A stretch of 64,000 bases of DNA from Helicobacter pylori (lineage in GTDB: Bacteria > Campylobacterota > Campylobacteria > Campylobacterales > Helicobacteraceae): contig NZ_CP122954.1 in the NCBI RefSeq assembly GCF_030323545.1, positions 1,054,001 to 1,118,000 of the forward strand, written 5' to 3'. The translations under genes were made by a program, and so were the position numbers. This document shows positions 1 to 64,000 of this stretch, in pieces. Numbering within the stretch: position 1 is the stretch's first letter; every line of letters starts with the position of its first letter. The notes below the pieces were generated by a model. That model was not told the DNA's origin. It worked only from the letters and a program-made list of their open reading frames with translations, and did not search any database.

Positions 1-2
1 TT

Positions 3-974
3 TCATTATTTGCTGGAGCCGGAGGGCTAGATTTAGGCTTTGAGAAAGCAGGGTTTAAAATAGTTGTTGCAAATGAATATGATAAAAATATTACACCTAC
101 TTACAGACTAAATCATAAAAACACACAACTACTAGAAAAAGACATTAAAGATTTACAAACCAGTGAAATTAACTTTTCTGTTGATGGGATTATTGGCGGT
201 CCGCCATGCCAGAGTTGGTCAGAGGCCGGGAATTTAAAAGGTATTGATGATGCTAGAGGGCAGTTATTTTATGAATATTTGCGCCTTTTAAGAGAGCTTA
301 AGCCTAAATTTTTTTTAGCTGAAAATGTAAGGGGCATGCTCGCTCAACGCCACGAAACGAGTGTAAAAAATATCCTTAATGCTTTTAAAGAGTGCGGTTA
401 TGAAGTCAATACGCATTTAGTGAATGCTAAAGATTATGGAGTGGCACAAGAAAGGCTCAGGGTTTTTTATATTGGTTTTAGGAAAGATTTAAAAATCAAT
501 TATATTTTTCCTAAAGGTTCAACGCATTTAAAAAAACTCACTTTAAAAGATGTTATTTGGGATCTAAAAGATAGCGTGGTGTGCGCTTTAGCGAAAAACA
601 AACGAAACCCTAAGGCCATTAACAATCATGAATATTTTATTGGTTCTTATTCGCCGATCTTTATGAGCAGAAATCGTGTAAAAAATTGGGACGAACAAGC
701 CTTTACTATACAAGCATCAGGAAGGCAATGCCAACTACACCCACAAGCCCCAAAAATGGCTAAATTTGGCAAAAATGATTGCAGATTTATAGAAAATTAC
801 CAACATTTATACCGCCGTTTGAGCGTGCGGGAGTGCGCAAGGATTCAAGGTTTTGATGATGATTTTTATTTTGTTTATGAAAACCTTAACGACGCTTATA
901 AAATGATAGGCAATGCTGTGCCTGTGAGTTTAGCTAAAGAAATTGCTGTAAGTATCTATAAGGTGTTGTATTGA
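3..974 (+). CDS. HaeIII-like DNA (cytosine-5) methyltransferase, 5' partial
   Basis: The reading frame is open from the window edge, so the start codon lies outside. All C5-methyltransferase signatures are present in order: the SAM-binding motif [11 protein letters not shown] at the very start, the catalytic motif GGPPCQSWS with its PCQ cysteine, ENVRG, the QERLR motif, and GNAVPVSLA near the C-terminus. The target-recognition part contains [16 protein letters not shown] and [14 protein letters not shown], which I recognise from M.HaeIII, so GGCC specificity is inferred. Only a few N-terminal residues are missing. The stop TGA overlaps the TTG start of the following endonuclease, giving a tightly coupled modification-then-restriction operon. 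Specificity itself is unproven here. Confidence 0.93.
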
Positions 975-1924
975 GCAATAAAAGCAATAATCAAGGTAGA
1001 GCATATGAATACGCATGGTGTTTAGCTTTAGAGCAAAAATTAAGCGTTTTAAAAAAGGTTATAGTGGATAAACAAAATGGTTTTAACGCAGCTAATAGAG
1101 CTTATGAAAGTTTAGAAAAATCCCTACAAGAGCGTTATTTAGAAAGCGCTAAACAAGGCGTATTGCTTTTATTAGATTGTGAGCCATTATTAAGCGAAAT
1201 CATAGGGAGTTTGCAAAATGAAATTACCCTATCGTTGCAAAAAGACAAACTTGGTGAAATAGGTGATATCCGGGATATTTTAATTTATTTTGATAGATTT
1301 TGCATAGGATTAAGCATCAAACATAACCATGAAGCAATAAAGCATTCTAGGCTTTCTAAAGACTTGGATTTTGGAGAAAAATGGCTAGGCGTTAGAGTGT
1401 CTCAAAATTACAAAGACACTATAAAACCACTCTTTGAAAGACTAGAAAACGCCAAAAAAGAAGGCATGTTATGGAGGGATTTCCCTAATAAAGAACAAGA
1501 AATTTATGCCCCATTATTACAAGCTTTTAAAAAAGAGGTTTTAAGAATTGATGAAAATAAGGAAAATAAAGTCCCTCAAAAAATGGTGGAGTATTTGCTA
1601 GGCAAATACGATTTTTACAAAGCGATTTTGTTAGAAAGAGAACAAAAAACTAAATTAGAGGCATACCATTTTAATAATACTCTTAATCGCAGCATGAAAA
1701 ATAAGCCTAAAAAAATTATCCCTTTAAGCAAATTGCCTACTAGAATGATTTATTTTGATTTCAAACCCAAAAGTTTCAATACATTAGAGTTAGTTTTAAA
1801 TGAAGGGTGGTCATTTTCATTACGCATCCATAATGCAAGCTCTAGGGTGGAACCAAGCTTGAAATTTGATATAAAATTGCTTTCAAAACCTGAGAGTGTT
1901 GCAGTTTTTATAGTAGGGTTTTAG
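971..1924 (+). CDS. HaeIII-family type II restriction endonuclease
   Basis: A 317-residue protein starting with TTG inside the stop codon of the upstream methyltransferase. Length and the opening [14 protein letters not shown], together with the central DIRDILIYF...[17 protein letters not shown] segment, fit the HaeIII restriction endonuclease family (about 318 residues). The S-I-K-H-N-H-E stretch around residues 115-121 is a plausible active-site element. Predicted to cut GGCC; the partner methylase would protect the host. The frame is intact from start to stop, so the enzyme may be active. Family assignment rests on recalled sequence likeness plus its methylase partner, not a search. Confidence 0.8.
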
Positions 1925-1960
1925 GCAAACAAAAAAGCTCTATTTTTTAATCAAATAAGC

Positions 1961-1966
1961 TATAAT
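1961..1966 (+). promoter_or_regulatory. -10 hexamer for hupA
   Basis: A perfect TATAAT lies 36 bases upstream of the hupA ATG, between the restriction gene and hupA. H. pylori sigma-80 promoters depend mainly on this -10 element, so hupA is probably transcribed independently of the R-M genes. Confidence 0.6.
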
Positions 1967-2002
1967 CACCCTTTTAAAAGTCATTTTTTAAAAGGGGTTT
2001 GA

Positions 2003-2689
2003 ATGGTATTTGACAGAACGATAAGCGCAAGAGAAAAAAAAGTAGCTAAAACGCTTGGGATTATTGGGATTGTCTTTTTTATTTTGTTTGGCATCGTGAT
2101 AAGCGGGGTGGCTTTTCAAAAAGAGTGGGTGCAAGCGTTAGACGCATTTTTTATAGACTTGATCCGTAACCCTGCCCCCATTCAAGGGAGCGCGTGGCTT
2201 TCTTTCGTGTTTTTTAGCACATGGTTTGCGCAAAGCAAGCTCACCACTCCTATAGCCTTACTCATTGGCTTGTGGTTTGGGTTTCAAAAACGCATCGCTT
2301 TGGGGGTGTGGTTTTTCTTTAGCATCTTATTAGGTGAATTCACCTTAAAATCCCTTAAGCTTTTAGTGGCGCGCCCACGGCCTGTAACCAATGGTGAATT
2401 GGTTTTTGCGCATGGCTTTAGTTTCCCTAGCGGGCATGCTTTGGCTTCAGCACTTTTTTACGGCTCTTTGGCGTTGTTGTTATGCTATTCTAACGCAAAT
2501 GCTCGCATTAAAACGATTATTGCTGTGGTTTTACTTTTTTGGATTTTTTTAATGTCGTATGATAGGGTTTATTTAGGGGTGCATTACCCTAGCGATGTTT
2601 TAGGAGGGTTTTTATTAGGGATTGCTTGGTCGTGCTGCTCTTTAGCGCTTTATTTGGGGTTTTTGAAACGCCCTTATAAAGCCGCTTAA
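2003..2689 (+). CDS. hupA: PAP2-family membrane phosphatase HupA (HP0851-like)
   Basis: A 228-residue polytopic membrane protein with the complete lipid phosphatase signature: KLLVARPRP (KX6RP), FPSGHAL (PSGH) and a late RVYLGVHYPSDV (SRX5HX3D type). About six membrane segments are visible. The family removes phosphate from lipid carriers. The H. pylori HP0851 protein has been described as an undecaprenyl-pyrophosphate phosphatase (HupA) that also influences lipid A modification and cationic peptide resistance; I assign the name from that memory and from position. The AAAAGGGG ribosome site precedes ATG. It runs convergent to the next gene with only about 20 bases between stops. Confidence 0.85.
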   Translation: MVFDRTISAREKKVAKTLGIIGIVFFILFGIVISGVAFQKEWVQALDAFFIDLIRNPAPIQGSAWLSFVFFSTWFAQSKLTTPIALLIGLWFGFQKRIALGVWFFFSILLGEFTLKSLKLLVARPRPVTNGELVFAHGFSFPSGHALASALFYGSLALLLCYSNANARIKTIIAVVLLFWIFLMSYDRVYLGVHYPSDVLGGFLLGIAWSCCSLALYLGFLKRPYKAA

Positions 2690-2712
2690 AGCGTTTTTTA
2701 AAATCTCATTTT

Positions 2713-3654
2713 TTAAAAAGAAAGCGATGGGTTAGGGTATAACTCCTCTTTCTTTTTAACCTCATCAAATTCATCTTTATAGCGGTGTTGGTGGTTTGGA
2801 TCATAATCCACAACGCTCTTTAAGAAACCGCTGAATTTTTCATTTTTCGCGCTAAGCTCTGAAGCCACGGTGTAATCAATCTTTTCTTTGTATTTAGCGT
2901 TCAATAAAATAGCGCTTTTATCCTCATCAGTTCTTAAATCAATCACGCCAATCCCAAAACTCGCATGCAAACGCTTCAACAAATCCATGAGTTGGGGATT
3001 GTGCGTATCAATATGACAGCCCACCAAATACCCCTCATTAGCCCACGAGCTGTTAGAAATCGCTTGAAAATAACACTCCCTGCAATTATGCACGCTGATT
3101 TCTCTTTTCAATTCAAAGCTCACCAGTTTAACGGGTAAAGTGTCAAATTTCTTAGAAAAAGCGATTAAATTTTCATTAGACAATTCAGCGTGCAAAAACC
3201 TAACCCCCACCATGTCCGGATAAAGCCACCTGTCCATGCCTTTTGGCGATTTTGAACTCTCTTCGTGAAAAATGGTTTTCGTGTAGCATTTCAAATTTTC
3301 ATTGTGGCAAGCCATGTAAGTTAAAAAAGGGTGCAAATTTCTTTCATGCACGATTTTAACGCTTGGAGCGCTTGGCTTTTGAGTATTCAAAACCGGCTCT
3401 TTAGCCGCGCCTTTTAAAGCGATTAAGGTTGGTTTTTCTTGCACTTTCAAAAAAGGCAGTTTTTCGCCCTTGCTTAAGGCTGTATAAATATAAGCGCTAA
3501 CGCTCTGGTGTGGGGTCTCGCCCCCATAATCAAACATGTTTGTAATCTCGCCTTTTTCAAAAAGCTCTTTGGCTTTATCATAAATCTCAGTAACCTTAAT
3601 AGGCCCTGTAATTTCTAAAACGCTTTGAATGATTTCAATATCTTGCGGTTTCAT
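2713..3654 (-). CDS. HARE-HTH plus PD-(D/E)XK-like protein (HrgA/COG2958-like, HP0852)
   Basis: A 313-residue cytoplasmic protein. Residues 1-75 look like a HARE-HTH winged-helix domain (DIEIIQSVLEITGPIKVTEIYDKA then TPHQSVSAYIYTAL), a fold found on restriction-type proteins. Residues 130-200 carry YPDMVGVRF followed by LVSFELKRE, the D...ExK spacing of a PD-(D/E)XK nuclease core. This architecture matches what is annotated in Helicobacter as HrgA or COG2958 protein. Its start codon overlaps the stop of the upstream ABC-F gene (ATGA), so the two are translationally coupled. Target and biological role are unknown; nuclease activity is inferred from motif only. Confidence 0.7.
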   Translation of the reverse strand: MKPQDIEIIQSVLEITGPIKVTEIYDKAKELFEKGEITNMFDYGGETPHQSVSAYIYTALSKGEKLPFLKVQEKPTLIALKGAAKEPVLNTQKPSAPSVKIVHERNLHPFLTYMACHNENLKCYTKTIFHEESSKSPKGMDRWLYPDMVGVRFLHAELSNENLIAFSKKFDTLPVKLVSFELKREISVHNCRECYFQAISNSSWANEGYLVGCHIDTHNPQLMDLLKRLHASFGIGVIDLRTDEDKSAILLNAKYKEKIDYTVASELSAKNEKFSGFLKSVVDYDPNHQHRYKDEFDEVKKKEELYPNPSLSF

Positions 3655-5252
3655 TTTTTACTCGCTAAATACTCTTCATAACTGCCTTTAAAATCAATGA
3701 TTGAAGCGCCTTTAGGGCTTGGGACTAATTCAATGATCCGATTAGCATACGCATCAATGAGCTCTCTGTCATGGCTTATGCAAATCAGCGCCCCATCAAA
3801 TTTAAAGAGCGCTTCGCCTAGTGCGATAATCGCTTCTAAATCCAAATGGTTAGTTGGCTCATCTAAGACTAAGAAATTCCCCCCCTCTAGCATGAGCTTG
3901 GATAAAACCATTCGGTGTTTTTCGCCCCCGCTTAAAGCGTTCACGCATTTTTCTTGTTCTTCGCCATTAAAAAGCATCCTCCCTAAAGCGTTCCTAACCT
4001 CAGCGCTTTCAATCTTTTTATTGAAATTAAAAAGCCATTGATACAAGGTCTCTTCCCCGCTGATTTCTTCGCTCACATTTTGAGGGAAATAGCCTTTTGA
4101 AACGGTCGCTCCCCATTTCACTACGCCTGTATCTGGCTTTAACTCTTCTACTAAAATTTTACAAAGCGTGGATTTACCCACGCCGTTTGGCCCTATGAGG
4201 GCGATCTTGTCTTTAGGCATCACTTTCAAGCTCACTTGATTTAAAACGATTTGCCCATCATAACTTTTAGAGATGTTTTCGCATTCTAAAGCTTCATTAC
4301 CGATGGTGCGTTTGGGTTTGAAAATAATGCTAGGATCCCTCCTGCTAGATACCGCTAAATTTTGAATGTCTAATTTATCCAGTTGTTTTTGGCGGCTGGT
4401 GGCTTGCTTGGCTTTAGAAGCGTTAGCGCTAAAACGAGCGATGAATTTTTCTAGCTCTTCTTTTTCTTTGAGCTTTTTATTGCGTTCGGCCTCTTGCTGT
4501 TTAATCATCAAAGTAGAAGCGATATACCAATCGTCATAATTCCCGCTAAATTCGCGCACGCTGTGAAAATCCAAATCTAAAATATGCGTGCATACCGCAT
4601 TCAAAAAATGCCTGTCATGGCTGATGACTACCATCGTGCCTTCATGGCGTTTGAGGTTGTTTTCTAGCCATTCAATGGCGTTTAAATCCAGATTGTTGGT
4701 CGGCTCATCTAAAAGCAAAATATCCGGTTTAGGGAACAAAACTTGAGCGAGAAGGATTTTAAATTTATCGCTGCTTGGCAAGGTTTTCATCAAATCGTTG
4801 TGCCTAGAGCTAGGAATGCCTAAATCTTCTAGGATTTTTTCAATCACCACTTCGCATTCATACATGGGATCTTCTTCTACGCAAATGGTTTCTAACTCCC
4901 CTAATCTGGCATTCACTTTATCATCGCTCAAATCGCTTTCAATGTATAAGCGCTCTTTTTCTTTGATGGCGTCATACAAACGCTTATTGCCTATCAAAAC
5001 CGCATCTTTAAGGCTCAAATCTTCAAAAGCGTATTGATCCTGCCCTAAAACCCCCATTCTCATGCCGCTTGTGATGATGACTTCCCCACTGCTACAATCA
5101 ATGCTCTTGCTTAAAATCTTTAAAAAAGTGGATTTTCCTGCCCCATTAGCCCCAATCAGCCCGTAGCGCTTGTTTTTATCCAGCTTGATATTCACATTCT
5201 CAAACAATTTTTTAGTCGCATAGCGTTGCGTTAAGTTGATGGTTTGCAGCAT
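3651..5252 (-). CDS. ABC-F family ATPase, YbiT-type (HP0853)
   Basis: A 533-residue soluble protein with two ATP-binding cassettes and no membrane segments. Walker A motifs are GANGAGKST (near residue 35) and GPNGVGKST (near residue 353); the second signature is LSGGEKHRM, and both cassettes end in LLLDEPTNNLDL or LVLDEPTNHLDLE. The basic linker between them (FSANASKAKQATSRQKQLDK) and overall pattern match YbiT of the ABC-F group, which act on the ribosome rather than in transport. The first cassette's signature is degenerate (TLPSSDKFK), as is common in YbiT. First gene of a two-gene unit with the HrgA-like gene. Confidence 0.88.
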   Translation of the reverse strand: MLQTINLTQRYATKKLFENVNIKLDKNKRYGLIGANGAGKSTFLKILSKSIDCSSGEVIITSGMRMGVLGQDQYAFEDLSLKDAVLIGNKRLYDAIKEKERLYIESDLSDDKVNARLGELETICVEEDPMYECEVVIEKILEDLGIPSSRHNDLMKTLPSSDKFKILLAQVLFPKPDILLLDEPTNNLDLNAIEWLENNLKRHEGTMVVISHDRHFLNAVCTHILDLDFHSVREFSGNYDDWYIASTLMIKQQEAERNKKLKEKEELEKFIARFSANASKAKQATSRQKQLDKLDIQNLAVSSRRDPSIIFKPKRTIGNEALECENISKSYDGQIVLNQVSLKVMPKDKIALIGPNGVGKSTLCKILVEELKPDTGVVKWGATVSKGYFPQNVSEEISGEETLYQWLFNFNKKIESAEVRNALGRMLFNGEEQEKCVNALSGGEKHRMVLSKLMLEGGNFLVLDEPTNHLDLEAIIALGEALFKFDGALICISHDRELIDAYANRIIELVPSPKGASIIDFKGSYEEYLASKK

Positions 5253-5458
5253 CTTATGATTTCCTTATTTTTTGTGATCAGACTTATAGAAAGCTTATTG
5301 TAGCGTTTTCTTTACAATATTGTATCCCTTGCTTATTATGGTTATCTGTAAGATCTTTGACGATCAAATCTTGTCCGAGTTTATTTAATTTTTTCTCTTG
5401 ATTTTTTATTCAAATTAAGGTAAAAATAATGTTTTAAAGCAAAAAAAGGATCGTGTCA

Positions 5459-6436
5459 TTGAAAATATTTGATTACGAAGACATCCAGCTCATTCCTAAT
5501 AAATGCATTGTGAATAGCCGTTCAGAGTGTGATACGACCGTTACCTTAGGCAAACACGCATTTAAAATGCCCGTAGTTCCAGCAAACATGCAAACAATCA
5601 TCAACGACTCGATCGCAGAATTTCTAGCGGAAAATAGCTATTTCTACATCATGCACCGTTTTGATGGAGCAACAAGAATCCCGTTTGTCAAAAAAATGAA
5701 GGAACGCCAATGGATCAGCTCCATCAGCGTTGGGGTGAAAAAGGAAGAATATCTTTTTATAGAAGAGTTGGCCAAACAAAAATTAGCACCAGATTATATC
5801 ACGATCGATATTGCACATGGCCATTCAAATTCTGTCATTGAAATGATCCAACACATCAAAACGCATTTGCCAGAAACTTTTGTGATTGCCGGGAATGTTG
5901 GCACACCAGAAGCAGTCCGTGAATTAGAGAACGCCGGTGCTGACGCTACAAAAGTTGGCATCGGGCCTGGAAAAGTGTGTATCACTAAAATCAAAACAGG
6001 CTTTGGCACGGGTGGTTGGCAACTAGCGGCCCTTAGATGGTGTGCTAAAGCAGCAAGAAAACCGATTATTGCAGATGGTGGCATCCGCACGCATGGCGAT
6101 ATTGCGAAATCAATACGCTTTGGCGCGACAATGGTCATGATTGGCTCGCTTTTTGCAGGGCATGAAGAATCATCTGGAGAAACAAAAATAGAAAATGGTA
6201 TCGCATATAAAGAATATTTCGGTTCAGCTTCAGAGTTCCAAAAAGGTGAAAAGAAAAATATTGAAGGTAAGAAAATTTGGATCCAGCATAAAGGATCATT
6301 AAAAGATACGCTGATTGAAATGCATCAAGATTTGCAATCTTCAATTTCTTATGCAGGCGGAAGAGACCTTGAAGCGATTCGAAAAGTTGATTATGTTATT
6401 GTAAAAAATTCAATTTTCAACGGGGACGCAATCTAA
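5459..6436 (+). CDS. guaC: GMP reductase
   Basis: Converts GMP to IMP with NADPH in purine salvage. The TIM-barrel protein has the IMPDH/GMPR hallmarks: [38 protein letters not shown] with the catalytic cysteine, and [14 protein letters not shown] chose TTG at 5459 because it sits eight bases from the AAAGGA ribosome site and gives the usual N-terminus [13 protein letters not shown] (325 residues). GTG at 5453, two residues longer, is only two bases from that site. Codon choice (many GGT, ATC, CGC and GCA) differs from its neighbours, and the protein resembles the short Firmicute-type enzyme, suggesting horizontal acquisition. Confidence 0.92.
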
Positions 6437-6595
6437 AAAAATTGATGAAACGAAAGCAAAGGCAGAAAAAATAGTCTTCAACTTGTTTTTCAAGCGATTT
6501 GCTTTGACTTGGATTTTTGTTGTTTCTTAATCCTTTTTTTATTCTCATCTCGTAGGATCGTTTTCTTTTTAAATTCAAGCGCATAGCCTTTGAAT

Positions 6596-7174
6596 TTAAT
6601 TTTTACGAGCGAAATGCCTTTCAATGCAATCGCATAAGATGTGGATCATAAGAATGTGCATTTCTTGGATCCGTGGGGTATCATCGCTAGGGACAATCAA
6701 AGCGACATCGCTTAAAGGCTTCATTTTCCCCCCATCACGCCCCGCTAAACTAAGCGTTTTCATCCCTAAATCTTTAGCTTTTTCATAAGCTTTCAGGACA
6801 TTTTTGGAATTACCGCTTGTAGAAATCCCTATCAAAACATCGTTTTTTACCCCCAACGCTTCCACTTGTCTGGCAAACACTTCTTCATAACCATAATCGT
6901 TCGCAATGGCGGTAAGAGCTGAGGTATCCGTGCTTAAACTTAAGGCGCTCAAGCCTTTCCTTTCCAATTTATAGCGCCCAGTCAATTCAGCGGCAAAATG
7001 TTGCGCATCGCTAGCGCTCCCCCCGTTACCGCAAATAAGGATTTTCCCTTGATTTTCTAAAGTTTCTATCAAAAGATGAACGCTTTGTTTTAACGCTTCT
7101 TGCAAATTCTCTAAACTTTTTTCTAACGCTTCCTTATGGGCTAAAAATTCTTTTTTAATTAAACCATCAATCAT
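6596..7174 (-). CDS. gmhA: sedoheptulose-7-phosphate isomerase
   Basis: First enzyme of ADP-heptose synthesis for the LPS core: isomerises sedoheptulose 7-phosphate to heptose 7-phosphate. The 192-residue SIS-domain protein shows [24 protein letters not shown] (sugar-phosphate site), [12 protein letters not shown] and a C-terminal [12 protein letters not shown], typical of GmhA. The ATG overlaps the end of hldE by eight bases and has AAAAGGACA upstream. Last gene of the minus-strand block gmhB-hldD-hldE-gmhA, so all four ADP-heptose functions are clustered here. Confidence 0.95.
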
Positions 7175-8552
7175 TGCATGTCCTTTTAATTTTTTCTATG
7201 ATAGCGCTCGTGGAATAACCTTCTTCAAACTCCATCAAGCGGGTTTCTTTAGCAAACTCGCTCCCTACGACTTCTTGATTGAGATAGTCCGCTCCCTTGA
7301 CTAAAATATCAGGCCTTAGGGCTTGAATCAATTTGATTGGTGTGTCTTCTTCAAACACCACGACATAATCCACGCAAGACAAACTCGCCAAAAGAAACGC
7401 TCTGTCTTTTTCGCTCACTATGGGGCGTTTATCCCCCTTAAGCCTTTTAATAGAAGCGTCGCTATTTAACCCCACAATGAGAATATCCCCTAAAGCTTTA
7501 GCCTTTTGCAAATAACTCGCATGCCCTTTATGGAGGAGGTCAAAACAGCCATTGGTGAAAACGATTTTTTGCTGATCTAAAGTTTCTAACAGCTTTTCTA
7601 AAGAAAGGATTTTAGGGTGCGTTTGGTTTAAAATCAAAGCGATTTCTTCTAAACTCGCTAACGCGCTCCCCATTTTACCCACCACCACCGCCGCAGCCGC
7701 ATTGGCAAACTCGCAAGCATCTTTTAGGCTCTTTGATTCTAATAAAGAAAGCGTTAAAGACGCGATCACCGTATCGCCTGCCCCCGTTACATCATAAACT
7801 TCTTTAGCGATAGTGGGGCAATTGACTAACTCGCCTTTTTCTAAAAAAGCGATGCCTTGTTCGCTCAAGGTTACTAAAGGCATAGCGATTTGATAAGTTT
7901 CTTTTAAGATTTGGAGCGCTTTTGATAAATTCGCATGGCTGTCTAATTTCAAATGGAGCGCTTGCTCTAATTCAGCGCGATTAGGCGTGATCAAACTCGC
8001 ATGGGAATATTTGCTATAATCCTTTCCTTTAGGGTCGCATAAAATGAGCTTGTGGTGTTTGTTGGCTAGAGCGATCATTTTTTGAGTGAGTTCAAAATCC
8101 AACACGCCCTTATTGTAATCTGAAAGGATAACGCCATCTATTTCTTTAATTTTTTCTGTGAAAAAATCTAAAAGTTTTTTTCTTAAATCAGCGTTTAAGG
8201 GGTCTTTGATTTCCTTATCCACGCGCACGATTTGCTGGTTTTGCGCGATGATGCGCGTTTTAAGCGTGGTGCAACGGGTTTTATCTATTAAGACGCCTGA
8301 AGTGTCAATCCCTCTTGTTTTTAAAGCGCTAATGAAATGCTTGCCCTCTAAATCATCGCCCACTACCCCACATAAAAAAACTTTAGCTTTTAAAGAGGTA
8401 AGGTTATTAGCCACATTGGCCGCTCCGCCTAAATTCTTGCTTTCTTTTTTGACTTCTAAAACAGGCACAGGGGCTTCAGGCGAAAGCCTTTCGCTCTTCC
8501 CCCACAGGTAATAATCAGCGATCAGATCGCCTACGACTAGGATTTTTTTCAT
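7167..8552 (-). CDS. hldE: bifunctional heptose 7-phosphate kinase / heptose 1-phosphate adenylyltransferase
   Basis: A 461-residue two-domain enzyme. Residues 1-310 are a PfkB/ribokinase-like kinase ([10 protein letters not shown] near the start; [14 protein letters not shown] with the catalytic aspartate). Residues 330-461 are a nucleotidyltransferase with [17 protein letters not shown] (the HxGH motif) and a late [13 protein letters not shown]. It phosphorylates heptose 7-phosphate and then adds AMP to heptose 1-phosphate, on either side of the GmhB step. Its start overlaps the hldD stop (ATGA). Confidence 0.95.
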
Positions 8553-9541
8553 GCGTGCTGTTCTTTAAAAACCGCATGGATATGGGGCAAATAATCTTTA
8601 ATACCGCTTTCTAAATCGTATAAAGGGGTGTAATCCAAATCCAAAATAGCAGGTTCAATGTGTGCTTGGGTGTGCTTTTGGAAGAAGCAGTAAGGGTTTT
8701 TGATATAAGTTACTTTAAAATCCCCTAAATGCTCTTTTAAAATGCTAACGATTTCATTATAACTTCTGGCTTGGGAATAACCCACATTATAAACCCCGCT
8801 TTTTTGAGCCTTCATCGCTTTCACATTCGCTTGGATCACATCTTCAATATAGACAAAATCCCTTAATTGCTCGCCAAATTCAAAAAGTTTGACTTCCTTA
8901 AACGCCATTACGCCTAAGGCGAGTTGCAAGATCATAGAAGCGGTTTTCTCTTTATAAAATTCCCTAGGCCCATAGACATTAAAATACCTTAAGCCCACTT
9001 GAATATTGTCATTTGAATGGGAGAGGACCAATTCGTCCATGCAAAGCTTGGAAAAGCCATAAACGTTTTCAGGGCTTTCGTTTGAGCCTACCACATTGGG
9101 GGCTTTGGTGTTGCCATAAACGCCCGCTGAAGAAGCGTAAACCACTTTAGCCTTTTTTGAGCGAGCGATTTCTAAAAGGTTTAAAAAAGCCTGATAATTG
9201 GTTTTCATCACTAATTCTTGATCCAGCATGGTCGTATCAGAAACAGCGGCTTGGTGGAACAAATAATCAAAATGCAATTTTTCTAAACGCCTTAAATCTA
9301 AGGGGTTATTAATATCAGCTACAATCACCTCACCCTTAAAACCGATTAAATTCTTAAAATGCCCTAAAGAACTGGGGCGGTTATTATTAAAGAGCGTGTT
9401 ACTGCGAAACTTATCTAAAATGATTACTTTAGCTTTAGGGTGGTTCTCTTGAAAATAAAAGGCTAAATTACTACCCACAAAGCCAGCCCCACCGGTGATT
9501 AAAATGGTTTGATTTTCTAATTCATCATCAATATAACGCAT
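8549..9541 (-). CDS. hldD: ADP-glyceromanno-heptose 6-epimerase
   Basis: Epimerises ADP-D,D-heptose to ADP-L,D-heptose. It is a short-chain dehydrogenase/reductase with GGAGFVGSNLAF for NADP binding, then YASSAGVYG and the YGFSK catalytic Tyr-Lys pair near residues 160-165. ATG at 9541 is preferred over the GTG one codon upstream because it lies five bases after AGGA. Only eight bases separate it from gmhB. A DD-heptosyltransferase gene lies elsewhere in this window (40625), consistent with H. pylori LPS using both heptose epimers. Confidence 0.93.
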   Translation of the reverse strand: MRYIDDELENQTILITGGAGFVGSNLAFYFQENHPKAKVIILDKFRSNTLFNNNRPSSLGHFKNLIGFKGEVIVADINNPLDLRRLEKLHFDYLFHQAAVSDTTMLDQELVMKTNYQAFLNLLEIARSKKAKVVYASSAGVYGNTKAPNVVGSNESPENVYGFSKLCMDELVLSHSNDNIQVGLRYFNVYGPREFYKEKTASMILQLALGVMAFKEVKLFEFGEQLRDFVYIEDVIQANVKAMKAQKSGVYNVGYSQARSYNEIVSILKEHLGDFKVTYIKNPYCFFQKHTQAHIEPAILDLDYTPLYDLESGIKDYLPHIHAVFKEQHA

Positions 9542-9549
9542 CACTATCC

Positions 9550-10071
9550 TTATTTAATCCAATTGATCATCTCTTTAAGATCTTTACATTGTATCCAAGA
9601 ATGAGAAGTTTTTACAAAATTTGTGGCCAATAAAAGGTTTATTTTAACTTTAGCGTTCAAGCCGGCTAACATGTCACTCTCCTTATCGCCTATCATAAAA
9701 GATTGCTCCAAGCAAATTTGATGCTCTTTAGCGGCTTGCAAAATCAAAGAGGGCTTTGGCTTCCTGCAAGCGCAATTTTCTTCTGGGGCGTGCCTGCAAA
9801 AATAGATGCCATCCAAATTAAAACCTAATTCTTTGAGCAAGCTTTCTTGGAGGTATTCGGTGAGTTGTTCAAAATCTTTAAGGGTGTAATAGCCCCGGTT
9901 GATCCCAGATTGGTTGGTGATTAAAAGCAGTTTGTAGCCTAAAGATTTCGCATGGTTTAGTAATTCAAAAATCCCTTTTTGAAACTCAAAATCTTTTTTT
10001 TGACTCACATAGCCTTTATCAATATTGATAATGCCGTCTCTGTCCAAAAAAAGGGCTTTGTTAGTGTTCAT
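9550..10071 (-). CDS. gmhB: D-glycero-beta-D-manno-heptose-1,7-bisphosphate 7-phosphatase
   Basis: HAD-family phosphatase acting between the two HldE reactions. ALFLDRDGIIN carries the DxD nucleophile; the zinc-binding CRHAPEENCACRKPKP and the late MIGDKESDMLAG motif are diagnostic of GmhB/HisB-type enzymes. The reading frame extends upstream to 10095, but the ATG at 10071 gives the standard start MNTNKALFLDRDG. It overlaps the histidine-rich C-terminus of the upstream gene by 11 bases. Confidence 0.93.
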   Translation of the reverse strand: MNTNKALFLDRDGIINIDKGYVSQKKDFEFQKGIFELLNHAKSLGYKLLLITNQSGINRGYYTLKDFEQLTEYLQESLLKELGFNLDGIYFCRHAPEENCACRKPKPSLILQAAKEHQICLEQSFMIGDKESDMLAGLNAKVKINLLLATNFVKTSHSWIQCKDLKEMINWIK

Positions 10072-10801
10072 GCGAATGCGTTTCCTTATGATCATGCTGA
10101 GTGGTGTTGTTTTGATGATGCATCACATGAGACATTTTGTGGTTAATGAGCATGATCCCCATATAAAGGACATAAAGCCCAAAAACCCCCATTAAACCTT
10201 TAGACAAAAGATTGAAAAATTTCCTGTAAGAAATGGAAATTTTGCTTAAAAAAACCCCCATTAAAAACAACGGCACGCTGGTGCCAAGCCCAAAAGAAAG
10301 GCCTAGCATCGCTCCCATAAACGCGCTATGACTGAGAATCACGCTCGCTAAAAACGAATACACCATCATGCAAGGTAAAAACCCGTTCAGCACGCCTAAA
10401 AAATACAGCCCTAGAATGTTTTGAGATTGCAAGGTTTTTTTCATCAAAAAAGAGATGAAAGGGATTTGAAAGCTTAATTTTTCCACTTTAGCTCCCAAGA
10501 GCGCTAAAAGGATTAAAACAACTCCCATACTCATCAATAAAACACCCCTAAAACCCATGCTCACACTAAGACTATGCCCTAAACCTGCCACTATAGCCCC
10601 TAAAAGCATGTAGGTGCTGATCCTCCCTAAATTATAAAGGGCATGGCAAGTGAGCTGGTAAGAAAAGCTCGTAACTTTAGAAAATCTTATTTGACTAAAC
10701 GCGCTCACAATCCCCCCACACATGCCCACACAATGCCCTAAAGACATGCTCAAAGCGGCTAAAAACATGCCCAAAAAACTCAAATTCTGCATCATTTGCA
10801 T
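10061..10801 (-). CDS. SafE/DsbD_2-type membrane protein with His-rich tail (HP0861)
   Basis: A 246-residue inner-membrane protein with about six membrane segments. The first helix contains GHCVGMCGG, and the fourth NGFLPCMMVY; paired cysteine motifs of this type mark the SafE/DsbD-transmembrane family, whose members include copper- or cytochrome-oxidase-related proteins. The last 25 residues are strongly histidine-rich (MHHQNNTTQHDHKETHSHEH), suggesting metal binding at the cytoplasmic or periplasmic face. It overlaps coaX upstream and gmhB downstream, so it is cotranscribed, but its function cannot be fixed from context. Confidence 0.72.
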   Translation of the reverse strand: MQMMQNLSFLGMFLAALSMSLGHCVGMCGGIVSAFSQIRFSKVTSFSYQLTCHALYNLGRISTYMLLGAIVAGLGHSLSVSMGFRGVLLMSMGVVLILLALLGAKVEKLSFQIPFISFLMKKTLQSQNILGLYFLGVLNGFLPCMMVYSFLASVILSHSAFMGAMLGLSFGLGTSVPLFLMGVFLSKISISYRKFFNLLSKGLMGVFGLYVLYMGIMLINHKMSHVMHHQNNTTQHDHKETHSHEH

Positions 10802-11463
10802 TCTAGTATCCCTGCTTTTTTAAGAGCGATTTCCATCCCATCAAAAACCAAGCGCTCCTTGCAAACAGAATGGGGTAAAAACGCGCTCAAATACTTCGCA
10901 TCGCCCCCACAAAGATAGATTTTTTGATTTTTGGCTAAATGTTGGATACAAGAGATGACGCTTAAAATCATGCCGTAATTCACAGCGTCTCTAGTGTTTT
11001 TAGGTAAAACTTCTAAAGAATCTAAGGCCTTGAAAGGTTGATCTAAGATTTTAGCGCTTTTTTTATACGCATGGGTATATTGGGCTAAACCGGGTAAAAT
11101 ACACCCTCCTAAATGCCTGCCCTCTTTAATTAAATCAATCGTAATCGCGCTCCCAGCATCCACCACCACGCCATTATTTACCGCTAAACACGCCATTTGC
11201 CGGTCTATCCCAAGCCCTATATAGTCGGTTTCTAAATGAAAAAATCCTGCAATATTTTTAGCGTTAGGGTAACAATCCAAAAGGGCTTTTTCATTTTCTT
11301 CATTCACGCTAATGTAAAAAATTTCCTTTTGAATACCCAAACGCTTTAAATCTTCTTTAGCGCTTGAAAAGAGCTGATAGTTTTGCACGAAATGGATGCG
11401 CGTATTGCCTATATCGCATAAAACCAGGTTTTTCAAATCTGTAAAAGATTGCCTAGCTGACAT
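10792..11463 (-). CDS. coaX: type III pantothenate kinase
   Basis: Phosphorylates pantothenate, first step of coenzyme A synthesis. The 223-residue ASKHA-fold protein shows LVLCDIGNTRIHF (phosphate-binding loop), GLGIDRQMA, VVVDAGSAITID and GGCILPGLAQ, the CoaX motif set. No CoaA-type kinase is expected in H. pylori, so this should be its pantothenate kinase. The ATG follows the stop of the upstream lipoprotein gene within five bases. Confidence 0.93.
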   Translation of the reverse strand: MSARQSFTDLKNLVLCDIGNTRIHFVQNYQLFSSAKEDLKRLGIQKEIFYISVNEENEKALLDCYPNAKNIAGFFHLETDYIGLGIDRQMACLAVNNGVVVDAGSAITIDLIKEGRHLGGCILPGLAQYTHAYKKSAKILDQPFKALDSLEVLPKNTRDAVNYGMILSVISCIQHLAKNQKIYLCGGDAKYLSAFLPHSVCKERLVFDGMEIALKKAGILECK

Positions 11464-11467
11464 AGGC

Positions 11468-13093
11468 CTACTTCTTATTCATTTCTAAAGCTTTTCTTTT
11501 TTCTTCAAGCTCTTTTTCATCTCTTTCTTGCTGCTCTTTCGCTCTTTGTTCAAATTCTCTCGCTCTTTGTTCGGCTTTGGCTTTTTTCTTTTCTTCTTTC
11601 AAGCGGCGTTTTTCTTCTTTAGAATTTGGTTTTTTCTCTTCTTTAGAAGCGTTGTTCTCTTTAGGAGCGTTTTTGTTTTCTTGATTTTCTTTTACACCTT
11701 TTTGGATAGCGTTATTTTGATTGTCAATAGGCTCCATATCACGCCTTCTGGTTTTAACTTCTTCTTCTTCAAACCCGCTATTTCTTGGCTTAACTTTGTT
11801 TTCTTCTAAAGGCTTTTCTTTAACTTTATGCCTTTCTTGCAAATAAATGGGAGTGTTTCCTTTTTCGCCTTTTTGAGATTTTTTAGATGCCGGTTTTTCC
11901 ACAACGGGATAAAGTTTTGGTTTAAAATCATTATAATCTAAATAGTAGCGATCATAATACACCCGATTTTTATCATAAAACACCCCTTTATCCAAACGAT
12001 TAGATGAAAAAAACTTAAAACTGCCTATAGTTGGCGTTTTATAGACATTATACGAATCAAAATCATTCAAATCCACTTCTATCACATACCCACGCTTTTC
12101 TAAAGAATACAATTTATTATGGTTTAATACAATCGTATTGAGCGAAGCAAAGGGCAGTTTCACGCTGTTTAATTCCCTCAAACTCTTATCCATTTGCAAA
12201 ATCTGCCCGTCTAAAGTCAGCACGTATAAAGTCCCCTTATCATAAAGCAAATCCACAATATCCCCATCATAGTTGAACTCTTGACCGCTCACGACTGAGA
12301 GTATCCTTTTCCCTGTAGAAGCGATCATGTTATTGCCATCTACGATAAGGTAAGTGATATTGTTAAAAAACTTATCGCTGCTGATAACAATGTTTCTAAT
12401 AGGCGTAGGGTTTCCATGCACATAATCCACGACCAACAAGCGCCCATCTAGCATAGGGAACACCACGACCGTATCCATAAAAATAGGCATTGCCATTAAA
12501 GAATTGATCGTGGCGCTTGGGGAACCTTTCTCACTAAAAAGCAATTTTTGAGAAGTGATGTCGTATAAATTCGCTGAATTGTCCGCTAACACCACCGCTA
12601 AAAGATTCCCTTTAACGCTCGCGCTCAAGGCAAAAGTTTCCAAAGGAATAATGATGGATTTCTGGCTGGCGTTAGGGTTACTGCTAATCAATTCCACTTG
12701 ATGGCAGACTTTATCTTGGACTTCTGCTTCAACGCCCTTTAATTTCAATTCCGTTTCTTCAGTCTTAGCCACCTTGCTTTTGCTTGTTTTTTTATCAATC
12801 TTGTTCAAACAATCTTGAGCAAGGATGAAAAACCCTTGACTCTCATTTAAAAAACTGCTTTCGTAATTGAAATTCTTACCGATTCTTAGCTGCGTTAAAC
12901 CTTTATCGCCTATAACCGCTCCATTTTTCAAAATGGCTCCATAACGATTAGACGAAACGATGCTTTCTTGCAAATGGTTAGGGAAATACGCTTCGCCTTT
13001 AATTTGGTGTTTAGCGGGTTTGAAGTATTTTCTCATGTTACAGCCGCTAAAGACAATTAGGGCTATGAGTAAGATTAAAAATGGTTTGTTCAT
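11468..13093 (-). CDS. BamB-like repeat lipoprotein with charged C-terminus (HP0863)
   Basis: The N-terminus MNKPFLILLIALIVFSGCN is a clear lipoprotein signal with cysteine in the lipobox. Residues 60-390 contain recurring beta-strand units such as SVKGNLLAVVLADNSANLYDI and GRLLVVDYVHG, as expected of a PQQ/WD-like beta-propeller. Residues 400-541 are low-complexity, rich in Lys and Glu (KEEKKPNSKEEKRRLKEEKK), probably coiled coil. ATG at 13093 is chosen over the TTG one codon upstream. It directly follows a YfgM-like gene; in E. coli yfgM precedes bamB. I therefore suggest a divergent BamB, but sequence likeness is weak. Confidence 0.6.
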   Translation of the reverse strand: MNKPFLILLIALIVFSGCNMRKYFKPAKHQIKGEAYFPNHLQESIVSSNRYGAILKNGAVIGDKGLTQLRIGKNFNYESSFLNESQGFFILAQDCLNKIDKKTSKSKVAKTEETELKLKGVEAEVQDKVCHQVELISSNPNASQKSIIIPLETFALSASVKGNLLAVVLADNSANLYDITSQKLLFSEKGSPSATINSLMAMPIFMDTVVVFPMLDGRLLVVDYVHGNPTPIRNIVISSDKFFNNITYLIVDGNNMIASTGKRILSVVSGQEFNYDGDIVDLLYDKGTLYVLTLDGQILQMDKSLRELNSVKLPFASLNTIVLNHNKLYSLEKRGYVIEVDLNDFDSYNVYKTPTIGSFKFFSSNRLDKGVFYDKNRVYYDRYYLDYNDFKPKLYPVVEKPASKKSQKGEKGNTPIYLQERHKVKEKPLEENKVKPRNSGFEEEEVKTRRRDMEPIDNQNNAIQKGVKENQENKNAPKENNASKEEKKPNSKEEKRRLKEEKKKAKAEQRAREFEQRAKEQQERDEKELEEKRKALEMNKK

Positions 13094-13097
13094 CAAA

Positions 13098-13754
13098 TCA
13101 ATGCGTTCCTTGAATGGTTTCTTTTTTTAGATTAGTTGGTTTGGAAGGGTTTTGTTGAATATCTTCTAACATTCCATAATGTTTTAAAACAGAGATTATA
13201 GCATAGAGTGAAGAACTTAGAGGGATAGTGGATAAACTTTGATGCGCTTTTTTGATCGCGTCTTTAGAATTTTCTTCATACAACAAGTTCACTTCTTGTA
13301 AAGCGCTCATTTCTTTAAGAATGGGGCTTTTTTCAAGCAAGTTTTTATCTCTAGAGAGCGATGCGTAAGAATATTTGGCAAACGCTTTAACGACTTCATT
13401 AGAAGATTGCGAAAGCCTTTTAAACTCGTTTGCATCGTTTCTCTCACTCGCTCTGGCGAACTGATACAAGTCATACAACTCTGGGGCGACTTCTTTCAAT
13501 CTTTTTTGCAAAGCTATATTATTAGGACTCTCTAGCACTTCATTATAAATTTGAGTGATCCGCTCTCTAGTTTGCTCATGCTTATAATCTTGTAATTTTG
13601 TATCCCCTAAATAAGCGATGAAAGCCACCACGATAAACAACAACACCCACTTGTAGCGTTTGAAAAACTTTTCTAATCTAAACGCTCCTTCTAAAAGCTT
13701 TTCATCGCTTTTAAATTCGTTTTTAACTTGCTCTAAATTTTCCTTAATACTCAT
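13098..13754 (-). CDS. YfgM-like single-span membrane protein with TPR-like domain (HP0864)
   Basis: A 218-residue protein. Residues 1-33 are charged and cytoplasmic, residues 34-52 form one membrane helix ([17 protein letters not shown]), and the rest is helical and periplasmic ([31 protein letters not shown]). This matches the layout of YfgM/TPR_21 proteins, which attach to the SecYEG translocon. Its ATG overlaps the dut stop (ATGA), and the BamB-like lipoprotein follows after four bases. Assignment is by architecture and gene order. Confidence 0.55.
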
Positions 13755-14188
13755 GCCTTACTCACTCCTGTGCTGCCAAAGCCCCCACTACCCCTTGAAG
13801 TTTCATCTAATTGTTCGCATTCTATAAATTCGGCTTTATAAGTTTTTTGAACCACCCCTTGAGCGATCCTATCCCCTACTTGAACTTTAAAATCTTTATC
13901 GCTCAAATTCGCTAAAATGACCTTAATTTCGCCCCTATAATCATTATCCACCGTGCCAGGAGAATTTAACACCATCACCTGATGATTCAAAGCCAAGCCG
14001 CTACGGGTGCGCACTTGCAATTCATACCCCACTTCTAAAGACAAACAAATCCCTATTTTCACCAAGCCCACGCTATGAGATTTGATCATTACTTCTTCTA
14101 CAGCATGCAAATCAAAGCCTGAAGAACCCTCGGTTTGGTATTTAGGGATAAGGGCGTTTGGGTGGATTTTTTGGATTTTAATTTTCAT
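13751..14188 (-). CDS. dut: dUTP diphosphatase
   Basis: Hydrolyses dUTP to dUMP and pyrophosphate, keeping uracil out of DNA. The 145-residue trimeric-type enzyme has all five motifs: [41 protein letters not shown] and the C-terminal [13 protein letters not shown] at 14188 is chosen over an upstream TTG. It overlaps greA by 11 bases and the next gene by four. Confidence 0.96.
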
Positions 14189-14672
14189 CAAAACAAATCT
14201 CTTTATAATAAATGTCTAAAATTTCAAAATCGCTCTCGCCATTAGGCAATTGAATGCTCACCGCATCGCCCTTGCTCTTACCTATCAAACTCTTAGCGAT
14301 CGGCGAACCAAAAGAGATTAACCCTTTAGCTGGATCGCTCTCCACGCTCCCTACTATCGTGTAAGAAAACTCTTTATCGTTATCCAAATTAAGGATTTTA
14401 ATCGTGCTGCCAAAACTCACTTTATTATGGGCTAAAACGCTCGGATCAATCACTTGAGCGTTGGCGACAATTTCGCTTAAATCCACGATCCTCGCTTCAA
14501 TGAAGCGTTGTTTTTCTTTAGCGGCATGGTATTCAGCGTTTTCTTTCAAATCCCCATGCCCCCTAGCAATATCAATTTCTTTCACAATATTAGGCCGTTC
14601 CACCTCTTTTAATTGCTTCAATTCCGCGCAAATTTTATTGTATCCATGCATACTCATAGGTTCTTTATTCAT
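14178..14672 (-). CDS. greA: transcription elongation factor GreA
   Basis: Rescues backtracked RNA polymerase by stimulating transcript cleavage. The 164-residue protein has the N-terminal coiled coil with [20 protein letters not shown], whose acidic tip residues act in the polymerase channel, and the C-terminal FKBP-like domain ([24 protein letters not shown]). ATG follows a TTAGGAGA ribosome site. First gene of the long minus-strand block running to gmhA. Confidence 0.96.
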
Positions 14673-14712
14673 TTAATCTCCTAAGCTTATTCAGTAGAGA
14701 TTATAGTAAAAA

Positions 14713-15795
14713 TTAAGTTAAATTCAGCAAAAAAGCCATTTCATTAGCGACTTTTCTCGCGCTCCCACTGGCTAAATATTCCCTTAATCTCAAACTTTCT
14801 TTAAAATAGCGCTCTCTGTCCATTTCTTTATACGCTTTTAACAAACCCTCTACGCTCAAAAAATGCTGGATCAATTCCGGGTGTAATTGGCTCTCCCCAA
14901 GCCCTGGAGTTTCATTATTTAAGGCGTTATAAAAGATATTCGCTAAACCTATATAATGCAAATTGACAAGCATTCTAGCGATCAAAAAATCCATCGTTTT
15001 AGCCCTATACGCTAACACAAAAGGCGTGCCAATCAAAGCGGCCTCTAAAGTCGCTGTGCCGCTGCAAATGAACGCAAATTCCGCTTCAAATAAACTTTTA
15101 TGCGCATCATAAGAAATTTCAAACAATTCAATGTCTTCTCCATAAAGGGCTTTCAAATCCAACCCCTTAAAGAAACTCGGCACGACCAGCACACGCCTTT
15201 TAAACCCTTCGTTTTGTTCTAAAATTTGAGCCGCTTTGACAAACAAAGGGAACATTTTAACGATTTCGCTTTTTCGGCTTCCTGGCATAAACACTAAAGT
15301 TTCGCCCTTAATATCTTTTTTATAGTATTTAATTTCATCTAATAAAGGGTGTCCTACATATTGAGCCTTTTTTTGGTAATAGCCCACTTCAAAAGGCAAA
15401 ATCGCTCCCAAAAAATCGCAGTATTTTTCAAGGCTTTTAGCGCGCCATTTTTTCCATGCCCAAACTTGCGGTAAAATATAATACATGATTTTTTTATGCG
15501 GATCTTGTTTTTTGATTTTTTTGGCTAGAGGGATATTGAAAGAAGAAGAATCCATTAAAAGCACCATATCCGCTTGTTTGGCTAATTGAACCATTTCTTT
15601 ATGGGCTTTGAGTAAAAACCCCAAACGGCCTATCACATCTCTAAAACCCATGATAGAAAATTCCCTAGGGCTATAGAGTGCGTCTTTGCCTTCAAACACG
15701 CCAATAAAACGATAATCTTTAGGCAAATTGCGGCGTAATTCCTCTAAATGCGCATTAGAACTCGCTTCTAAAGCGCTCACTAAAATCGTGGGCAT
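14713..15795 (-). CDS. lpxB: lipid-A-disaccharide synthase
   Basis: Joins UDP-diacylglucosamine and lipid X to form the lipid A disaccharide on the inner membrane. The 360-residue GT19 protein shows the N-terminal ILVSALEASSNAHLEEL, MDSSSFNIPLAKKIK, YYILPQVWAWKKWRAK, FEVGYYQKKAQYVGHPLLDE, FMPGSRKSEI and CSGTATLEAALIGTPFVLAYR, all typical of LpxB. Its ATG overlaps the upstream stop by one base (TAATG). Confidence 0.96.
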   Translation of the reverse strand: MPTILVSALEASSNAHLEELRRNLPKDYRFIGVFEGKDALYSPREFSIMGFRDVIGRLGFLLKAHKEMVQLAKQADMVLLMDSSSFNIPLAKKIKKQDPHKKIMYYILPQVWAWKKWRAKSLEKYCDFLGAILPFEVGYYQKKAQYVGHPLLDEIKYYKKDIKGETLVFMPGSRKSEIVKMFPLFVKAAQILEQNEGFKRRVLVVPSFFKGLDLKALYGEDIELFEISYDAHKSLFEAEFAFICSGTATLEAALIGTPFVLAYRAKTMDFLIARMLVNLHYIGLANIFYNALNNETPGLGESQLHPELIQHFLSVEGLLKAYKEMDRERYFKESLRLREYLASGSARKVANEMAFLLNLT

Positions 15796-16256
15796 TATTT
15801 GTCTTTCAAAAGGTTTTGGACTTGATAGAGCTTGATTTCTTTATGCAAATCCCTTAATTCAATTTTGAGCAACGAATTTTCAAAATCTTTTTTAGAGAGA
15901 TGGTTTTTTAAAAGCCTGTTTTCGCGCAAAACGCTGCGGTATTGCAAATAAAGCCCTTCATCAAACACGCGCTTGCTTGGTTTTGCCATTATAACCTGAT
16001 TGTCATTAGTGTGAACCTCCACTTCTTCAAGGGCTTTAGGGAAAATCACATCCTCTTCTGTATTTTGCGTTTCTTTGTTTAAGCGGAAGTTTTCTTTTTC
16101 TAATTTTTTTTGATAGATTTCTTGCTTCAAACCTTTTAAAGCGCTCTTTTTCTTACGCAAGATTTCTTGGACTTGCTTCAATTCCAAACGGGTTTTTTTT
16201 AAAACTTCTCTGGTGTCTTTAATTTCTTGCTGGTAAGCGTTCAATTCTTCTTGCAT
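15795..16256 (-). CDS. coiled-coil protein of unknown function (HP0868)
   Basis: A 153-residue, highly charged protein. Residues 1-60 are a continuous heptad-like run (TREVLKKTRLELKQVQEILR, KKKSALKGLKQEIYQKKLEK), and residues 105-150 form a second (LLKNHLSKKDFENSLLKIEL). No signal peptide, membrane segment or catalytic motif is visible. It lies between hypA and lpxB, touching lpxB and six bases after hypA, so it is probably cotranscribed with both. I do not recognise a family. Confidence 0.7.
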   Translation of the reverse strand: MQEELNAYQQEIKDTREVLKKTRLELKQVQEILRKKKSALKGLKQEIYQKKLEKENFRLNKETQNTEEDVIFPKALEEVEVHTNDNQVIMAKPSKRVFDEGLYLQYRSVLRENRLLKNHLSKKDFENSLLKIELRDLHKEIKLYQVQNLLKDK

Positions 16257-16262
16257 CGGTTT

Positions 16263-16616
16263 TTATTCCGCTAACATTTCTAAAGACAACAAACGCATTT
16301 CATTGCCTTGAGTGATAATGACATTCTTGCTGTGGCATTTCTCACACACCCCATAATCTAGCGCGTTAGGCTTAAAAACATACGAACAATCCTTGCATTC
16401 TAATTCAACCTTTTCATCTACAATGTCTAAAACAGCGTCTTTACACACCAAAGATTCTTCTCTAAAAGTCTCAAACGCGCTCACAAACAAGCTCTTATCC
16501 ATAGCGCTTCTTTCACCAATACCGACCACAACTCTTTCAATCTTATGGGCTTGATTTTTCTTCGCATGCTCTTCGCAAAGAGCGATTAAAGAAGAAACGA
16601 CCGAGTATTCATGCAT
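16263..16616 (-). CDS. hypA: hydrogenase/urease nickel incorporation protein HypA
   Basis: Nickel metallochaperone that in H. pylori serves both NiFe hydrogenase and urease. The 117-residue protein starts MHEYSV, giving the N-terminal nickel-binding His2, and has the zinc site ELECKDCSYVF...GVCEKCHS (two CxxC pairs). Length fits the family exactly. It lies downstream of flgE with 58 bases between, including an A+T-rich leader. Confidence 0.97.
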   Translation of the reverse strand: MHEYSVVSSLIALCEEHAKKNQAHKIERVVVGIGERSAMDKSLFVSAFETFREESLVCKDAVLDIVDEKVELECKDCSYVFKPNALDYGVCEKCHSKNVIITQGNEMRLLSLEMLAE

Positions 16617-16674
16617 GCTAAACCTTAATCTTTAAATTAGCCCCTATTATATTGTATTAGAGTAATCTTTTAGT

Positions 16675-18831
16675 TTATTGCTTAAGATTCAATAGGGTGT
16701 TAAGGATTTGATCGGATGTGGTTACCGCTTTAGAGTTCGCTTGAAACCCCCTTTGAACCACAATCAAATTCGTTAAGCTCCGGCTCAAATCCACATTACT
16801 AGACTCTAGTTTAGATCCTGAAATCGAACCCCTACGCCCCGTATTAGCCGCGCCGATTAAGGCTTGCCCTGAGTTTCCGGTTTGAGAAAAGACATTCCCG
16901 CCTAAAGCCTGTAAGCCCGCATCGTTAGCGAAATTCGCTAAAGCCACTTGAGCGAGCGCTAAAGTCCTGCCATTACTGAACGCTCCTAAAAGCACCCCGT
17001 CTGAATCAAAGCGGACATCCATCAAATCGCCCGCTTGATAGCCGTTTTGCTCAATCGCATAAGTTTCAGAAATCTTATCCACGCTCGTTAGCCCATCAAA
17101 ACTCCCTGAGGAACCAAAGGCCAAATTGATGCGTTGGGGGGCATCAGCGCCATTTTTAGGATCAAATTGCAAAAGAGGCGGGTTCATGCCTGCAAGCGAT
17201 CCGTCGTTATTGAAGCGCAAACGGCCTCCCTCAAACACATTAGGCCTAGCCGCTGACCCCCCTACTAATTCCCCAGGCTCAGGCACGATCACCCTAAAAT
17301 TCCATTCCGCTCCCCCACTCCTATAAAACTCAATGCGCATGGCGTGTTTAGTGCCTAAGCTGTCTATCACATCAATGCTTGTCGCATGCGTAGCGTGGGT
17401 GAATTTAGAACTGCTCGCTGACGCTCCCCCTTCAATCAAAGAAGCGGTATTAAGCCCTTTCATCGCGTTTTTAAACAAAACATTGTTCGTTACGCTGTCT
17501 GAAGAATACCCGCTCACAAAGATATTAAGATTTTCTTTAATGACATTTTTATTGTCTTTATTATTGATTTCAAACATGCCGTATTGATTGATTGTAACCC
17601 CTATAGAAGCGGCTGAGTCCTGGTAATTGTCCGCTAAACTAGGATCTTTAACGATATTAGCGTCGTGCTGGATTAAGGCGCGCAAGTCTTCAGTGGTCCT
17701 AAACTGCCCAATATCCGCATTAGGGCTAATAGAATGCGTGTAGCTGTATTTGAAAGCCGTTACATCTTTATCGCCGTCTAAAAAGTTAGCGAACGCTCCG
17801 GTCCCAGCTTGAGTAACCACAATGTTTTTAAGCTTTTCATCGCCGTCTAATTCATTAGTGTTTTCCAAACGCAATTGCTTGCCGTCCAAATAAGCTTCAA
17901 TGCCTGTTTGGCTTTTGACCGCATTGATCGCATTTTTGGCTGCCACTAAGCTTGAAGTCCTACTCACCGCTGAATCGTTCGTGAAAGAAATCTTAACCCC
18001 ATTCAACTCAAGCGTGCTGTTTTCTGCAGAAGGGAGGATGTCTTTAACCATTTTCGCGCTCTTATAGCTCACCCAGATCCCTTGGTTTTCATTCAATAAA
18101 AGAGCGTCGCCATCTTCATTGTATAAAGAGCCCATGTCTTCGGCGACTTGAGCAAGATTCGTGCCTGAATCATACACCGGATTAATGCCATCTGAAGGGG
18201 TTTTAGCTGAAGAATCCAAAGCAAATATCGCCGCTGTTTGATCGGCATGCCTTCCAGCGTTTAAATTCGCCCTCATAGAAATGCGGTTACTCGCTCTAGC
18301 TGGCATCACCATTCCTGGATCAATTCTAATGTTTTCTAAAGGACCGGTATTATCCACTTTTAAAGCGTCCGTATCGCTCCCTTTATTGCCGGTATCGCTC
18401 CCGTTTCTCACCCACCCTTGCACCACAAGCCCGCCGGTGGTAACCAAACTCCCTTGCGAGTCAAAAAGGAACTCCCCATCTCTAGTGAAATTGCGCGTGA
18501 TCCCCCTATCAGGGCTAATGATGAAAAAGCCATCGCCTTGAATCGCTAGATCGGTTTTGACATCTGTGTTTTGGATATTGCCTTGTGAAAAGATTTTAGT
18601 CGTCGCATCCACGCCTACCCCAAGCCCCACAGAAAAGTCATTCTGCCCTGCTAACCCGTTTTTATAGGGTGCGGTAGCGATGAGTTTGACTTGAGAGAGC
18701 ATATCCACAAAAGAAGCCCTAGAATATTTAAACCCAGTGGTATTCACATTCGCAATATTATTACTCTCAATATCCAAAGCGATTTGGTGGGCTTGCATCC
18801 CATTGACACCAGACCATAAAGACCTAAGCAT
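16675..18831 (-). CDS. flgE: flagellar hook protein FlgE
   Basis: Builds the flagellar hook. The 718-residue protein has the rod/hook N-terminal motif SLWSGVNGMQAHQIALDIES followed by NNIANVNTTGFKYSR, a long variable middle (residues 150-560), the hook segment GFFIISPDRGITRNFTRDG, and the C-terminal SNVDLSRSLTNLIVVQRGFQ coil needed for polymerisation. It is longer than the enteric protein, as usual in this group. An AAAGGATAACC site precedes ATG, and a sigma-54 promoter lies just upstream, matching the class II flagellar regulon. Confidence 0.97.
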   Translation of the reverse strand: MLRSLWSGVNGMQAHQIALDIESNNIANVNTTGFKYSRASFVDMLSQVKLIATAPYKNGLAGQNDFSVGLGVGVDATTKIFSQGNIQNTDVKTDLAIQGDGFFIISPDRGITRNFTRDGEFLFDSQGSLVTTGGLVVQGWVRNGSDTGNKGSDTDALKVDNTGPLENIRIDPGMVMPARASNRISMRANLNAGRHADQTAAIFALDSSAKTPSDGINPVYDSGTNLAQVAEDMGSLYNEDGDALLLNENQGIWVSYKSAKMVKDILPSAENSTLELNGVKISFTNDSAVSRTSSLVAAKNAINAVKSQTGIEAYLDGKQLRLENTNELDGDEKLKNIVVTQAGTGAFANFLDGDKDVTAFKYSYTHSISPNADIGQFRTTEDLRALIQHDANIVKDPSLADNYQDSAASIGVTINQYGMFEINNKDNKNVIKENLNIFVSGYSSDSVTNNVLFKNAMKGLNTASLIEGGASASSSKFTHATHATSIDVIDSLGTKHAMRIEFYRSGGAEWNFRVIVPEPGELVGGSAARPNVFEGGRLRFNNDGSLAGMNPPLLQFDPKNGADAPQRINLAFGSSGSFDGLTSVDKISETYAIEQNGYQAGDLMDVRFDSDGVLLGAFSNGRTLALAQVALANFANDAGLQALGGNVFSQTGNSGQALIGAANTGRRGSISGSKLESSNVDLSRSLTNLIVVQRGFQANSKAVTTSDQILNTLLNLKQ

Positions 18832-18872
18832 GGTTATCCTTTAATGTAAAGAAATTCAATCTATGCCAAATA

Positions 18873-18890
18873 AAGCAAAAGTTGTTCCTA
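18873..18890 (-). promoter_or_regulatory. sigma-54 (RpoN) promoter of flgE
   Basis: On the minus strand the sequence AGGAACAACTTTTGCTT has the GG-N10-GC spacing of a sigma-54 -24/-12 promoter. The -12 GC is 44 bases upstream of the flgE ATG. RpoN control of hook genes is established in H. pylori. Confidence 0.72.
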
Positions 18891-19033
18891 AATAGCTTTT
18901 TAGAATGATTGATTGCGGATTTTAAATTTTGTTAATCAAAAAGATCAGTCAAATTCATAAAAAAATAGGGGGTTTTGTAACACTACCCCCATAACGCTTT
19001 TTAAAGGTTGTCGCTCAAATTTAAGAATCTACC

Positions 19034-19768
19034 TTAACGCAAAATCGCGCATTCATGATCTTGAATCTCTTCGGCTGAAGCGCGATTGGAAGTTAATGGG
19101 TTAAATCGTGTCGCTAACAAGACAAAGGAGTTATCGCTTTGTTGCACCACCGCCACGCCATAGTCTCCCATGCGTTTACGCGCGTTAGGCATATCTTTGG
19201 CAAGCATGATAAAGGGGCTTTTTTGCGCCAATTCGCTTTCTGTTACCCGACGCACCAAATATTTATGCCCGTTCAAGCCACCTGATAATGGCGACCAACG
19301 GCTGTTGATTTTTTTTAGATTATTATCCAGCTGTTTGCGTGCTTCAAGGCTAATACAAGAGATATGGATATGAAAATGGTTTTGCGATCGCCCCTTATGA
19401 GAGTTAATCGTCAAAGAAATCGCACTATCAGGAATGGGTTTGCCGTATTTTTTACCCATAAAGTCCCGCGCTTGCCAGGATAAATAAAAAAAGTTAGGCG
19501 TTGAAAGGTCAAGCAACAAAGGGCTTTCAATACCGCTAATGTGAGTTGTTGGCATCAACAAATATTGCAACGGGCCGTTAATATCTTTTAAAACCACATA
19601 GCCGGCATCGGGTTTGACTTCTATGCATGGCGAAGGATTCTGATTTTTTTCATAATTGGGCAAACATTTCTCAAAAACAATCTTACGCAACACATTTGGA
19701 TCTTTAGCGTTTAAACTCATAACAGCGATAGCTACCACCGCTAAAAAAAGAAAGCCCGCTTTTTTCAT
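19034..19768 (-). CDS. cdh: CDP-diacylglycerol pyrophosphatase
   Basis: Cleaves CDP-diacylglycerol to phosphatidate and CMP at the membrane. The 244-residue protein has an N-terminal signal/anchor ([16 protein letters not shown]) and the HIT-superfamily histidine triad NHFHIHISC near residue 130, with [18 protein letters not shown] before it, as in enterobacterial Cdh. Codon and base use are richer in GC than the neighbours, suggesting transfer from another proteobacterium. It stands alone, with its own upstream promoter-like region. Confidence 0.85.
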
Positions 19769-20119
19769 CTTTTTTGCTCCTTGTTTTTAATGAGAGTTTT
19801 TACAAACCCTCTTGCTATTTTTCTATAATAGTGGTCAAAAGCTTTAATCATTATGATTATTTTAACGAATTTTAATTTATTAATAACTTTTAGTAACCTA
19901 TTTTTAAAAAGAGCTTTTTGAACACTAACCAGAAAAAACTTAAATTGATGGCATTAAAAATGCTAAAAGAATTTTTTAAAATATTAAATAGCTTGCGCTA
20001 AGCAGGTGATAATTTTTCGTCATGCGATTTTATGGGGTTGATACTTATCACAATAAAGCGTTTTATAACCTTGATTTAGGTAATATCATCATCCTAATAC
20101 CACAATAAGGACAACTATC
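19769..20119. other. divergent intergenic region cdh/phnA with inverted repeat
   Basis: 351 bases without a gene. A TATTAT -10-like element for cdh lies near 19825-19830 on the minus strand. A perfect 6-1-6 inverted repeat, AATCATTATGATT, occupies 19846-19858 and could be an operator. TTTTATAAC near 20061 may serve phnA, and AATAAGGACAA is the phnA ribosome site. I see no reading frame or repeat element in the rest. Confidence 0.4.
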
Positions 20120-20449
20120 ATGCAAGATTTACCCCCATGCCCTAAATGCAGCGACGCCTACACCTACCATGATGGCGTGCAATTGGTTTGCTCTAGCTGT
20201 TTGTATGAATGGAATGAAAATGAAGCTAATGATGAAGAATTGATCGTTAAAGATTGCCACAATAATCTTTTACAAAATGGGGACTCGGTCATTCTCATTA
20301 AGGATTTAAAGGTTAAAGGCTCATCTTTAGTGCTTAAAAAAGGCACCAAAATCAAAAATATCAAGCTTGTCAATGGCGATCACAATGTGGATTGTAAAAT
20401 AGAAGGGCAGAGCTTGTCTTTAAAGTCTGAATTCCTCAAAAAAGCTTAG
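20120..20449 (+). CDS. phnA: PhnA-family zinc-ribbon protein (HP0872)
   Basis: A 109-residue soluble protein. Residues 5-30 form a zinc ribbon with two CxxC pairs ([20 protein letters not shown]), and the C-terminal half has the YjdM/PhnA beta-barrel pattern ([31 protein letters not shown]). The family name is historical; a phosphonate role is not supported by context, as no phn genes are nearby. Confidence 0.85.
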
Positions 20450-20505
20450 GAAAATACAAAAGCTTAAGAGTGAGAAAAGCTTAGTGGCTTTTTGAGCTTG
20501 TAAAG

Positions 20506-20721
20506 TCATTTTTTAGAAAAAATCAACTTATCTAGCTTGAAAAAAATCACCGCTCCAATGGTTTGCCCCAAGAAAAGATTGAGCCACAACGGAAAATTGA
20601 AATAATAGAAAATCTCCATAAAAGGCAGCATCACCAATGCGCTCAACATCCACCTAAGCCAATAAACCAAAAACAGCTTAGAAGCGTATTCTGTGCCAAG
20701 TTTCTTAAAAAATTCTCGCAT
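20506..20721 (-). CDS. small membrane protein (HP0873)
   Basis: A 71-residue protein with two hydrophobic segments, about residues 15-40 (LFLVYWLRWMLSALVMLPFM) and 45-63 (LWLNLFLGQTIGAVIFF), and a basic C-terminus (KLDKLIFSKK). It is convergent with phnA. No family is recognised, but the composition is typical of a real small membrane protein. Confidence 0.6.
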   Translation of the reverse strand: MREFFKKLGTEYASKLFLVYWLRWMLSALVMLPFMEIFYYFNFPLWLNLFLGQTIGAVIFFKLDKLIFSKK

Positions 20722-20805
20722 AAAGACAACCCTTTAAACCCTTTTTGCAAACTCTCCCTAAAAAGGAAAGCCCGCTACCAAGGAATATTTCTAAATTTCA
20801 TGCCT

Positions 20806-21681
20806 TTAGACAATCGTATAGGACACTCTTTTTTCAAAAAGTTTGCTCTCGTAATTGCCTAAATCCCTACCATCCACAAGGGCGAAAGCATCGCCAAAAG
20901 TCGCCAACAAAGCAGAATCTAACTGCATGTCTTTATGGCGATTCAATGGGATAAAAACTTCCTTGTGATTATTTTGAAAATCAAACGCTAGAAATGAATC
21001 TTTCAAATACACTTCTACCCTAGGAGCGTTTTTCACTACGCTGTTTTGACCCAGTTTCAAGCCTTGCACTTCAGCGCTTTTAATCCCACACGCATGGCAT
21101 AAGGACACAAACATGCTCTCTTGTGAAATGGTTGCAAACCAAGGCAAACTCTCACGCTTAGGCAAATTTTCTTTACCCTCTAAAGCCTTCTGTCTCTTAG
21201 GCATCTCATGCTTGATAAACGCATAAAAATTACGAACGCTTTCTTTAGGGGTTGTTCCCTTGAGCTGGTTGGCAATGTTAGCCACGCTCGCATCGTCTCT
21301 TTCATAACGCCCCATTGCTACAAAATCGCTCGTTTCAAACAAACGCTCATTCAATTGATAGCTAGCGATCTCATAAGACAAATGGACTTGCTTTTTTTGA
21401 GCGCTTTTTAAAAAATCCACTTGCAAATAAGGCACCCCAAAATTGAGCATGCTTTTATAGCTGGCATGATTGCCTTGTAAATGCACATTGCTCGCTACAA
21501 CACTTGGCATGGGAATGAAAAGCGAAGTGTGTTCTGCAGAATCAAAATCAATGCTGTATTGAGCTTCTATTTTATATTTTGCAGCACTCCCTTTGCTTTC
21601 TTCTGCCTGCAAAATCTGCACTCCTAAAACAGCACCTGTAGCGCCTAAAGCAGTCGTTTTAATAAAATCCCTTCGTTTCAT
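20806..21681 (-). CDS. kapA: KatA-associated protein KapA
   Basis: A 291-residue exported protein downstream of katA, named for its association with catalase in peroxide resistance (HP0874). The N-terminus MKRRDFIKTTALGATGAVLG is a twin-arginine signal, so it is exported folded via Tat. The middle (residues 155-250) has a transglutaminase-like outline: ESMFVSLCHACGIKSAEVQG and then PRVEVYLKDSFLAFDFQ. The usual catalytic Cys (before the phenylalanine) and the His before the VEVY strand are replaced, so an enzymatic role through that triad is unlikely. Its exact biochemical role is unknown. Confidence 0.85.
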   Translation of the reverse strand: MKRRDFIKTTALGATGAVLGVQILQAEESKGSAAKYKIEAQYSIDFDSAEHTSLFIPMPSVVASNVHLQGNHASYKSMLNFGVPYLQVDFLKSAQKKQVHLSYEIASYQLNERLFETSDFVAMGRYERDDASVANIANQLKGTTPKESVRNFYAFIKHEMPKRQKALEGKENLPKRESLPWFATISQESMFVSLCHACGIKSAEVQGLKLGQNSVVKNAPRVEVYLKDSFLAFDFQNNHKEVFIPLNRHKDMQLDSALLATFGDAFALVDGRDLGNYESKLFEKRVSYTIV

Positions 21682-21825
21682 AACTATAACTCTTTATTGT
21701 AATTTTTAAATTCGTTGAATGAATGAAAAAGTAGGACACACCACCAAAGGATTGATGAGTATCCAAAAACCTAAATTTTGAAAGACAAAGCACTCCTAAA
21801 AAATAAGAACGCTTAAAGAAAAGGG

Positions 21826-23343
21826 TTACTTTTTCTTTTTTGTGTGGTGCATGTCTTTTCCATGCATGTCTTTCATCATTTTTTGGTGTTTTTCAAGAGC
21901 TTTTTTAACTCCCTCAGCGTATTTGGGGTCAGCTTTCTTGAAATGCTCCAATTGCTTATCCACAATTTCCTTATGGGTAACATGAGCTAAAGACTCTCCA
22001 ATAGTGTCATGCAACCTTTCTTTTTCATCAGCTGGCAATGAGCGGTAGTAATCACCTGGTTGGGTGTAGTAATCGCTATCATCAGCTCTATAATCCCAAT
22101 TCCACACTTCAAACTCTTTCTCAATATGAGCTAAGTTGAACTTAGGATCCCTCGCGCTCTTATCTTCTTTATAGCCAGGCAATGAGCTAGGCGTATAGTT
22201 TTGTAAAGAGCCGTAATACCCGTTTTGCATGTAACCATCTCTGCTAGAAGAGTGGAACGGGCATCTTGGTTTGTTAACCGGTATCTGAGGATAATTAACC
22301 CCTAAGCGGTAGCGGTGTGTGTCTCCATAAGAGAACAAGCGTCCTTGTAACATCCTATCAGGGCTATAGCCAATTCCAGGAACGACATTAGCCGGAGTGA
22401 ATGCCGCTTGCTCCACTTCTGCGAAATAGTTTTCAGGATTTTTATTCAACTCTACAATGCCCACTTCCATCAATGGATAATCTTGGAGATACCAAATTTT
22501 AGTCACATCAAACGGATGGAATCGATACTTTTTAGCATCTTCTTCTGGCATCACTTGAATGCTCAATTTCCATTTTGGGAAATCCCCTCTAGCGATCGCA
22601 TCGAATAAATCCCTTTGATTGGAATCAGGATCATGCTTTCTGATTTCTGCGGCTTCTTCATTAGTCAAGTGCTTAACGCCTTGCATGGTGTGAAAGTGGA
22701 ATTTCACCCAAAAGCGTTCGCCTTTCGCGTTGATGAGACTGAAAGTGTGGCTGCCAAAACCATCCATGTGGCGGAAAGATTTAGGAATCCCCCTATCGCT
22801 CATAACCCATGTTACTTGGTATAAGCTTTCAGGAACATTGCTCCAAAAATCCCATACCATGTCAGGATTAGGCAAATTGGTTTGAGGATCTCGTTTTTGA
22901 GTGTGGATGAAATCAGGGAATTTGATCGCATCACGGATAAAGAAAACAGGCGTGTTGTTCCCTACTAAATCCCAGTTACCTTCTTCAGTGTAATACTTCA
23001 TCGCAAAACCTCTAGGGTCTCTCACTGCATCCGCACTGCCTCTTTCGCCAGCCACAGTAGAAAATCTGAAAAAGCATTCTGTTTTTTTGCCCACTTTAGA
23101 GAAAATTTTCGCTTTAGTGTATTTAGTGATGTCTTTAGTCACGGTGAAAGTGCCATAAGCTCCGCTTCCTTTAGCATGCACCACCCTTTCAGGGATCCTT
23201 TCTCTGTCAAACGCCGCTAATTTTTCCAAAAACCAAGTGCTTTGTAATAAAACAGGACCTCTAGGGCCAGCCGTAATCACATTATTGTCATCCCAAACGG
23301 GAGCGCCAAAAGCAGTGGTTTGTTTCACATCTTTATTAACCAT
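21826..23343 (-). CDS. katA: catalase KatA
   Basis: Breaks down hydrogen peroxide. The heme catalase has the active-site [11 protein letters not shown] (catalytic His), the [21 protein letters not shown] block, and the proximal heme tyrosine in [17 protein letters not shown]. The frame extends upstream to 23388, but ATG at 23343 after AAAGGAAAAAAG gives the known 505-residue protein starting [10 protein letters not shown]. The C-terminal tail is rich in Lys, Met and His ([20 protein letters not shown]), a feature of the H. pylori enzyme. Followed 144 bases later by kapA. Confidence 0.97.
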
Positions 23344-23402
23344 CTTTTTTCCTTTATTTGATTTTAAATCTTCGTAATCTGACACCAAGCCGATTACTTG
23401 TG

Positions 23403-23413
23403 GTGATTATCAC
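23403..23413. repeat. inverted repeat in the katA leader/promoter region
   Basis: A perfect 5-1-5 inverted repeat, GTGATTATCAC, sits about 60 bases upstream of the katA ATG. It overlaps a GATAAT-like -10 element read on the minus strand, so it could be an operator; no regulator can be named from sequence. Confidence 0.35.
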
Positions 23414-23560
23414 ATAATTTGTTATACAAAGACTAACAAGATTCAATTTCCTTAAAAAATCCTTTTTTTAAGAATAAAAAAACCCCTTAAGTATTTCTAT
23501 TTGTAACAATTAATGAAAATAAGAAAGATTAAAAACAAAATTTTATTTTTAATCTGGTTT

Positions 23561-23575
23561 TAATAATAATTATTA
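23561..23575. promoter_or_regulatory. Fur box overlapping the frpB1 promoter
   Basis: The 15 bases TAATAATAATTATTA are an exact 7-1-7 inverted repeat and match the published H. pylori iron-Fur operator TAATAATnATTATTA. It overlaps a TATACT -10-like hexamer at 23574-23579 on the plus strand, so bound Fur would block polymerase. It lies between divergent katA and frpB1. Confidence 0.75.
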
Positions 23576-23608
23576 TACTATTCTATCTCAATGTTTTAGT
23601 GGATTTTG

Positions 23609-23623
23609 TTTTTTTTTTTTTTT
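23609..23623 (+). repeat. T15 homopolymer in the frpB1 leader
   Basis: Fifteen consecutive T bases lie between the Fur box/-10 region and the frpB1 ribosome site (AAGGAGAG). Homopolymers of this length slip during replication in H. pylori, so leader or promoter spacing could vary between cells. Confidence 0.7.
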
Positions 23624-23665
23624 GATTTTTATTTTTTGAATTTTTAGATTAAGGAGAGTTGTTGG

Positions 23666-26041
23666 ATGTTTTTAAGATCATACCCAAAGCTTAGATACGC
23701 TTTGTGTTTCCCCCTACTCGCTGAGACTTGCTATAGCGAGGAGCGCACTTTAAATAAGGTTACCACCCAAGCTAAAAGGATTTTCACTTACAACAATGAG
23801 TTTAAAGTAACTTCTAAAGAATTGGATCAGCGCCAAAGCAATGAAGTCAAAGACTTGTTTAGGACTAACCCTGATGTGAATGTGGGCGGAGGGAGTGTGA
23901 TGGGGCAGAAAATCTATGTGAGAGGCATTGAAGACAGGCTTTTAAGGGTTACAGTGGATGGGGCTGTGCAAAATGGCAATATCTACCACCACCAAGGCAA
24001 CACCGTGATTGACCCTGGCATGCTCAAAAGCGTGGAAGTTACCAAAGGCGCGGCTAATGCGAGCGCGGGGCCAGGAGCGATTGCGGGAGTGATTAAAATG
24101 GAGACTAAAGGAGCGGCTGATTTTATCCCTAGGGGGAAAAATTATGCTGCTAGTGGGGCGGTGAGTTTTTATACCAATTTTGGCGATCGAGAGACTTTCA
24201 GATCGGCTTATCAAAACACGCATTTTGATATTATCGCTTACTATACGCACCAAAACATCTTCTATTATAGAAGCGGCGCTACAGCGACAAAAAACCTTTT
24301 CAAACCCACACAAGCCGATAAAGAGCCAGGAACTCCTAGCGAGCAAAACAACGCTTTGATTAAAATGAATGGTTATTTGAGCGACAGAGACACGCTCACT
24401 TTCAGCTGGAACATGACACGAGATAACGCTACACGCCCTTTAAGGAGTAACGCTATAGGGTTAGCCTATCCTTGTGAAGCCCCTTTTAGCCCTGATAGTT
24501 CTCAAGGGTGTCCTAATGTGTTAGATAGTTTCACAAGGTATTTGTATCACTCTATTAATAGCGCTAACAATCTTTCCTTACAATACAAAAGGGAAGCGGG
24601 AAATTCTTTTGGCGACCCACGATTGGATTTTACCCTTTATACAAGCATTAGAAACGCTCAGTTTGATCCTCTATTTGATCCTAATGGCGTTTATGCTAGA
24701 TTCCCCACTTCTTTAGCGAGTGCATGGGAAAAAGAAAATTACCCATGCGTGGAAGGCGGGTATTGCACCCCAAGCTTTTCAGATGTGGATAAACCAAGCT
24801 CACAACCTAGGGATTTGTTTTTGAACAACACCGGCTTAAACCTTAAAGTTGCGCATGTGATTGATCAAGCCACAGACAGCCTTTTTGAATACGGATTCAA
24901 CTACCAAAATTTAAGCGTTTTTGACGCTCGCATCCCTAAATCAGAATTATACAGGCCTAATCAAGTTTATACTGACGATAAAGGGCAAAAACAAACCGCT
25001 TGCTCTCTTGTGGATAATAACCCCAATGACCCTACTTTATGCCAAAGAGGGAAAGCGAACGGGAATATTTATGGAGGCTATGTGCAAGCGAACTACTCGC
25101 CTCATAAAATCATCACTTTTGGAGCCGGGGTAAGGTGGGATGCATACACGCTTTATGATAAAGATTGGAACCACCGCTACACTCAAGGCTTTAGCCCTAG
25201 CGCGGCTCTTGTGTTAAGCCCCATTGAGCCACTATCTTTAAAAATCACTTATTCTCAAGTTACAAGGGGGGTTATGCCAGGAGATGGCGTGTATATGCGC
25301 CAAAACGATTTGCGATACGCTAAAAATATCAAGCCTGAAGTGGGCTCTAACGCTGAATTTAATATTGATTATTCAAGCCAGTATTTTAGCGGGAGGGCTG
25401 CGGCGTTTTATCAAGCTTTGGATAATTTCATCTCACAATACGCGCAAAATTTGATTGTAACCAATTTAAATCAAGCGATTAGGATTTATGGCTATGAAGT
25501 GGGTGGGACTTTCAGATACAAGGGCGTGAGTTTGAATGTAGGGATCTCGCGCACTTGGCCCACCACCATGGGGTATTTAATGGCGGATAGCTATGAGCTT
25601 GCCGCAAGCACCGGTAATGTTTTTATCATCAAATTGGATTACACCATTCCAAAAACAGGGATCAATCTTGCATGGCTTAGCCGCTTTGTTACCGGTTTAG
25701 ATTATTGCGGGTTTGATATTTACTTGCCTGATTATGGGACGGCTGAAAAACCCAAAACCCCTACCGATTTAGCCAAATGCGGATCTAAATTAGGGTTAGT
25801 GCATATGCATAAACCGGGCTATGGCGTGAGTAATTTTTATATCAATTGGAGTCCTAAAACCAAAAGCCGCTGGAAAGGTTTGCTGCTTTCTGCTGTGTTT
25901 AATAATGTTTTCAACAAATTCTATGTGGATCAAACAAGCCCTTATGTCATGAGCCCGGATATGCCAGGCACTGACGCTGTTAAAAGAGCGATCGCAGAGC
26001 CTGGTTTTAACGCGCGTTTTGAAGTGGCTTACAAATGGTAG
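23666..26041 (+). CDS. frpB1: TonB-dependent outer membrane receptor FrpB1
   Basis: Iron-regulated outer-membrane receptor for iron or haem compounds. The 791-residue protein has a signal-like N-terminus, a plug domain (KVTSKELDQRQSNEVKDLFRTNPDVNVGGG, VRGIEDRLLRVTVDGAVQNG, LKSVEVTKGAANASAGPGAI), a 22-strand-type barrel with aromatic-rich segments, and a C-terminal phenylalanine/tryptophan strand (GFNARFEVAYKW) for outer-membrane insertion. A strong AAGGAG site precedes ATG. The upstream Fur box indicates iron repression. Its stop codon abuts convergent ruvC. Ligand choice among the FrpB paralogues cannot be told from sequence. Confidence 0.92.
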   Translation: MFLRSYPKLRYALCFPLLAETCYSEERTLNKVTTQAKRIFTYNNEFKVTSKELDQRQSNEVKDLFRTNPDVNVGGGSVMGQKIYVRGIEDRLLRVTVDGAVQNGNIYHHQGNTVIDPGMLKSVEVTKGAANASAGPGAIAGVIKMETKGAADFIPRGKNYAASGAVSFYTNFGDRETFRSAYQNTHFDIIAYYTHQNIFYYRSGATATKNLFKPTQADKEPGTPSEQNNALIKMNGYLSDRDTLTFSWNMTRDNATRPLRSNAIGLAYPCEAPFSPDSSQGCPNVLDSFTRYLYHSINSANNLSLQYKREAGNSFGDPRLDFTLYTSIRNAQFDPLFDPNGVYARFPTSLASAWEKENYPCVEGGYCTPSFSDVDKPSSQPRDLFLNNTGLNLKVAHVIDQATDSLFEYGFNYQNLSVFDARIPKSELYRPNQVYTDDKGQKQTACSLVDNNPNDPTLCQRGKANGNIYGGYVQANYSPHKIITFGAGVRWDAYTLYDKDWNHRYTQGFSPSAALVLSPIEPLSLKITYSQVTRGVMPGDGVYMRQNDLRYAKNIKPEVGSNAEFNIDYSSQYFSGRAAAFYQALDNFISQYAQNLIVTNLNQAIRIYGYEVGGTFRYKGVSLNVGISRTWPTTMGYLMADSYELAASTGNVFIIKLDYTIPKTGINLAWLSRFVTGLDYCGFDIYLPDYGTAEKPKTPTDLAKCGSKLGLVHMHKPGYGVSNFYINWSPKTKSRWKGLLLSAVFNNVFNKFYVDQTSPYVMSPDMPGTDAVKRAIAEPGFNARFEVAYKW

Positions 26042-26515
26042 TTAATGGAGCTTTAAGCGTTGCGCATGCGTGATAGCAACGGCTATCGCATCGCTAATAT
26101 CCAAAGGCTTGATTTCGCTTGTGATATTAAGCAAGCGTTTGACCATAAAGGCCACTTGCTCTTTAGCGGCTTTCCCGTTACCGGTCAGGGCTTTTTTGAC
26201 TTGTAAGGGCGTGTATTCGCTGAAATTACCAATCCTTTCTAAAATCTTTAAAGACAACGCCCCCCTAAATTGCGCGAGCTTGATCACGCTTTTAGGGTTA
26301 TACCCAAAAAAAATATCTTCAATCGCTACTTCATTGACTTCGTAACGATCCAATAAGCAATCTAAGGCTTCTATCAAATCTAAGATTTGTTCTTGCAAGC
26401 GTGTCGTGGTGATATTAATGAACCCGGCCGTGATTAAAGAAAGCTTGTTAGAAGCGTGAGAAATGATAGCATACCCGCATTTCCTACTGCCTGGGTCTAT
26501 TCCTAAAATACGCAT
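26042..26515 (-). CDS. ruvC: Holliday junction endonuclease RuvC
   Basis: Resolves Holliday junctions with RuvAB. The RNase H-like protein (157 residues) has [17 protein letters not shown] with the first catalytic aspartate, [25 protein letters not shown] with the glutamate, and the C-terminal [16 protein letters not shown] with two aspartates. ATG at 26515 follows AGGAATGATTG and is preferred to the TTG one codon earlier. Stops of frpB1 and ruvC are adjacent. Confidence 0.96.
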
Positions 26516-26646
26516 CAATCATTCCTATTATTTAATTGCAAGGTTTAAAAAACGCTATTATTATATCCATGTTTCTTGTTAGAATAAAATACAAGATTGC
26601 ATTAAGAACTTTTAAAAAATTTAGCGTATAAATAAGGGAGCAATAA

Positions 26647-27372
26647 ATGAAAGCAAACACAATCATATTGGTGGATTGGGAGAATTTCAGGCGCGATATT
26701 AAACAAACAAAATGCGTTAATTATAATATCGCTTTAGATGTGATCGTTACTATTAGGGCTTTTTTACTAGATGATGAGAGGATCAGTCGTATTTACTTTT
26801 ATACCACCCCACCCTTTGATTTTGAACATGCGTTATGGGATAAGAGGAACGACACTCTCCAAAATGAAAAAAATCCGGGAACAGAAATGAAAATCTTCAC
26901 CAGCAGCGACATTGAAGAGATTTTACAAAGCAGTGAAGCGACTAAATGGGAGAAGATTTATAGCGATGTGGAAAATTTCCAACACGATCTGGCTTCATTG
27001 GATCAAGTGGAATTGAGGTTAGGGAGAACTAAGTTAAACGCAATAAGAGTGGAGTTTGATGGGAGTTATAGAGCGTTATTGGAACAAAAGCAGGTGGATA
27101 TGCTCATGGGTCTTGACATTCAAAGAATAGCCTTTAAAAAAATAGCTGACAGGATTCTTATATTTTCAAAAGATACGGATCTGATCCCCGCGCTCAAATT
27201 AGCCAGAGATGAGGGGTTAAGGGTGGATATTGCTGATTTGTCTAACAGGTTGTCTCTTCTTAGCCAGGACTTGAAATACAATTCGGATAAAGTGAGGAAA
27301 TTGAGCAGCAACGAAGTCAAAGACAAGCTTTTTTCAATCAGAGAAAATCTCACTAAAACCAACTGGGCTTAA
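26647..27372 (+). CDS. NYN-domain (PIN-like) putative ribonuclease (HP0878)
   Basis: A 241-residue cytoplasmic protein of the NYN/PIN-like nuclease fold. NTIILVDWENFRRDI near residue 5 supplies the first acidic residue, and RILIFSKDTDLIPALKLARDEGLRVDI near residues 175-202 supplies the SxDxD type acidic cluster and final strand. NYN proteins are predicted RNases, and members occur as toxins or RNA-processing enzymes. AAGGGAGCAATAA precedes ATG. It stands alone at the edge of a rearrangement junction. Substrate unknown. Confidence 0.78.
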   Translation: MKANTIILVDWENFRRDIKQTKCVNYNIALDVIVTIRAFLLDDERISRIYFYTTPPFDFEHALWDKRNDTLQNEKNPGTEMKIFTSSDIEEILQSSEATKWEKIYSDVENFQHDLASLDQVELRLGRTKLNAIRVEFDGSYRALLEQKQVDMLMGLDIQRIAFKKIADRILIFSKDTDLIPALKLARDEGLRVDIADLSNRLSLLSQDLKYNSDKVRKLSSNEVKDKLFSIRENLTKTNWA

Positions 27373-27713
27373 ACTAAAAACCAACGGAGTTCTAGTAACG
27401 ATGCAAACAGAGTAACCAAAATTTCTTTTTTAAAAAATTAAAAGGCTTTAACCAAAGCGCTAACCCGTTAACGATCCTATTCCTTAGGTTATGGAAGTTT
27501 AAAATGAAGGGTCTTACTGCCCTTATCGGTTTGGATTTTAATCTCCATGAGATTCTTGCAATCGTGTTCTATTGTCAGAGATTCTCCGAATTTAAGCGTG
27601 AACATAGTGGTTTTTTTGACTGGGTGGCTCCGGCTTTCTTTTCATCTTCTTCTTACTCCTTGACTTATTAAAATTTTTGTTTTATATTTTAAATGCAAGC
27701 CCACTCCTTCGGC
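27373..27713. other. rearrangement junction with short coding remnants
   Basis: About 340 bases with no intact gene. On the minus strand, from the ATG at 27603-27605, a stretch reads MFTLKFGESLTIEHDCKNLM, protein-like in composition; the continuation down to about 27490 also looks coding, but I could not settle whether the frame is continuous. It is preceded in frame by a stop at about 27641-27643. This is probably the tail of a gene lost or split when the HP0878 and HP0488 neighbourhoods were joined. Confidence 0.4.
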
Positions 27714-30712
27714 TTATTCTTTAAGCGTTCTTGCCTGCGGAATGAAAGAGTGGATAATGTCCGCCTTGTCAATCTCTGCTTTAATGTAACTTGGTTTAAC
27801 TTTCAATCCTGTAATAAGCTTACTATCATTATCCTGTGTGACTAAAAAATAATAAATCGTTTTAGGATCGCCTTGGAAGGCTTTGATATGCTCTTTTTTA
27901 ACTTCCTTACCTTGATTTTTAAAAATAAGCGTAATATCGGGTTCTTTTAAGGTAGGTTCTACTAAATGCAAATAAGCTAATCGGTGCTTAGCATCAGGCT
28001 TGCTTTGTAAATGTTTAATGAAATTTTCTTTATTTTCAATCCCATTAAAAGCGTTTAAAAAGCTATCAATCTCTCTCGGTAATTGCATGGGTTTTATAGC
28101 GTTCAAATCTTTCAAAAACGCTTCTTTGTCTTCTATGACTTTAAAGGCTCGTTCTTTAATTGCTTTCTCTGTTTCCTCTGTGCTTGTTTTGCTTACTGCT
28201 TCTTTAATCCCTTTCTTGCTTTCTTTTTGCATGTCTTGAACGGCTTCTATCAAGCGCTTTAAAGTAGGGTTGTTTTCGTTCGGCTCTCTATTCACCATTA
28301 AAAGGTAATGCGTGAAGTCGTAAATATCAATATCCTTAAATTCCTTACTATCAGGGTTAAACATGTCTTTAGCTTCATCTGCGATCTTAAATTCTTTCAA
28401 ACCTTTTTTAATGTTATCGCTTCTTAAAGCTTCAAATAACGCTTTACTTGGATCATCAAACCTCGCAAATCGTGCGATCGCGCTTCCTAAAATCTCGCTG
28501 ATATCGCTTGTGCTTTGATCGCTCTTTTCAAACATCTCTAACGAACTCGTTTTATAGAATTTTTCGCTCAAATCTTTCAGGCTCTCGCTTGTTGTTTGAT
28601 AATTCTTTAAATTCGCAAAACTGCGATCCATAATATTGCTTAAATAAGCGTTTAGGCTTACATTAGGAAAGCTCATGTCGTGGATGAGATTGTGAAAACT
28701 CCCTGCGTTATCTACAAACATTTTTTTTACTTTTTCATAGCTTTTAATATCATTTGAAAATTCTTTCTGCCAGCGGTTTAATAGTTCTATCCCTTGCGTT
28801 TTAGTGCGTGGCATGTTAAACATTAACAACGCTAAATTACTATCGCCTACATTAGGATGAGTAGCCTTATCAAAATTAAGGTTTTTGGCCACAATGTTTT
28901 TTAATGAATAAATGCTATCAGCGTTTAACTTGGTTTCTAATTCTTTTAATTTAGGTTCATAGTGGCTTAAAACCGCTATCGCATGATCGCTCTCACTGTT
29001 AAAGCGTCCTTGATTGCTAGAAGCCGCTAAATTGTTGATCTCGGTATTGTTTAGTCGGTTGTGTGGCACTCGCACTAACAGCTCGTCCGGTTTCAAGTCT
29101 ATGTGATAGTATTCCTTGACCGCTTTCTCGTAAGCAAAACGGCTTTTAGGCGTGAAATTCAGCATGCCTTGGATTCTGTGGTTTCCTGCGATCACTTGCC
29201 CGTCGTTTAAAATGATCGGTAAATCTTCAAAACCTCCGCTCCCAAATATCTTCTTAGGGTCAAAATTCTCAGCAATGCTTTTAATCTGTTTTTCGTTCAT
29301 GTCGGTGCGTTTTTGCGTTCCGCCTGTGGTAAAGCTCGGTTTCAAGTCTTTGGCTTTCACGATCGCATAGTCTAAATCGTAAATCTCTCGTTCGTTCAAT
29401 CTCACTCGGCTTTTAGGTAGTTGCGTTTGCGTATTCGCTGGTATATCTTCTCCTACTTCTATTTTAGTCTGACTTTCAATATTGCCCGCATTGCCTCGCT
29501 CGTGTTCTAATTTCTTTTTTAAAGCCTCTTTTCGCTTTGTTTCTTGCTCTTTAGCTTTTAAAAATTCTTGTTCGCTTTCTAATCTTTCGCTTTCTAGTTT
29601 CGCAAGCTTTTCGACGTTGGCTTGTTCAAACGGGCTTAAGGGTGTAGGCTTTTGTGTGGTTTCGTTTAAATCTTTGCTTGTTTTTGATAAATCCTCTTGA
29701 TCTATTAGCGGTTTTTGTGTAAGATTAGGTTCATGGGGATGGTTTCCAGAGTGTAGACTGGCATCCCTAAAATCTATAAAATTCCTATCGCTATAAAAAT
29801 CAAAAATCTTATTTCCATTGTTTAAATCATCTACGACTAACCTAAGCTTTACGCCGTTATTATCCCATTCGTAAGCATATCTAAATCCGTTTTTAATCCT
29901 TTCAAAACTCTCTAATAACACGCTTCCGTTTTTGATTACTTCGCTCATGTTAAATAGTTCATCGTTAGTTAGTCCGCCTGTGTTCTCTTCTCCGTAATGC
30001 TTTCTTAGTATTTTTCTAGCTCCCGCATTCCTTGATCCTTGTTCTAAAAGATAAAGGTCGTTTAAATCTATTCCTTTAACCTCTGTTTGATCCAACTCGC
30101 CGTTAAACACTTTTAAAACTTGTTGCTGTTCTTTAGTAAGCTTGCTTTCATCAATCTTTTGTAATTCTTTTAAGGCTTGTTCGTATTTAGTGGCTTTCTC
30201 TTTGATTTCTTCGCTCGCGCTTTTGACGCCGTTAGTAAGCTCTTCAATGATTTTAAGCGTGTTGTTGCTAAATTTAGCGTTTTGCGCGCTTAGTTCTAAA
30301 TTCTTACTAAACTCGCTTATTGTGTGGCTTCTTTCTAACGCTCTTTTAATGTGATACTTTAACGCTGCGCCTGCGGTGGCTTCGTTTAAAGCTTTAGGTA
30401 ATTTCACTCCTAAAATACGATCGGGAGCGTTACGGTATAAAGTCCCTAGCGTGAATTTAGTCCATTGATACTTTAACGCTCCGCTTAGAGTGGTCGCTAA
30501 ACCTTGGCTTAAGTTCTTGGTGGTGGCTGGCTTTAGGCTCTCTGCGATCTTAGCGTCGTTTTTAAAAAGCTTATGAAAACCGCTCGCTATGTCAATGTAT
30601 TCTTTAGCCTTTGGTGTGGTAAAAACATCATCTTTAAACTCGTTTAGCTTGTTTAAGAAATGCGTAGGTGTGGTGTTTTGTTCTAGTATATTAAATATTG
30701 AATAATAAAGTT
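27714..30712 (-). pseudogene. 5'-truncated polyvalent mobile-element protein (HP0488-like)
   Basis: A GTG-started frame of 897 codons (30407 down to 27714) is preceded by about 100 further open, protein-like codons up to a stop near 30710-30712, with no usable ATG there, so the 5' end appears lost. From the GTG: residues 115-212 resemble the PBECR nuclease-fold domains of phage and conjugative elements (RKHYGEENTGGLTNDELFNM, FYSDRN); 265-310 are a Glu/Lys coil; 355-460 are ParB/DdrB-like (FEDLPIILNDGQVIAGNHRI); about 805-890 resemble a second PBECR-type domain (RLAYLHLVEPTLKEPDITLI). This domain set matches 'polyvalent proteins'. The spacing from AGGA to GTG is too short for good initiation. 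Whether it is expressed is unclear. Confidence 0.6.
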
Positions 30713-30804
30713 AAATAAGGCTTTTTGAGTATTGATATTTGATTGGAGCAGAGCCTTTCAATATTTTAAAAAGGCTAATCAAAAATACCCATTAAGGATA
30801 AATA

Positions 30805-32217
30805 CTAGTAAATCCTAAAACCATAAGTGATGTTAAACATGATATGGCTTCGGTCAGAATACACATTGTGTGTTAAAGGTTGCGTGCCAGGCCCGTTAGG
30901 ATCGACTGGAACATACATGCCACAATACCCAATACAATAGCCTTTTTTGGTGATATTGCCATAATATTCTAGTTTTAAATCCATTCTAATATTATACCTA
31001 TTAGAAAAATAACTCAAAAAGAGTGCAAGACTCCTTTCATCAGCCCTTGGGCTATCCGTCCAACGGCCTAAAATTTTCCAGCTAAACCCTCTATATTGTG
31101 AGCCTACATACAAAAACCCGTTGATAACATCAGCACCAACAATATTGTTAATTTCTGCGTCATAAATACTATTCGTCCAGATATTATACCCCAAAGGATC
31201 CCCATAAATACCTATATCACCATTAGCGTTACCGATATTTTTATAGACACTGCCCCCAAATTGCCACTTGTTATAGTAAAAACGAGTGCGGAAGAAATAA
31301 GTTTGCCCGCTCTTGCCTAGCGGCACTTGTTGGAATAGAATAATATCATTTTGATTAGCCGGAGTGGCAAAAATGGGGAAAAACCCCACGAAAGTGCCTA
31401 CAAAACGAAAGCCTTTATTGTTGAAATTAGGGTTGGTGTCGTAAGTGATATTAATGCCTGGTGCATACATTCTTTGAAAGATCGCATAAAAATAAGGGTT
31501 GATTTTTAGGTTGTCTTTTTCATATTTCAAATCCGCTATCATTAGAGCCTTACCGCTTGTATAGTAACGCCCAAAATACCAAAACCAGTCGCTTGACGCT
31601 GAAGCCCTAGCGTCTGAATACATCACTCTGAATCTGGTGTCTTTGTATTTGACAAAGCCTTCAACCCCTTGAGTGTAAGAAGTGAACCAATCATACTCTT
31701 CAGCATCATAGCGCCCCCCTTTCACACCAAAACTGAATTTGTCTTTTTTGTAGTTGTAGCTCAAAAAAGCGTTATGCACCATGGCTAAACGAGGTTTTTG
31801 CACATTTAAACCGCTATGTCCCGCATACCAACCAATGTATTGCCAAAAGATACCCGCCCCAAAAGGATCAGTCCTAGAGCCAGGCTGGCCATTAGGGATA
31901 TTGTTGCCTTGATAAGCGGTAGAGTCATAGGGGAGCGCTGCCATCATCGCCCCCACTTCCGCTCTCAAACCCTTGTATAAACCCATGCTCAAATTCAATT
32001 CACCGAGTAAAGAAGTGTAGCTACCTGTAGGATAAATGTCTTTAGAAGGCTGGTATCTTTGGTTATTAAAGCCAAACTTGGTATAGCTGCTCACCTTTCC
32101 AACAATGCTCATGTTGAATTCATAAGCTTGAAGTTTGGATAAAAAAAGACTAGAAAAAAGCAAAAAAAATAGAGAGTAAGAAAAATACTTCTTAACTTCC
32201 AAAACCCTAACTCCCAA
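30805..32217 (-). CDS. hofD: Hof-family outer membrane protein HofD (HP0487)
   Basis: A 470-residue predicted outer-membrane beta-barrel with an N-terminal signal (YFSYSLFFLLFSSLFLSKLQA) and a C-terminal strand ending FNITYGFRIY with a terminal aromatic residue. Alternating strands such as KFSFGVKGGRYDAEEYDWFT resemble those of the upstream paralogue. The only starts are TTG codons at 32217 or 32202; the latter lies close after AGGG, so the start is uncertain. It lies 54 bases downstream of hofC and is likely cotranscribed. Hof proteins are porin-like; the substrate is unknown. Confidence 0.85.
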   Translation of the reverse strand: MGVRVLEVKKYFSYSLFFLLFSSLFLSKLQAYEFNMSIVGKVSSYTKFGFNNQRYQPSKDIYPTGSYTSLLGELNLSMGLYKGLRAEVGAMMAALPYDSTAYQGNNIPNGQPGSRTDPFGAGIFWQYIGWYAGHSGLNVQKPRLAMVHNAFLSYNYKKDKFSFGVKGGRYDAEEYDWFTSYTQGVEGFVKYKDTRFRVMYSDARASASSDWFWYFGRYYTSGKALMIADLKYEKDNLKINPYFYAIFQRMYAPGINITYDTNPNFNNKGFRFVGTFVGFFPIFATPANQNDIILFQQVPLGKSGQTYFFRTRFYYNKWQFGGSVYKNIGNANGDIGIYGDPLGYNIWTNSIYDAEINNIVGADVINGFLYVGSQYRGFSWKILGRWTDSPRADERSLALFLSYFSNRYNIRMDLKLEYYGNITKKGYCIGYCGMYVPVDPNGPGTQPLTHNVYSDRSHIMFNITYGFRIY

Positions 32218-32271
32218 AGATATTAAAATAAAAATACAAAAAAGGCATACCTAAGAGATAGGGGAACTCTC

Positions 32272-33858
32272 TTAGAAACTATAACTGATGTGTGTCATCA
32301 AATGGCTTCTATCTTGGGTAATACTTTTTGCGATACCGCCCATGTTTTGAGGACCTTGCGCGAACGCAGAAGATTCAAACAAACCATTATTCAAGTTAAG
32401 TGGCTGACCGTTTGGCCCAAGGAAACCGGTTCCAGGGTTGTAACCCGCACGAATTTGGAACTCTAACCACACAAGTTTGAGACCCGCTTTAACATGCTTG
32501 CTAAACTGATAGTCTAGATACATACCGATACCATATTCCAAAGCCCTTGGTGCGGTGGTGAAGCGCTGATAAACGCTCCAACTGAACTTACCATGCTTAC
32601 CTCCACCTTTAACATACTCGGTGAACGCGTCAGCATCGGTAATGTTGTCAATCCCCGCAAACCCTAAGCTGTAGATGCCACCGACCCATTGTTCGATACC
32701 ATCAAGAGCCACAGGGTTACCCCAAGTACCTAAGTTCATGTTAGGGTTACCAATGTTGAGATAAGCACCACCAACCACAAAGTAGTTGTTAATGTCTATA
32801 TGGTGGTGCAAATAGAGTGTCGCACCACCAGGACCTTGCAAGCCACGCCACTTACCATTATCCAAGAACGGATCCCAAGTGTTATAACGAGCGGGTGCGT
32901 AACGACCGTATTCAGCGTTATTCCAACGATAGTCATACAACACATAGAGAGTCGTTTTATTTCTAATGCCTATCCCTCTGAACTCAGGGTTGGTATCATA
33001 CTCTACTTTAACACCGGGCAATGTGCCTACTTGTGGGATAAGATACACATAAGGGTGGATCAATAAATTCTTTGTAGGGCGATAAATAATACCGGCTTTA
33101 TGAATACCCCAAGGCTTTTCACGATAGATAGGGAACAACCATTGACCATCAGCGATACCACGACCCCAAGAGCTAAAGAGCAAGAATTTCATCTTATTCG
33201 TAAGCTTGAAAGTCCCATAAAAACCTTGGAACAATTGGTAAATCCAATCCATTTGCTCCTGCTCCGTAACATCAAAACGCCCCATTACCATATGGACTCT
33301 GTCGCTATCATAGGTAAGATTCGCTTTATAAACTTCATAGCGCCTTGAATGCCCAGGCAAGTAGGCGTTAGCCGGATAGTAGTTAGGGAACAAGCCGTTC
33401 CACTCACCCATATACATATAGCCAATACCTCTAGGGTCAATAATACCGCCTGGTCCTTGCTGTTCCCACATTTTAGTGGCATTCATACAAAGGCTCAAAG
33501 AATCAGTGCCGCAAGAAGTTTTATCCCAATAGCTTGGGGGGGTAAAATCCTTTGCCCACCTATCATACCTAGTGTTATCATAAACTTGTCCTCCCAAAAC
33601 ACCGCCTAAATTCACGGTCCATCCCCTACCTAAATGCACAGACCCCTCTAGCTTACCCGTAAGGTTAACAAAAGTTTCTGTGGGATAGATACCTTTAACA
33701 GGGTTAATAGGCGAACGGTTAAAACCCACTTTGGAGAAGTTGATAAAATCCCCATGCACTTCATAAGTAACCGCCCCTAATGAACCCGTAGTGAACAATA
33801 GTGGCAAGGTAAAACGCTTTAGCAATGTAGCCGCAACTTTTCGTTTCTTTAATTTCAT
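32272..33858 (-). CDS. hofC: Hof-family outer membrane protein HofC (HP0486)
   Basis: A 528-residue outer-membrane protein of the Hof family. A basic N-terminus and hydrophobic signal (TLLKRFTLPLLFTTGSLGA) lead into a barrel of alternating strands (GRFDVTEQEQMDWIYQLFQG, GKHGKFSWSVYQRFTTAPRA) ending SHLMTHISYSF with C-terminal phenylalanine. It is paralogous to hofD downstream. TAAGGAAGAGGA precedes ATG, and a TACAAT -10 element lies about 50 bases upstream on the minus strand (33908-33913). A seven-base C tract encodes Pro-Pro near residue 107. Related H. pylori proteins have been linked to gastric colonisation. Confidence 0.87.
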   Translation of the reverse strand: MKLKKRKVAATLLKRFTLPLLFTTGSLGAVTYEVHGDFINFSKVGFNRSPINPVKGIYPTETFVNLTGKLEGSVHLGRGWTVNLGGVLGGQVYDNTRYDRWAKDFTPPSYWDKTSCGTDSLSLCMNATKMWEQQGPGGIIDPRGIGYMYMGEWNGLFPNYYPANAYLPGHSRRYEVYKANLTYDSDRVHMVMGRFDVTEQEQMDWIYQLFQGFYGTFKLTNKMKFLLFSSWGRGIADGQWLFPIYREKPWGIHKAGIIYRPTKNLLIHPYVYLIPQVGTLPGVKVEYDTNPEFRGIGIRNKTTLYVLYDYRWNNAEYGRYAPARYNTWDPFLDNGKWRGLQGPGGATLYLHHHIDINNYFVVGGAYLNIGNPNMNLGTWGNPVALDGIEQWVGGIYSLGFAGIDNITDADAFTEYVKGGGKHGKFSWSVYQRFTTAPRALEYGIGMYLDYQFSKHVKAGLKLVWLEFQIRAGYNPGTGFLGPNGQPLNLNNGLFESSAFAQGPQNMGGIAKSITQDRSHLMTHISYSF

Positions 33859-34141
33859 TCCTCTTCCTTACTTTACCTGAGAATAGATAAATTACTCTGT
33901 AGAAATAATTGTAGCATAAAAGAATATAGATTTAGTTTAAAATCAAGCTAATTTTTCTTAAAAATCACAAAATTTAAAACACAAGTTTATCCTTAAAAGC
34001 TTGCTGATGAGCATGCAAATGGATAGGATAATTTTTTAAGACCTAATAAGATACTAAAAAAGGCTTTTTTAAGGCCAAATAGGGAATTTACTGATACAAT
34101 AAAAGGCATTGTTTATATAAATTAATAATAAAGGATCAAGA

Positions 34142-35086
34142 ATGAAAAAAATTGGTTTGAGCTTGTGTTTGGTTTTTAGCTTGGGTTTTTTAAAAGCCCA
34201 TGAAGTGAGCACTGAAGAGATTGCGGATATTTTCTACAAACTCAACGCCAAAGAGCCTAAAATGAAAATCAACCACACTAAGGGGTTTTGCGCTAAAGGC
34301 GTGTTCCTCCCTAACCCGCAAGCAAAAGAGGATTTAGATGTGCCATTACTCAATGAAAAAGAAATCCCTGCATCTGTAAGGTATTCTTTAGGAGGCGTGG
34401 CGATGGATGATAAAAGCAAAGTTAGGGGAATGGCGTTAAAATTAGAAAATCAAAACGCTAGCTGGACAATGGTGATGCTCAATACAGAAATCAATTTTGC
34501 CAAAAACCCTAACGAATTCGCCCAATTTTTTGAGATGAGAATCCCTAAAAATGGCAAGGTGGATGAAGCAAGAATCAAAAAGCTTTATGAAGAAGTCCCC
34601 TCTTATAGGAATTTTGCCGCTTACACCAAAACGATAGGGATTAGCTCAAGCGTGGCTAACACGCCTTATTATAGCGTTCATGCGTTCAAGTTTAAAGATA
34701 AGAAAGAAAAATTATTGCCTGCGAGATGGAAATTTGTGCCTAAAGACGGCATCAAGTATCTTAACCCCCAAGAATTAAAGCAAAAAGATTCAAATTATCT
34801 GCTTTCTTCATTCCAACAACACCTTAAAACTAAACCCATAGAGTACCAAATGTATCTGGTGTTTGCGAATAAAAATGATGCCACCAACGACACGACCGCA
34901 CTTTGGAAAGGCAAACACAAAGAATTGTTGGTAGGGACATTGAAAGTTGAAAAATACGAAGGAATGGGTTGCAATAAAGACGTGTATTTCCCAGCCGATC
35001 TCCCTAAAGGCGTAGAAGCCCCTACTGATCCCTTATTCCAAATCAGGAATGAAGTTTATGGGATCACTTTTAATAGAAGGCAATAA
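34142..35086 (+). CDS. periplasmic catalase-related heme protein (HP0485)
   Basis: A 314-residue member of the small catalase-related peroxidase group. A cleavable signal (MKKIGLSLCLVFSLGFLKAHE) places it in the periplasm. It keeps INHTKGFCAKGVF (equivalent of the catalase [11 protein letters not shown], with the active-site His), the VRYSLGGVAMDDKSKVRGMALKL block, and a late DPLFQIRNEVYGITFNRR whose tyrosine is the likely heme ligand. It is much shorter than KatA and lacks the C-terminal domains. AATAAAGGATCAAG precedes ATG. Peroxidase or heme-binding function is inferred; it would complement KatA outside the cytoplasm. Confidence 0.85.
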   Translation: MKKIGLSLCLVFSLGFLKAHEVSTEEIADIFYKLNAKEPKMKINHTKGFCAKGVFLPNPQAKEDLDVPLLNEKEIPASVRYSLGGVAMDDKSKVRGMALKLENQNASWTMVMLNTEINFAKNPNEFAQFFEMRIPKNGKVDEARIKKLYEEVPSYRNFAAYTKTIGISSSVANTPYYSVHAFKFKDKKEKLLPARWKFVPKDGIKYLNPQELKQKDSNYLLSSFQQHLKTKPIEYQMYLVFANKNDATNDTTALWKGKHKELLVGTLKVEKYEGMGCNKDVYFPADLPKGVEAPTDPLFQIRNEVYGITFNRRQ

Positions 35087-35118
35087 AAAGGCTAAGGCAA
35101 ATCAATGTATAAGTTGAT

Positions 35119-35212
35119 TGAAAAAATGCATTTTTATGAGTTTGGGGGAGTGGGATTTTTGTTTAAAGCTTTTGAATGTGCCCACTAAACACTCGCTCCC
35201 TCATTTGAGGGA
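35119..35212 (-). pseudogene. fragment of a C5 methyltransferase gene
   Basis: About 95 bases between the catalase-like gene and the restriction gene match 36572-36667, inside the intact C5 methyltransferase, in the same orientation. For example TTTGTTTAAAGCTTTTGA and CCCACTAAA are shared, with roughly 85% identity by eye. The matching part encodes the region just after the QIRERV motif. The copy has frame breaks and no start, so it is a scrap of a related methyltransferase gene. Confidence 0.7.
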
Positions 35213-35319
35213 CACGCTCACGCTGAATGTTGGGCAAAAAAATAACGAACATTCAATCCACCTACCACATTTTAATGCCATTATCTTGTATTTTATTTAG
35301 GCCGTTATACTATTGGTTT

Positions 35320-36072
35320 TTATGAAAGCGGCTTACTAGGTATTTCTGTAATTTTGTAATCAAAAAAGTTTTGCGAAATATTAAAAACGCTCTGCCCTTC
35401 CATTTGTTGGCGGGTTATCCAATTCAAATCATTGTCTTTGATTTTAGAAATTTCTACGCACGCTACTTGCCCGTTAAACAGATCAAAATGCACCACAATA
35501 GTAGGGATTTTATCCGTTATCAAACGCCTTTTAGCTTCTATAACTTTATGTTCTTTAATATCATTGATCCCTTGAAACCCGCTTTGAACTTCTAGCAGTA
35601 AATGATTGTCTAACAAAAAATCGGCTTTAGGACTTCTTTTAAAGCTTTCTATGCTCTCAAAATTATCACCACCAAAAAATTTAATGGTTTCTTTTTGTGC
35701 GCCAAAAAGACAAGCGATAAAATTCTTAAAAAACTCCGCTACTAAAAACCCACGCATCCAAGAAAAACACACTTCTTCAGGTCTTCTGCCTTGATTATTC
35801 AGCTTATAAATAATATAAGTATCCACTATCTTTGAAAACACTTGCTCTATGGAGTTTTTAAAAAAGCATTCCAATTCATACTCATTATATTTAAAACAAT
35901 AAATACTATTGATAGCGCTAAAAATTTCAATAAGCCTTTTTTTGAGTGCGTTTAAATAACTGAAATCAACGCAAGGTTGTATGTCTTTAGTGCCTAAAAA
36001 TTCCTTAAACGCATTTTGCGAACCAAAACCCAGTAATTTTCTGTAATCCTTAAAGTCATTATTGTTAAACAT
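35320..36072 (-). CDS. putative type II restriction endonuclease
   Basis: A 250-residue protein starting one base after the stop of a C5 methyltransferase, with AAAGGGGTAAG before ATG. SPKADFLLDNHLLLEVQSG (Asp151, Glu161, Gln163) has the spacing of a PD-(D/E)XK catalytic site with Gln in place of Lys, a known variant. The preceding RRPEEVCFSWMRGFLVAEFF may contribute to fold or DNA contact. I do not recognise the family by name; the role is inferred from this motif and from pairing with the methyltransferase. The frame is intact. Confidence 0.65.
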   Translation of the reverse strand: MFNNNDFKDYRKLLGFGSQNAFKEFLGTKDIQPCVDFSYLNALKKRLIEIFSAINSIYCFKYNEYELECFFKNSIEQVFSKIVDTYIIYKLNNQGRRPEEVCFSWMRGFLVAEFFKNFIACLFGAQKETIKFFGGDNFESIESFKRSPKADFLLDNHLLLEVQSGFQGINDIKEHKVIEAKRRLITDKIPTIVVHFDLFNGQVACVEISKIKDNDLNWITRQQMEGQSVFNISQNFFDYKITEIPSKPLS

Positions 36073-36073
36073 C

Positions 36074-37120
36074 TTACCCCTTTAAAAAGTCAAAAACCGC
36101 CTGTGCGAGCGCTACACTCAATAAAGGCGGAACGGCATTGCCAATTTGCAATCTTTTAGCGCTAGTGCTCCCATAAAATTTATAATTATCAGGAAAGCTT
36201 TGCAATCTTGCCCCCTCTCTAATGCTTAACGCTCTAGAGTCTCTTGGATGGATACACCTAGAACTGCTTGGGGTAGAAAAATTTCTTGTAATGGTGGGGG
36301 CTGGTTTTTCCCACCACATTTTGGCATAGGTATTAGTATAACCACTTTTGGGGCGTAAATTTTCTGGCAAATCGTCTTTACTCTGTCCGTCTTTTAGCGT
36401 TTGCATGATTTTTATAAGTTTTTCATTGTTTTTAGGACTGCTATGTTCGCTTAATTCTTTAGAATTTCGCACAAATTCCAAAAAAACATTATCCGCATTT
36501 TTAAGATAACCTAAAGCATCACCATTTTCACCGCCTTGAATGGGTGGTAAATCCCCTAAAGCGTCTTTTAGAGAAAAATGCGTTTTTATGGGTTTGGGGA
36601 AGTGGAATTTTTGTTTAAAGCTTTTGAGCACGCCCACTAAAATCACTCGCTCTCTTATTTGAGGCACACCATAATCTAGGGCGTTTAAAATGGCATGCTC
36701 TAAAATATAACCTCTCTCTTTAAAAGCGTTACAAATTTGTTTGAATAATTGCCCTTTTTGCATAGACATTAAACCCACCACATTTTCAAAAACAAACATT
36801 TTTGGTTTTACTAAATCCAAGAGCCGCAAATATTCTTTAAACAGATTCGCTTTTTCATCCATTTTTCTTTTGCCAAGGGTAGAATAGCTCTGGCATGGTG
36901 GTCCGCCTAGTAGAATATCAATTGAAACGCATGGTAAGTTGTGGCAATTAAGTTGCATAATATCGCATAAAATGGTTTGCGTTTCTTTATGATTGGCTTG
37001 ATAGCTTAAAATAGCGTCCTTGTCTATATCATTAGCCCATATTAATTCAAAATAAGGGTGCATAGAAAAGCCATAGCTCAATCCTCCAGCACCACAAAAA
37101 ATATCTGCTACCTTATACAA
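36074..37120 (-). CDS. DNA (cytosine-5) methyltransferase (HP0483-like)
   Basis: A 348-residue C5 methyltransferase with all core motifs: VADIFCGAGGLSYGF, GGPPCQSYSTLG with the catalytic Cys, FENVVGLM, VPQIRERVILVG, and REGARLQSF followed by IGNAVPPLLSVALAQ. The target-recognition region (residues 180-290, including YTNTYAKMWWEKPAPTITRN) does not let me name the site. The start is TTG about ten bases after AAAGGA. It is followed at one-base spacing by its likely endonuclease partner, and preceded by a second, different R-M pair. Confidence 0.93.
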   Translation of the reverse strand: MYKVADIFCGAGGLSYGFSMHPYFELIWANDIDKDAILSYQANHKETQTILCDIMQLNCHNLPCVSIDILLGGPPCQSYSTLGKRKMDEKANLFKEYLRLLDLVKPKMFVFENVVGLMSMQKGQLFKQICNAFKERGYILEHAILNALDYGVPQIRERVILVGVLKSFKQKFHFPKPIKTHFSLKDALGDLPPIQGGENGDALGYLKNADNVFLEFVRNSKELSEHSSPKNNEKLIKIMQTLKDGQSKDDLPENLRPKSGYTNTYAKMWWEKPAPTITRNFSTPSSSRCIHPRDSRALSIREGARLQSFPDNYKFYGSTSAKRLQIGNAVPPLLSVALAQAVFDFLKG

Positions 37121-37209
37121 GTTTTATTTTTTCCTTTCATCTAAACCCACACTTTTTAAATGGAGTAAAAACTTAAAGTTCTTTTTTGAGACTGGGTTAA
37201 GACTATTTC

Positions 37210-37833
37210 TTAATCTTTTAAAATTCCGCTAGGTTTGTCAATCGCTTTTCTATGGACGGCCTTTTCTCTGTTTTGAGCTTTTTGAGTGATATTGGCATGC
37301 TCATCTTTAATATCGTTTGGCCAATCTTTACCTTGCTCTTGCACATTCCATTCGGGTAATGCATCATTGTTATTGTTTCTATAATCCGTCAAGCAAGCTT
37401 GCTCTAAAAGTTTATAGCTGATGCTTGCGTCTTTGATTGCATGAAAACCAAACAAGCCTTTCACTTGAGTTTCAAAATTAGGCTGATAAATCATGTAAAA
37501 TTCTATTTTAGCCCCTGTGAGTATTGTGTGATAAAGAAAATACCACACACCAAAACTTCTAATACTAGGCCTCCCTTTGACTCCCCCATCTTTATAAATA
37601 TTGAGTGTGCTTTTAATCCCGCCATCTGCTTGAGAGCCACCGATTTTTTTAATCTCACCATCCACTACAATTAAATACACTCTAGCCACATTTTGAGTTA
37701 AAATATTTTGAGATAAAGATTGATTGTTTTCATCTTTTAAATCCTTAAGATAGTTGAAATTTAACTTTGTGCTGTCTTTCACGTATTCTACATCAGCGAT
37801 TTTAAAGGCAGTTTTGACTTCGCTAATATGCAT
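37210..37833 (-). CDS. putative GIY-YIG-type restriction endonuclease (HP0482-like)
   Basis: A 207-residue protein two bases after the stop of a Dam/FokI-type adenine methyltransferase, with AAGGAGTAAA before ATG. The core resembles the GIY-YIG nuclease fold: ARVYLIVVDGEIKKIGGS (Tyr53, Gly65-66), GRPSIRSFGVWYFLY (Arg88/Arg92), LLEQACLTDY (Glu144) and LPEWNVQ (Asn163), matching the fold's conserved Tyr, Gly, Arg, Glu and Asn. Known GIY-YIG restriction enzymes include Hpy188I and Eco29kI. I infer it is the cutting partner of the adjacent methyltransferase. Recognition site unknown. Confidence 0.55.
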   Translation of the reverse strand: MHISEVKTAFKIADVEYVKDSTKLNFNYLKDLKDENNQSLSQNILTQNVARVYLIVVDGEIKKIGGSQADGGIKSTLNIYKDGGVKGRPSIRSFGVWYFLYHTILTGAKIEFYMIYQPNFETQVKGLFGFHAIKDASISYKLLEQACLTDYRNNNNDALPEWNVQEQGKDWPNDIKDEHANITQKAQNREKAVHRKAIDKPSGILKD

Positions 37834-37834
37834 T

Positions 37835-38764
37835 TTACTCCTTGATAATCAATAACTCATGAGATTGTTTGACATGGTTATTATCGCCTCTTTCTAAGCG
37901 ATTTTTACCCATTCTGATCTCGCCTTGTCCCATAGTGTATTGCCAAGATGGCTCTAAAATTTTAAAATCTTTATAAGCATTCCTTACAAATTCGCAGTCA
38001 TTATAACTTAAAATAAATGGCCCTCTATGCCTTTTTAACATGCGAGCTAAGACTTCATGTTTAAAACCATTATGGTGGATAGGAAAATTACGCATAGGAT
38101 AAATCCCTTTAAACATTTTAGAATTTTCTAACACATAAGGGGGGTCAAGATAGAAAAAATCATTAGGATAAGCGAGCAACACTTCTTCAAAACTAGAGCA
38201 TTCCACCTTTAAACTAGGGGCGTTAAAATCTTTAATTTTTAAAAGGGCGTTTAGATAGCGTTGTTTGTCAGTGTAAATTTTACTCATCCACCCTAAAAAT
38301 CCCGGCCCGTAGCTTAAATTAAAGTTAAAGTAATAATCTCTAGCCAAAATTAAAGGGTCTAAAACGCATTCTTTTTTATAGTGGGCTTTTAACTCTTGTT
38401 TGATAATGCTGTAAGTTTCTTGATTAGGTTCTAAAGAGAACAAATTATCATAAAGAGCTTGTTTGTCTTTGAGCAGCGCTTGATAAAAATTCACTAAAAT
38501 GTCAAAAATATCAAAGCCTAGCACTTCTAAACCCAACTCTGTTGCGCATGCAATTTCTACGCTCCCCCCACCTATAAAAGGGCTAATAACCCTACGCACA
38601 CCATTAGGTATATACTCCACTATTAACCCTACAGCTAAAGACTTGCCCCCACCATATCTTAAAGGGGCTTTTATGTAGCGTTTGTAACGCCCATTATTGG
38701 AGCGTAAATTGTGCAAAAAAACATCTTTTTTACTAGCGTTTTGGTTGAATAAATTCGCATGCAT
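37835..38764 (-). CDS. Dam/FokI-type DNA N6-adenine methyltransferase (HP0481-like)
   Basis: A 309-residue alpha-class adenine methyltransferase. The N-terminal YIKAPLRYGGGKSLAV and VISPFIGGGSVEIACA (SAM-binding motif), and DFFYLDPPYVLENSKMF (catalytic DPPY motif near residue 205) are the Dam-family order. It starts 15 bases after typA and lies just before the GIY-YIG-like gene, with which it forms an R-M pair. The H. pylori locus was originally annotated as like M.FokI; I cannot derive the recognition sequence. Confidence 0.9.
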   Translation of the reverse strand: MHANLFNQNASKKDVFLHNLRSNNGRYKRYIKAPLRYGGGKSLAVGLIVEYIPNGVRRVISPFIGGGSVEIACATELGLEVLGFDIFDILVNFYQALLKDKQALYDNLFSLEPNQETYSIIKQELKAHYKKECVLDPLILARDYYFNFNLSYGPGFLGWMSKIYTDKQRYLNALLKIKDFNAPSLKVECSSFEEVLLAYPNDFFYLDPPYVLENSKMFKGIYPMRNFPIHHNGFKHEVLARMLKRHRGPFILSYNDCEFVRNAYKDFKILEPSWQYTMGQGEIRMGKNRLERGDNNHVKQSHELLIIKE

Positions 38765-38779
38765 TCCAAAAAATTCTAT

Positions 38780-40579
38780 TTATTTCTTCGCCCTTTTCCT
38801 CATGTTAGGGTCTAAAATCTTTTTCCTAATCCTTAAATTCAAGGGGGTAACTTCTAAAATCTCATCTTCTTCAATCCATTCTAACGCTCTTTCCAACACC
38901 ATAGTCCTAGGCGGGGTGAGTTTGATCGCATCATCGCTCCCGCTCGCTCTCATGTTGGTTAAATGCTTGGATTTGATGGGATTGACATCTAAATCATTAT
39001 CCCTACTGTGCTCGCCAATGACCATGCCCACATAAACCTTAGTTTGGGGGTTGATAAAAAGCGTGCCTCTTTCTTGGATATTGAATAGCGAAAAAGCGGT
39101 CGCTTCGCCATTTTCCATGCTGATTAGCGCCCCATTTTTGCGCGATTCCACGCTCCCGCTGAAAGGGCGGAATTCTAAAAAGCTATGATTCATCACGCCT
39201 TCGCCCTTAGTGTCGGTTAAAAACTCGCTCCTATAGCCGATAAGCCCTCTTGCAGGGATTTCAAATTCTAATCTTGTATAGCCGTCGCTCATGGGATTCA
39301 TCGCTTTCATCTCGGCTTTTCTTTTGCCTAATCTCTCAATGATAGCCCCGCTAAAATCTTGGGGCGTGTCAATCACTAAATGCTCAAAAGGCTCGCATTT
39401 AACGCCATTTTCTTCTTTAATGATGACTTCAGGGCGTGAAATGCTAAACTCAAACCCTTCACGGCGTAAATTTTCAGCTAAAATAGTGATTTGCAATTCC
39501 CCACGCCCGCTCACTTTAAACTTGCCTTCGCCCATTTCTTCGCATTTCATAGCGATATTGGTTTGCATTTCTTTTAAGAGCCTGTCTTTCAATTTATTGG
39601 CAGTAACATGCTTTCCTTCTAACCCGGCTAAGGGCGAATCATTGACGGCAAAATACACGCTCATTGTAGGCTCTTCTAAATGCATGGGGTCTAAAGGCAT
39701 GGGGTTAGCAGGATCAACGACGCTATCGCCCACATCCATTGCGTTAAAGCCGGCAATCGCTACAATATCGCCCGCATAAGCGTTTTCAATCTCAGTCCTA
39801 GCCAGTCCTAAAAAGCCTATAAGCTTAGTGATACGGCCATTCTCTTTACTCCCATCGCTTTTCATCAACAGCACGCTTTCATTCTTTTTAACCGAGCCGT
39901 TAAACACTCTAGCGATACCGATTTTGCCTACATAATTGTCATAATCAAGCGTAAAAATTTGCATTTGCAAAGGCTCATCAACGCTCCCGCTAGGGCTTGG
40001 CACATGCTCTAAAATCGTTTCAAACAAAGGCTCTAAATTTTTCTTTTCATCGTCTAAACTTTTCATCGCATAGCCATCTCTAGCAGCAGCATACACCACA
40101 GGGAAATCCAATTGTTTATCGCTAGCCCCCATCGCTACGAACAAGTCAAAAACTTCATCCACCACTCTGTCCGGTTCAGCGGCAGGCTTATCAATTTTAT
40201 TCACCACCACAATGGGGCAAATCCCAAAACTCAAAGCCTTTTTAACCACGAATTTAGTTTGAGGCATGACCCCTTCTTGAGCGTCCACTAAAAGCAACAC
40301 CCCATCCACCATTTTTAAAACGCGCTCCACTTCGCCCCCAAAATCAGCATGCCCGGGAGTGTCAATGATATTGATTTTAGTGTCTTTGTAATAAATAGCG
40401 GTGTTTTTAGACAGGATAGTAATGCCTCTTTCTCTTTCTAAATCGTTGCTATCCATCACCCTTTCATCCACTTTTTCCCTCTCACTAAATGTGCCAGATT
40501 GAGAAAGTAAGCCATCTACTAAAGTGGTTTTCCCATGATCAACATGCGCGATTACAGCGATATTTCTAATATTTTTCAT
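38780..40579 (-). CDS. typA: ribosome-associated GTPase TypA/BipA
   Basis: Translational GTPase involved in stress adaptation and ribosome assembly. The 599-residue protein starts [20 protein letters not shown] (Walker A), with [27 protein letters not shown] and VVVNKIDKP as G2-G4 elements, and has EF-G-like C-terminal domains with [20 protein letters not shown]. The frame extends six codons upstream, but ATG at 40579 after TTAGGACATTC is the standard start. Located upstream of the adenine methyltransferase on the same strand. Confidence 0.96.
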
Positions 40580-40624
40580 GAATGTCCTAACAAGCAAAAT
40601 TGAGATTAGAAGTATAACACAATA

Positions 40625-41473
40625 TTACAATAGCCCCAAATGACGGAATTTTTTGGCTAAATCCTGTTCTATAGAATGGCTTTTGTGGGCTTTTAAAAAA
40701 TTTTCATTTCCGCCATTAGGCGGCATGAAATCGTCATTATCCCTATAAAAAAAGATAAAATAATTTTTCTTTAAATAGTAAGCCAAATGGATCAAAAACG
40801 AATCCCCCCCTATATACAAATCGCTTTCTAAAATCAGATTTTTAACTTCTTCTAAACTGGTTTTAGCGCGATAATGAGCGACTTCATTTTGTAAAAAAGT
40901 GTATCGTTCTTCAAAATCTAAAAGCGTAACACAAAAGGGTTTTAAGAGCTTTAAAATAATTTGCAAATGCTCTAAAGGGATACTTCGGTCTATGGATCTT
41001 GTGAAAGGGTTGATCAAAATCTTTTTAGGGTTTTTTAAATTCATGGGATATGAAGAATTGTCAAAAACATGCCCATAAACTTGAGAAAACAACTCCTGGC
41101 GGTTGTGATAAACATTTTTAATTTCTTTATTGGGAGTGGTTATGGGAATGAATTTGGCTAAAAGAGCGCTTCTAAAATCCTGTTTTTCTAAAATCAAATG
41201 TTTGATTTTGTGCTTTTTAATCGCTTTTAACAACCATAAAAAATCCTTCATCGCTAAAAAAACGCCTTGTTTTTTAAAATCATAAAAAGCAGGGACATTT
41301 TCAAAAAGAGGAATGATTTCAAAATATTTTTCGCATTCTAAAAGCCTAGCGATCTTTAAAGTCAAATGAGTGCCTAGGATTTTAAGGGGTTGTTGCTGTT
41401 TGAAAGCGATTTCTTTTAAAAGGCTAAGCGTGATGAGATTATCCCCTAAAGCCAAAAGGCAAGCAACATGCAT
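40625..41473 (-). CDS. D-glycero-D-manno-heptosyltransferase, GT9 family (HP0479)
   Basis: A 282-residue glycosyltransferase of the heptosyltransferase (GT9) type. The opening MHVACLLALGDNLITLSLLKE, the central ILINPFTRSIDRSIPLEHLQ and the late LILESDLYIGGDSFLIHLAYYLKK correspond to the fold's nucleotide-sugar loops. HP0479 has been reported to add DD-heptose in the H. pylori LPS core, which fits the heptose gene cluster in this window. Its start overlaps the methyltransferase gene upstream by 35 bases. Confidence 0.8.
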   Translation of the reverse strand: MHVACLLALGDNLITLSLLKEIAFKQQQPLKILGTHLTLKIARLLECEKYFEIIPLFENVPAFYDFKKQGVFLAMKDFLWLLKAIKKHKIKHLILEKQDFRSALLAKFIPITTPNKEIKNVYHNRQELFSQVYGHVFDNSSYPMNLKNPKKILINPFTRSIDRSIPLEHLQIILKLLKPFCVTLLDFEERYTFLQNEVAHYRAKTSLEEVKNLILESDLYIGGDSFLIHLAYYLKKNYFIFFYRDNDDFMPPNGGNENFLKAHKSHSIEQDLAKKFRHLGLL

Positions 41474-43076
41474 GATTTTTCCTGATTGTAAAATGTTTAG
41501 GGTCTTTTTTTTCTATCCCTAAATTTTTTAAATAAAATTTTTCATCAAAACTATTGTTAATAAATTGCACAAATAGGGGCAAACATTCCAAATCTTTTCT
41601 TAAGATTTTATGCGTTTTAAAAAGCGATTCAAAAATAAATTGCATTAAATCGCTGTTCAATAATTCTTTTAGCGCATGAGCGTTGATGGGGAAATTTTCT
41701 TTTAAAACAAACATGTTCGCGCTATTTAAAAAAAGGCGTTGCTTATTATCATAAAAAAAGACAAGCTTTGAAGAAATGAATTTATACACGATTTTTTCTC
41801 TAGATTGATAAAGGCTTAAGGGAGCGACTTGCTGGCAGTCTTTTAAATCAGCGTTAATGAATTGGCTAGGGGCTTTCAAGCCGTCTTTTAAAATATCTGA
41901 ACCCCTAAAAATAGGAATGGTATTTTTTTCTTGTTTGGAGTGTAATTTTTCTTTATTGTTACCTGTAACAATCCCTAAAGCAAAATGAGCGTTATTTTTT
42001 AAAGTTATATGAGGAATGGAAAAAAGGTGGTCTAAAATTTTATTTTCTTTGCTAGAGCAATGGATATTAAAAATCTTTTTAGGGTTGTTAAAAAAAGAAG
42101 AGGGCGAGCGTTTGAACTTGCTATTTTGATAAAAGCATGAGATTTTTTGATCCTTGTTAGGGGTTTTTTTAAGCACCAAACCCACAGCCTTAGTCATTAG
42201 ATTTTTAAAAGGTTTGTCAAAATCAATCAGGCTTCTAATTTGAAACTTTAAAGCCACTTCTCGCATTTTGCTAAACGCATCAATATTCAAACAACTTTCG
42301 GGTAATAATAGCCCCAAATGAGCGTTTTCTTTTAAGCAATTCAAACTCGCTACAAAAAAGAGCGACGCGCTATCTAGGCTTTGAGAGAGGTTGAATTTCT
42401 GTTTGAAATTTTCTTTTTGGTTTTGGTTGTATTTCTTACCCCATGGCGGGTTAGTGAAAATGCAATCAAATTGCGGGGTGTGTTTTAAATTTAAAAAATC
42501 TTTTTGCGCAATATTAGGGCAATCTAAATGGTAACGCTCTTTAATACGCTTCTTAGTCAAAGCGATAGCAAAAGCGTCCGTATCATAGCCATAAATATTT
42601 TCAACCTTAAACCCCAGTTTTAAAGCATGCATGATAAAATTCCCACTCCCCACAGCCGGATCGCAAAAAACCGCTTGAGAGGTATCAAAATCTTTAGGGA
42701 GCATGAAAAGTTGTTCTACTATTTTATTAGGAGTGTAGTAAATGCCTTCTAAATTTCTGGTGGTGTTAGAAAGCTCTTCTTCATAATAAGAACCCAACTT
42801 TTCTAAATCAGAGCTATTTTCTAGTATTTTTAGGTATTTTAAAATCAATTCTTGATGGTTATGCACGCCTTTTAAGGATTTGTTAGCGTATTTGTTGAGC
42901 TTGTTTTTCCCTAAATGGTTGCGGCAAAAATCTAAAAAAGAGCTTGTTTTCACATAAATTTTACGATCAATCTCTAGTTTCTCTAAAAGATTGGTTTTGA
43001 TCCAATTATGCACGCTGCTGTGAGAAACATTGATTAGGCGAGCGACTTCTTCAATCAAAAGAGCGTTTGAAGGCAT
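41439..43076 (-). CDS. VspI-like DNA N6-adenine methyltransferase (HP0478)
   Basis: A 545-residue gamma-class N6-adenine methyltransferase. Residues 1-55 resemble a helix-turn-helix/excisionase-like domain (LLIEEVARLINVSHSSVHNWI). Then come GIYYTPNKIVEQLF, FCDPAVGSGNFIMHAL (SAM motif), YGYDTDAFAIAL and FTNPPWGKKYNQ (NPPW catalytic motif), with a target domain after residue 340. The reference locus is annotated as VspI-like, with ATTAAT specificity reported for H. pylori. No endonuclease partner is adjacent, so it seems an orphan. Confidence 0.88.
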   Translation of the reverse strand: MPSNALLIEEVARLINVSHSSVHNWIKTNLLEKLEIDRKIYVKTSSFLDFCRNHLGKNKLNKYANKSLKGVHNHQELILKYLKILENSSDLEKLGSYYEEELSNTTRNLEGIYYTPNKIVEQLFMLPKDFDTSQAVFCDPAVGSGNFIMHALKLGFKVENIYGYDTDAFAIALTKKRIKERYHLDCPNIAQKDFLNLKHTPQFDCIFTNPPWGKKYNQNQKENFKQKFNLSQSLDSASLFFVASLNCLKENAHLGLLLPESCLNIDAFSKMREVALKFQIRSLIDFDKPFKNLMTKAVGLVLKKTPNKDQKISCFYQNSKFKRSPSSFFNNPKKIFNIHCSSKENKILDHLFSIPHITLKNNAHFALGIVTGNNKEKLHSKQEKNTIPIFRGSDILKDGLKAPSQFINADLKDCQQVAPLSLYQSREKIVYKFISSKLVFFYDNKQRLFLNSANMFVLKENFPINAHALKELLNSDLMQFIFESLFKTHKILRKDLECLPLFVQFINNSFDEKFYLKNLGIEKKDPKHFTIRKNHACCLPFGFRG

Positions 43077-43084
43077 TTACCCCC

Positions 43085-44194
43085 CTAAAAACTATAAACA
43101 TAACTCACATTAAACATGACAAGGCGTTTAAAAAACAAAGAGGTGTTCAACCCTTTGCCATGCGTTTCATAAAAGGAATTGACCGCTAAAGGGATTTTTA
43201 AGCCCATTTCAAAGCCGTTATGCCTATTGACATTCACGCGAACCCCAAAATTCAAAGGGATTTGGAAAAAACTCGTGTGCATTTTAGCCTGATAATTGGT
43301 CAAATAGTTGTTGATAAAATCCGTTTGGCTCACCCACATGCTCAAACCACTCCCTACCCACGAACTCCCCGCTAAAGCAAAGCCCGCATAAAAACCCACG
43401 CTAGAATGTTTTTGCGCATTATCAATGAAATTATAAAGATAGTCTATTCCAAGCCCATAAAGGTGGTTATTCATTTTGCCCAAACCATCAAAGCCATTAC
43501 CCACAAAACCAAAATTAGTATAGCCATAGTCATAGAACAAGTAATAGCGAAACCCTTGATTTTTTTTCTTGGTAAAGAAATGCTTATACCCTACGCTCAA
43601 ACTCACCCCATACATGCTTGAAATGTTTTTAGAATAAGAGTTAGGATCAAGCGCGTTTAGGGAATTTGAAATTTGAGCGATTTGAGAAGATAAAGAAGAA
43701 AGCATGCGGTTTTGGGATTGATTGAATTGCACTTCTAAATTTTTTAAGTTTTCTTCAAATTCTAAAGGGCTATTAGTGGGTTCTTGTATTTTTTCTAATG
43801 CTTGGACTAATTGGGGGTTAGATGCAACGCCACCGCTAAGTGTGATGATTTTTTCAATATTTTGAAAGGTGGATTGGAGGTAGTATTTCTCAGCTTGCAT
43901 TTCAGTGGGGGTTAATTTAGAATGGTTTTTTAAATTATTGTTAATATAGGCAAAGGTGTTAGGCATGCTGGTGATTTCATTTTTAACTTGATTGAGCTTA
44001 TCGATCTTATTTTGAGCGTTAGAAATGGTTTGGATGCGTTCTTGATTGAAAAAAGGGTTATTGTGTTGGATAGCATGACTGATAGAATATTCAAACCCCA
44101 CGCTCGCATACGCCCCATTTTCTTCAGCGATACAAAAAGATAAAAATAAAGGTAAAAAGAATGATGAATGTAATAAGGCTTTTGGAAATTGCAT
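43085..44194 (-). CDS. hopJ: Hop-family outer membrane protein, HopJ/HopK type (HP0477)
   Basis: A 369-residue outer-membrane protein. A signal peptide (LLHSSFFLPLFLSFCIAEENGAY) precedes the Hop-type mature start ENGAYASVGFEYSISHAIQH. Residues 60-190 are helical and Gln/Asn-rich, and the C-terminal third has the conserved Hop barrel strands (GVRVNVNRHNGFEMGLKIPL) ending FNVSYVYSF. It is small for the Hop family. Reference strains carry two near-identical copies (HopJ and HopK); I chose HopJ by position between gltX and the VspI-like gene. Confidence 0.82.
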   Translation of the reverse strand: MQFPKALLHSSFFLPLFLSFCIAEENGAYASVGFEYSISHAIQHNNPFFNQERIQTISNAQNKIDKLNQVKNEITSMPNTFAYINNNLKNHSKLTPTEMQAEKYYLQSTFQNIEKIITLSGGVASNPQLVQALEKIQEPTNSPLEFEENLKNLEVQFNQSQNRMLSSLSSQIAQISNSLNALDPNSYSKNISSMYGVSLSVGYKHFFTKKKNQGFRYYLFYDYGYTNFGFVGNGFDGLGKMNNHLYGLGIDYLYNFIDNAQKHSSVGFYAGFALAGSSWVGSGLSMWVSQTDFINNYLTNYQAKMHTSFFQIPLNFGVRVNVNRHNGFEMGLKIPLAVNSFYETHGKGLNTSLFFKRLVMFNVSYVYSF

Positions 44195-44276
44195 GGTTAA
44201 TCCTAATCAAAAATAATCTCAATCATACACTAATTTTAATAGAAAAAAGTGAAACCATTTTTAAGCCATTTTTGAA

Positions 44277-44282
44277 TACAAT
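44277..44282 (+). promoter_or_regulatory. -10 hexamer for gltX
   Basis: TACAAT lies 29 bases upstream of the gltX ATG, within the divergent region between the Hop gene and gltX, and is the best -10 match there. Confidence 0.45.
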
Positions 44283-44311
44283 AAGCGTATTTTATTTTTA
44301 AGGTTAGAATA

Positions 44312-45703
44312 ATGAGTTTGATCGTTACGCGCTTCGCTCCATCGCCCACTGGCTATCTCCACATAGGAGGCTTAAGAACAGCCATTTTCAATTATCTTTT
44401 TGCACGAGCCAATCAAGGAAAATTTTTTTTACGCATTGAAGACACGGATTTGAGCCGCAACTCTATAGAAGCGGCTAACGCCATTATAGAGGCTTTCAAA
44501 TGGGTAGGGCTAGAATACGATGGAGAAATCCTTTATCAATCCAAACGCTTTGAAATTTATAAAGAATATATCCAAAAACTCTTAGATGAAGACAAAGCCT
44601 ATTACTGCTACATGAGTAAAGATGAGTTGGATGCTTTGAGAGAAGAACAAAAGACCAGGAAAGAAACCCCACGCTATGACAATCGTTATCGTGATTTTAA
44701 AGGCACGCCCCCTAAAGGCATAGAGCCTGTGGTAAGGATTAAAGTCCCGCAAAATGAGGTGATTGGTTTTAATGATGGGGTTAAAGGCGAAGTGAAAGTG
44801 AATACTAGCGAATTAGACGATTTTATTATCGCCAGGAGCGATGGAACGCCCACTTATAACTTTGTGGTTACCATTGATGACGCTTTAATGGGGATTACTG
44901 ATGTGATTAGAGGCGATGATCACCTTTCTAACACCCCTAAACAAATCGTTCTCTATAAGGCTTTAAATTTTAAAATCCCTAATTTTTTCCATGTGCCGAT
45001 GATTTTGAATGAAGAAGGGCAAAAATTAAGCAAACGCCATGGGGCCACTAATGTGATGGACTATCAAGAAATGGGCTATCTTAAGGAAGCCTTGGTGAAT
45101 TTTTTAGTGCGTTTGGGGTGGAGCTATCAAGATAAAGAAATTTTTAGCATGCAAGAATTGCTAGAATTATTTGACCCTAAAGATTTAAATTCTTCGCCCA
45201 GTTGCTTCAGCTGGCACAAACTTAATTGGCTCAACGCTCACTATTTAAAAAACCAAAGCACGCAAGAATTGTTAAAACTTTTAAAGCCTTTTAGTTTTAG
45301 CGATCTCTCGCATTTAAACCCCGCTCAATTGGATCGCTTGTTGGACGCTCTCAAAGAAAGATCCCAAACTTTAAAAGAATTAGCCCTTAAAATAGATGAG
45401 GTTTTGATCGCTCCTATAGAGTATGAAGAAAAGGTTTTTAAAAAGCTCAATCAAGCGCTCGTTACGCCCTTGTTAGAAAAATTTAAGCTGGAATTGAATA
45501 AAGCCAATTTCAACGATGAAAGTGCGCTAGAAAACGCCATGCACAAAATCATTGAAGAAGAAAAGATTAAAGCGGGTAGTTTCATGCAGCCCTTAAGATT
45601 AGCCCTTTTGGGTAAGGGGGGCGGGATAGGCCTTAAAGAAGCGCTTTTTATTTTAGGCAAAACAGAGAGCGTCAAAAGAATAGAGAATTTTTTGAAAAGC
45701 TAA
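44312..45703 (+). CDS. gltX: glutamyl-tRNA synthetase 1
   Basis: Charges tRNA-Glu (and in this species cooperates with a second, divergent enzyme and an amidotransferase for tRNA-Gln). The 463-residue class I synthetase begins FAPSPTGYLHIGGLRTAIFNYL (HIGH-type motif HIGG), and has EGQKLSKRHGATNV (KLSKR motif) near residue 240, followed by the C-terminal anticodon-binding domain. Its position matches HP0476, the canonical GltX1. Confidence 0.95.
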   Translation: MSLIVTRFAPSPTGYLHIGGLRTAIFNYLFARANQGKFFLRIEDTDLSRNSIEAANAIIEAFKWVGLEYDGEILYQSKRFEIYKEYIQKLLDEDKAYYCYMSKDELDALREEQKTRKETPRYDNRYRDFKGTPPKGIEPVVRIKVPQNEVIGFNDGVKGEVKVNTSELDDFIIARSDGTPTYNFVVTIDDALMGITDVIRGDDHLSNTPKQIVLYKALNFKIPNFFHVPMILNEEGQKLSKRHGATNVMDYQEMGYLKEALVNFLVRLGWSYQDKEIFSMQELLELFDPKDLNSSPSCFSWHKLNWLNAHYLKNQSTQELLKLLKPFSFSDLSHLNPAQLDRLLDALKERSQTLKELALKIDEVLIAPIEYEEKVFKKLNQALVTPLLEKFKLELNKANFNDESALENAMHKIIEEEKIKAGSFMQPLRLALLGKGGGIGLKEALFILGKTESVKRIENFLKS

Positions 45704-45871
45704 AAGATTGACTCTGTTTTCATTGAACGCTAATCATAAAAGGGTTTGATTTTGGCGGTTGTTATGAGAGCCACTCCCTAAGACTTTAGCGTTATTTCTA
45801 ATCCTAAAATGGGCGCATAAAGTTTGCATTTTTGAAAAATAAGAGGGTTTTAAGAGAAAAGTAAAATATTT

Positions 45872-46669
45872 CTAAAATTTTTTGCCTTGATTGAAATCAA
45901 GCTTAAAAGTTGGATTCAGACAATCTTTTGGCAAACTGATCGTTTGAGGAATGACCTCATAATGGCAATAATTTTCATCTTCAAAGAGAGGTTTTATCAA
46001 CAAGCGGTTTGAAAAAAGCCGATTTTCTTGATTAGGATCAATAACGCCATTGTTTAAAAAGAGAGAAGTTTGCGCGAGTTTGGTTATTTCATTGGGGTTA
46101 TGACTGACTAATAGCACGCTTAAATTTTCACGCTTGATAAAATCAAGCAAACCTTGTTGTACTTCGTTTTTTAAGGCGTTATCTAGGGCGTTTAAAGGCT
46201 CATCTAAAAGCAATAAATTCTTGGCTGCAATTAAAGCTCTTGCTAAAGCAACTCGTTGGGCTTGTCCGCCAGAGAGTTGAAGAATTTTTTGCTGGCTTAG
46301 ATTTTCTAAACGCATTAAGCGTAACACTTCGTGGATTTTATTTTTATCTTTAGGGTGAGCAAAGGCGATGTTTTGATACACGTTTAAATGAGGAAATAGA
46401 GCGTAATCTTGAAACACAAAGCCGATTTTTCGTTGTTGTGGTTTTAAAAAAATCTTTTTTTGAGTGTCTAGCCACACTGAACGATTGACTTCAATATAGC
46501 CGCTACTCACCGCTTCAAGCCCTGCTAAAATGCGTAAAATCGTGCTTTTACCCGCTCCCGATTCTCCTAATAAAGCGACAACTTCCGCTTCTTTCATTTC
46601 TAAGTCTATATTCAAATCAAACGCGCCCCTAGATCCTAAAAGGTGTTTTTTAAACCGCGCTTTTATCAT
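45872..46669 (-). CDS. modC: molybdate ABC transporter ATP-binding protein
   Basis: Energises molybdate import. The 265-residue ATPase has GESGAGKSTILRILAGL (Walker A), LSGGQAQRVALARAL (signature), LLLDEPLNALDNAL (Walker B) and a switch histidine in LLVSHNPNEI. The molybdate-binding TOBE tail common in ModC is shorter here. It overlaps modB by four bases (ATGA). In H. pylori this protein was originally named ModD. Operon order modA-modB-modC on the minus strand. Confidence 0.93.
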   Translation of the reverse strand: MIKARFKKHLLGSRGAFDLNIDLEMKEAEVVALLGESGAGKSTILRILAGLEAVSSGYIEVNRSVWLDTQKKIFLKPQQRKIGFVFQDYALFPHLNVYQNIAFAHPKDKNKIHEVLRLMRLENLSQQKILQLSGGQAQRVALARALIAAKNLLLLDEPLNALDNALKNEVQQGLLDFIKRENLSVLLVSHNPNEITKLAQTSLFLNNGVIDPNQENRLFSNRLLIKPLFEDENYCHYEVIPQTISLPKDCLNPTFKLDFNQGKKF

Positions 46670-47340
46670 AAAAACGAGCTTTGTTTTTTATTCAAAAATA
46701 GGGTAACAAACAAGAGGCTAAAACTGATAAGCGTGAGCGTTAAGGCGTATTGGTAGGCTTTAGGGTAATTGAGCGCTTCAGTTTCGTTAAAAATCGCAAT
46801 ACTAGCCACTCTTGTTTCCCCTAATATATCACCCCCAAGCATCATCACCACGCCAAATTCACCGATAGTGTGCGTGAAAGTGGTAATGATAGCCATCAAT
46901 AAACTGGGTTTGATGTTAGGGAGTAGGACAAAAAAAAGGGTGTAATATTCCCCCTTACCCAAACTATAACTGGCTTCTTTTAAAGAAGTGGGCAAGGAAA
47001 TTAACGCGCTTTTAATAGGGCTTACCATAAAAGGTAAAGAAAAAATCACACTCCCTAAAACAAGCCCTTGAAAACTAAAAACAAGTTTCACATTTAACGC
47101 ATCTTGTAAAAACGCTCCCAAAAAAGAAGAAGGCGAAAAGATTAAAAGAAGATAAAACCCTAGCACGCTTGGAGGTAAAACTAAAGGCATATACACAAGC
47201 GTTTCTGTTAAGCTCATTAAGAGATTGCGTTTAAGGCTTAAAAAATAGCCTAAAAAAATCCCTATAGGGAGTAAAATAAGGGTGGTAATAAAGGCTAGAG
47301 AAAAGCTCAAACGCATGGTAATCAAAAACTCATGATCCAT
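46666..47340 (-). CDS. modB: molybdate ABC transporter permease
   Basis: A 224-residue inner-membrane permease with five membrane segments. The EAA-type loop reads TSLKEASYSLGKGEYYTLFFVLLPNI, and THTIGEFGVVMMLGGDI near residue 160 is the ModB signature. It lies 22 bases after modA and overlaps modC by four bases. Confidence 0.95.
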   Translation of the reverse strand: MDHEFLITMRLSFSLAFITTLILLPIGIFLGYFLSLKRNLLMSLTETLVYMPLVLPPSVLGFYLLLIFSPSSFLGAFLQDALNVKLVFSFQGLVLGSVIFSLPFMVSPIKSALISLPTSLKEASYSLGKGEYYTLFFVLLPNIKPSLLMAIITTFTHTIGEFGVVMMLGGDILGETRVASIAIFNETEALNYPKAYQYALTLTLISFSLLFVTLFLNKKQSSFL

Positions 47341-47361
47341 TGCTCGCCTTTTTTATGCGTT

Positions 47362-48102
47362 TTAATCCACAATATAGCCGTATTCTTTAAAAATAGCTCT
47401 AGCTTTAGGGTTGAATAAAAAATCTTTAAAGGCTTTGGCTAAAGGGTTATTAGCCCCATTTTTAGTAGTGATCAAGGCTTGTTCAATAGGGTTATAAAGG
47501 GCTTTATCAATGATGAAATAAGAGAGGTTTTTATCTTTTTTATCCATCAAGGATAACGCTCCAAAGCCTATTTGAGCGTTTTTAGTAGCGACAAATTGAT
47601 GGGCTTGAGAAACAGAAGTGCCATAAATGATTTTAGGTTTAAGACTGGAAGTGAGTTTTAAATGCTCTAAGACTTCCATACTGGCTTTTCCATAAGGGGC
47701 TAGTTTAGGATTAGCCATAGCGATATATTTAATTTTAGGGTCTTTAAGAATTTCTAAAGAATCCACTTTTAGATTTTCACTCCACAAAACCAACACGCCT
47801 TTAGCATAGACTTCTTCTTTAAAAGGGGTTATTTTTTCATCATAAAGCTTTTTAGGTCTAGTAATATCTGCTGAAATGAATAAATCAAAAGGGGCGTTTT
47901 GAGTGATTTGAGCGTAGAGTTTGCCTGAAGAATTAAAACTAATTCTAATAGCGTCTTTTTGGTGTTCTTTTTGAAATTCTTTAACAAGGGCTTTTAAAGC
48001 GCGTGTGAGATTAGCAGCAGCAGCGATTTTTAAATCCTGTGCCAACAGAGCGCTTGAAAAAAATACGATTAAAAAGGCAAACGCTTTGAAAGTATTTTTC
48101 AT
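47362..48102 (-). CDS. modA: molybdate-binding periplasmic protein
   Basis: Captures molybdate in the periplasm for ModBC. The signal peptide MKNTFKAFAFLIVFFSSALL leads into DLKIAAAANLTRALKALVKE, the ModA signature; ISFNSSGKLYAQITQNAPFD and a late IGFGALSLM complete the anion-binding cleft. The frame is open up to 48219, but ATG at 48102 after AAAAGGGAGTTCT gives the expected signal peptide, so the 39 upstream residues are discarded. Confidence 0.94.
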   Translation of the reverse strand: MKNTFKAFAFLIVFFSSALLAQDLKIAAAANLTRALKALVKEFQKEHQKDAIRISFNSSGKLYAQITQNAPFDLFISADITRPKKLYDEKITPFKEEVYAKGVLVLWSENLKVDSLEILKDPKIKYIAMANPKLAPYGKASMEVLEHLKLTSSLKPKIIYGTSVSQAHQFVATKNAQIGFGALSLMDKKDKNLSYFIIDKALYNPIEQALITTKNGANNPLAKAFKDFLFNPKARAIFKEYGYIVD

Positions 48103-48324
48103 AGAACTCCCTTTTGTTAAATGATTAAAGTTGGTGATTATACCTATTTGTATCTTAAAAATTTGTATTTTAAAAGTTTGAGGTAGTTTTGTGGGTGTAT
48201 CCCGCTTATGCCTATTCAATTAATATTTTAAGCTCTAAAAATCTCATCTTTGATAAAAAATTAAACCTTTTAGAAAAATAACCGATTTTAGGGCGTAACT
48301 TTAATTCAACAAGAAGGATTTATT

Positions 48325-48885
48325 ATGATTAAAAGAATTGCTTGTATTTTAAGCTTGAGTGCGAGTTTAGCGCTTGCTGGCGAAGTGAATGGGTTTTTTA
48401 TGGGTGCGGGTTATCAGCAAGGTCGTTACGGCCCTTATAACAGCAATTACTCTGATTGGCACCATGGCAATGATCTTTATGGTTTGAATTTCAAATTAGG
48501 TTTTGTAGGCTTTGCCAACAAATGGTTTGGGGCTAGGGTGTATGGCTTTTTAGACTGGTTTAACACTTCAGGGACTGAACACACCAAAACCAATTTGCTC
48601 ACCTATGGTGGCGGTGGCGATTTGATTGTCAATCTCATTCCTTTGGATAAATTCGCTCTGGGTCTCATCGGTGGCGTTCAATTAGCCGGAAACACTTGGA
48701 TGTTCCCTTATGATGTCAATCAAACGAGATTCCAGTTCTTATGGAATTTAGGCGGAAGAATGCGCGTTGGGGATCGCAGCGCGTTTGAAGCGGGCGTGAA
48801 ATTCCCTATGGTTAATCAGGGCAGCAAAGATGTAGGGCTTATCCGCTACTATTCTTGGTATGTGGATTATGTCTTTACTTTCTAA
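48325..48885 (+). CDS. horE: outer membrane protein HorE (HP0472)
   Basis: A 186-residue outer-membrane protein of the Hor (Hop-related) group. MIKRIACILSLSASLALAGE is a clean signal peptide, followed by VNGFFMGAGYQQGRYGP and barrel strands that share the Hop C-terminal pattern (GRMRVGDRSAFEAGVKFPMV), ending YYSWYVDYVFTF. GAAGGATTTATT precedes ATG. Short for the family but apparently complete. Confidence 0.85.
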   Translation: MIKRIACILSLSASLALAGEVNGFFMGAGYQQGRYGPYNSNYSDWHHGNDLYGLNFKLGFVGFANKWFGARVYGFLDWFNTSGTEHTKTNLLTYGGGGDLIVNLIPLDKFALGLIGGVQLAGNTWMFPYDVNQTRFQFLWNLGGRMRVGDRSAFEAGVKFPMVNQGSKDVGLIRYYSWYVDYVFTF

Positions 48886-49203
48886 CTCATTCTTTCATTC
48901 GCTCTTCTTCATCAAATTAAACCCTAGCCGACTCTTGAAAGGTTGGGGTTCAAAAATCTTTTTCATAAATAGAAAGTTTGCCTTAGCGCAGTATAATCTT
49001 GGCGTTTTAATTTTTATTTTACTCAATAGAGTGTTTGGTGTTTGCGTTTGAAGGCGGATTTAGTAAGATTTAAATAATAAATTACTTATATATATTTGAT
49101 AGATATTATTTTATTCAATAGTGCTATTTAATGGCTCAATTTAATAGGATAGTTTCGCTTTGATTTCTTTAAAACAAATCGATTCTACTGGGGAAAGGTT
49201 TTT
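48886..49203. other. intergenic region horE/kefB
   Basis: 318 bases with no convincing gene. It contains a terminator-like hairpin just downstream of horE (listed separately), then A+T-rich sequence with TATATAT-like stretches near 49087-49110 that may include the promoter for the antiporter gene. A 63-codon frame from 48860 overlaps horE out of frame and looks spurious. Confidence 0.5.
48920..48950 (+). terminator. likely intrinsic terminator of horE
   Basis: AACCCTAGCC pairs with GGTTGGGGTT over ten positions (allowing G-T pairs) around an 11-base loop, followed a few bases later by a T-rich run (TCTTTTTC, 48957-48964). It lies 35 bases after the horE stop. Confidence 0.55.
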
Positions 49204-50454
49204 ATGGAAAACAGCACACTTTATATTGTTATTGCTGGCTTATGGCTTGCTGTAGGCTTTGGAATCTTTTTAAAGAAATTAGACATGCCTGTTATCATTG
49301 GCTACATTTGCACAGGAACGGTCTTAGCAGCTTTTTTTAAAATTAATGATTTTAATTTGTTGTCTGATATTGGTGAATTTGGTATCGTCTTTTTAATGTT
49401 TATGATAGGCATTGAGTTTAATTTTGACAAGCTCAAATCCATCAAACAAGAAGTGCTGGTTTTTGGGCTTTTACAAGTAATTTTATGCGCTTTAATCGCT
49501 TTTTTAGTGGGGTATTTTGTTTTAGGTCTTTCACCCATTTTTTCCCTTGTTTTAGGCATGGGGCTTTCGCTCTCTTCAACCGCTATTGTGCTGAAATTCT
49601 TTGAAGATTCCAAACAGCTTAGCACGCCCATGGGAAAGAGTGCGGTGGGGATTTTGATTTTCCAAGATATTGCCGCCATTCCCATGCTTTTAATTCTCAC
49701 TATTCTAGGCAGTAAAGATTCTAATGTCAATTTACTCATTCTTAAAACCCTTATTTCAGCAGGGATTATTTTAGTTCTTTTATTATTGCCTGGAAAAAAA
49801 GGGGCTAATCTCATCTTAGAGCAAGCAAAAGACACGCGCTTGCCTGAAATCTTTATAGGCACGATTTTAGTGATTGTTTGCAGCGCAGCAGGGTTGAGCC
49901 ATTTTTTTGGGTTTTCTATGTCTTTAGGAGCGTTCATTGTGGGCATGGCGATTTCTAAATCGCGCTATAAAATCAATGTCCAAGAAGAATTCGCGCAATT
50001 AAAAAATCTCTTCTTAGCCCTTTTTTTCATTACGATAGGGATGCAAATTAATGTGAGTTTCTTTATGGAGAAATTCTTTGTTGTCATCTTCTTACTCATT
50101 TTAGTGATGGGTTTTAAGACTGCTATCATTTATGCGCTTTTGCGTTTTTTTAGAGACGCTAAAACTGCCATCAAAACCGCCCTTTCTTTAGCGCAAATCG
50201 GGGAGTTTTCTTTTGTTATCTTTTTAAATTCAGGCTCGCACCAGCTCTTTAATTTGCAAGAAAAAAAAGGGATTCTTGGTTTTTTGCACCAAAAAAATAT
50301 CTTAAATATCGCTCAAAATGACATCCACCAACTCCTTATCCTCATGGTGGTCTTTTCCATGTTAGCAACCCCTTTTATTTTAAAATACCTAGAATCCATC
50401 GCTCAATTCATTTTGCACCAAAAGAGCCAAGAAAATGAGCCGGCTAAAAAATAA
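49204..50454 (+). CDS. kefB: CPA2-family cation/proton antiporter, KefB-like (HP0471)
   Basis: A 416-residue inner-membrane protein with about 12 membrane segments. GFGIFLKKLDMPVIIGYICTG, LGMGLSLSSTAIVLKFFEDS and GILIFQDIAAIPMLLILTIL are CPA2 antiporter-core signatures, and ALSLAQIGEFSFVIFL is the last. It lacks the C-terminal TrkA-N (RCK) domain of E. coli KefB, stopping soon after the membrane core, so glutathione-gated potassium efflux is not assured. GGGAAAGG precedes ATG. Confidence 0.88.
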   Translation: MENSTLYIVIAGLWLAVGFGIFLKKLDMPVIIGYICTGTVLAAFFKINDFNLLSDIGEFGIVFLMFMIGIEFNFDKLKSIKQEVLVFGLLQVILCALIAFLVGYFVLGLSPIFSLVLGMGLSLSSTAIVLKFFEDSKQLSTPMGKSAVGILIFQDIAAIPMLLILTILGSKDSNVNLLILKTLISAGIILVLLLLPGKKGANLILEQAKDTRLPEIFIGTILVIVCSAAGLSHFFGFSMSLGAFIVGMAISKSRYKINVQEEFAQLKNLFLALFFITIGMQINVSFFMEKFFVVIFLLILVMGFKTAIIYALLRFFRDAKTAIKTALSLAQIGEFSFVIFLNSGSHQLFNLQEKKGILGFLHQKNILNIAQNDIHQLLILMVVFSMLATPFILKYLESIAQFILHQKSQENEPAKK

Positions 50455-50551
50455 TGGCGCAAAAACCAAATGATAAGTTTGCTTGTATTGTCAGTGTTAT
50501 GTTAAAATACAAGCATATTTTAACTCCAAATTGGTATAAAAAGGGGATTTC

Positions 50552-52288
50552 ATGAAAGAACAAGAATGGGATTTAAGTGCTTTATTTGAAAATAAAGAAA
50601 GTGCAGAAGAATTTTTAAAAACCTTACAAACAGAAGCACAAGAATTTGAGAGCGCTTATCAAAACAACCTTAAGAATTTAGACACTGCAGGATTTGCCAA
50701 CGCTCTTAAACATTACGAAGATTTGTCAGAAAAAATCTCTAAAGTGATGACTTACGCCCAATTGCTTTTTGCTAAGAACGCCAAAGAAGCGAAGTTTTAT
50801 TCGCAATGCGAAATGGCTTGCACAAATATCCAACAACACCTTTTATTCTTTGAAATTGAATTTAAGAATTTGGACGCCAAAAAACAACTCGCTTTCATTA
50901 AAAAATGCAAAGATCATGCTTTTTATCTAAACAATCTCATAGAAAAGAAAAAGCACACCTTAAATTTAGATGAAGAAAAGATCGCTCTAGCCCTTTCACC
51001 TGTGGGGGTGGGCGCGTTTAGCCGTCTTTTTGATGAGCATTTTTCTTCTTTGAAAATCCCTTTTGAAGAGCAAAATTTAAGCGAAGAAGAAATTTTAGCC
51101 CTCTTGCACAACCCCAAACGCAAGATCCGTAAAAAATCTCAAAAAGCTTTCAGCAAAGTGTTAGAAAAATCCCGCCCTTTACTCACTTACATTTTAAACA
51201 TGGTGCGTAAGGATTTGCTCATTGAAACTAGGCTAAGAAAATACGATAAAAAAGAGAGTTTCCGCCACATTGACAACCAGATCTCCCAAGAGAGCGTGGA
51301 TAGCATGATAGAGATTGTGAACGCTAATTTTTCTTTAGTGCATCGTTACTACCATCAAAAAGCACAAATTTTAGGGCATAAACTCAAAGATTACGATCGC
51401 TACGCCCCTTTAAGCGATGAAAACACCACCATGACTTACTCTCAAGCTTTAGAAGAAGTGCTTAACACCCTTAAAGCCTTTAGCCCTGAATTTTATAAAA
51501 TCGCTTCTAAAGCAATTAAAGAGGGGTGGGTGGATTCACACCCTAAAGACTTTAAGCAAGGCGGGGCTTTTAGCCATGGTGGGGTGCCTAGCACTCACCC
51601 TTATGTGCTATTAAACTACACAGGAAACCGCCGAGACGCTTTCACTATCGCTCATGAATTTGGGCATATGATCCACCAAGAATTGTCCAAAAAACAAGGC
51701 GTATTGAACATGGATACGCCCTTAACCACCGCAGAAACCGCTTCCGTCTTTTCTGAAATGCTGTTTTTTGAGCATTTAAAAAAGGGTTTAAAATCTGATG
51801 AACTCCTTTTCATGCTGGCAGGCAAGCTAGAAGATATTTTTTCTACCCTTTTTAGGCAAGTGGTGATGACTAATTTTGAAAGAAGAATCCATGAAATTGA
51901 TGAAGAATTAGACACCAAGGATTTTGATCGAATCTGGTTTGAAGAAAATCAAAGAATGTTTGAAAAGAGCGTGAAACTCACTAAAAACTACCATTTATGG
52001 TGGAGCTATATCCCCCATTTTATCCATTCGCCTTTTTATTGCTACGCTTATAGTTACGGGCAGCTTTTAACTTTGGCGCTTTATGGGCTTTATAAAAAAA
52101 GCGACGCTAAAGAGTTTGTTAAAACTTACACGGAATTTTTGAGCTTAGGAGGGTCAAAAAGCCCTAAAGAATTAGTGTCCATGTTTGGCTTTGACATTGA
52201 TAGCAAGGAATTTTGGGAAATTGGCATGCAAGAGGTGCGTCATTTGTTAGAAGAATTTGAAAGGTTGCTCGCATGCAAAAAGAATTAA
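50552..52288 (+). CDS. pepF: oligoendopeptidase F (M3B)
   Basis: Cytoplasmic zinc metallopeptidase for short peptides. The 578-residue protein has the FTIAHEFGHMIHQEL zinc-binding HExxH motif near residue 369, with the third ligand in TAETASVFSEMLFFE, and PYVLLNYTGNRRDAFT before it, all as in M3 family PepF. AAAAGGGGATTTC precedes ATG. The next gene starts inside its last 16 bases, so it heads an operon of six genes. Confidence 0.95.
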   Translation: MKEQEWDLSALFENKESAEEFLKTLQTEAQEFESAYQNNLKNLDTAGFANALKHYEDLSEKISKVMTYAQLLFAKNAKEAKFYSQCEMACTNIQQHLLFFEIEFKNLDAKKQLAFIKKCKDHAFYLNNLIEKKKHTLNLDEEKIALALSPVGVGAFSRLFDEHFSSLKIPFEEQNLSEEEILALLHNPKRKIRKKSQKAFSKVLEKSRPLLTYILNMVRKDLLIETRLRKYDKKESFRHIDNQISQESVDSMIEIVNANFSLVHRYYHQKAQILGHKLKDYDRYAPLSDENTTMTYSQALEEVLNTLKAFSPEFYKIASKAIKEGWVDSHPKDFKQGGAFSHGGVPSTHPYVLLNYTGNRRDAFTIAHEFGHMIHQELSKKQGVLNMDTPLTTAETASVFSEMLFFEHLKKGLKSDELLFMLAGKLEDIFSTLFRQVVMTNFERRIHEIDEELDTKDFDRIWFEENQRMFEKSVKLTKNYHLWWSYIPHFIHSPFYCYAYSYGQLLTLALYGLYKKSDAKEFVKTYTEFLSLGGSKSPKELVSMFGFDIDSKEFWEIGMQEVRHLLEEFERLLACKKN

Positions 52289-52761
52289 GGCTTTTAAACA
52301 ACAAGCATTGCATTGAATACTTGCAATTTCTGTCCAAAAACCATTTGAGTTTCAACCTTTTGTGCGAAAGAGATGCGATTGATTTTTCCCCCAAGCTCCC
52401 TAAAGAAATCCATGAAAAATTCGGCACATTAGTGCTGTTTGTTTTAGCCGGATACACCTTAGAAAGCTTGATGATTGATGCAAAAAGCGTGCAGTTTGAA
52501 GCCGGGTTTGGCCCTAATAACATTGGCAGCGTGGTTCAAGTGGAACTTCCTGGCATCATTCAAATCCTTATCAAAGAAAACAATGAAAATGCCGTTTTAT
52601 TCAATCGTTGCGATTCGCTTGAATTGTTTCAAAAAGAAGAACCGCTCCTTCAAGAGCCAAAAAATGATGAGCGGGAGTCTAAAGAATGGTTGGATTCTAA
52701 AGAGGCCCTTTTTTCCAATTCCAAAAACCGCACGATTTTAGAAAATCTGCACAAAAGCTAA
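52273..52761 (+). CDS. conserved protein of unknown function (HP0469)
   Basis: A 162-residue soluble protein overlapping the pepF stop by 16 bases. The N-terminal 115 residues appear globular (FGTLVLFVLAGYTLESLMID, FGPNNIGSVVQVELPGIIQI); the last 45 are charged and probably disordered. No signal peptide, membrane helix or catalytic motif. I do not recognise the family; it is probably cotranscribed with pepF and HP0468. Confidence 0.72.
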   Translation: MQKELRLLNNKHCIEYLQFLSKNHLSFNLLCERDAIDFSPKLPKEIHEKFGTLVLFVLAGYTLESLMIDAKSVQFEAGFGPNNIGSVVQVELPGIIQILIKENNENAVLFNRCDSLELFQKEEPLLQEPKNDERESKEWLDSKEALFSNSKNRTILENLHKS

Positions 52762-52772
52762 AGGAATCATTG

Positions 52773-54260
52773 ATGAGCGTTTTGAAATTGCATGTAAAAG
52801 TCTTTCGTTTTGAAACCAACAAAGATTACAACCCTGCTTATGAGTCTTATTTTTTAGAATACCAAGAAGATCAATACCTTTTGGATCTTTTAAAACAACT
52901 CAAAGGCGTGAGCTATAGTGAAAATATCGCGCTTAAAATCAATCAAATTGCGGTGTTTGAAGACGCTAAAGTGAGCGATTTGGTGGCGTTTTTTTCTAAA
53001 GAGTGGGTGCTAGATCCCCTATCCAAACGATACGCTTTAAAAGACTTAATGATTGATGAAAAGGCGGTTTTAAAAAACTATGAAGATTTTTTCAAACAAG
53101 TCCCCTACATCACTAAAGGCGAAAAAGAAGAATTAGAAAAGTTTATTCAAATCAATTTTATCAACCCCCAAACAAACCCTAAATATCTGGGCGATGGCTT
53201 TTTCTTGTATGTTAAATGGCTGATGAAGCGCTACCCCACAGAGCGCAACCGGTTATTAGAGATGATTTCTCAGCCTGAAAGCGGCGTGATGAATTTTTTA
53301 AGCGTGGTGCATTACCTCTATAAAAACGATGACAATATTGACCATGAAATCTATGAATTGCAAGAAATCCTAACCAATTCCAAAATCAAGCCATGGAAAG
53401 ATTTTTCTAAAAACCTTTTAAGCCTTTTCCAATACCATTCTAACCCCCCTAAAACGCCTAACCCCCCTAAAACTTGCGCGCTCTTTAACGCTTATGCGAA
53501 GCATTTAAACGCGCAATCGCTTCTAAAAAGCGCTAAGCTCTATTTAGAAAAAATGGGGCAAAAAATCATTGATCTGCCTTTTTGTTATGATGGAGGCTAT
53601 TATGGGAAGATTATAAGCACGCATGATTTCCTCACAGCTTCTGCGTATAATCTGGCTCTAGCCAAAGCCAATGGCGTTTCGCTCATTTTTTGCGAAGAAG
53701 ACGCGTATTTGAATATCTTGCATGCTAAAGAAGTTTTAGACAACAACCCTGAAATCATCGACTCCGTCAATGAAAAATTGAAAAAATACCAGCTTGTTTA
53801 TGAAAAAGGCGTTGAGATAGTCTATCTTAATGAGTGGGTTAATGAATTTTTGGCATGGGAATTGAAAAGCCCTTTTGATGCGTTTTTGGGGGCTGAATTT
53901 TCCCGCATTAAACAAAGCGATCATTTTTTCAATAAAATCCATTTAAAAGCCCCCTATTTTTTAGAGTCTTTTCAAAATTACGCCCCCCTTTTAGAAGTCA
54001 ATGAAGAAAGCGGCTTACTCCAGTGTGCGCATTTACGCTATTTAGGGATTGATTTGGGGGCGGATTTTTTAATCGCGCATTCTTTGGGGCTTTTTCATGC
54101 TTTTGAAAATTTAAGCTTAAAAGCTTCAAAAGTTTATAAAAGAGATAATGACAACACCCCCACTTTATTTTTACCTCAAATCGCGCTAATGGCTATGGGG
54201 GAAAAAAACACGCAAGCTTTAGGGCTTGATACGCATTATCATAAGGTTACTTTCATTTAA
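52773..54260 (+). CDS. conserved protein, possible HdrB/DUF5644-like (HP0468)
   Basis: A 495-residue soluble protein. The first 85 residues resemble a ferredoxin-like beta-grasp of succinate dehydrogenase type (KLHVKVFRFETNKDYNPAYE), but the iron-sulfur cysteines are absent. The C-terminal half (residues 260-480) has an HdrB-like outline (DGGYYGKIISTHDFLTASAY) with few cysteines. This suggests a redox-protein fold without cofactors; the assignment is tentative. Around residues 225-235 NPPKTPNPPKT is encoded by two near-identical 18-base units containing C6 runs. ATG at 52773 after AAGGAATCATTG is preferred to the TTG before it. Confidence 0.6.
   Translation: MSVLKLHVKVFRFETNKDYNPAYESYFLEYQEDQYLLDLLKQLKGVSYSENIALKINQIAVFEDAKVSDLVAFFSKEWVLDPLSKRYALKDLMIDEKAVLKNYEDFFKQVPYITKGEKEELEKFIQINFINPQTNPKYLGDGFFLYVKWLMKRYPTERNRLLEMISQPESGVMNFLSVVHYLYKNDDNIDHEIYELQEILTNSKIKPWKDFSKNLLSLFQYHSNPPKTPNPPKTCALFNAYAKHLNAQSLLKSAKLYLEKMGQKIIDLPFCYDGGYYGKIISTHDFLTASAYNLALAKANGVSLIFCEEDAYLNILHAKEVLDNNPEIIDSVNEKLKKYQLVYEKGVEIVYLNEWVNEFLAWELKSPFDAFLGAEFSRIKQSDHFFNKIHLKAPYFLESFQNYAPLLEVNEESGLLQCAHLRYLGIDLGADFLIAHSLGLFHAFENLSLKASKVYKRDNDNTPTLFLPQIALMAMGEKNTQALGLDTHYHKVTFI
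53442..53473 (+). repeat. 18-base tandem repeat with C6 tracts inside HP0468
   Basis: Two adjacent copies of a unit beginning AACCCCCCTAAAAC (first at 53442, second at 53460) encode Asn-Pro-Pro-Lys-Thr twice. A whole-unit change keeps frame; a change in a C6 run would not. Confidence 0.7.
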
Positions 54261-54261
54261 G

Positions 54262-54576
54262 ATGAACGCTTTTTTAAAACTCGCTCTCGCTTCTTTGATG
54301 GGAGGGCTTTGGTATGCTTTCAATGGCGAAGGCTCTGAAATTGTCGCTATAGGGATTTTTGTGTTGATTTTGTTTATTTTTTTCATCCGCCCTGTGAGTT
54401 TCCAAGACCCAGAAAAACGAGAAGAATACATAGAACGGCTTAAAAAAAACCATGAGAGGAAAATGATCTTACAAGACAAGCAAAAAGAAGAGCAAATGCG
54501 TCTTTATCAAGCCAAAAAAGAGCGAGAGAGCAGGCAAAAACAAGACCTCAAAGAACAAATGAAAAAATACTCATAA
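54262..54576 (+). CDS. small membrane protein with charged coil (HP0467)
   Basis: A 104-residue protein. Residues 1-48 contain two hydrophobic segments (FLKLALASLMGGLWYAF, IVAIGIFVLILFIFFI) and residues 55-104 are a highly charged helical tail (RLKKNHERKMILQDKQKEEQ). The ATG is one base after the previous stop with no clear ribosome site, implying translational coupling to HP0468. Upstream in-frame codons exist but would overlap that gene. Function unknown. Confidence 0.65.
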   Translation: MNAFLKLALASLMGGLWYAFNGEGSEIVAIGIFVLILFIFFIRPVSFQDPEKREEYIERLKKNHERKMILQDKQKEEQMRLYQAKKERESRQKQDLKEQMKKYS

Positions 54577-54585
54577 AGGAAAATC

Positions 54586-55353
54586 ATGGAAATCATTTTA
54601 TTAATTGTTGCGGCGGTTGTGTTGTTTTATTTTTACAACACCCTCAAAGAATATTTGAAAAACCCCCTAAACCCTAAAACCAAAACCGAAGAATACGACT
54701 TGAAACATGACCCCTATTTGTTAGTGCAATCTAGCCCCCTAGACAAATTCAAACAAACCCAAACAGGTGCGTATATGCGTCTTTTAAAGTTTTTAGACAT
54801 TCAAAAAAACGCTTTGGATAACGCCTTAAGAACACTTTTTATCCATGAATTAGAGCAGCCCTTAAACAGCGAACAGCAAAATTTAGCCAAAGAGATTCTC
54901 AATGAGCCTGTGGATAAAAAAGAAAATTTTGAATCCTTATGCCAAGAAATCGCTGAGCACACGCATGGGGAATACGCCAAACGCTTGAAATTAGTGGAAT
55001 TTCTTATGTTATTAGCCTATACTGACGGGATTTTAGATGGCAAAGAAAAAGAATTGTTTTTAGATGTGGGGGCGTTTTTGCAGATAGACAATCAGGATTT
55101 TAACGAGCTTTATGATAATTTTGAACGCTTCAATTCCATAGAAATCCCCATGTCTTTAGAAGAAGCAAAAAATCTTTTTGGAATCCAAACTAATATAACC
55201 AAGCAAGATTTAGAGGAAAAAGCCCTGAATTTAAGCACCCCCTATTACCATAAAATGAATGACAACAAACGCTACAGCGAACAAGATTTTATCTCTTTGA
55301 AAAAAATCGCCCTCGCTTCCCAACTCTTAGAAAATGATTTAAAAGACTCCTAA
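54586..55353 (+). CDS. membrane-anchored TerB-like protein (HP0466)
   Basis: A 255-residue protein with one N-terminal membrane helix (IILLIVAAVVLFYFYNTL), then a cytoplasmic part. Residues 125-185 (KLVEFLMLLAYTDGILDGKE...FLQIDNQDFNELYDNFERF) resemble a TerB/DjlA-type helical domain: acidic, with the D-G-x-x-D/E pattern. AAAGGAAAATC precedes ATG, nine bases after HP0467. Probably a scaffold or stress protein; the resemblance is modest. Confidence 0.6.
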   Translation: MEIILLIVAAVVLFYFYNTLKEYLKNPLNPKTKTEEYDLKHDPYLLVQSSPLDKFKQTQTGAYMRLLKFLDIQKNALDNALRTLFIHELEQPLNSEQQNLAKEILNEPVDKKENFESLCQEIAEHTHGEYAKRLKLVEFLMLLAYTDGILDGKEKELFLDVGAFLQIDNQDFNELYDNFERFNSIEIPMSLEEAKNLFGIQTNITKQDLEEKALNLSTPYYHKMNDNKRYSEQDFISLKKIALASQLLENDLKDS

Positions 55354-55378
55354 GGGGTCTTGTGAAAAAGGCTATTGA

Positions 55379-57274
55379 ATGCCCTTTTTAAAAGCCCTAG
55401 AATCTTTTGATGCGCCCTTTTTAGAAAAAGAAATTTTAAAGCGTTTTAGGGATAATTTAGTTTTTTTCAAATCTTATAATCCTAATCTTTTTAACGCTCT
55501 CAATACGCCTTTTAAAAATTACCAATTGCTTTTTGAAAAAAACCACTTCAATCTCTTACACACGCCCACAAACGCTTTAAGCTACCCTAAAAATCAAATG
55601 ATAGAAACCGCTTTTAACATGGCTTCTAACCCCCTGAATAATCCCAGATGGTCATTAGACAATAACCATCTCTCTTTAAATTATTTAAAAACTCAAAACA
55701 ACCCCAAACTCCCCATAACCCTTAAAGCCACGCATGCGATCTCAAACTTTTTAGATAATGATCAAACGCCTTGCTCTTTAAAGAAATTCTTACCCCCTAC
55801 CATGATTTATGGCGTCTTGGACGGCTTGTTTTTGGCTATTTTGCAGGCTCAAAATTACCGCTTCCATTCGCTTTATTTGTTTGAAGAAAATTTAGATTTG
55901 TTTAAAATCAGCTGTTATTTTGTGCGTTATGAAGATTTGATTACAAAAGGGGCTAAACTCTTTATTCAAGGGTTTTTTAACCCCAATGAATTGAAAATGG
56001 ATTTTTTGAAACGCCCTATCACGCATTCTTTTTTAAAGTTAGAAATCATGCCCTATAAAAGCACTTTTAATTCACGCATGCGAGAAACCATTCAAAGCTA
56101 TTACAAACAGGCTTTAAGGGGTTGGGGGAGTTTTGAAGATGAATTACTAGGGTTAAAAAACACGCTTAAAAACTTACCCTTATACCAAACTCTAAAGATT
56201 AAACCTAAAAAGATTAACGCTCCCATTTGCGTGGTGGGTAACGGGCCAAGCCTGGATTTATTGCTGGATTTTTTAAAAGAAAATGAAGATCATTTCATTA
56301 TTTTTTCATGCGGAACCGCTTTAAAGCCTTTAAAAACGCATGGCATCAAAGTGGATTTTCAAATAGAAGTGGAGCGCACAGACTACCTTAAAGAGGTTTT
56401 AGAAAAAGCCCCCCTAGAAGACACCCCCTTAATGGGGGCTAACATGCTCAATCCTAACGCTTTTAATACAGCCAAAGAAGCGTTAATGTTTATGCGTGGG
56501 GGGAGTGCTTGCGCGTATATAAGCCCTTTAAGTATAGAATACGCAGCGCCTTTTGTGGGCAATGCTGGGGTGGCTTTAGCGGGTTTGATGAGCGATGAGA
56601 TTTATTTGTGCGCTTTAGATTGTGCTTACATTAAAGGGTTTAAAAAGCACGCTCAAAATTCCTATTATGAAAATGAAAAAGAAATTGACACTTCATCTTT
56701 AATCAGCATAGAGGGTAATTTTAAGGGTTATGAAACTTTTAGCGACTCGCTTTTTTTGCTCTCTAAAGAAAGGATTGAAGAAGCCCTTAATTATTACCGG
56801 CCTAAAAAAGTCTATAATTTAAGTTATGGGGCTAAAATCAAGCATGCTGTTAGCCTCAATCGCTCTCAAGTGAAATTGAAACAAATCAACAAACAAGACA
56901 CTATCGCTCGCATTAAAAGCATGTTTAGCCCTAGAAGTCATCATGCTAAGGATTTAAAAAATTTACAAAAAAATCTTATTAGTTTTAAAGAGGATTTTTT
57001 CATGCGTTTAAACACGCCTTGCAAAACCAAGCAAGAAATATTTGAATGGGTGGATAGCTTGAATGAATTTTGCCAAACAATAAGTGCTAAAACTCCTACT
57101 ATAGGCATTTTATTTGAAGGGAGTATCGCTCATATCTTACAAAGCGTTCTAATCGTTTCATTGCATCTTAAAAAAAATGAGCTGACGCGTTTTATCAAAT
57201 TCTCTCAAAACGCCTTGAAACAATTCCTTAAAAAAGCTTGTTTGTTGTTGCAAATGCAACTCAAACAACCATGA
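55379..57274 (+). CDS. motility accessory factor (Maf/DUF115) family protein (HP0465)
   Basis: A 631-residue protein of the DUF115/Maf family, whose members add or handle sialic-acid-like sugars on flagellins in Campylobacter and Helicobacter relatives. The hallmark is PICVVGNGPSLDLLLDFLKE around residue 285, then IFSCGTALKPLKTHGIKVDF and a later APFVGNAGVALAGLMSDEIY. It follows HP0466 by 25 bases and ends the pepF-led operon. H. pylori flagellins carry pseudaminic acid, so a glycosyltransferase role is plausible, but not shown here. Confidence 0.8.
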   Translation: MPFLKALESFDAPFLEKEILKRFRDNLVFFKSYNPNLFNALNTPFKNYQLLFEKNHFNLLHTPTNALSYPKNQMIETAFNMASNPLNNPRWSLDNNHLSLNYLKTQNNPKLPITLKATHAISNFLDNDQTPCSLKKFLPPTMIYGVLDGLFLAILQAQNYRFHSLYLFEENLDLFKISCYFVRYEDLITKGAKLFIQGFFNPNELKMDFLKRPITHSFLKLEIMPYKSTFNSRMRETIQSYYKQALRGWGSFEDELLGLKNTLKNLPLYQTLKIKPKKINAPICVVGNGPSLDLLLDFLKENEDHFIIFSCGTALKPLKTHGIKVDFQIEVERTDYLKEVLEKAPLEDTPLMGANMLNPNAFNTAKEALMFMRGGSACAYISPLSIEYAAPFVGNAGVALAGLMSDEIYLCALDCAYIKGFKKHAQNSYYENEKEIDTSSLISIEGNFKGYETFSDSLFLLSKERIEEALNYYRPKKVYNLSYGAKIKHAVSLNRSQVKLKQINKQDTIARIKSMFSPRSHHAKDLKNLQKNLISFKEDFFMRLNTPCKTKQEIFEWVDSLNEFCQTISAKTPTIGILFEGSIAHILQSVLIVSLHLKKNELTRFIKFSQNALKQFLKKACLLLQMQLKQP

Positions 57275-57289
57275 TTTTCACTTTTACAC

Positions 57290-57295
57290 TATAAT
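57290..57295 (+). promoter_or_regulatory. -10 hexamer of the hsdR-hsdM-hsdS operon
   Basis: A perfect TATAAT lies 26 bases upstream of the hsdR ATG, downstream of the HP0465 stop; AAGGGG follows as ribosome site. Confidence 0.6.
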
Positions 57296-57321
57296 AACAA
57301 CCTTAAATCTAAGGGGTGTGC

Positions 57322-60300
57322 ATGCCATACAATGAAATCACAAGGGTTCAAATCCCTGCCTTAATGCATTTAGCCAAGTTGGGCTATAACTTTATTTCTC
57401 AAAAAAATAAGCTTAACCCAGACACGGCCACTAATATTTTAACAGAGAGTTTCACTCAAGCGTTTAACCGATTAAACCCCTTAAACCCTACTAAAGACGC
57501 AAAAGATGTTCTTGCTGAAATGAAAAAACGCTTGAATTATGATGATTTGGGCAAAAGCTTTTATGAATACTTGCTCAAAAGCGAGCATCAAATCATAGAC
57601 TTTGATAACCCTAACAACAACCTTTATGAAATGATGGCTGAATTACCCTATAAATCCTTTAGGCCTGACATCACCCTTTTTATCAATGGCTTGCCTTTGG
57701 TGAATATAGAAGTTAAACAGCCTTTAGCCGGACAAGGCATTAGAGAGGAAAAAGATCGCCACATCAAACGCTATAAAAACCCTGAAAACAAAGTTTTTTA
57801 TAACCTTGCGCAAATCTGGCTCTTTAGCGATGACTTAGCCTATGATGAAAACAACCCCGATCAAGGCGCGTTTTATAGCGCTTCTTATTCGCCCATTTTC
57901 CAACGCTTTATTGAAGCCAATAAGTTAGATATTACCCCCCCCCCCCGAAAATCATCAAAATCATCAAAACCATCAATCGCTTGAAGAAATTCAAAAACGC
58001 GTCTTAAACGAATTTAACCTTAAAGACACCGACTACCTAAAACGCCCTAAAGACAGCCCCACAAACTCCCTTTTAACTTCGTTTTGCTCCAAAAAAAGGC
58101 TTTGCTTTATCCTAAAATACGGCATCAGTTTCCTAAAAGAAAAATCAGAGTTTAAAAAACACATTTGGCGTTATGCGCAGATGTTTGCGAGCTTGAATGT
58201 TTTAAAAGAATTACAAAAGCATTATGAAACTAACCCAAAAGATCCCCCAAAAGACCCCTTAAAAGGCATCATTTGGCACACGCAAGGCAGCGGTAAAACC
58301 GCCTTAACCTACCATTTAACCAAACTCATCAGAGACTTTTTTAGCCAATCCAACCTAAACAAAAAGACTAAATTTTATTTTATTGTGGATAGGTTGGATT
58401 TATTAGAACAAGCCAAAAACGAGTTTTTAAAAAGAGGCCTTCAAGCGCATGAGGCAGAAAATAAAGAGGACTTGAGCCAAAAATTAAAAAGCTCTAGCGT
58501 GTTTGAAAGCCTTCAAGGGAATGATGAAATCATCGTTGTGAATATCCAAAAATTCAAAGCCCCCAATGAAGACTCCTCTGATAGCACTCCTAAAGAAATT
58601 GTTTCTAAAACGGACTTGCAAGAATCCATTCAAAATAGCCACGATTTACAAAGGGTGTTTATCATAGATGAAGCCCACAGGAGCTACGATCCTAAAGGTT
58701 GTTTTTACGCTAATTTGATAGAATGCGACAAAAATGCGATTAAAATCGCTCTCACAGGCACGCCCCTGTTAGAAGACAACGCACAAGATAAAGCCACTAA
58801 AAAAACTTTTGGCAACTACTTTCACACCTATTCTTATGCAGAATCCATTAAAGACAGACACACCCTAAAACTCTTTTTAGAAACCATTGAAAAGAGCTAC
58901 AAAGAAGAACTGCAAGAAATCTATCGCCTTTTACAAGAAAGCATCACTATTGAAGACATAGAGGTTAAAAAAGAAATGATCTTTAATGATGAGAAATACA
59001 TTAAAGCCATGCTCTCTTATATCATTAGAGATTTATTGGATTTCAGGCGTTCGAATGGCAATGATAAACATTTAAAGGCTATGGTGGTTTGTTTTTCAAG
59101 CCAGCAAGCCAGATTAGCCAATTTGCTTTTTAATGAAGTCCAAGAAAAAATCTTACAAGAAAACCCTAACCTGCAAATTTTAAACAAACTCAAATCCAGC
59201 CTGATTTTGCATGACGAACAAGAAGTTAAAGAAAAGATTTATTCTTTCAAACATGAAGATACGGATATAGCCTTTGTGTTTAACATGCTTTTAACCGGCT
59301 TTGATTTACCCAATCTCAAGCGCCTTTATATCCACAGAGAGTTAAAAGATCACAATTTACTCCAAGCCCTAGCCAGAGTGAATCGCCCCTATAACAACAT
59401 GTCTTTTGGCTACCTTATAGATTTTGTAGGGATTGAAGAAAATTTTGACAAAACGACTGATGATTATTTGAAAGAATTAAACCGATTCAATCAAAGCGAT
59501 GCCAACAGCGATTTTAATATCAAAGACATTTTTGCGGATCGTGAGGTTTTAGAAAAAGACATTAAAAACGCCTATAATGATCTTTTTGATTACCCCATTG
59601 ACAATATAGAGGGCATGACTAGCGCCATTGTCAATATGAGCGGAATTAACGAGTTACAAAAAGTCTCACACGCTATTAAAACGCTCAAAGAGCGCTACAA
59701 TTTAATCCGCACTTCTATTGATGAAACAATCCTTTCACTAAAAGAAAAAATTGATATTGAAAAGATCAATAAAATCTCTTTCATGCTCAGCCAAAAAGCC
59801 AAACAACTCCATGCATTAAAAAATATCAATGAGCCTAAAAACCCCAACGATTTAATCATTTTAGAAGACCTCATCGCTCTTTTAGACTTTAAAATAGCGT
59901 TTAAAGAACGCAAAGAATTACACTTTAAAGAAAGCGAAGAAATTAGCGCCAAACAAAAGCAAGTTAAAGAGATTTTAGAAAAAATCCCGGATCAAAAAGA
60001 TAAAGAAATCCAAAAGATTTATAAAGAACTTTCAAAACTGCTCCAAACGCCCGCAACAAGCCAGAATTTTGATGGGATTTCTCATTCTTATAGCGCGATC
60101 ATTTCACAACTCAAACAACACAACCAACAAACCACCCACTTATTAAATAAATACGATAATAATTTAGCTTATGCGATCACGCATAAGCGCCTTATGGAAG
60201 AAAACATTTCTGACCCAGTGGGAATTTTCACGCTTTTAAGCGTGTTAAAAAGCGCTATTGATGATCGTATTTCTAAGCGTCAAGAAATCTTAAACGAAGA

Positions 60301-60451
60301 AGATTACCTAAAAAATGCCATAAAACTAGAATTAAGGAACGCCTTCAAAGAAAACCCCTCCTTAAAAGATTTAGAAAAAGAAAAAGAATTTATCATTCAA
60401 ACCCTTTTTAACGAGCTGCAAAACCACCATCAAGGAAATTTGAATGCCTAA
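57322..60451 (+). CDS. hsdR: type I restriction enzyme R subunit, frame-interrupted (phase OFF)
   Basis: Motor/nuclease subunit of a type I R-M system. The first frame (57322-57984) holds the nuclease core FRPDITLFINGLPLVNIEVKQP and ends early at TGA after the C12 tract. The second frame carries Walker A THTQGSGKTALT, the DEAH box VFIIDEAHRSYD, ALTGTPL and ALARVNRPY. It is open from just after the tract (ENHQ...SLEEIQKRVL) to 60451. The shift is exactly one base: 11 or 14 Cs would join the parts into one protein of about 1,040 residues. ATG at 57322 after AAGGGG is preferred to the GTG two codons earlier. Overlaps hsdM by eight bases. Confidence 0.92.
57935..57946 (+). repeat. C12 homopolymer, phase-variation switch in hsdR
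   Basis: Twelve consecutive C bases at the exact point where the hsdR frame shifts. The upstream frame reads Thr-Pro-Pro-Pro-Arg-Lys and stops within 13 codons; loss of one C restores the downstream frame. Poly-C slippage is the usual H. pylori mechanism. Confidence 0.93.
57950..57976 (+). repeat. three 9-base tandem units in hsdR
   Basis: AATCATCAA, AATCATCAA and AACCATCAA follow the poly-C tract by three bases and encode Asn-His-Gln three times in the downstream frame. Copy change would keep frame but alter linker length between the nuclease and helicase parts. Confidence 0.75.
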
Positions 60452-62075
60452 TAACGCTTTATTACAAATCAAACAAGACACCCTAAGCCTCATTGATGAG
60501 TTAAAAGCCACTTGCGCGAGTTTTGGTTTAGGGAACGACGGCAACGAATACAAAATCATCACGCAATGCTTTTTGTATAAATTCTTATGCGATAAGTTTG
60601 AATTCCTTTTTGAACAAGAATTTCCTAACCAAACAATACAAGATTACAAAGACTTTAACGAAGAAGAGAAAGAAAATTTTTTTATTACCTTAATAGATAA
60701 AAGACTCCCCAAACTCGCCTATGATGATCTTTTAAGCTATCTTTTTGAAAAACATTTTAACGATAACGATTTACACCTAAAGCTAGATATTATTTTTAAT
60801 CGTATTTCTAGCAATAATGCCGAGCTTTTTAACACCACAAGCACGGATAAAACCACTATCGCCCTATTTGAAAGCGTCTCACAATACATTAATGAAGAAT
60901 CTAAAAGGGCTAATTTCACCAGAGCTTTACTAGACAAACTCAAAAATTTTAATTTCAAACAAGCTTTTTTAAACTTGCAAAACCAACAAGGCTATGATTT
61001 TTTCGCCCCCATTTTTGAATACTTACTCAAAGATTACAATAACGCCGGCGGAGGCAAATACGCCGAATACTACACCCCTTTAAGCATCGCTAGCATCATT
61101 GCTAAGCTTTTAATTAATGAGCCAACTCAAAGCGTCAAAATCTATGACCCAAGCGCGGGCACAGGAACGCTTTTAATGGCATTAGCCCACCAAATAGGCA
61201 CGGATTCTTGCACCCTTTATGCCCAAGACATTTCGCAAAAATCCTTAAGAATGCTCAAACTCAACCTCATTTTAAACGACTTGACCCACTCTTTAAAAAA
61301 CGCCATTGAGGGAAACACTTTAACCAACCCCTACCATTCTAAAGACCTTAAAGGGAAAATGGATTACATCGTGAGTAACCCCCCTTTCAAGCTGGATTTT
61401 TCCAACGAGCATGCCGAGATTTCGCAAAACAAAAACGATTTTTTCTTAGGCGTGCCTAATATCCCTAAAAACGCTAAAGACAAAATGCCCATTTACACGC
61501 TCTTTTTCCAGCATTGCTTGAACATGCTTAGTAATAAGGGTAAAGGGGCTATAGTCGTGCCAACCGGATTCATTAGCGCTAAAAGCGGGATAGAAAATAA
61601 GATTATCCGGCATTTAGTAGATGAAAGGCTCGTTTATGGGGTGGTTTGCATGCCCAGTCAGGTTTTTGCCAACACCAGCACTAATGTGAGCATCATCTTT
61701 TTTCAAAAAACGCCAAGCGCAAATGAAGTAGTTTTGATTGACGCTTCCAAACTCGGCGAAGAATACACCGAAAACAAAAACAAAAAAACGCGCTTAAGAA
61801 CAAGCGATATTGATTTGATTTTAGAAACTTTTCAAAATAAAACCCCAAAAGCGGATTTTTGCGCTCTGGTTTCTTTTGATGAAATCACAGAAAAAAATTA
61901 TTCTCTAAACCCCGGGCAGTATTTCATTATAGAAGACACCAGCGAGAAAATCAGCCAAGCAGAGTTTGAAAATTTAATGCAGCAATATTCAAGCGAACTC
62001 ACAAGCCTTTTTGATGAAAGCCAGAGCTTGCAACAAGAAATTTTAGAAACTTTAAAAGGGGTTAGGTTTGAGTGA
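60444..62075 (+). CDS. hsdM: type I restriction enzyme M subunit
   Basis: N6-adenine methyltransferase subunit. The 543-residue protein has the HsdM N-terminal helical domain (EYKIITQCFLYKFLCDKFEF), GGGKYAEYYTPLSIASIIA, the SAM motif IYDPSAGTGTLLMALAH and YIVSNPPFKLDF (NPPF catalytic motif), then CMPSQVFANTSTNVSIIFF. The start overlaps the hsdR stop by eight bases and hsdS starts inside its end. With hsdR OFF, HsdM plus HsdS could still methylate. Confidence 0.96.
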   Translation: MPNNALLQIKQDTLSLIDELKATCASFGLGNDGNEYKIITQCFLYKFLCDKFEFLFEQEFPNQTIQDYKDFNEEEKENFFITLIDKRLPKLAYDDLLSYLFEKHFNDNDLHLKLDIIFNRISSNNAELFNTTSTDKTTIALFESVSQYINEESKRANFTRALLDKLKNFNFKQAFLNLQNQQGYDFFAPIFEYLLKDYNNAGGGKYAEYYTPLSIASIIAKLLINEPTQSVKIYDPSAGTGTLLMALAHQIGTDSCTLYAQDISQKSLRMLKLNLILNDLTHSLKNAIEGNTLTNPYHSKDLKGKMDYIVSNPPFKLDFSNEHAEISQNKNDFFLGVPNIPKNAKDKMPIYTLFFQHCLNMLSNKGKGAIVVPTGFISAKSGIENKIIRHLVDERLVYGVVCMPSQVFANTSTNVSIIFFQKTPSANEVVLIDASKLGEEYTENKNKKTRLRTSDIDLILETFQNKTPKADFCALVSFDEITEKNYSLNPGQYFIIEDTSEKISQAEFENLMQQYSSELTSLFDESQSLQQEILETLKGVRFE

Positions 62076-63159
62076 TAATAAAACATATAAACTTAAAAAT
62101 ATAGGAAAAATCGTAACAGGAAAAACCCCTAAAACTTCTAATTTAGACTTTTTTAATGGCAAATACATGTTTATTACACCAAATGATTTGCATGGCATAT
62201 ATCGTATTATTAAAACACCAAGAACGCTTAGTGATAGTGGTTTAAAAAGCATACAAAACAACACAATAGATAACACAAGCATTCTTGTAGGGTGTATAGG
62301 TGATGTGGGTATAGTTCGCATGTGTTTTGATAAATGCGCAACAAATCAGCAAATAAATTCTATTACAAACATTAAAGATTTTTGTAATCCATTCTACTTA
62401 TACTACTATCTATCTAACAAAAAAGAGCTTTTTAAAAATATAGCTCTCTCTACAGTTGTGCCAATTATTCCAAAAACAATTTTTCAAGAAATAGAAGTCT
62501 TATTGCCAAATATAGAAACACAACAAAAAATAGCCCGCACGCTTTCTGTCTTAGATCAAAAAATAGAGAACAACCACAAAATCAATGAGCTTTTACACAC
62601 GCTCGCTTATAAAATCTATGAATATTATTTCAAATACAAACCTAAAAATGCAAAGCTAGAACAAATCATTATTGAAAATCCTAAATCTAGTATTATGGTT
62701 AAAAATGCCCAAAAAACCCAAGATAAATACCCCTTTTTTACAAGCGGAGATAATATCTTATCCTATCCTAAAGCGATCATTGATGGCAGAAATTGCTTTT
62801 TAAATACTGGAGGTAATGCTGGTATTAAATTTTATGTAGGCAAAGCTTCTTATTCAACGGATACTTGGTGTATTTGCGCTAACGAATTTAGCGACTATTT
62901 ATATTTACTGCTCTCAAGTATAAAAACCCATATCAATCAAAGCTTTTTTCAAGGAACTAGCCTTAAACACTTACAAAAAAATTTGCTTAAAAAATACCCT
63001 ATTTACATGCCGTCCGTGCATGAAATTAAAAAATTCAATCAAATTATTATGCCACTACTCACGCTTATATCCATTAACACAAGAACTTCTAAAAAATTAG
63101 AACAAATCAGAGATTTCCTACTCCCCCTACTTTTAACCCAACAAGTCAAACCCCAATGA
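62068..63159 (+). CDS. hsdS: type I restriction enzyme S (specificity) subunit
   Basis: A 363-residue subunit that sets the target sequence. It starts at TTG, overlapping hsdM by eight bases, with AAAAGGGG upstream. Two target-recognition domains are visible: residues 5-150 (LKNIGKIVTGKTPKTSNLDF) and 195-335 (YPFFTSGDNILSYPKAIIDG). They are separated by the conserved helix QQKIARTLSVLDQKIENNHK and followed by a second (SKKLEQIRDFLLPLLLTQQ). The intact two-domain layout implies a bipartite recognition site, which cannot be read from sequence. Confidence 0.92.
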   Translation: MSDNKTYKLKNIGKIVTGKTPKTSNLDFFNGKYMFITPNDLHGIYRIIKTPRTLSDSGLKSIQNNTIDNTSILVGCIGDVGIVRMCFDKCATNQQINSITNIKDFCNPFYLYYYLSNKKELFKNIALSTVVPIIPKTIFQEIEVLLPNIETQQKIARTLSVLDQKIENNHKINELLHTLAYKIYEYYFKYKPKNAKLEQIIIENPKSSIMVKNAQKTQDKYPFFTSGDNILSYPKAIIDGRNCFLNTGGNAGIKFYVGKASYSTDTWCICANEFSDYLYLLLSSIKTHINQSFFQGTSLKHLQKNLLKKYPIYMPSVHEIKKFNQIIMPLLTLISINTRTSKKLEQIRDFLLPLLLTQQVKPQ

Positions 63160-63203
63160 AAACATAAAAACCAAAAATAAGCAACAACTAAGCAAACTCG
63201 CGC

Positions 63204-63209
63204 TACAAT
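63204..63209 (+). promoter_or_regulatory. -10 hexamer for tRNA-Pro
   Basis: TACAAT ends 15 bases before the tRNA 5' end, followed by a CT-rich stretch; it is the best promoter match between hsdS and the tRNA. Confidence 0.45.
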
Positions 63210-63224
63210 CTCTCTTTTTTATTG

Positions 63225-63302
63225 CGGAGTATGGCGCAGCCTGATTAGCGCGCACCCTTGGGGTGGGTGAGGTCGTGGGTTTGAATCCCGCTACTCCGAC
63301 CA
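63225..63302 (+). tRNA. tRNA-Pro, anticodon GGG
   Basis: A complete cloverleaf: acceptor stem CGGAGTA/TACTCCG, anticodon stem CACCC/GGGTG enclosing the loop TTGGGGT (anticodon GGG at positions 34-36), T-stem GTGGG/CCCGC with loop TTTGAAT, and an encoded CCA end. It would read CCC and CCU codons. tRNA genes are common insertion boundaries in H. pylori; here it sits between the type I R-M operon and ppk. Confidence 0.93.
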
Positions 63303-63322
63303 TGACTTTTTAAAAAAACTTC

Positions 63323-63335
63323 AATGATTATCATT
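63323..63335. promoter_or_regulatory. Fur-like inverted repeat at the ppk promoter
   Basis: AATGATTATCATT is a perfect 6-1-6 inverted repeat lying just upstream of TATAAT at 63342-63347, in the -35 position. It partly matches the Fur operator pattern; regulation of ppk by it is inference. Confidence 0.4.
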
Positions 63336-63395
63336 TCATTATATAATCACACTAAACAAACTGATTTTTAAACATGATGATTTAAAGGATTTTTA

Positions 63396-64000
63396 TTGAA
63401 TCGTTTCTTTAACCGAGAGCTTTCATGGTTAGCTTTTAACACAAGGGTTTTAAACGAAGCCAAAGATGAGAGCTTGCCTTTATTAGAGCGCTTGAAATTT
63501 TTAGCCATTTATGACACGAATTTAGACGAATTTTACATGATAAGAGTAGCAGGGCTTAAACAACTCTATGAGCATAAAATCGCTTCTAAAGGCATTGATG
63601 GCGCAAGCCCTGAAGAACAATTAGAAAAAATCAAGCATTATTTAGCGCATGAAATTGAAGAAAGGGAGTTGGAATTCCAAAAAATTCAAGCCCTACTCTT
63701 TAAAAAAGGGCTTTGTATCACCCCCTATAATGAATTGAATTTAGAGCAAAAAGCTAAGGCTAAAACCTATTTTAAAGAGCAACTTTATGCGTTAGTTTTG
63801 CCTTTTAAGTTGGATTCTTCGCACACTTTCCCGCCTTTAGCGAATTTGACTTTCGCGCTTTTTGCCCGCATTAAAGACAAAGAAACCCAAACCACCTCCT
63901 ATGCACTCATCAAACTCCCCTCTTTTATCTTCCGTTTTGTAGAGCTAGAAAAAGGCTTGTTCGTGCTGGCTGAAGAAATCGTAGAAGCGCATTTAGAAGA
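63396..64000 (+). CDS. ppk: polyphosphate kinase, 3' partial
   Basis: N-terminal 201 residues of PPK1, which makes polyphosphate from ATP; the rest lies beyond the window. The sequence NRFFNRELSWLAFNTRVLNE then LLERLKFLAIYDTNLDEFYMIRVAGLKQLYE is the PPK1 N-domain signature. The start is TTG, six bases after AAAGGA in the leader, with TATAAT at 63342-63347 as -10. In the 26695 reference ppk is HP1010 and lies far from hsdS, so this join marks a rearrangement. Confidence 0.95.
   Translation, partial: MNRFFNRELSWLAFNTRVLNEAKDESLPLLERLKFLAIYDTNLDEFYMIRVAGLKQLYEHKIASKGIDGASPEEQLEKIKHYLAHEIEERELEFQKIQALLFKKGLCITPYNELNLEQKAKAKTYFKEQLYALVLPFKLDSSHTFPPLANLTFALFARIKDKETQTTSYALIKLPSFIFRFVELEKGLFVLAEEIVEAHLE

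Follow-up and report, generated by a model that had tools for sequence, protein, structure and literature searches.

The window analysed here, a stretch of 64,000 nucleotides of the Helicobacter pylori contig NZ_CP122954.1, carries on its minus strand, downstream of hofD, an open reading frame of 998 codons, which is bounded at its 5′ side by a TAA at 30711-30713 (Table 1). The first in-frame start codon is a GTG at 30405..30407 (minus strand), which is without a Shine-Dalgarno sequence and is not kept in every copy compared. The frame is therefore without a credible start, as had already been proposed in a reading made from the sequence alone (the sequence-only reading). The same reading had noted about 100 coherent codons upstream of the GTG. 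Indeed, most of these codons are phage sequence, as a match to ORF11 of the Helicobacter phage KHP40 begins at about residue 16 of the frame.

Table 1. Features of the window copy and its surroundings (positions within the window; C1, coordinates in the whole contig).
Feature	Position	Strand	Evidence
C-terminal part of polyvalent virion protein, HP0488 ortholog (inferred), site A	27714..30710	-	Open frame, phage alignment and Pfam
Fixed 5′ junction between the intergenic region 3′ of hofD and ORF11 (about residue 748-758)	30668..30804	-	Shared by 12 genomes
DUF3519 match, residues 265-360, module slot 1	29631..29918	-	Pfam E 1.5e-25
Glu/Lys-rich coil, linker from slot 1 to ParB	29436..29627	-	Read directly in translation
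DdrB-like ParB domain, residues 440-549, AGNHRI motif	29064..29393	-	Pfam E 1e-32
PBECR2-like C-terminal domain, residues 895-978, module slot 2	27777..28028	-	Pfam E 3.2e-5, under curated cut-off
2,938 bp, 100% identical and inverted to C1:454667 onward (HP1116 site, hcpX-uvrB)	27653..30590	.	Within-genome sequence comparison
Join to ruvC/NYN side (site C), one inversion end	27373..27652	.	Gene-order comparison; other end near C1:851-852 kb

The profile search that had been suggested for PBECR and ParB domains recovered the DdrB-like ParB domain (PF18763) with 113.3 bits, above the curated cut-off of 27.6 bits, and the Glu/Lys coil that had been described was found as well. PBECR2 (PF18810) was matched weakly, with 24.6 bits against a cut-off of 27.1 bits. 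As the same domain in the full-length KHP40 ORF11 passes the cut-off (27.6 bits), the C-terminal domain of the window frame is called PBECR2-like here. The expectation of a PBECR3-like domain at this position thus held for a PBECR-like domain but not for PBECR3 (PF18812), which yielded no Pfam match in the frame at E-values up to 1 and is matched by six of nine relatives. In a predicted structure (pLDDT 75.7) the C-terminal domain consists of helices followed by a four-strand meander, for which no confident match was found among PDB structures (the top hit, with Z 5.7, has an unrelated fold); the CdiA toxin complex 6cp9 appeared low in both structure-search lists and is not relied on. The first domain, which had been taken for PBECR-like, is a DUF3519 domain that occupies the slot where relatives carry PBECR1 or PBECR3, but profile-profile comparison gave no proof of a PBECR fold, and its own structure model was of low confidence. 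A link between DUF3519 and PBECR reached 99.6% in hhalign with alignments that shared rows and about 1% or less without those rows, and was dropped. No sequence relatives of the frame were found in the PDB, no Rfam match over 26600-31000 and no PADLOC match for the frame.

KHP40 ORF11 is a protein of 1,725 amino acids that carries DUF3519, ddrB-ParB and PBECR2 domains. It thereby combines several effector domains with a position among virion genes, as is typical for a phage-type polyvalent protein. From about residue 16 onward, the window frame aligns to ORF11 residues 748-1723 with 90% identity and retains all three domains, the PBECR2 match being sub-cut-off. To judge from this alignment, the frame represents the C-terminal ~58% of a polyvalent virion protein of Helicobacter phages (Schmidvirus) with a full length of 1,725 residues, in agreement with the earlier idea of a remnant from the end of a very large protein of a prophage or integrative element. 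At the DNA level, a search with the frame led to Helicobacter phages, and the KHP40 match spans 79% of the query with an identity of 88%; homology to KHP40 and other phages extends over the whole fragment at 88-90% identity. PHROG 4668 (1,553 positions) is matched from position 751. As regards an origin from an ICE or TnPZ, the matches of the frame were phage records and PHROGs. The N-terminal 740 residues of ORF11, a half that includes a glycine-zipper-like stretch, have no match in this genome, and they are unmatched in nine of the twelve genomes with both of the junctions described below, matches being present only in G019, G023 and G026. Mass spectrometry of virions of phage HPy1R identified gp12, a homolog of ORF11 (64 unique peptides, 43.8% coverage; PMC9319048). 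From this virion proteome and Iyer et al. (2017; PMC5512222) we infer that the full-length phage protein is packaged and that it probably enters the host by injection, as an effector directed at DNA and RNA. Unlike this published case of virion packaging, the window fragment comes without the N-terminal half and without virion genes.

The second copy in this genome, which the sequence-only reading had not mentioned, lies inverted and ~627 kb apart from the window copy, between hcpX and uvrB, and is followed by a phage orf12-like gene. Based on gene order and the literature, the window copy (site A) appears to correspond to the HP0488 locus and the second copy (site B) to the HP1116/jhp1044 locus. 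Other genomes hold decayed fragments at a further site (site C), which is flanked by ruvC and a gene for an NYN-domain protein on one side. Between the displaced flanks of the inversion, the former 3′ flank of site A at C1:845.9-851.2 kb and the former 5′ flank of site C at 852.4-856.9 kb, an orf12 remnant is found. The joined arrangement of sites A and C is common to G019 and G027. The NYN-domain protein beside ruvC (26647-27372, plus strand; Pfam E 1e-5) is 99-100% identical in the relatives checked and has a weak PADLOC match to HEC-09 (E 7e-4). Elsewhere in the window (35320-37100), a restriction-gene-like frame (35320-36072) adjoins a region that is 34% similar to a DNA methyltransferase.

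Both 5′ junctions, on the hofD side and on the hcpX-uvrB side, align across 11-12 H. pylori genomes. As these loci had been fetched around matches, the count was taken from unbiased searches with each junction, which found full-length matches through both junctions in 12 genomes and partial ones in G017 and G021; neither junction was found in more distant Helicobacter. The 5′ truncation is an old junction and not a strain-specific accident. It is hence highly improbable that the fragment is simple debris made in this strain by the adjacent rearrangement: the window copy does lie at an inversion join, but the same 5′ junction occurs in 12 genomes, most of them without this inversion, which refutes the idea for the 5′ truncation. 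Only the 3′ join of the window copy is rearrangement-derived, and the earlier picture of a fragment stranded beside a rearrangement join is right for this side only. Of the refuting condition set in the sequence-only reading, homologues in all strains with exactly this start and a conserved ribosome site, only one half applies: the junction is the same everywhere, but the aligned copies do not share a start codon that has a ribosome site. Five of eleven assessable genomes have site A split or have lost it by deletion, and site B is intact in ten of eleven; this difference (5/11 against 1/11 broken) is suggestive only.

The body of the fragment is far from uniform. At site B, at least seven module combinations occur in ten genomes: PBECR3-ParB-PBECR1, PBECR3-PBECR1-ParB, PBECR3-PBECR1-ParB-PBECR1, PBECR2-ParB, DUF3519-ParB, DUF3519-ParB-PBECR3, PBECR1-ParB-PBECR1 and PBECR3-ParB (in Pfam order where positions were given, otherwise in inferred order). 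This variety matches the mosaicism described for jhp1044 by Iyer et al. (PMC5512222). The polyvalent core shows a median dS of ~0.60 between genomes, compared to 0.12-0.21 in eight neighbouring genes, and within 110 codons of junction B the dS is already 0.53, so that divergence rises in a step at the junction. In a tree, chromosomal and phage copies are intermixed, which suggests that the sequence of the polyvalent body keeps being swapped with phage copies. In two IMG/VR contigs (L086 and L090), phage late genes follow immediately after hofD and the truncated gene; both contigs are apparently prophage-chromosome recombinants. Within single genomes, the copies at sites A and B share stretches of 2.5-3.4 kb with an identity of 99.9-100% in G000, G018, G019, G025 and G028, with a value close to this in G026, and their differences are clustered in tracts in G016. 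Further near-identical pairs were seen in G018 (C1:514354 and 1489856) and G019 (C1:930296 and 1141256), and the latter genome also contains a third copy, a partial one, at 526726. It could be argued that the two startless copies form a pair of silent cassettes, kept as an archive of donor sequence which recombines with resident or incoming phage copies and thereby diversifies PBECR modules. The module combinations at site B, the gene conversion between copies and the phage-chromosome hybrids would fit with this idea. Yet, ordinary homologous recombination explains the exchange, and there is no sign of a benefit or of a directed mechanism, which makes such a role very unlikely.

A different question is whether the fragment is expressed. 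The polyvalent core has a dN/dS of ~0.08, and no stops were present in the core sequences that tblastn aligned in a single unbroken match, a set which leaves out frameshift- or deletion-split copies. When neutral change was simulated on terminal branches, ~41 stops were expected in 13 copies, versus none observed. This excess of open frames over neutrality in situ could mean that the chromosomal copies are expressed and under selection. Accordingly, the fragment might be a domesticated gene, whose translation would begin internally or at a non-canonical codon and give a ParB/PBECR nuclease that selection maintains, for example against other phages. Besides the low dN/dS and the stop-free core, the intactness of site B in ten of eleven genomes would speak for this, as would the promoter-like TGCTATAAT upstream at site B in this strain and the antisense RNAs listed for both HP0488 and HP1116 (PMC8322730), by which such a gene would perhaps be controlled. 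Against it stand the lack of a conserved start codon or Shine-Dalgarno sequence and the loss or splitting of site A in five of eleven genomes; moreover, with the phage-level dS and the intermixed tree, no selection in the host is needed to account for the low dN/dS. Altogether, we regard domestication as unlikely. An extended -10 resembling TGCTATAAT is conserved across aligned strains upstream of the HP1116 junction (L003, 9540-9600), and no start codon follows it; promoter scans within the window gave results near chance.

The explanation which we consider probable is that the two copies are untranslated, startless relics of a phage gene, which are overwritten from the phage pool, homogenised with each other and act as recombination hot spots. 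A C-terminal fragment of the Schmidvirus virion protein would have been fixed long ago at two sites of the H. pylori chromosome, with perhaps three sites originally. The chromosomal fragment most likely makes no protein as such, while homologous recombination with phages and with other strains would overwrite its body time and again, and copies A and B would be homogenised by gene conversion. If they are such relics, the low dN/dS is expected, because selection acts in the phage on the full-length protein. The practical effect of the pair would be that of a recombination substrate, giving rise to large inversions and to the splitting of resident prophages, in line with the published ~590 kb inversion between HP0488 and HP1116 within a host (PMC6531487) and with prophages that break at this gene (PMC11321410). 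The stop-free frames, the largely intact site B, the promoter-like TGCTATAAT, the antisense RNAs and the transcript differences reported for HP1116 (PMC5576686) argue against an untranslated relic. A more far-reaching idea, which we hold to be rather doubtful, is that the inverted startless pair is a standing recombination trap or archive, with which incoming or resident prophages recombine, whereupon they are split and disabled and leave behind a refreshed effector body.

The gene, its mosaicism, the duplication, the inversions and the prophage breakage are already published, and the object has to be counted as known for this reason. Iyer et al. (2017; PMC5512222) named jhp1044 as a phage polyvalent protein, and the part of their paper available describes the same gene family (jhp1044/HP1116), with PBECR modules around a DdrB-like ParB domain and extensive mosaicism, without discussing truncation, the missing start or fixed sites. 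JHP1044 had been paired with HP1116 before (PMC549213). The inverted duplication HP0488/HP1116 (PMC3046158) and an inversion of ~590 kb between them within a host (PMC6531487) concern the same two loci, inverted and near-identical within a genome, although the repeat reported in 26695 has 1,430 bp, compared to 2,938 bp at 100% identity here. In Shi470, a TnPZ is inserted in hp0488 (PMC2731543). Prophages were reported to break in the DUF3519 gene (PMC11321410), that is, in the same gene and via homology to bacterial copies; there this was inferred from breakpoints, whereas here the bacterial copies themselves were dissected. The fixed startless junctions and the step in divergence at the junction may be additions of this study, as they are unmatched in the literature compared, with publication elsewhere being possible.

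With these junctions, HP0488 and HP1116 are no longer hypothetical genes but parts of a phage virion effector that were captured without a start and became fixed. Their reading as relics explains how both can seem conserved and yet hypervariable, and the published idea that prophages are inactivated by rearrangement becomes testable at defined sites.
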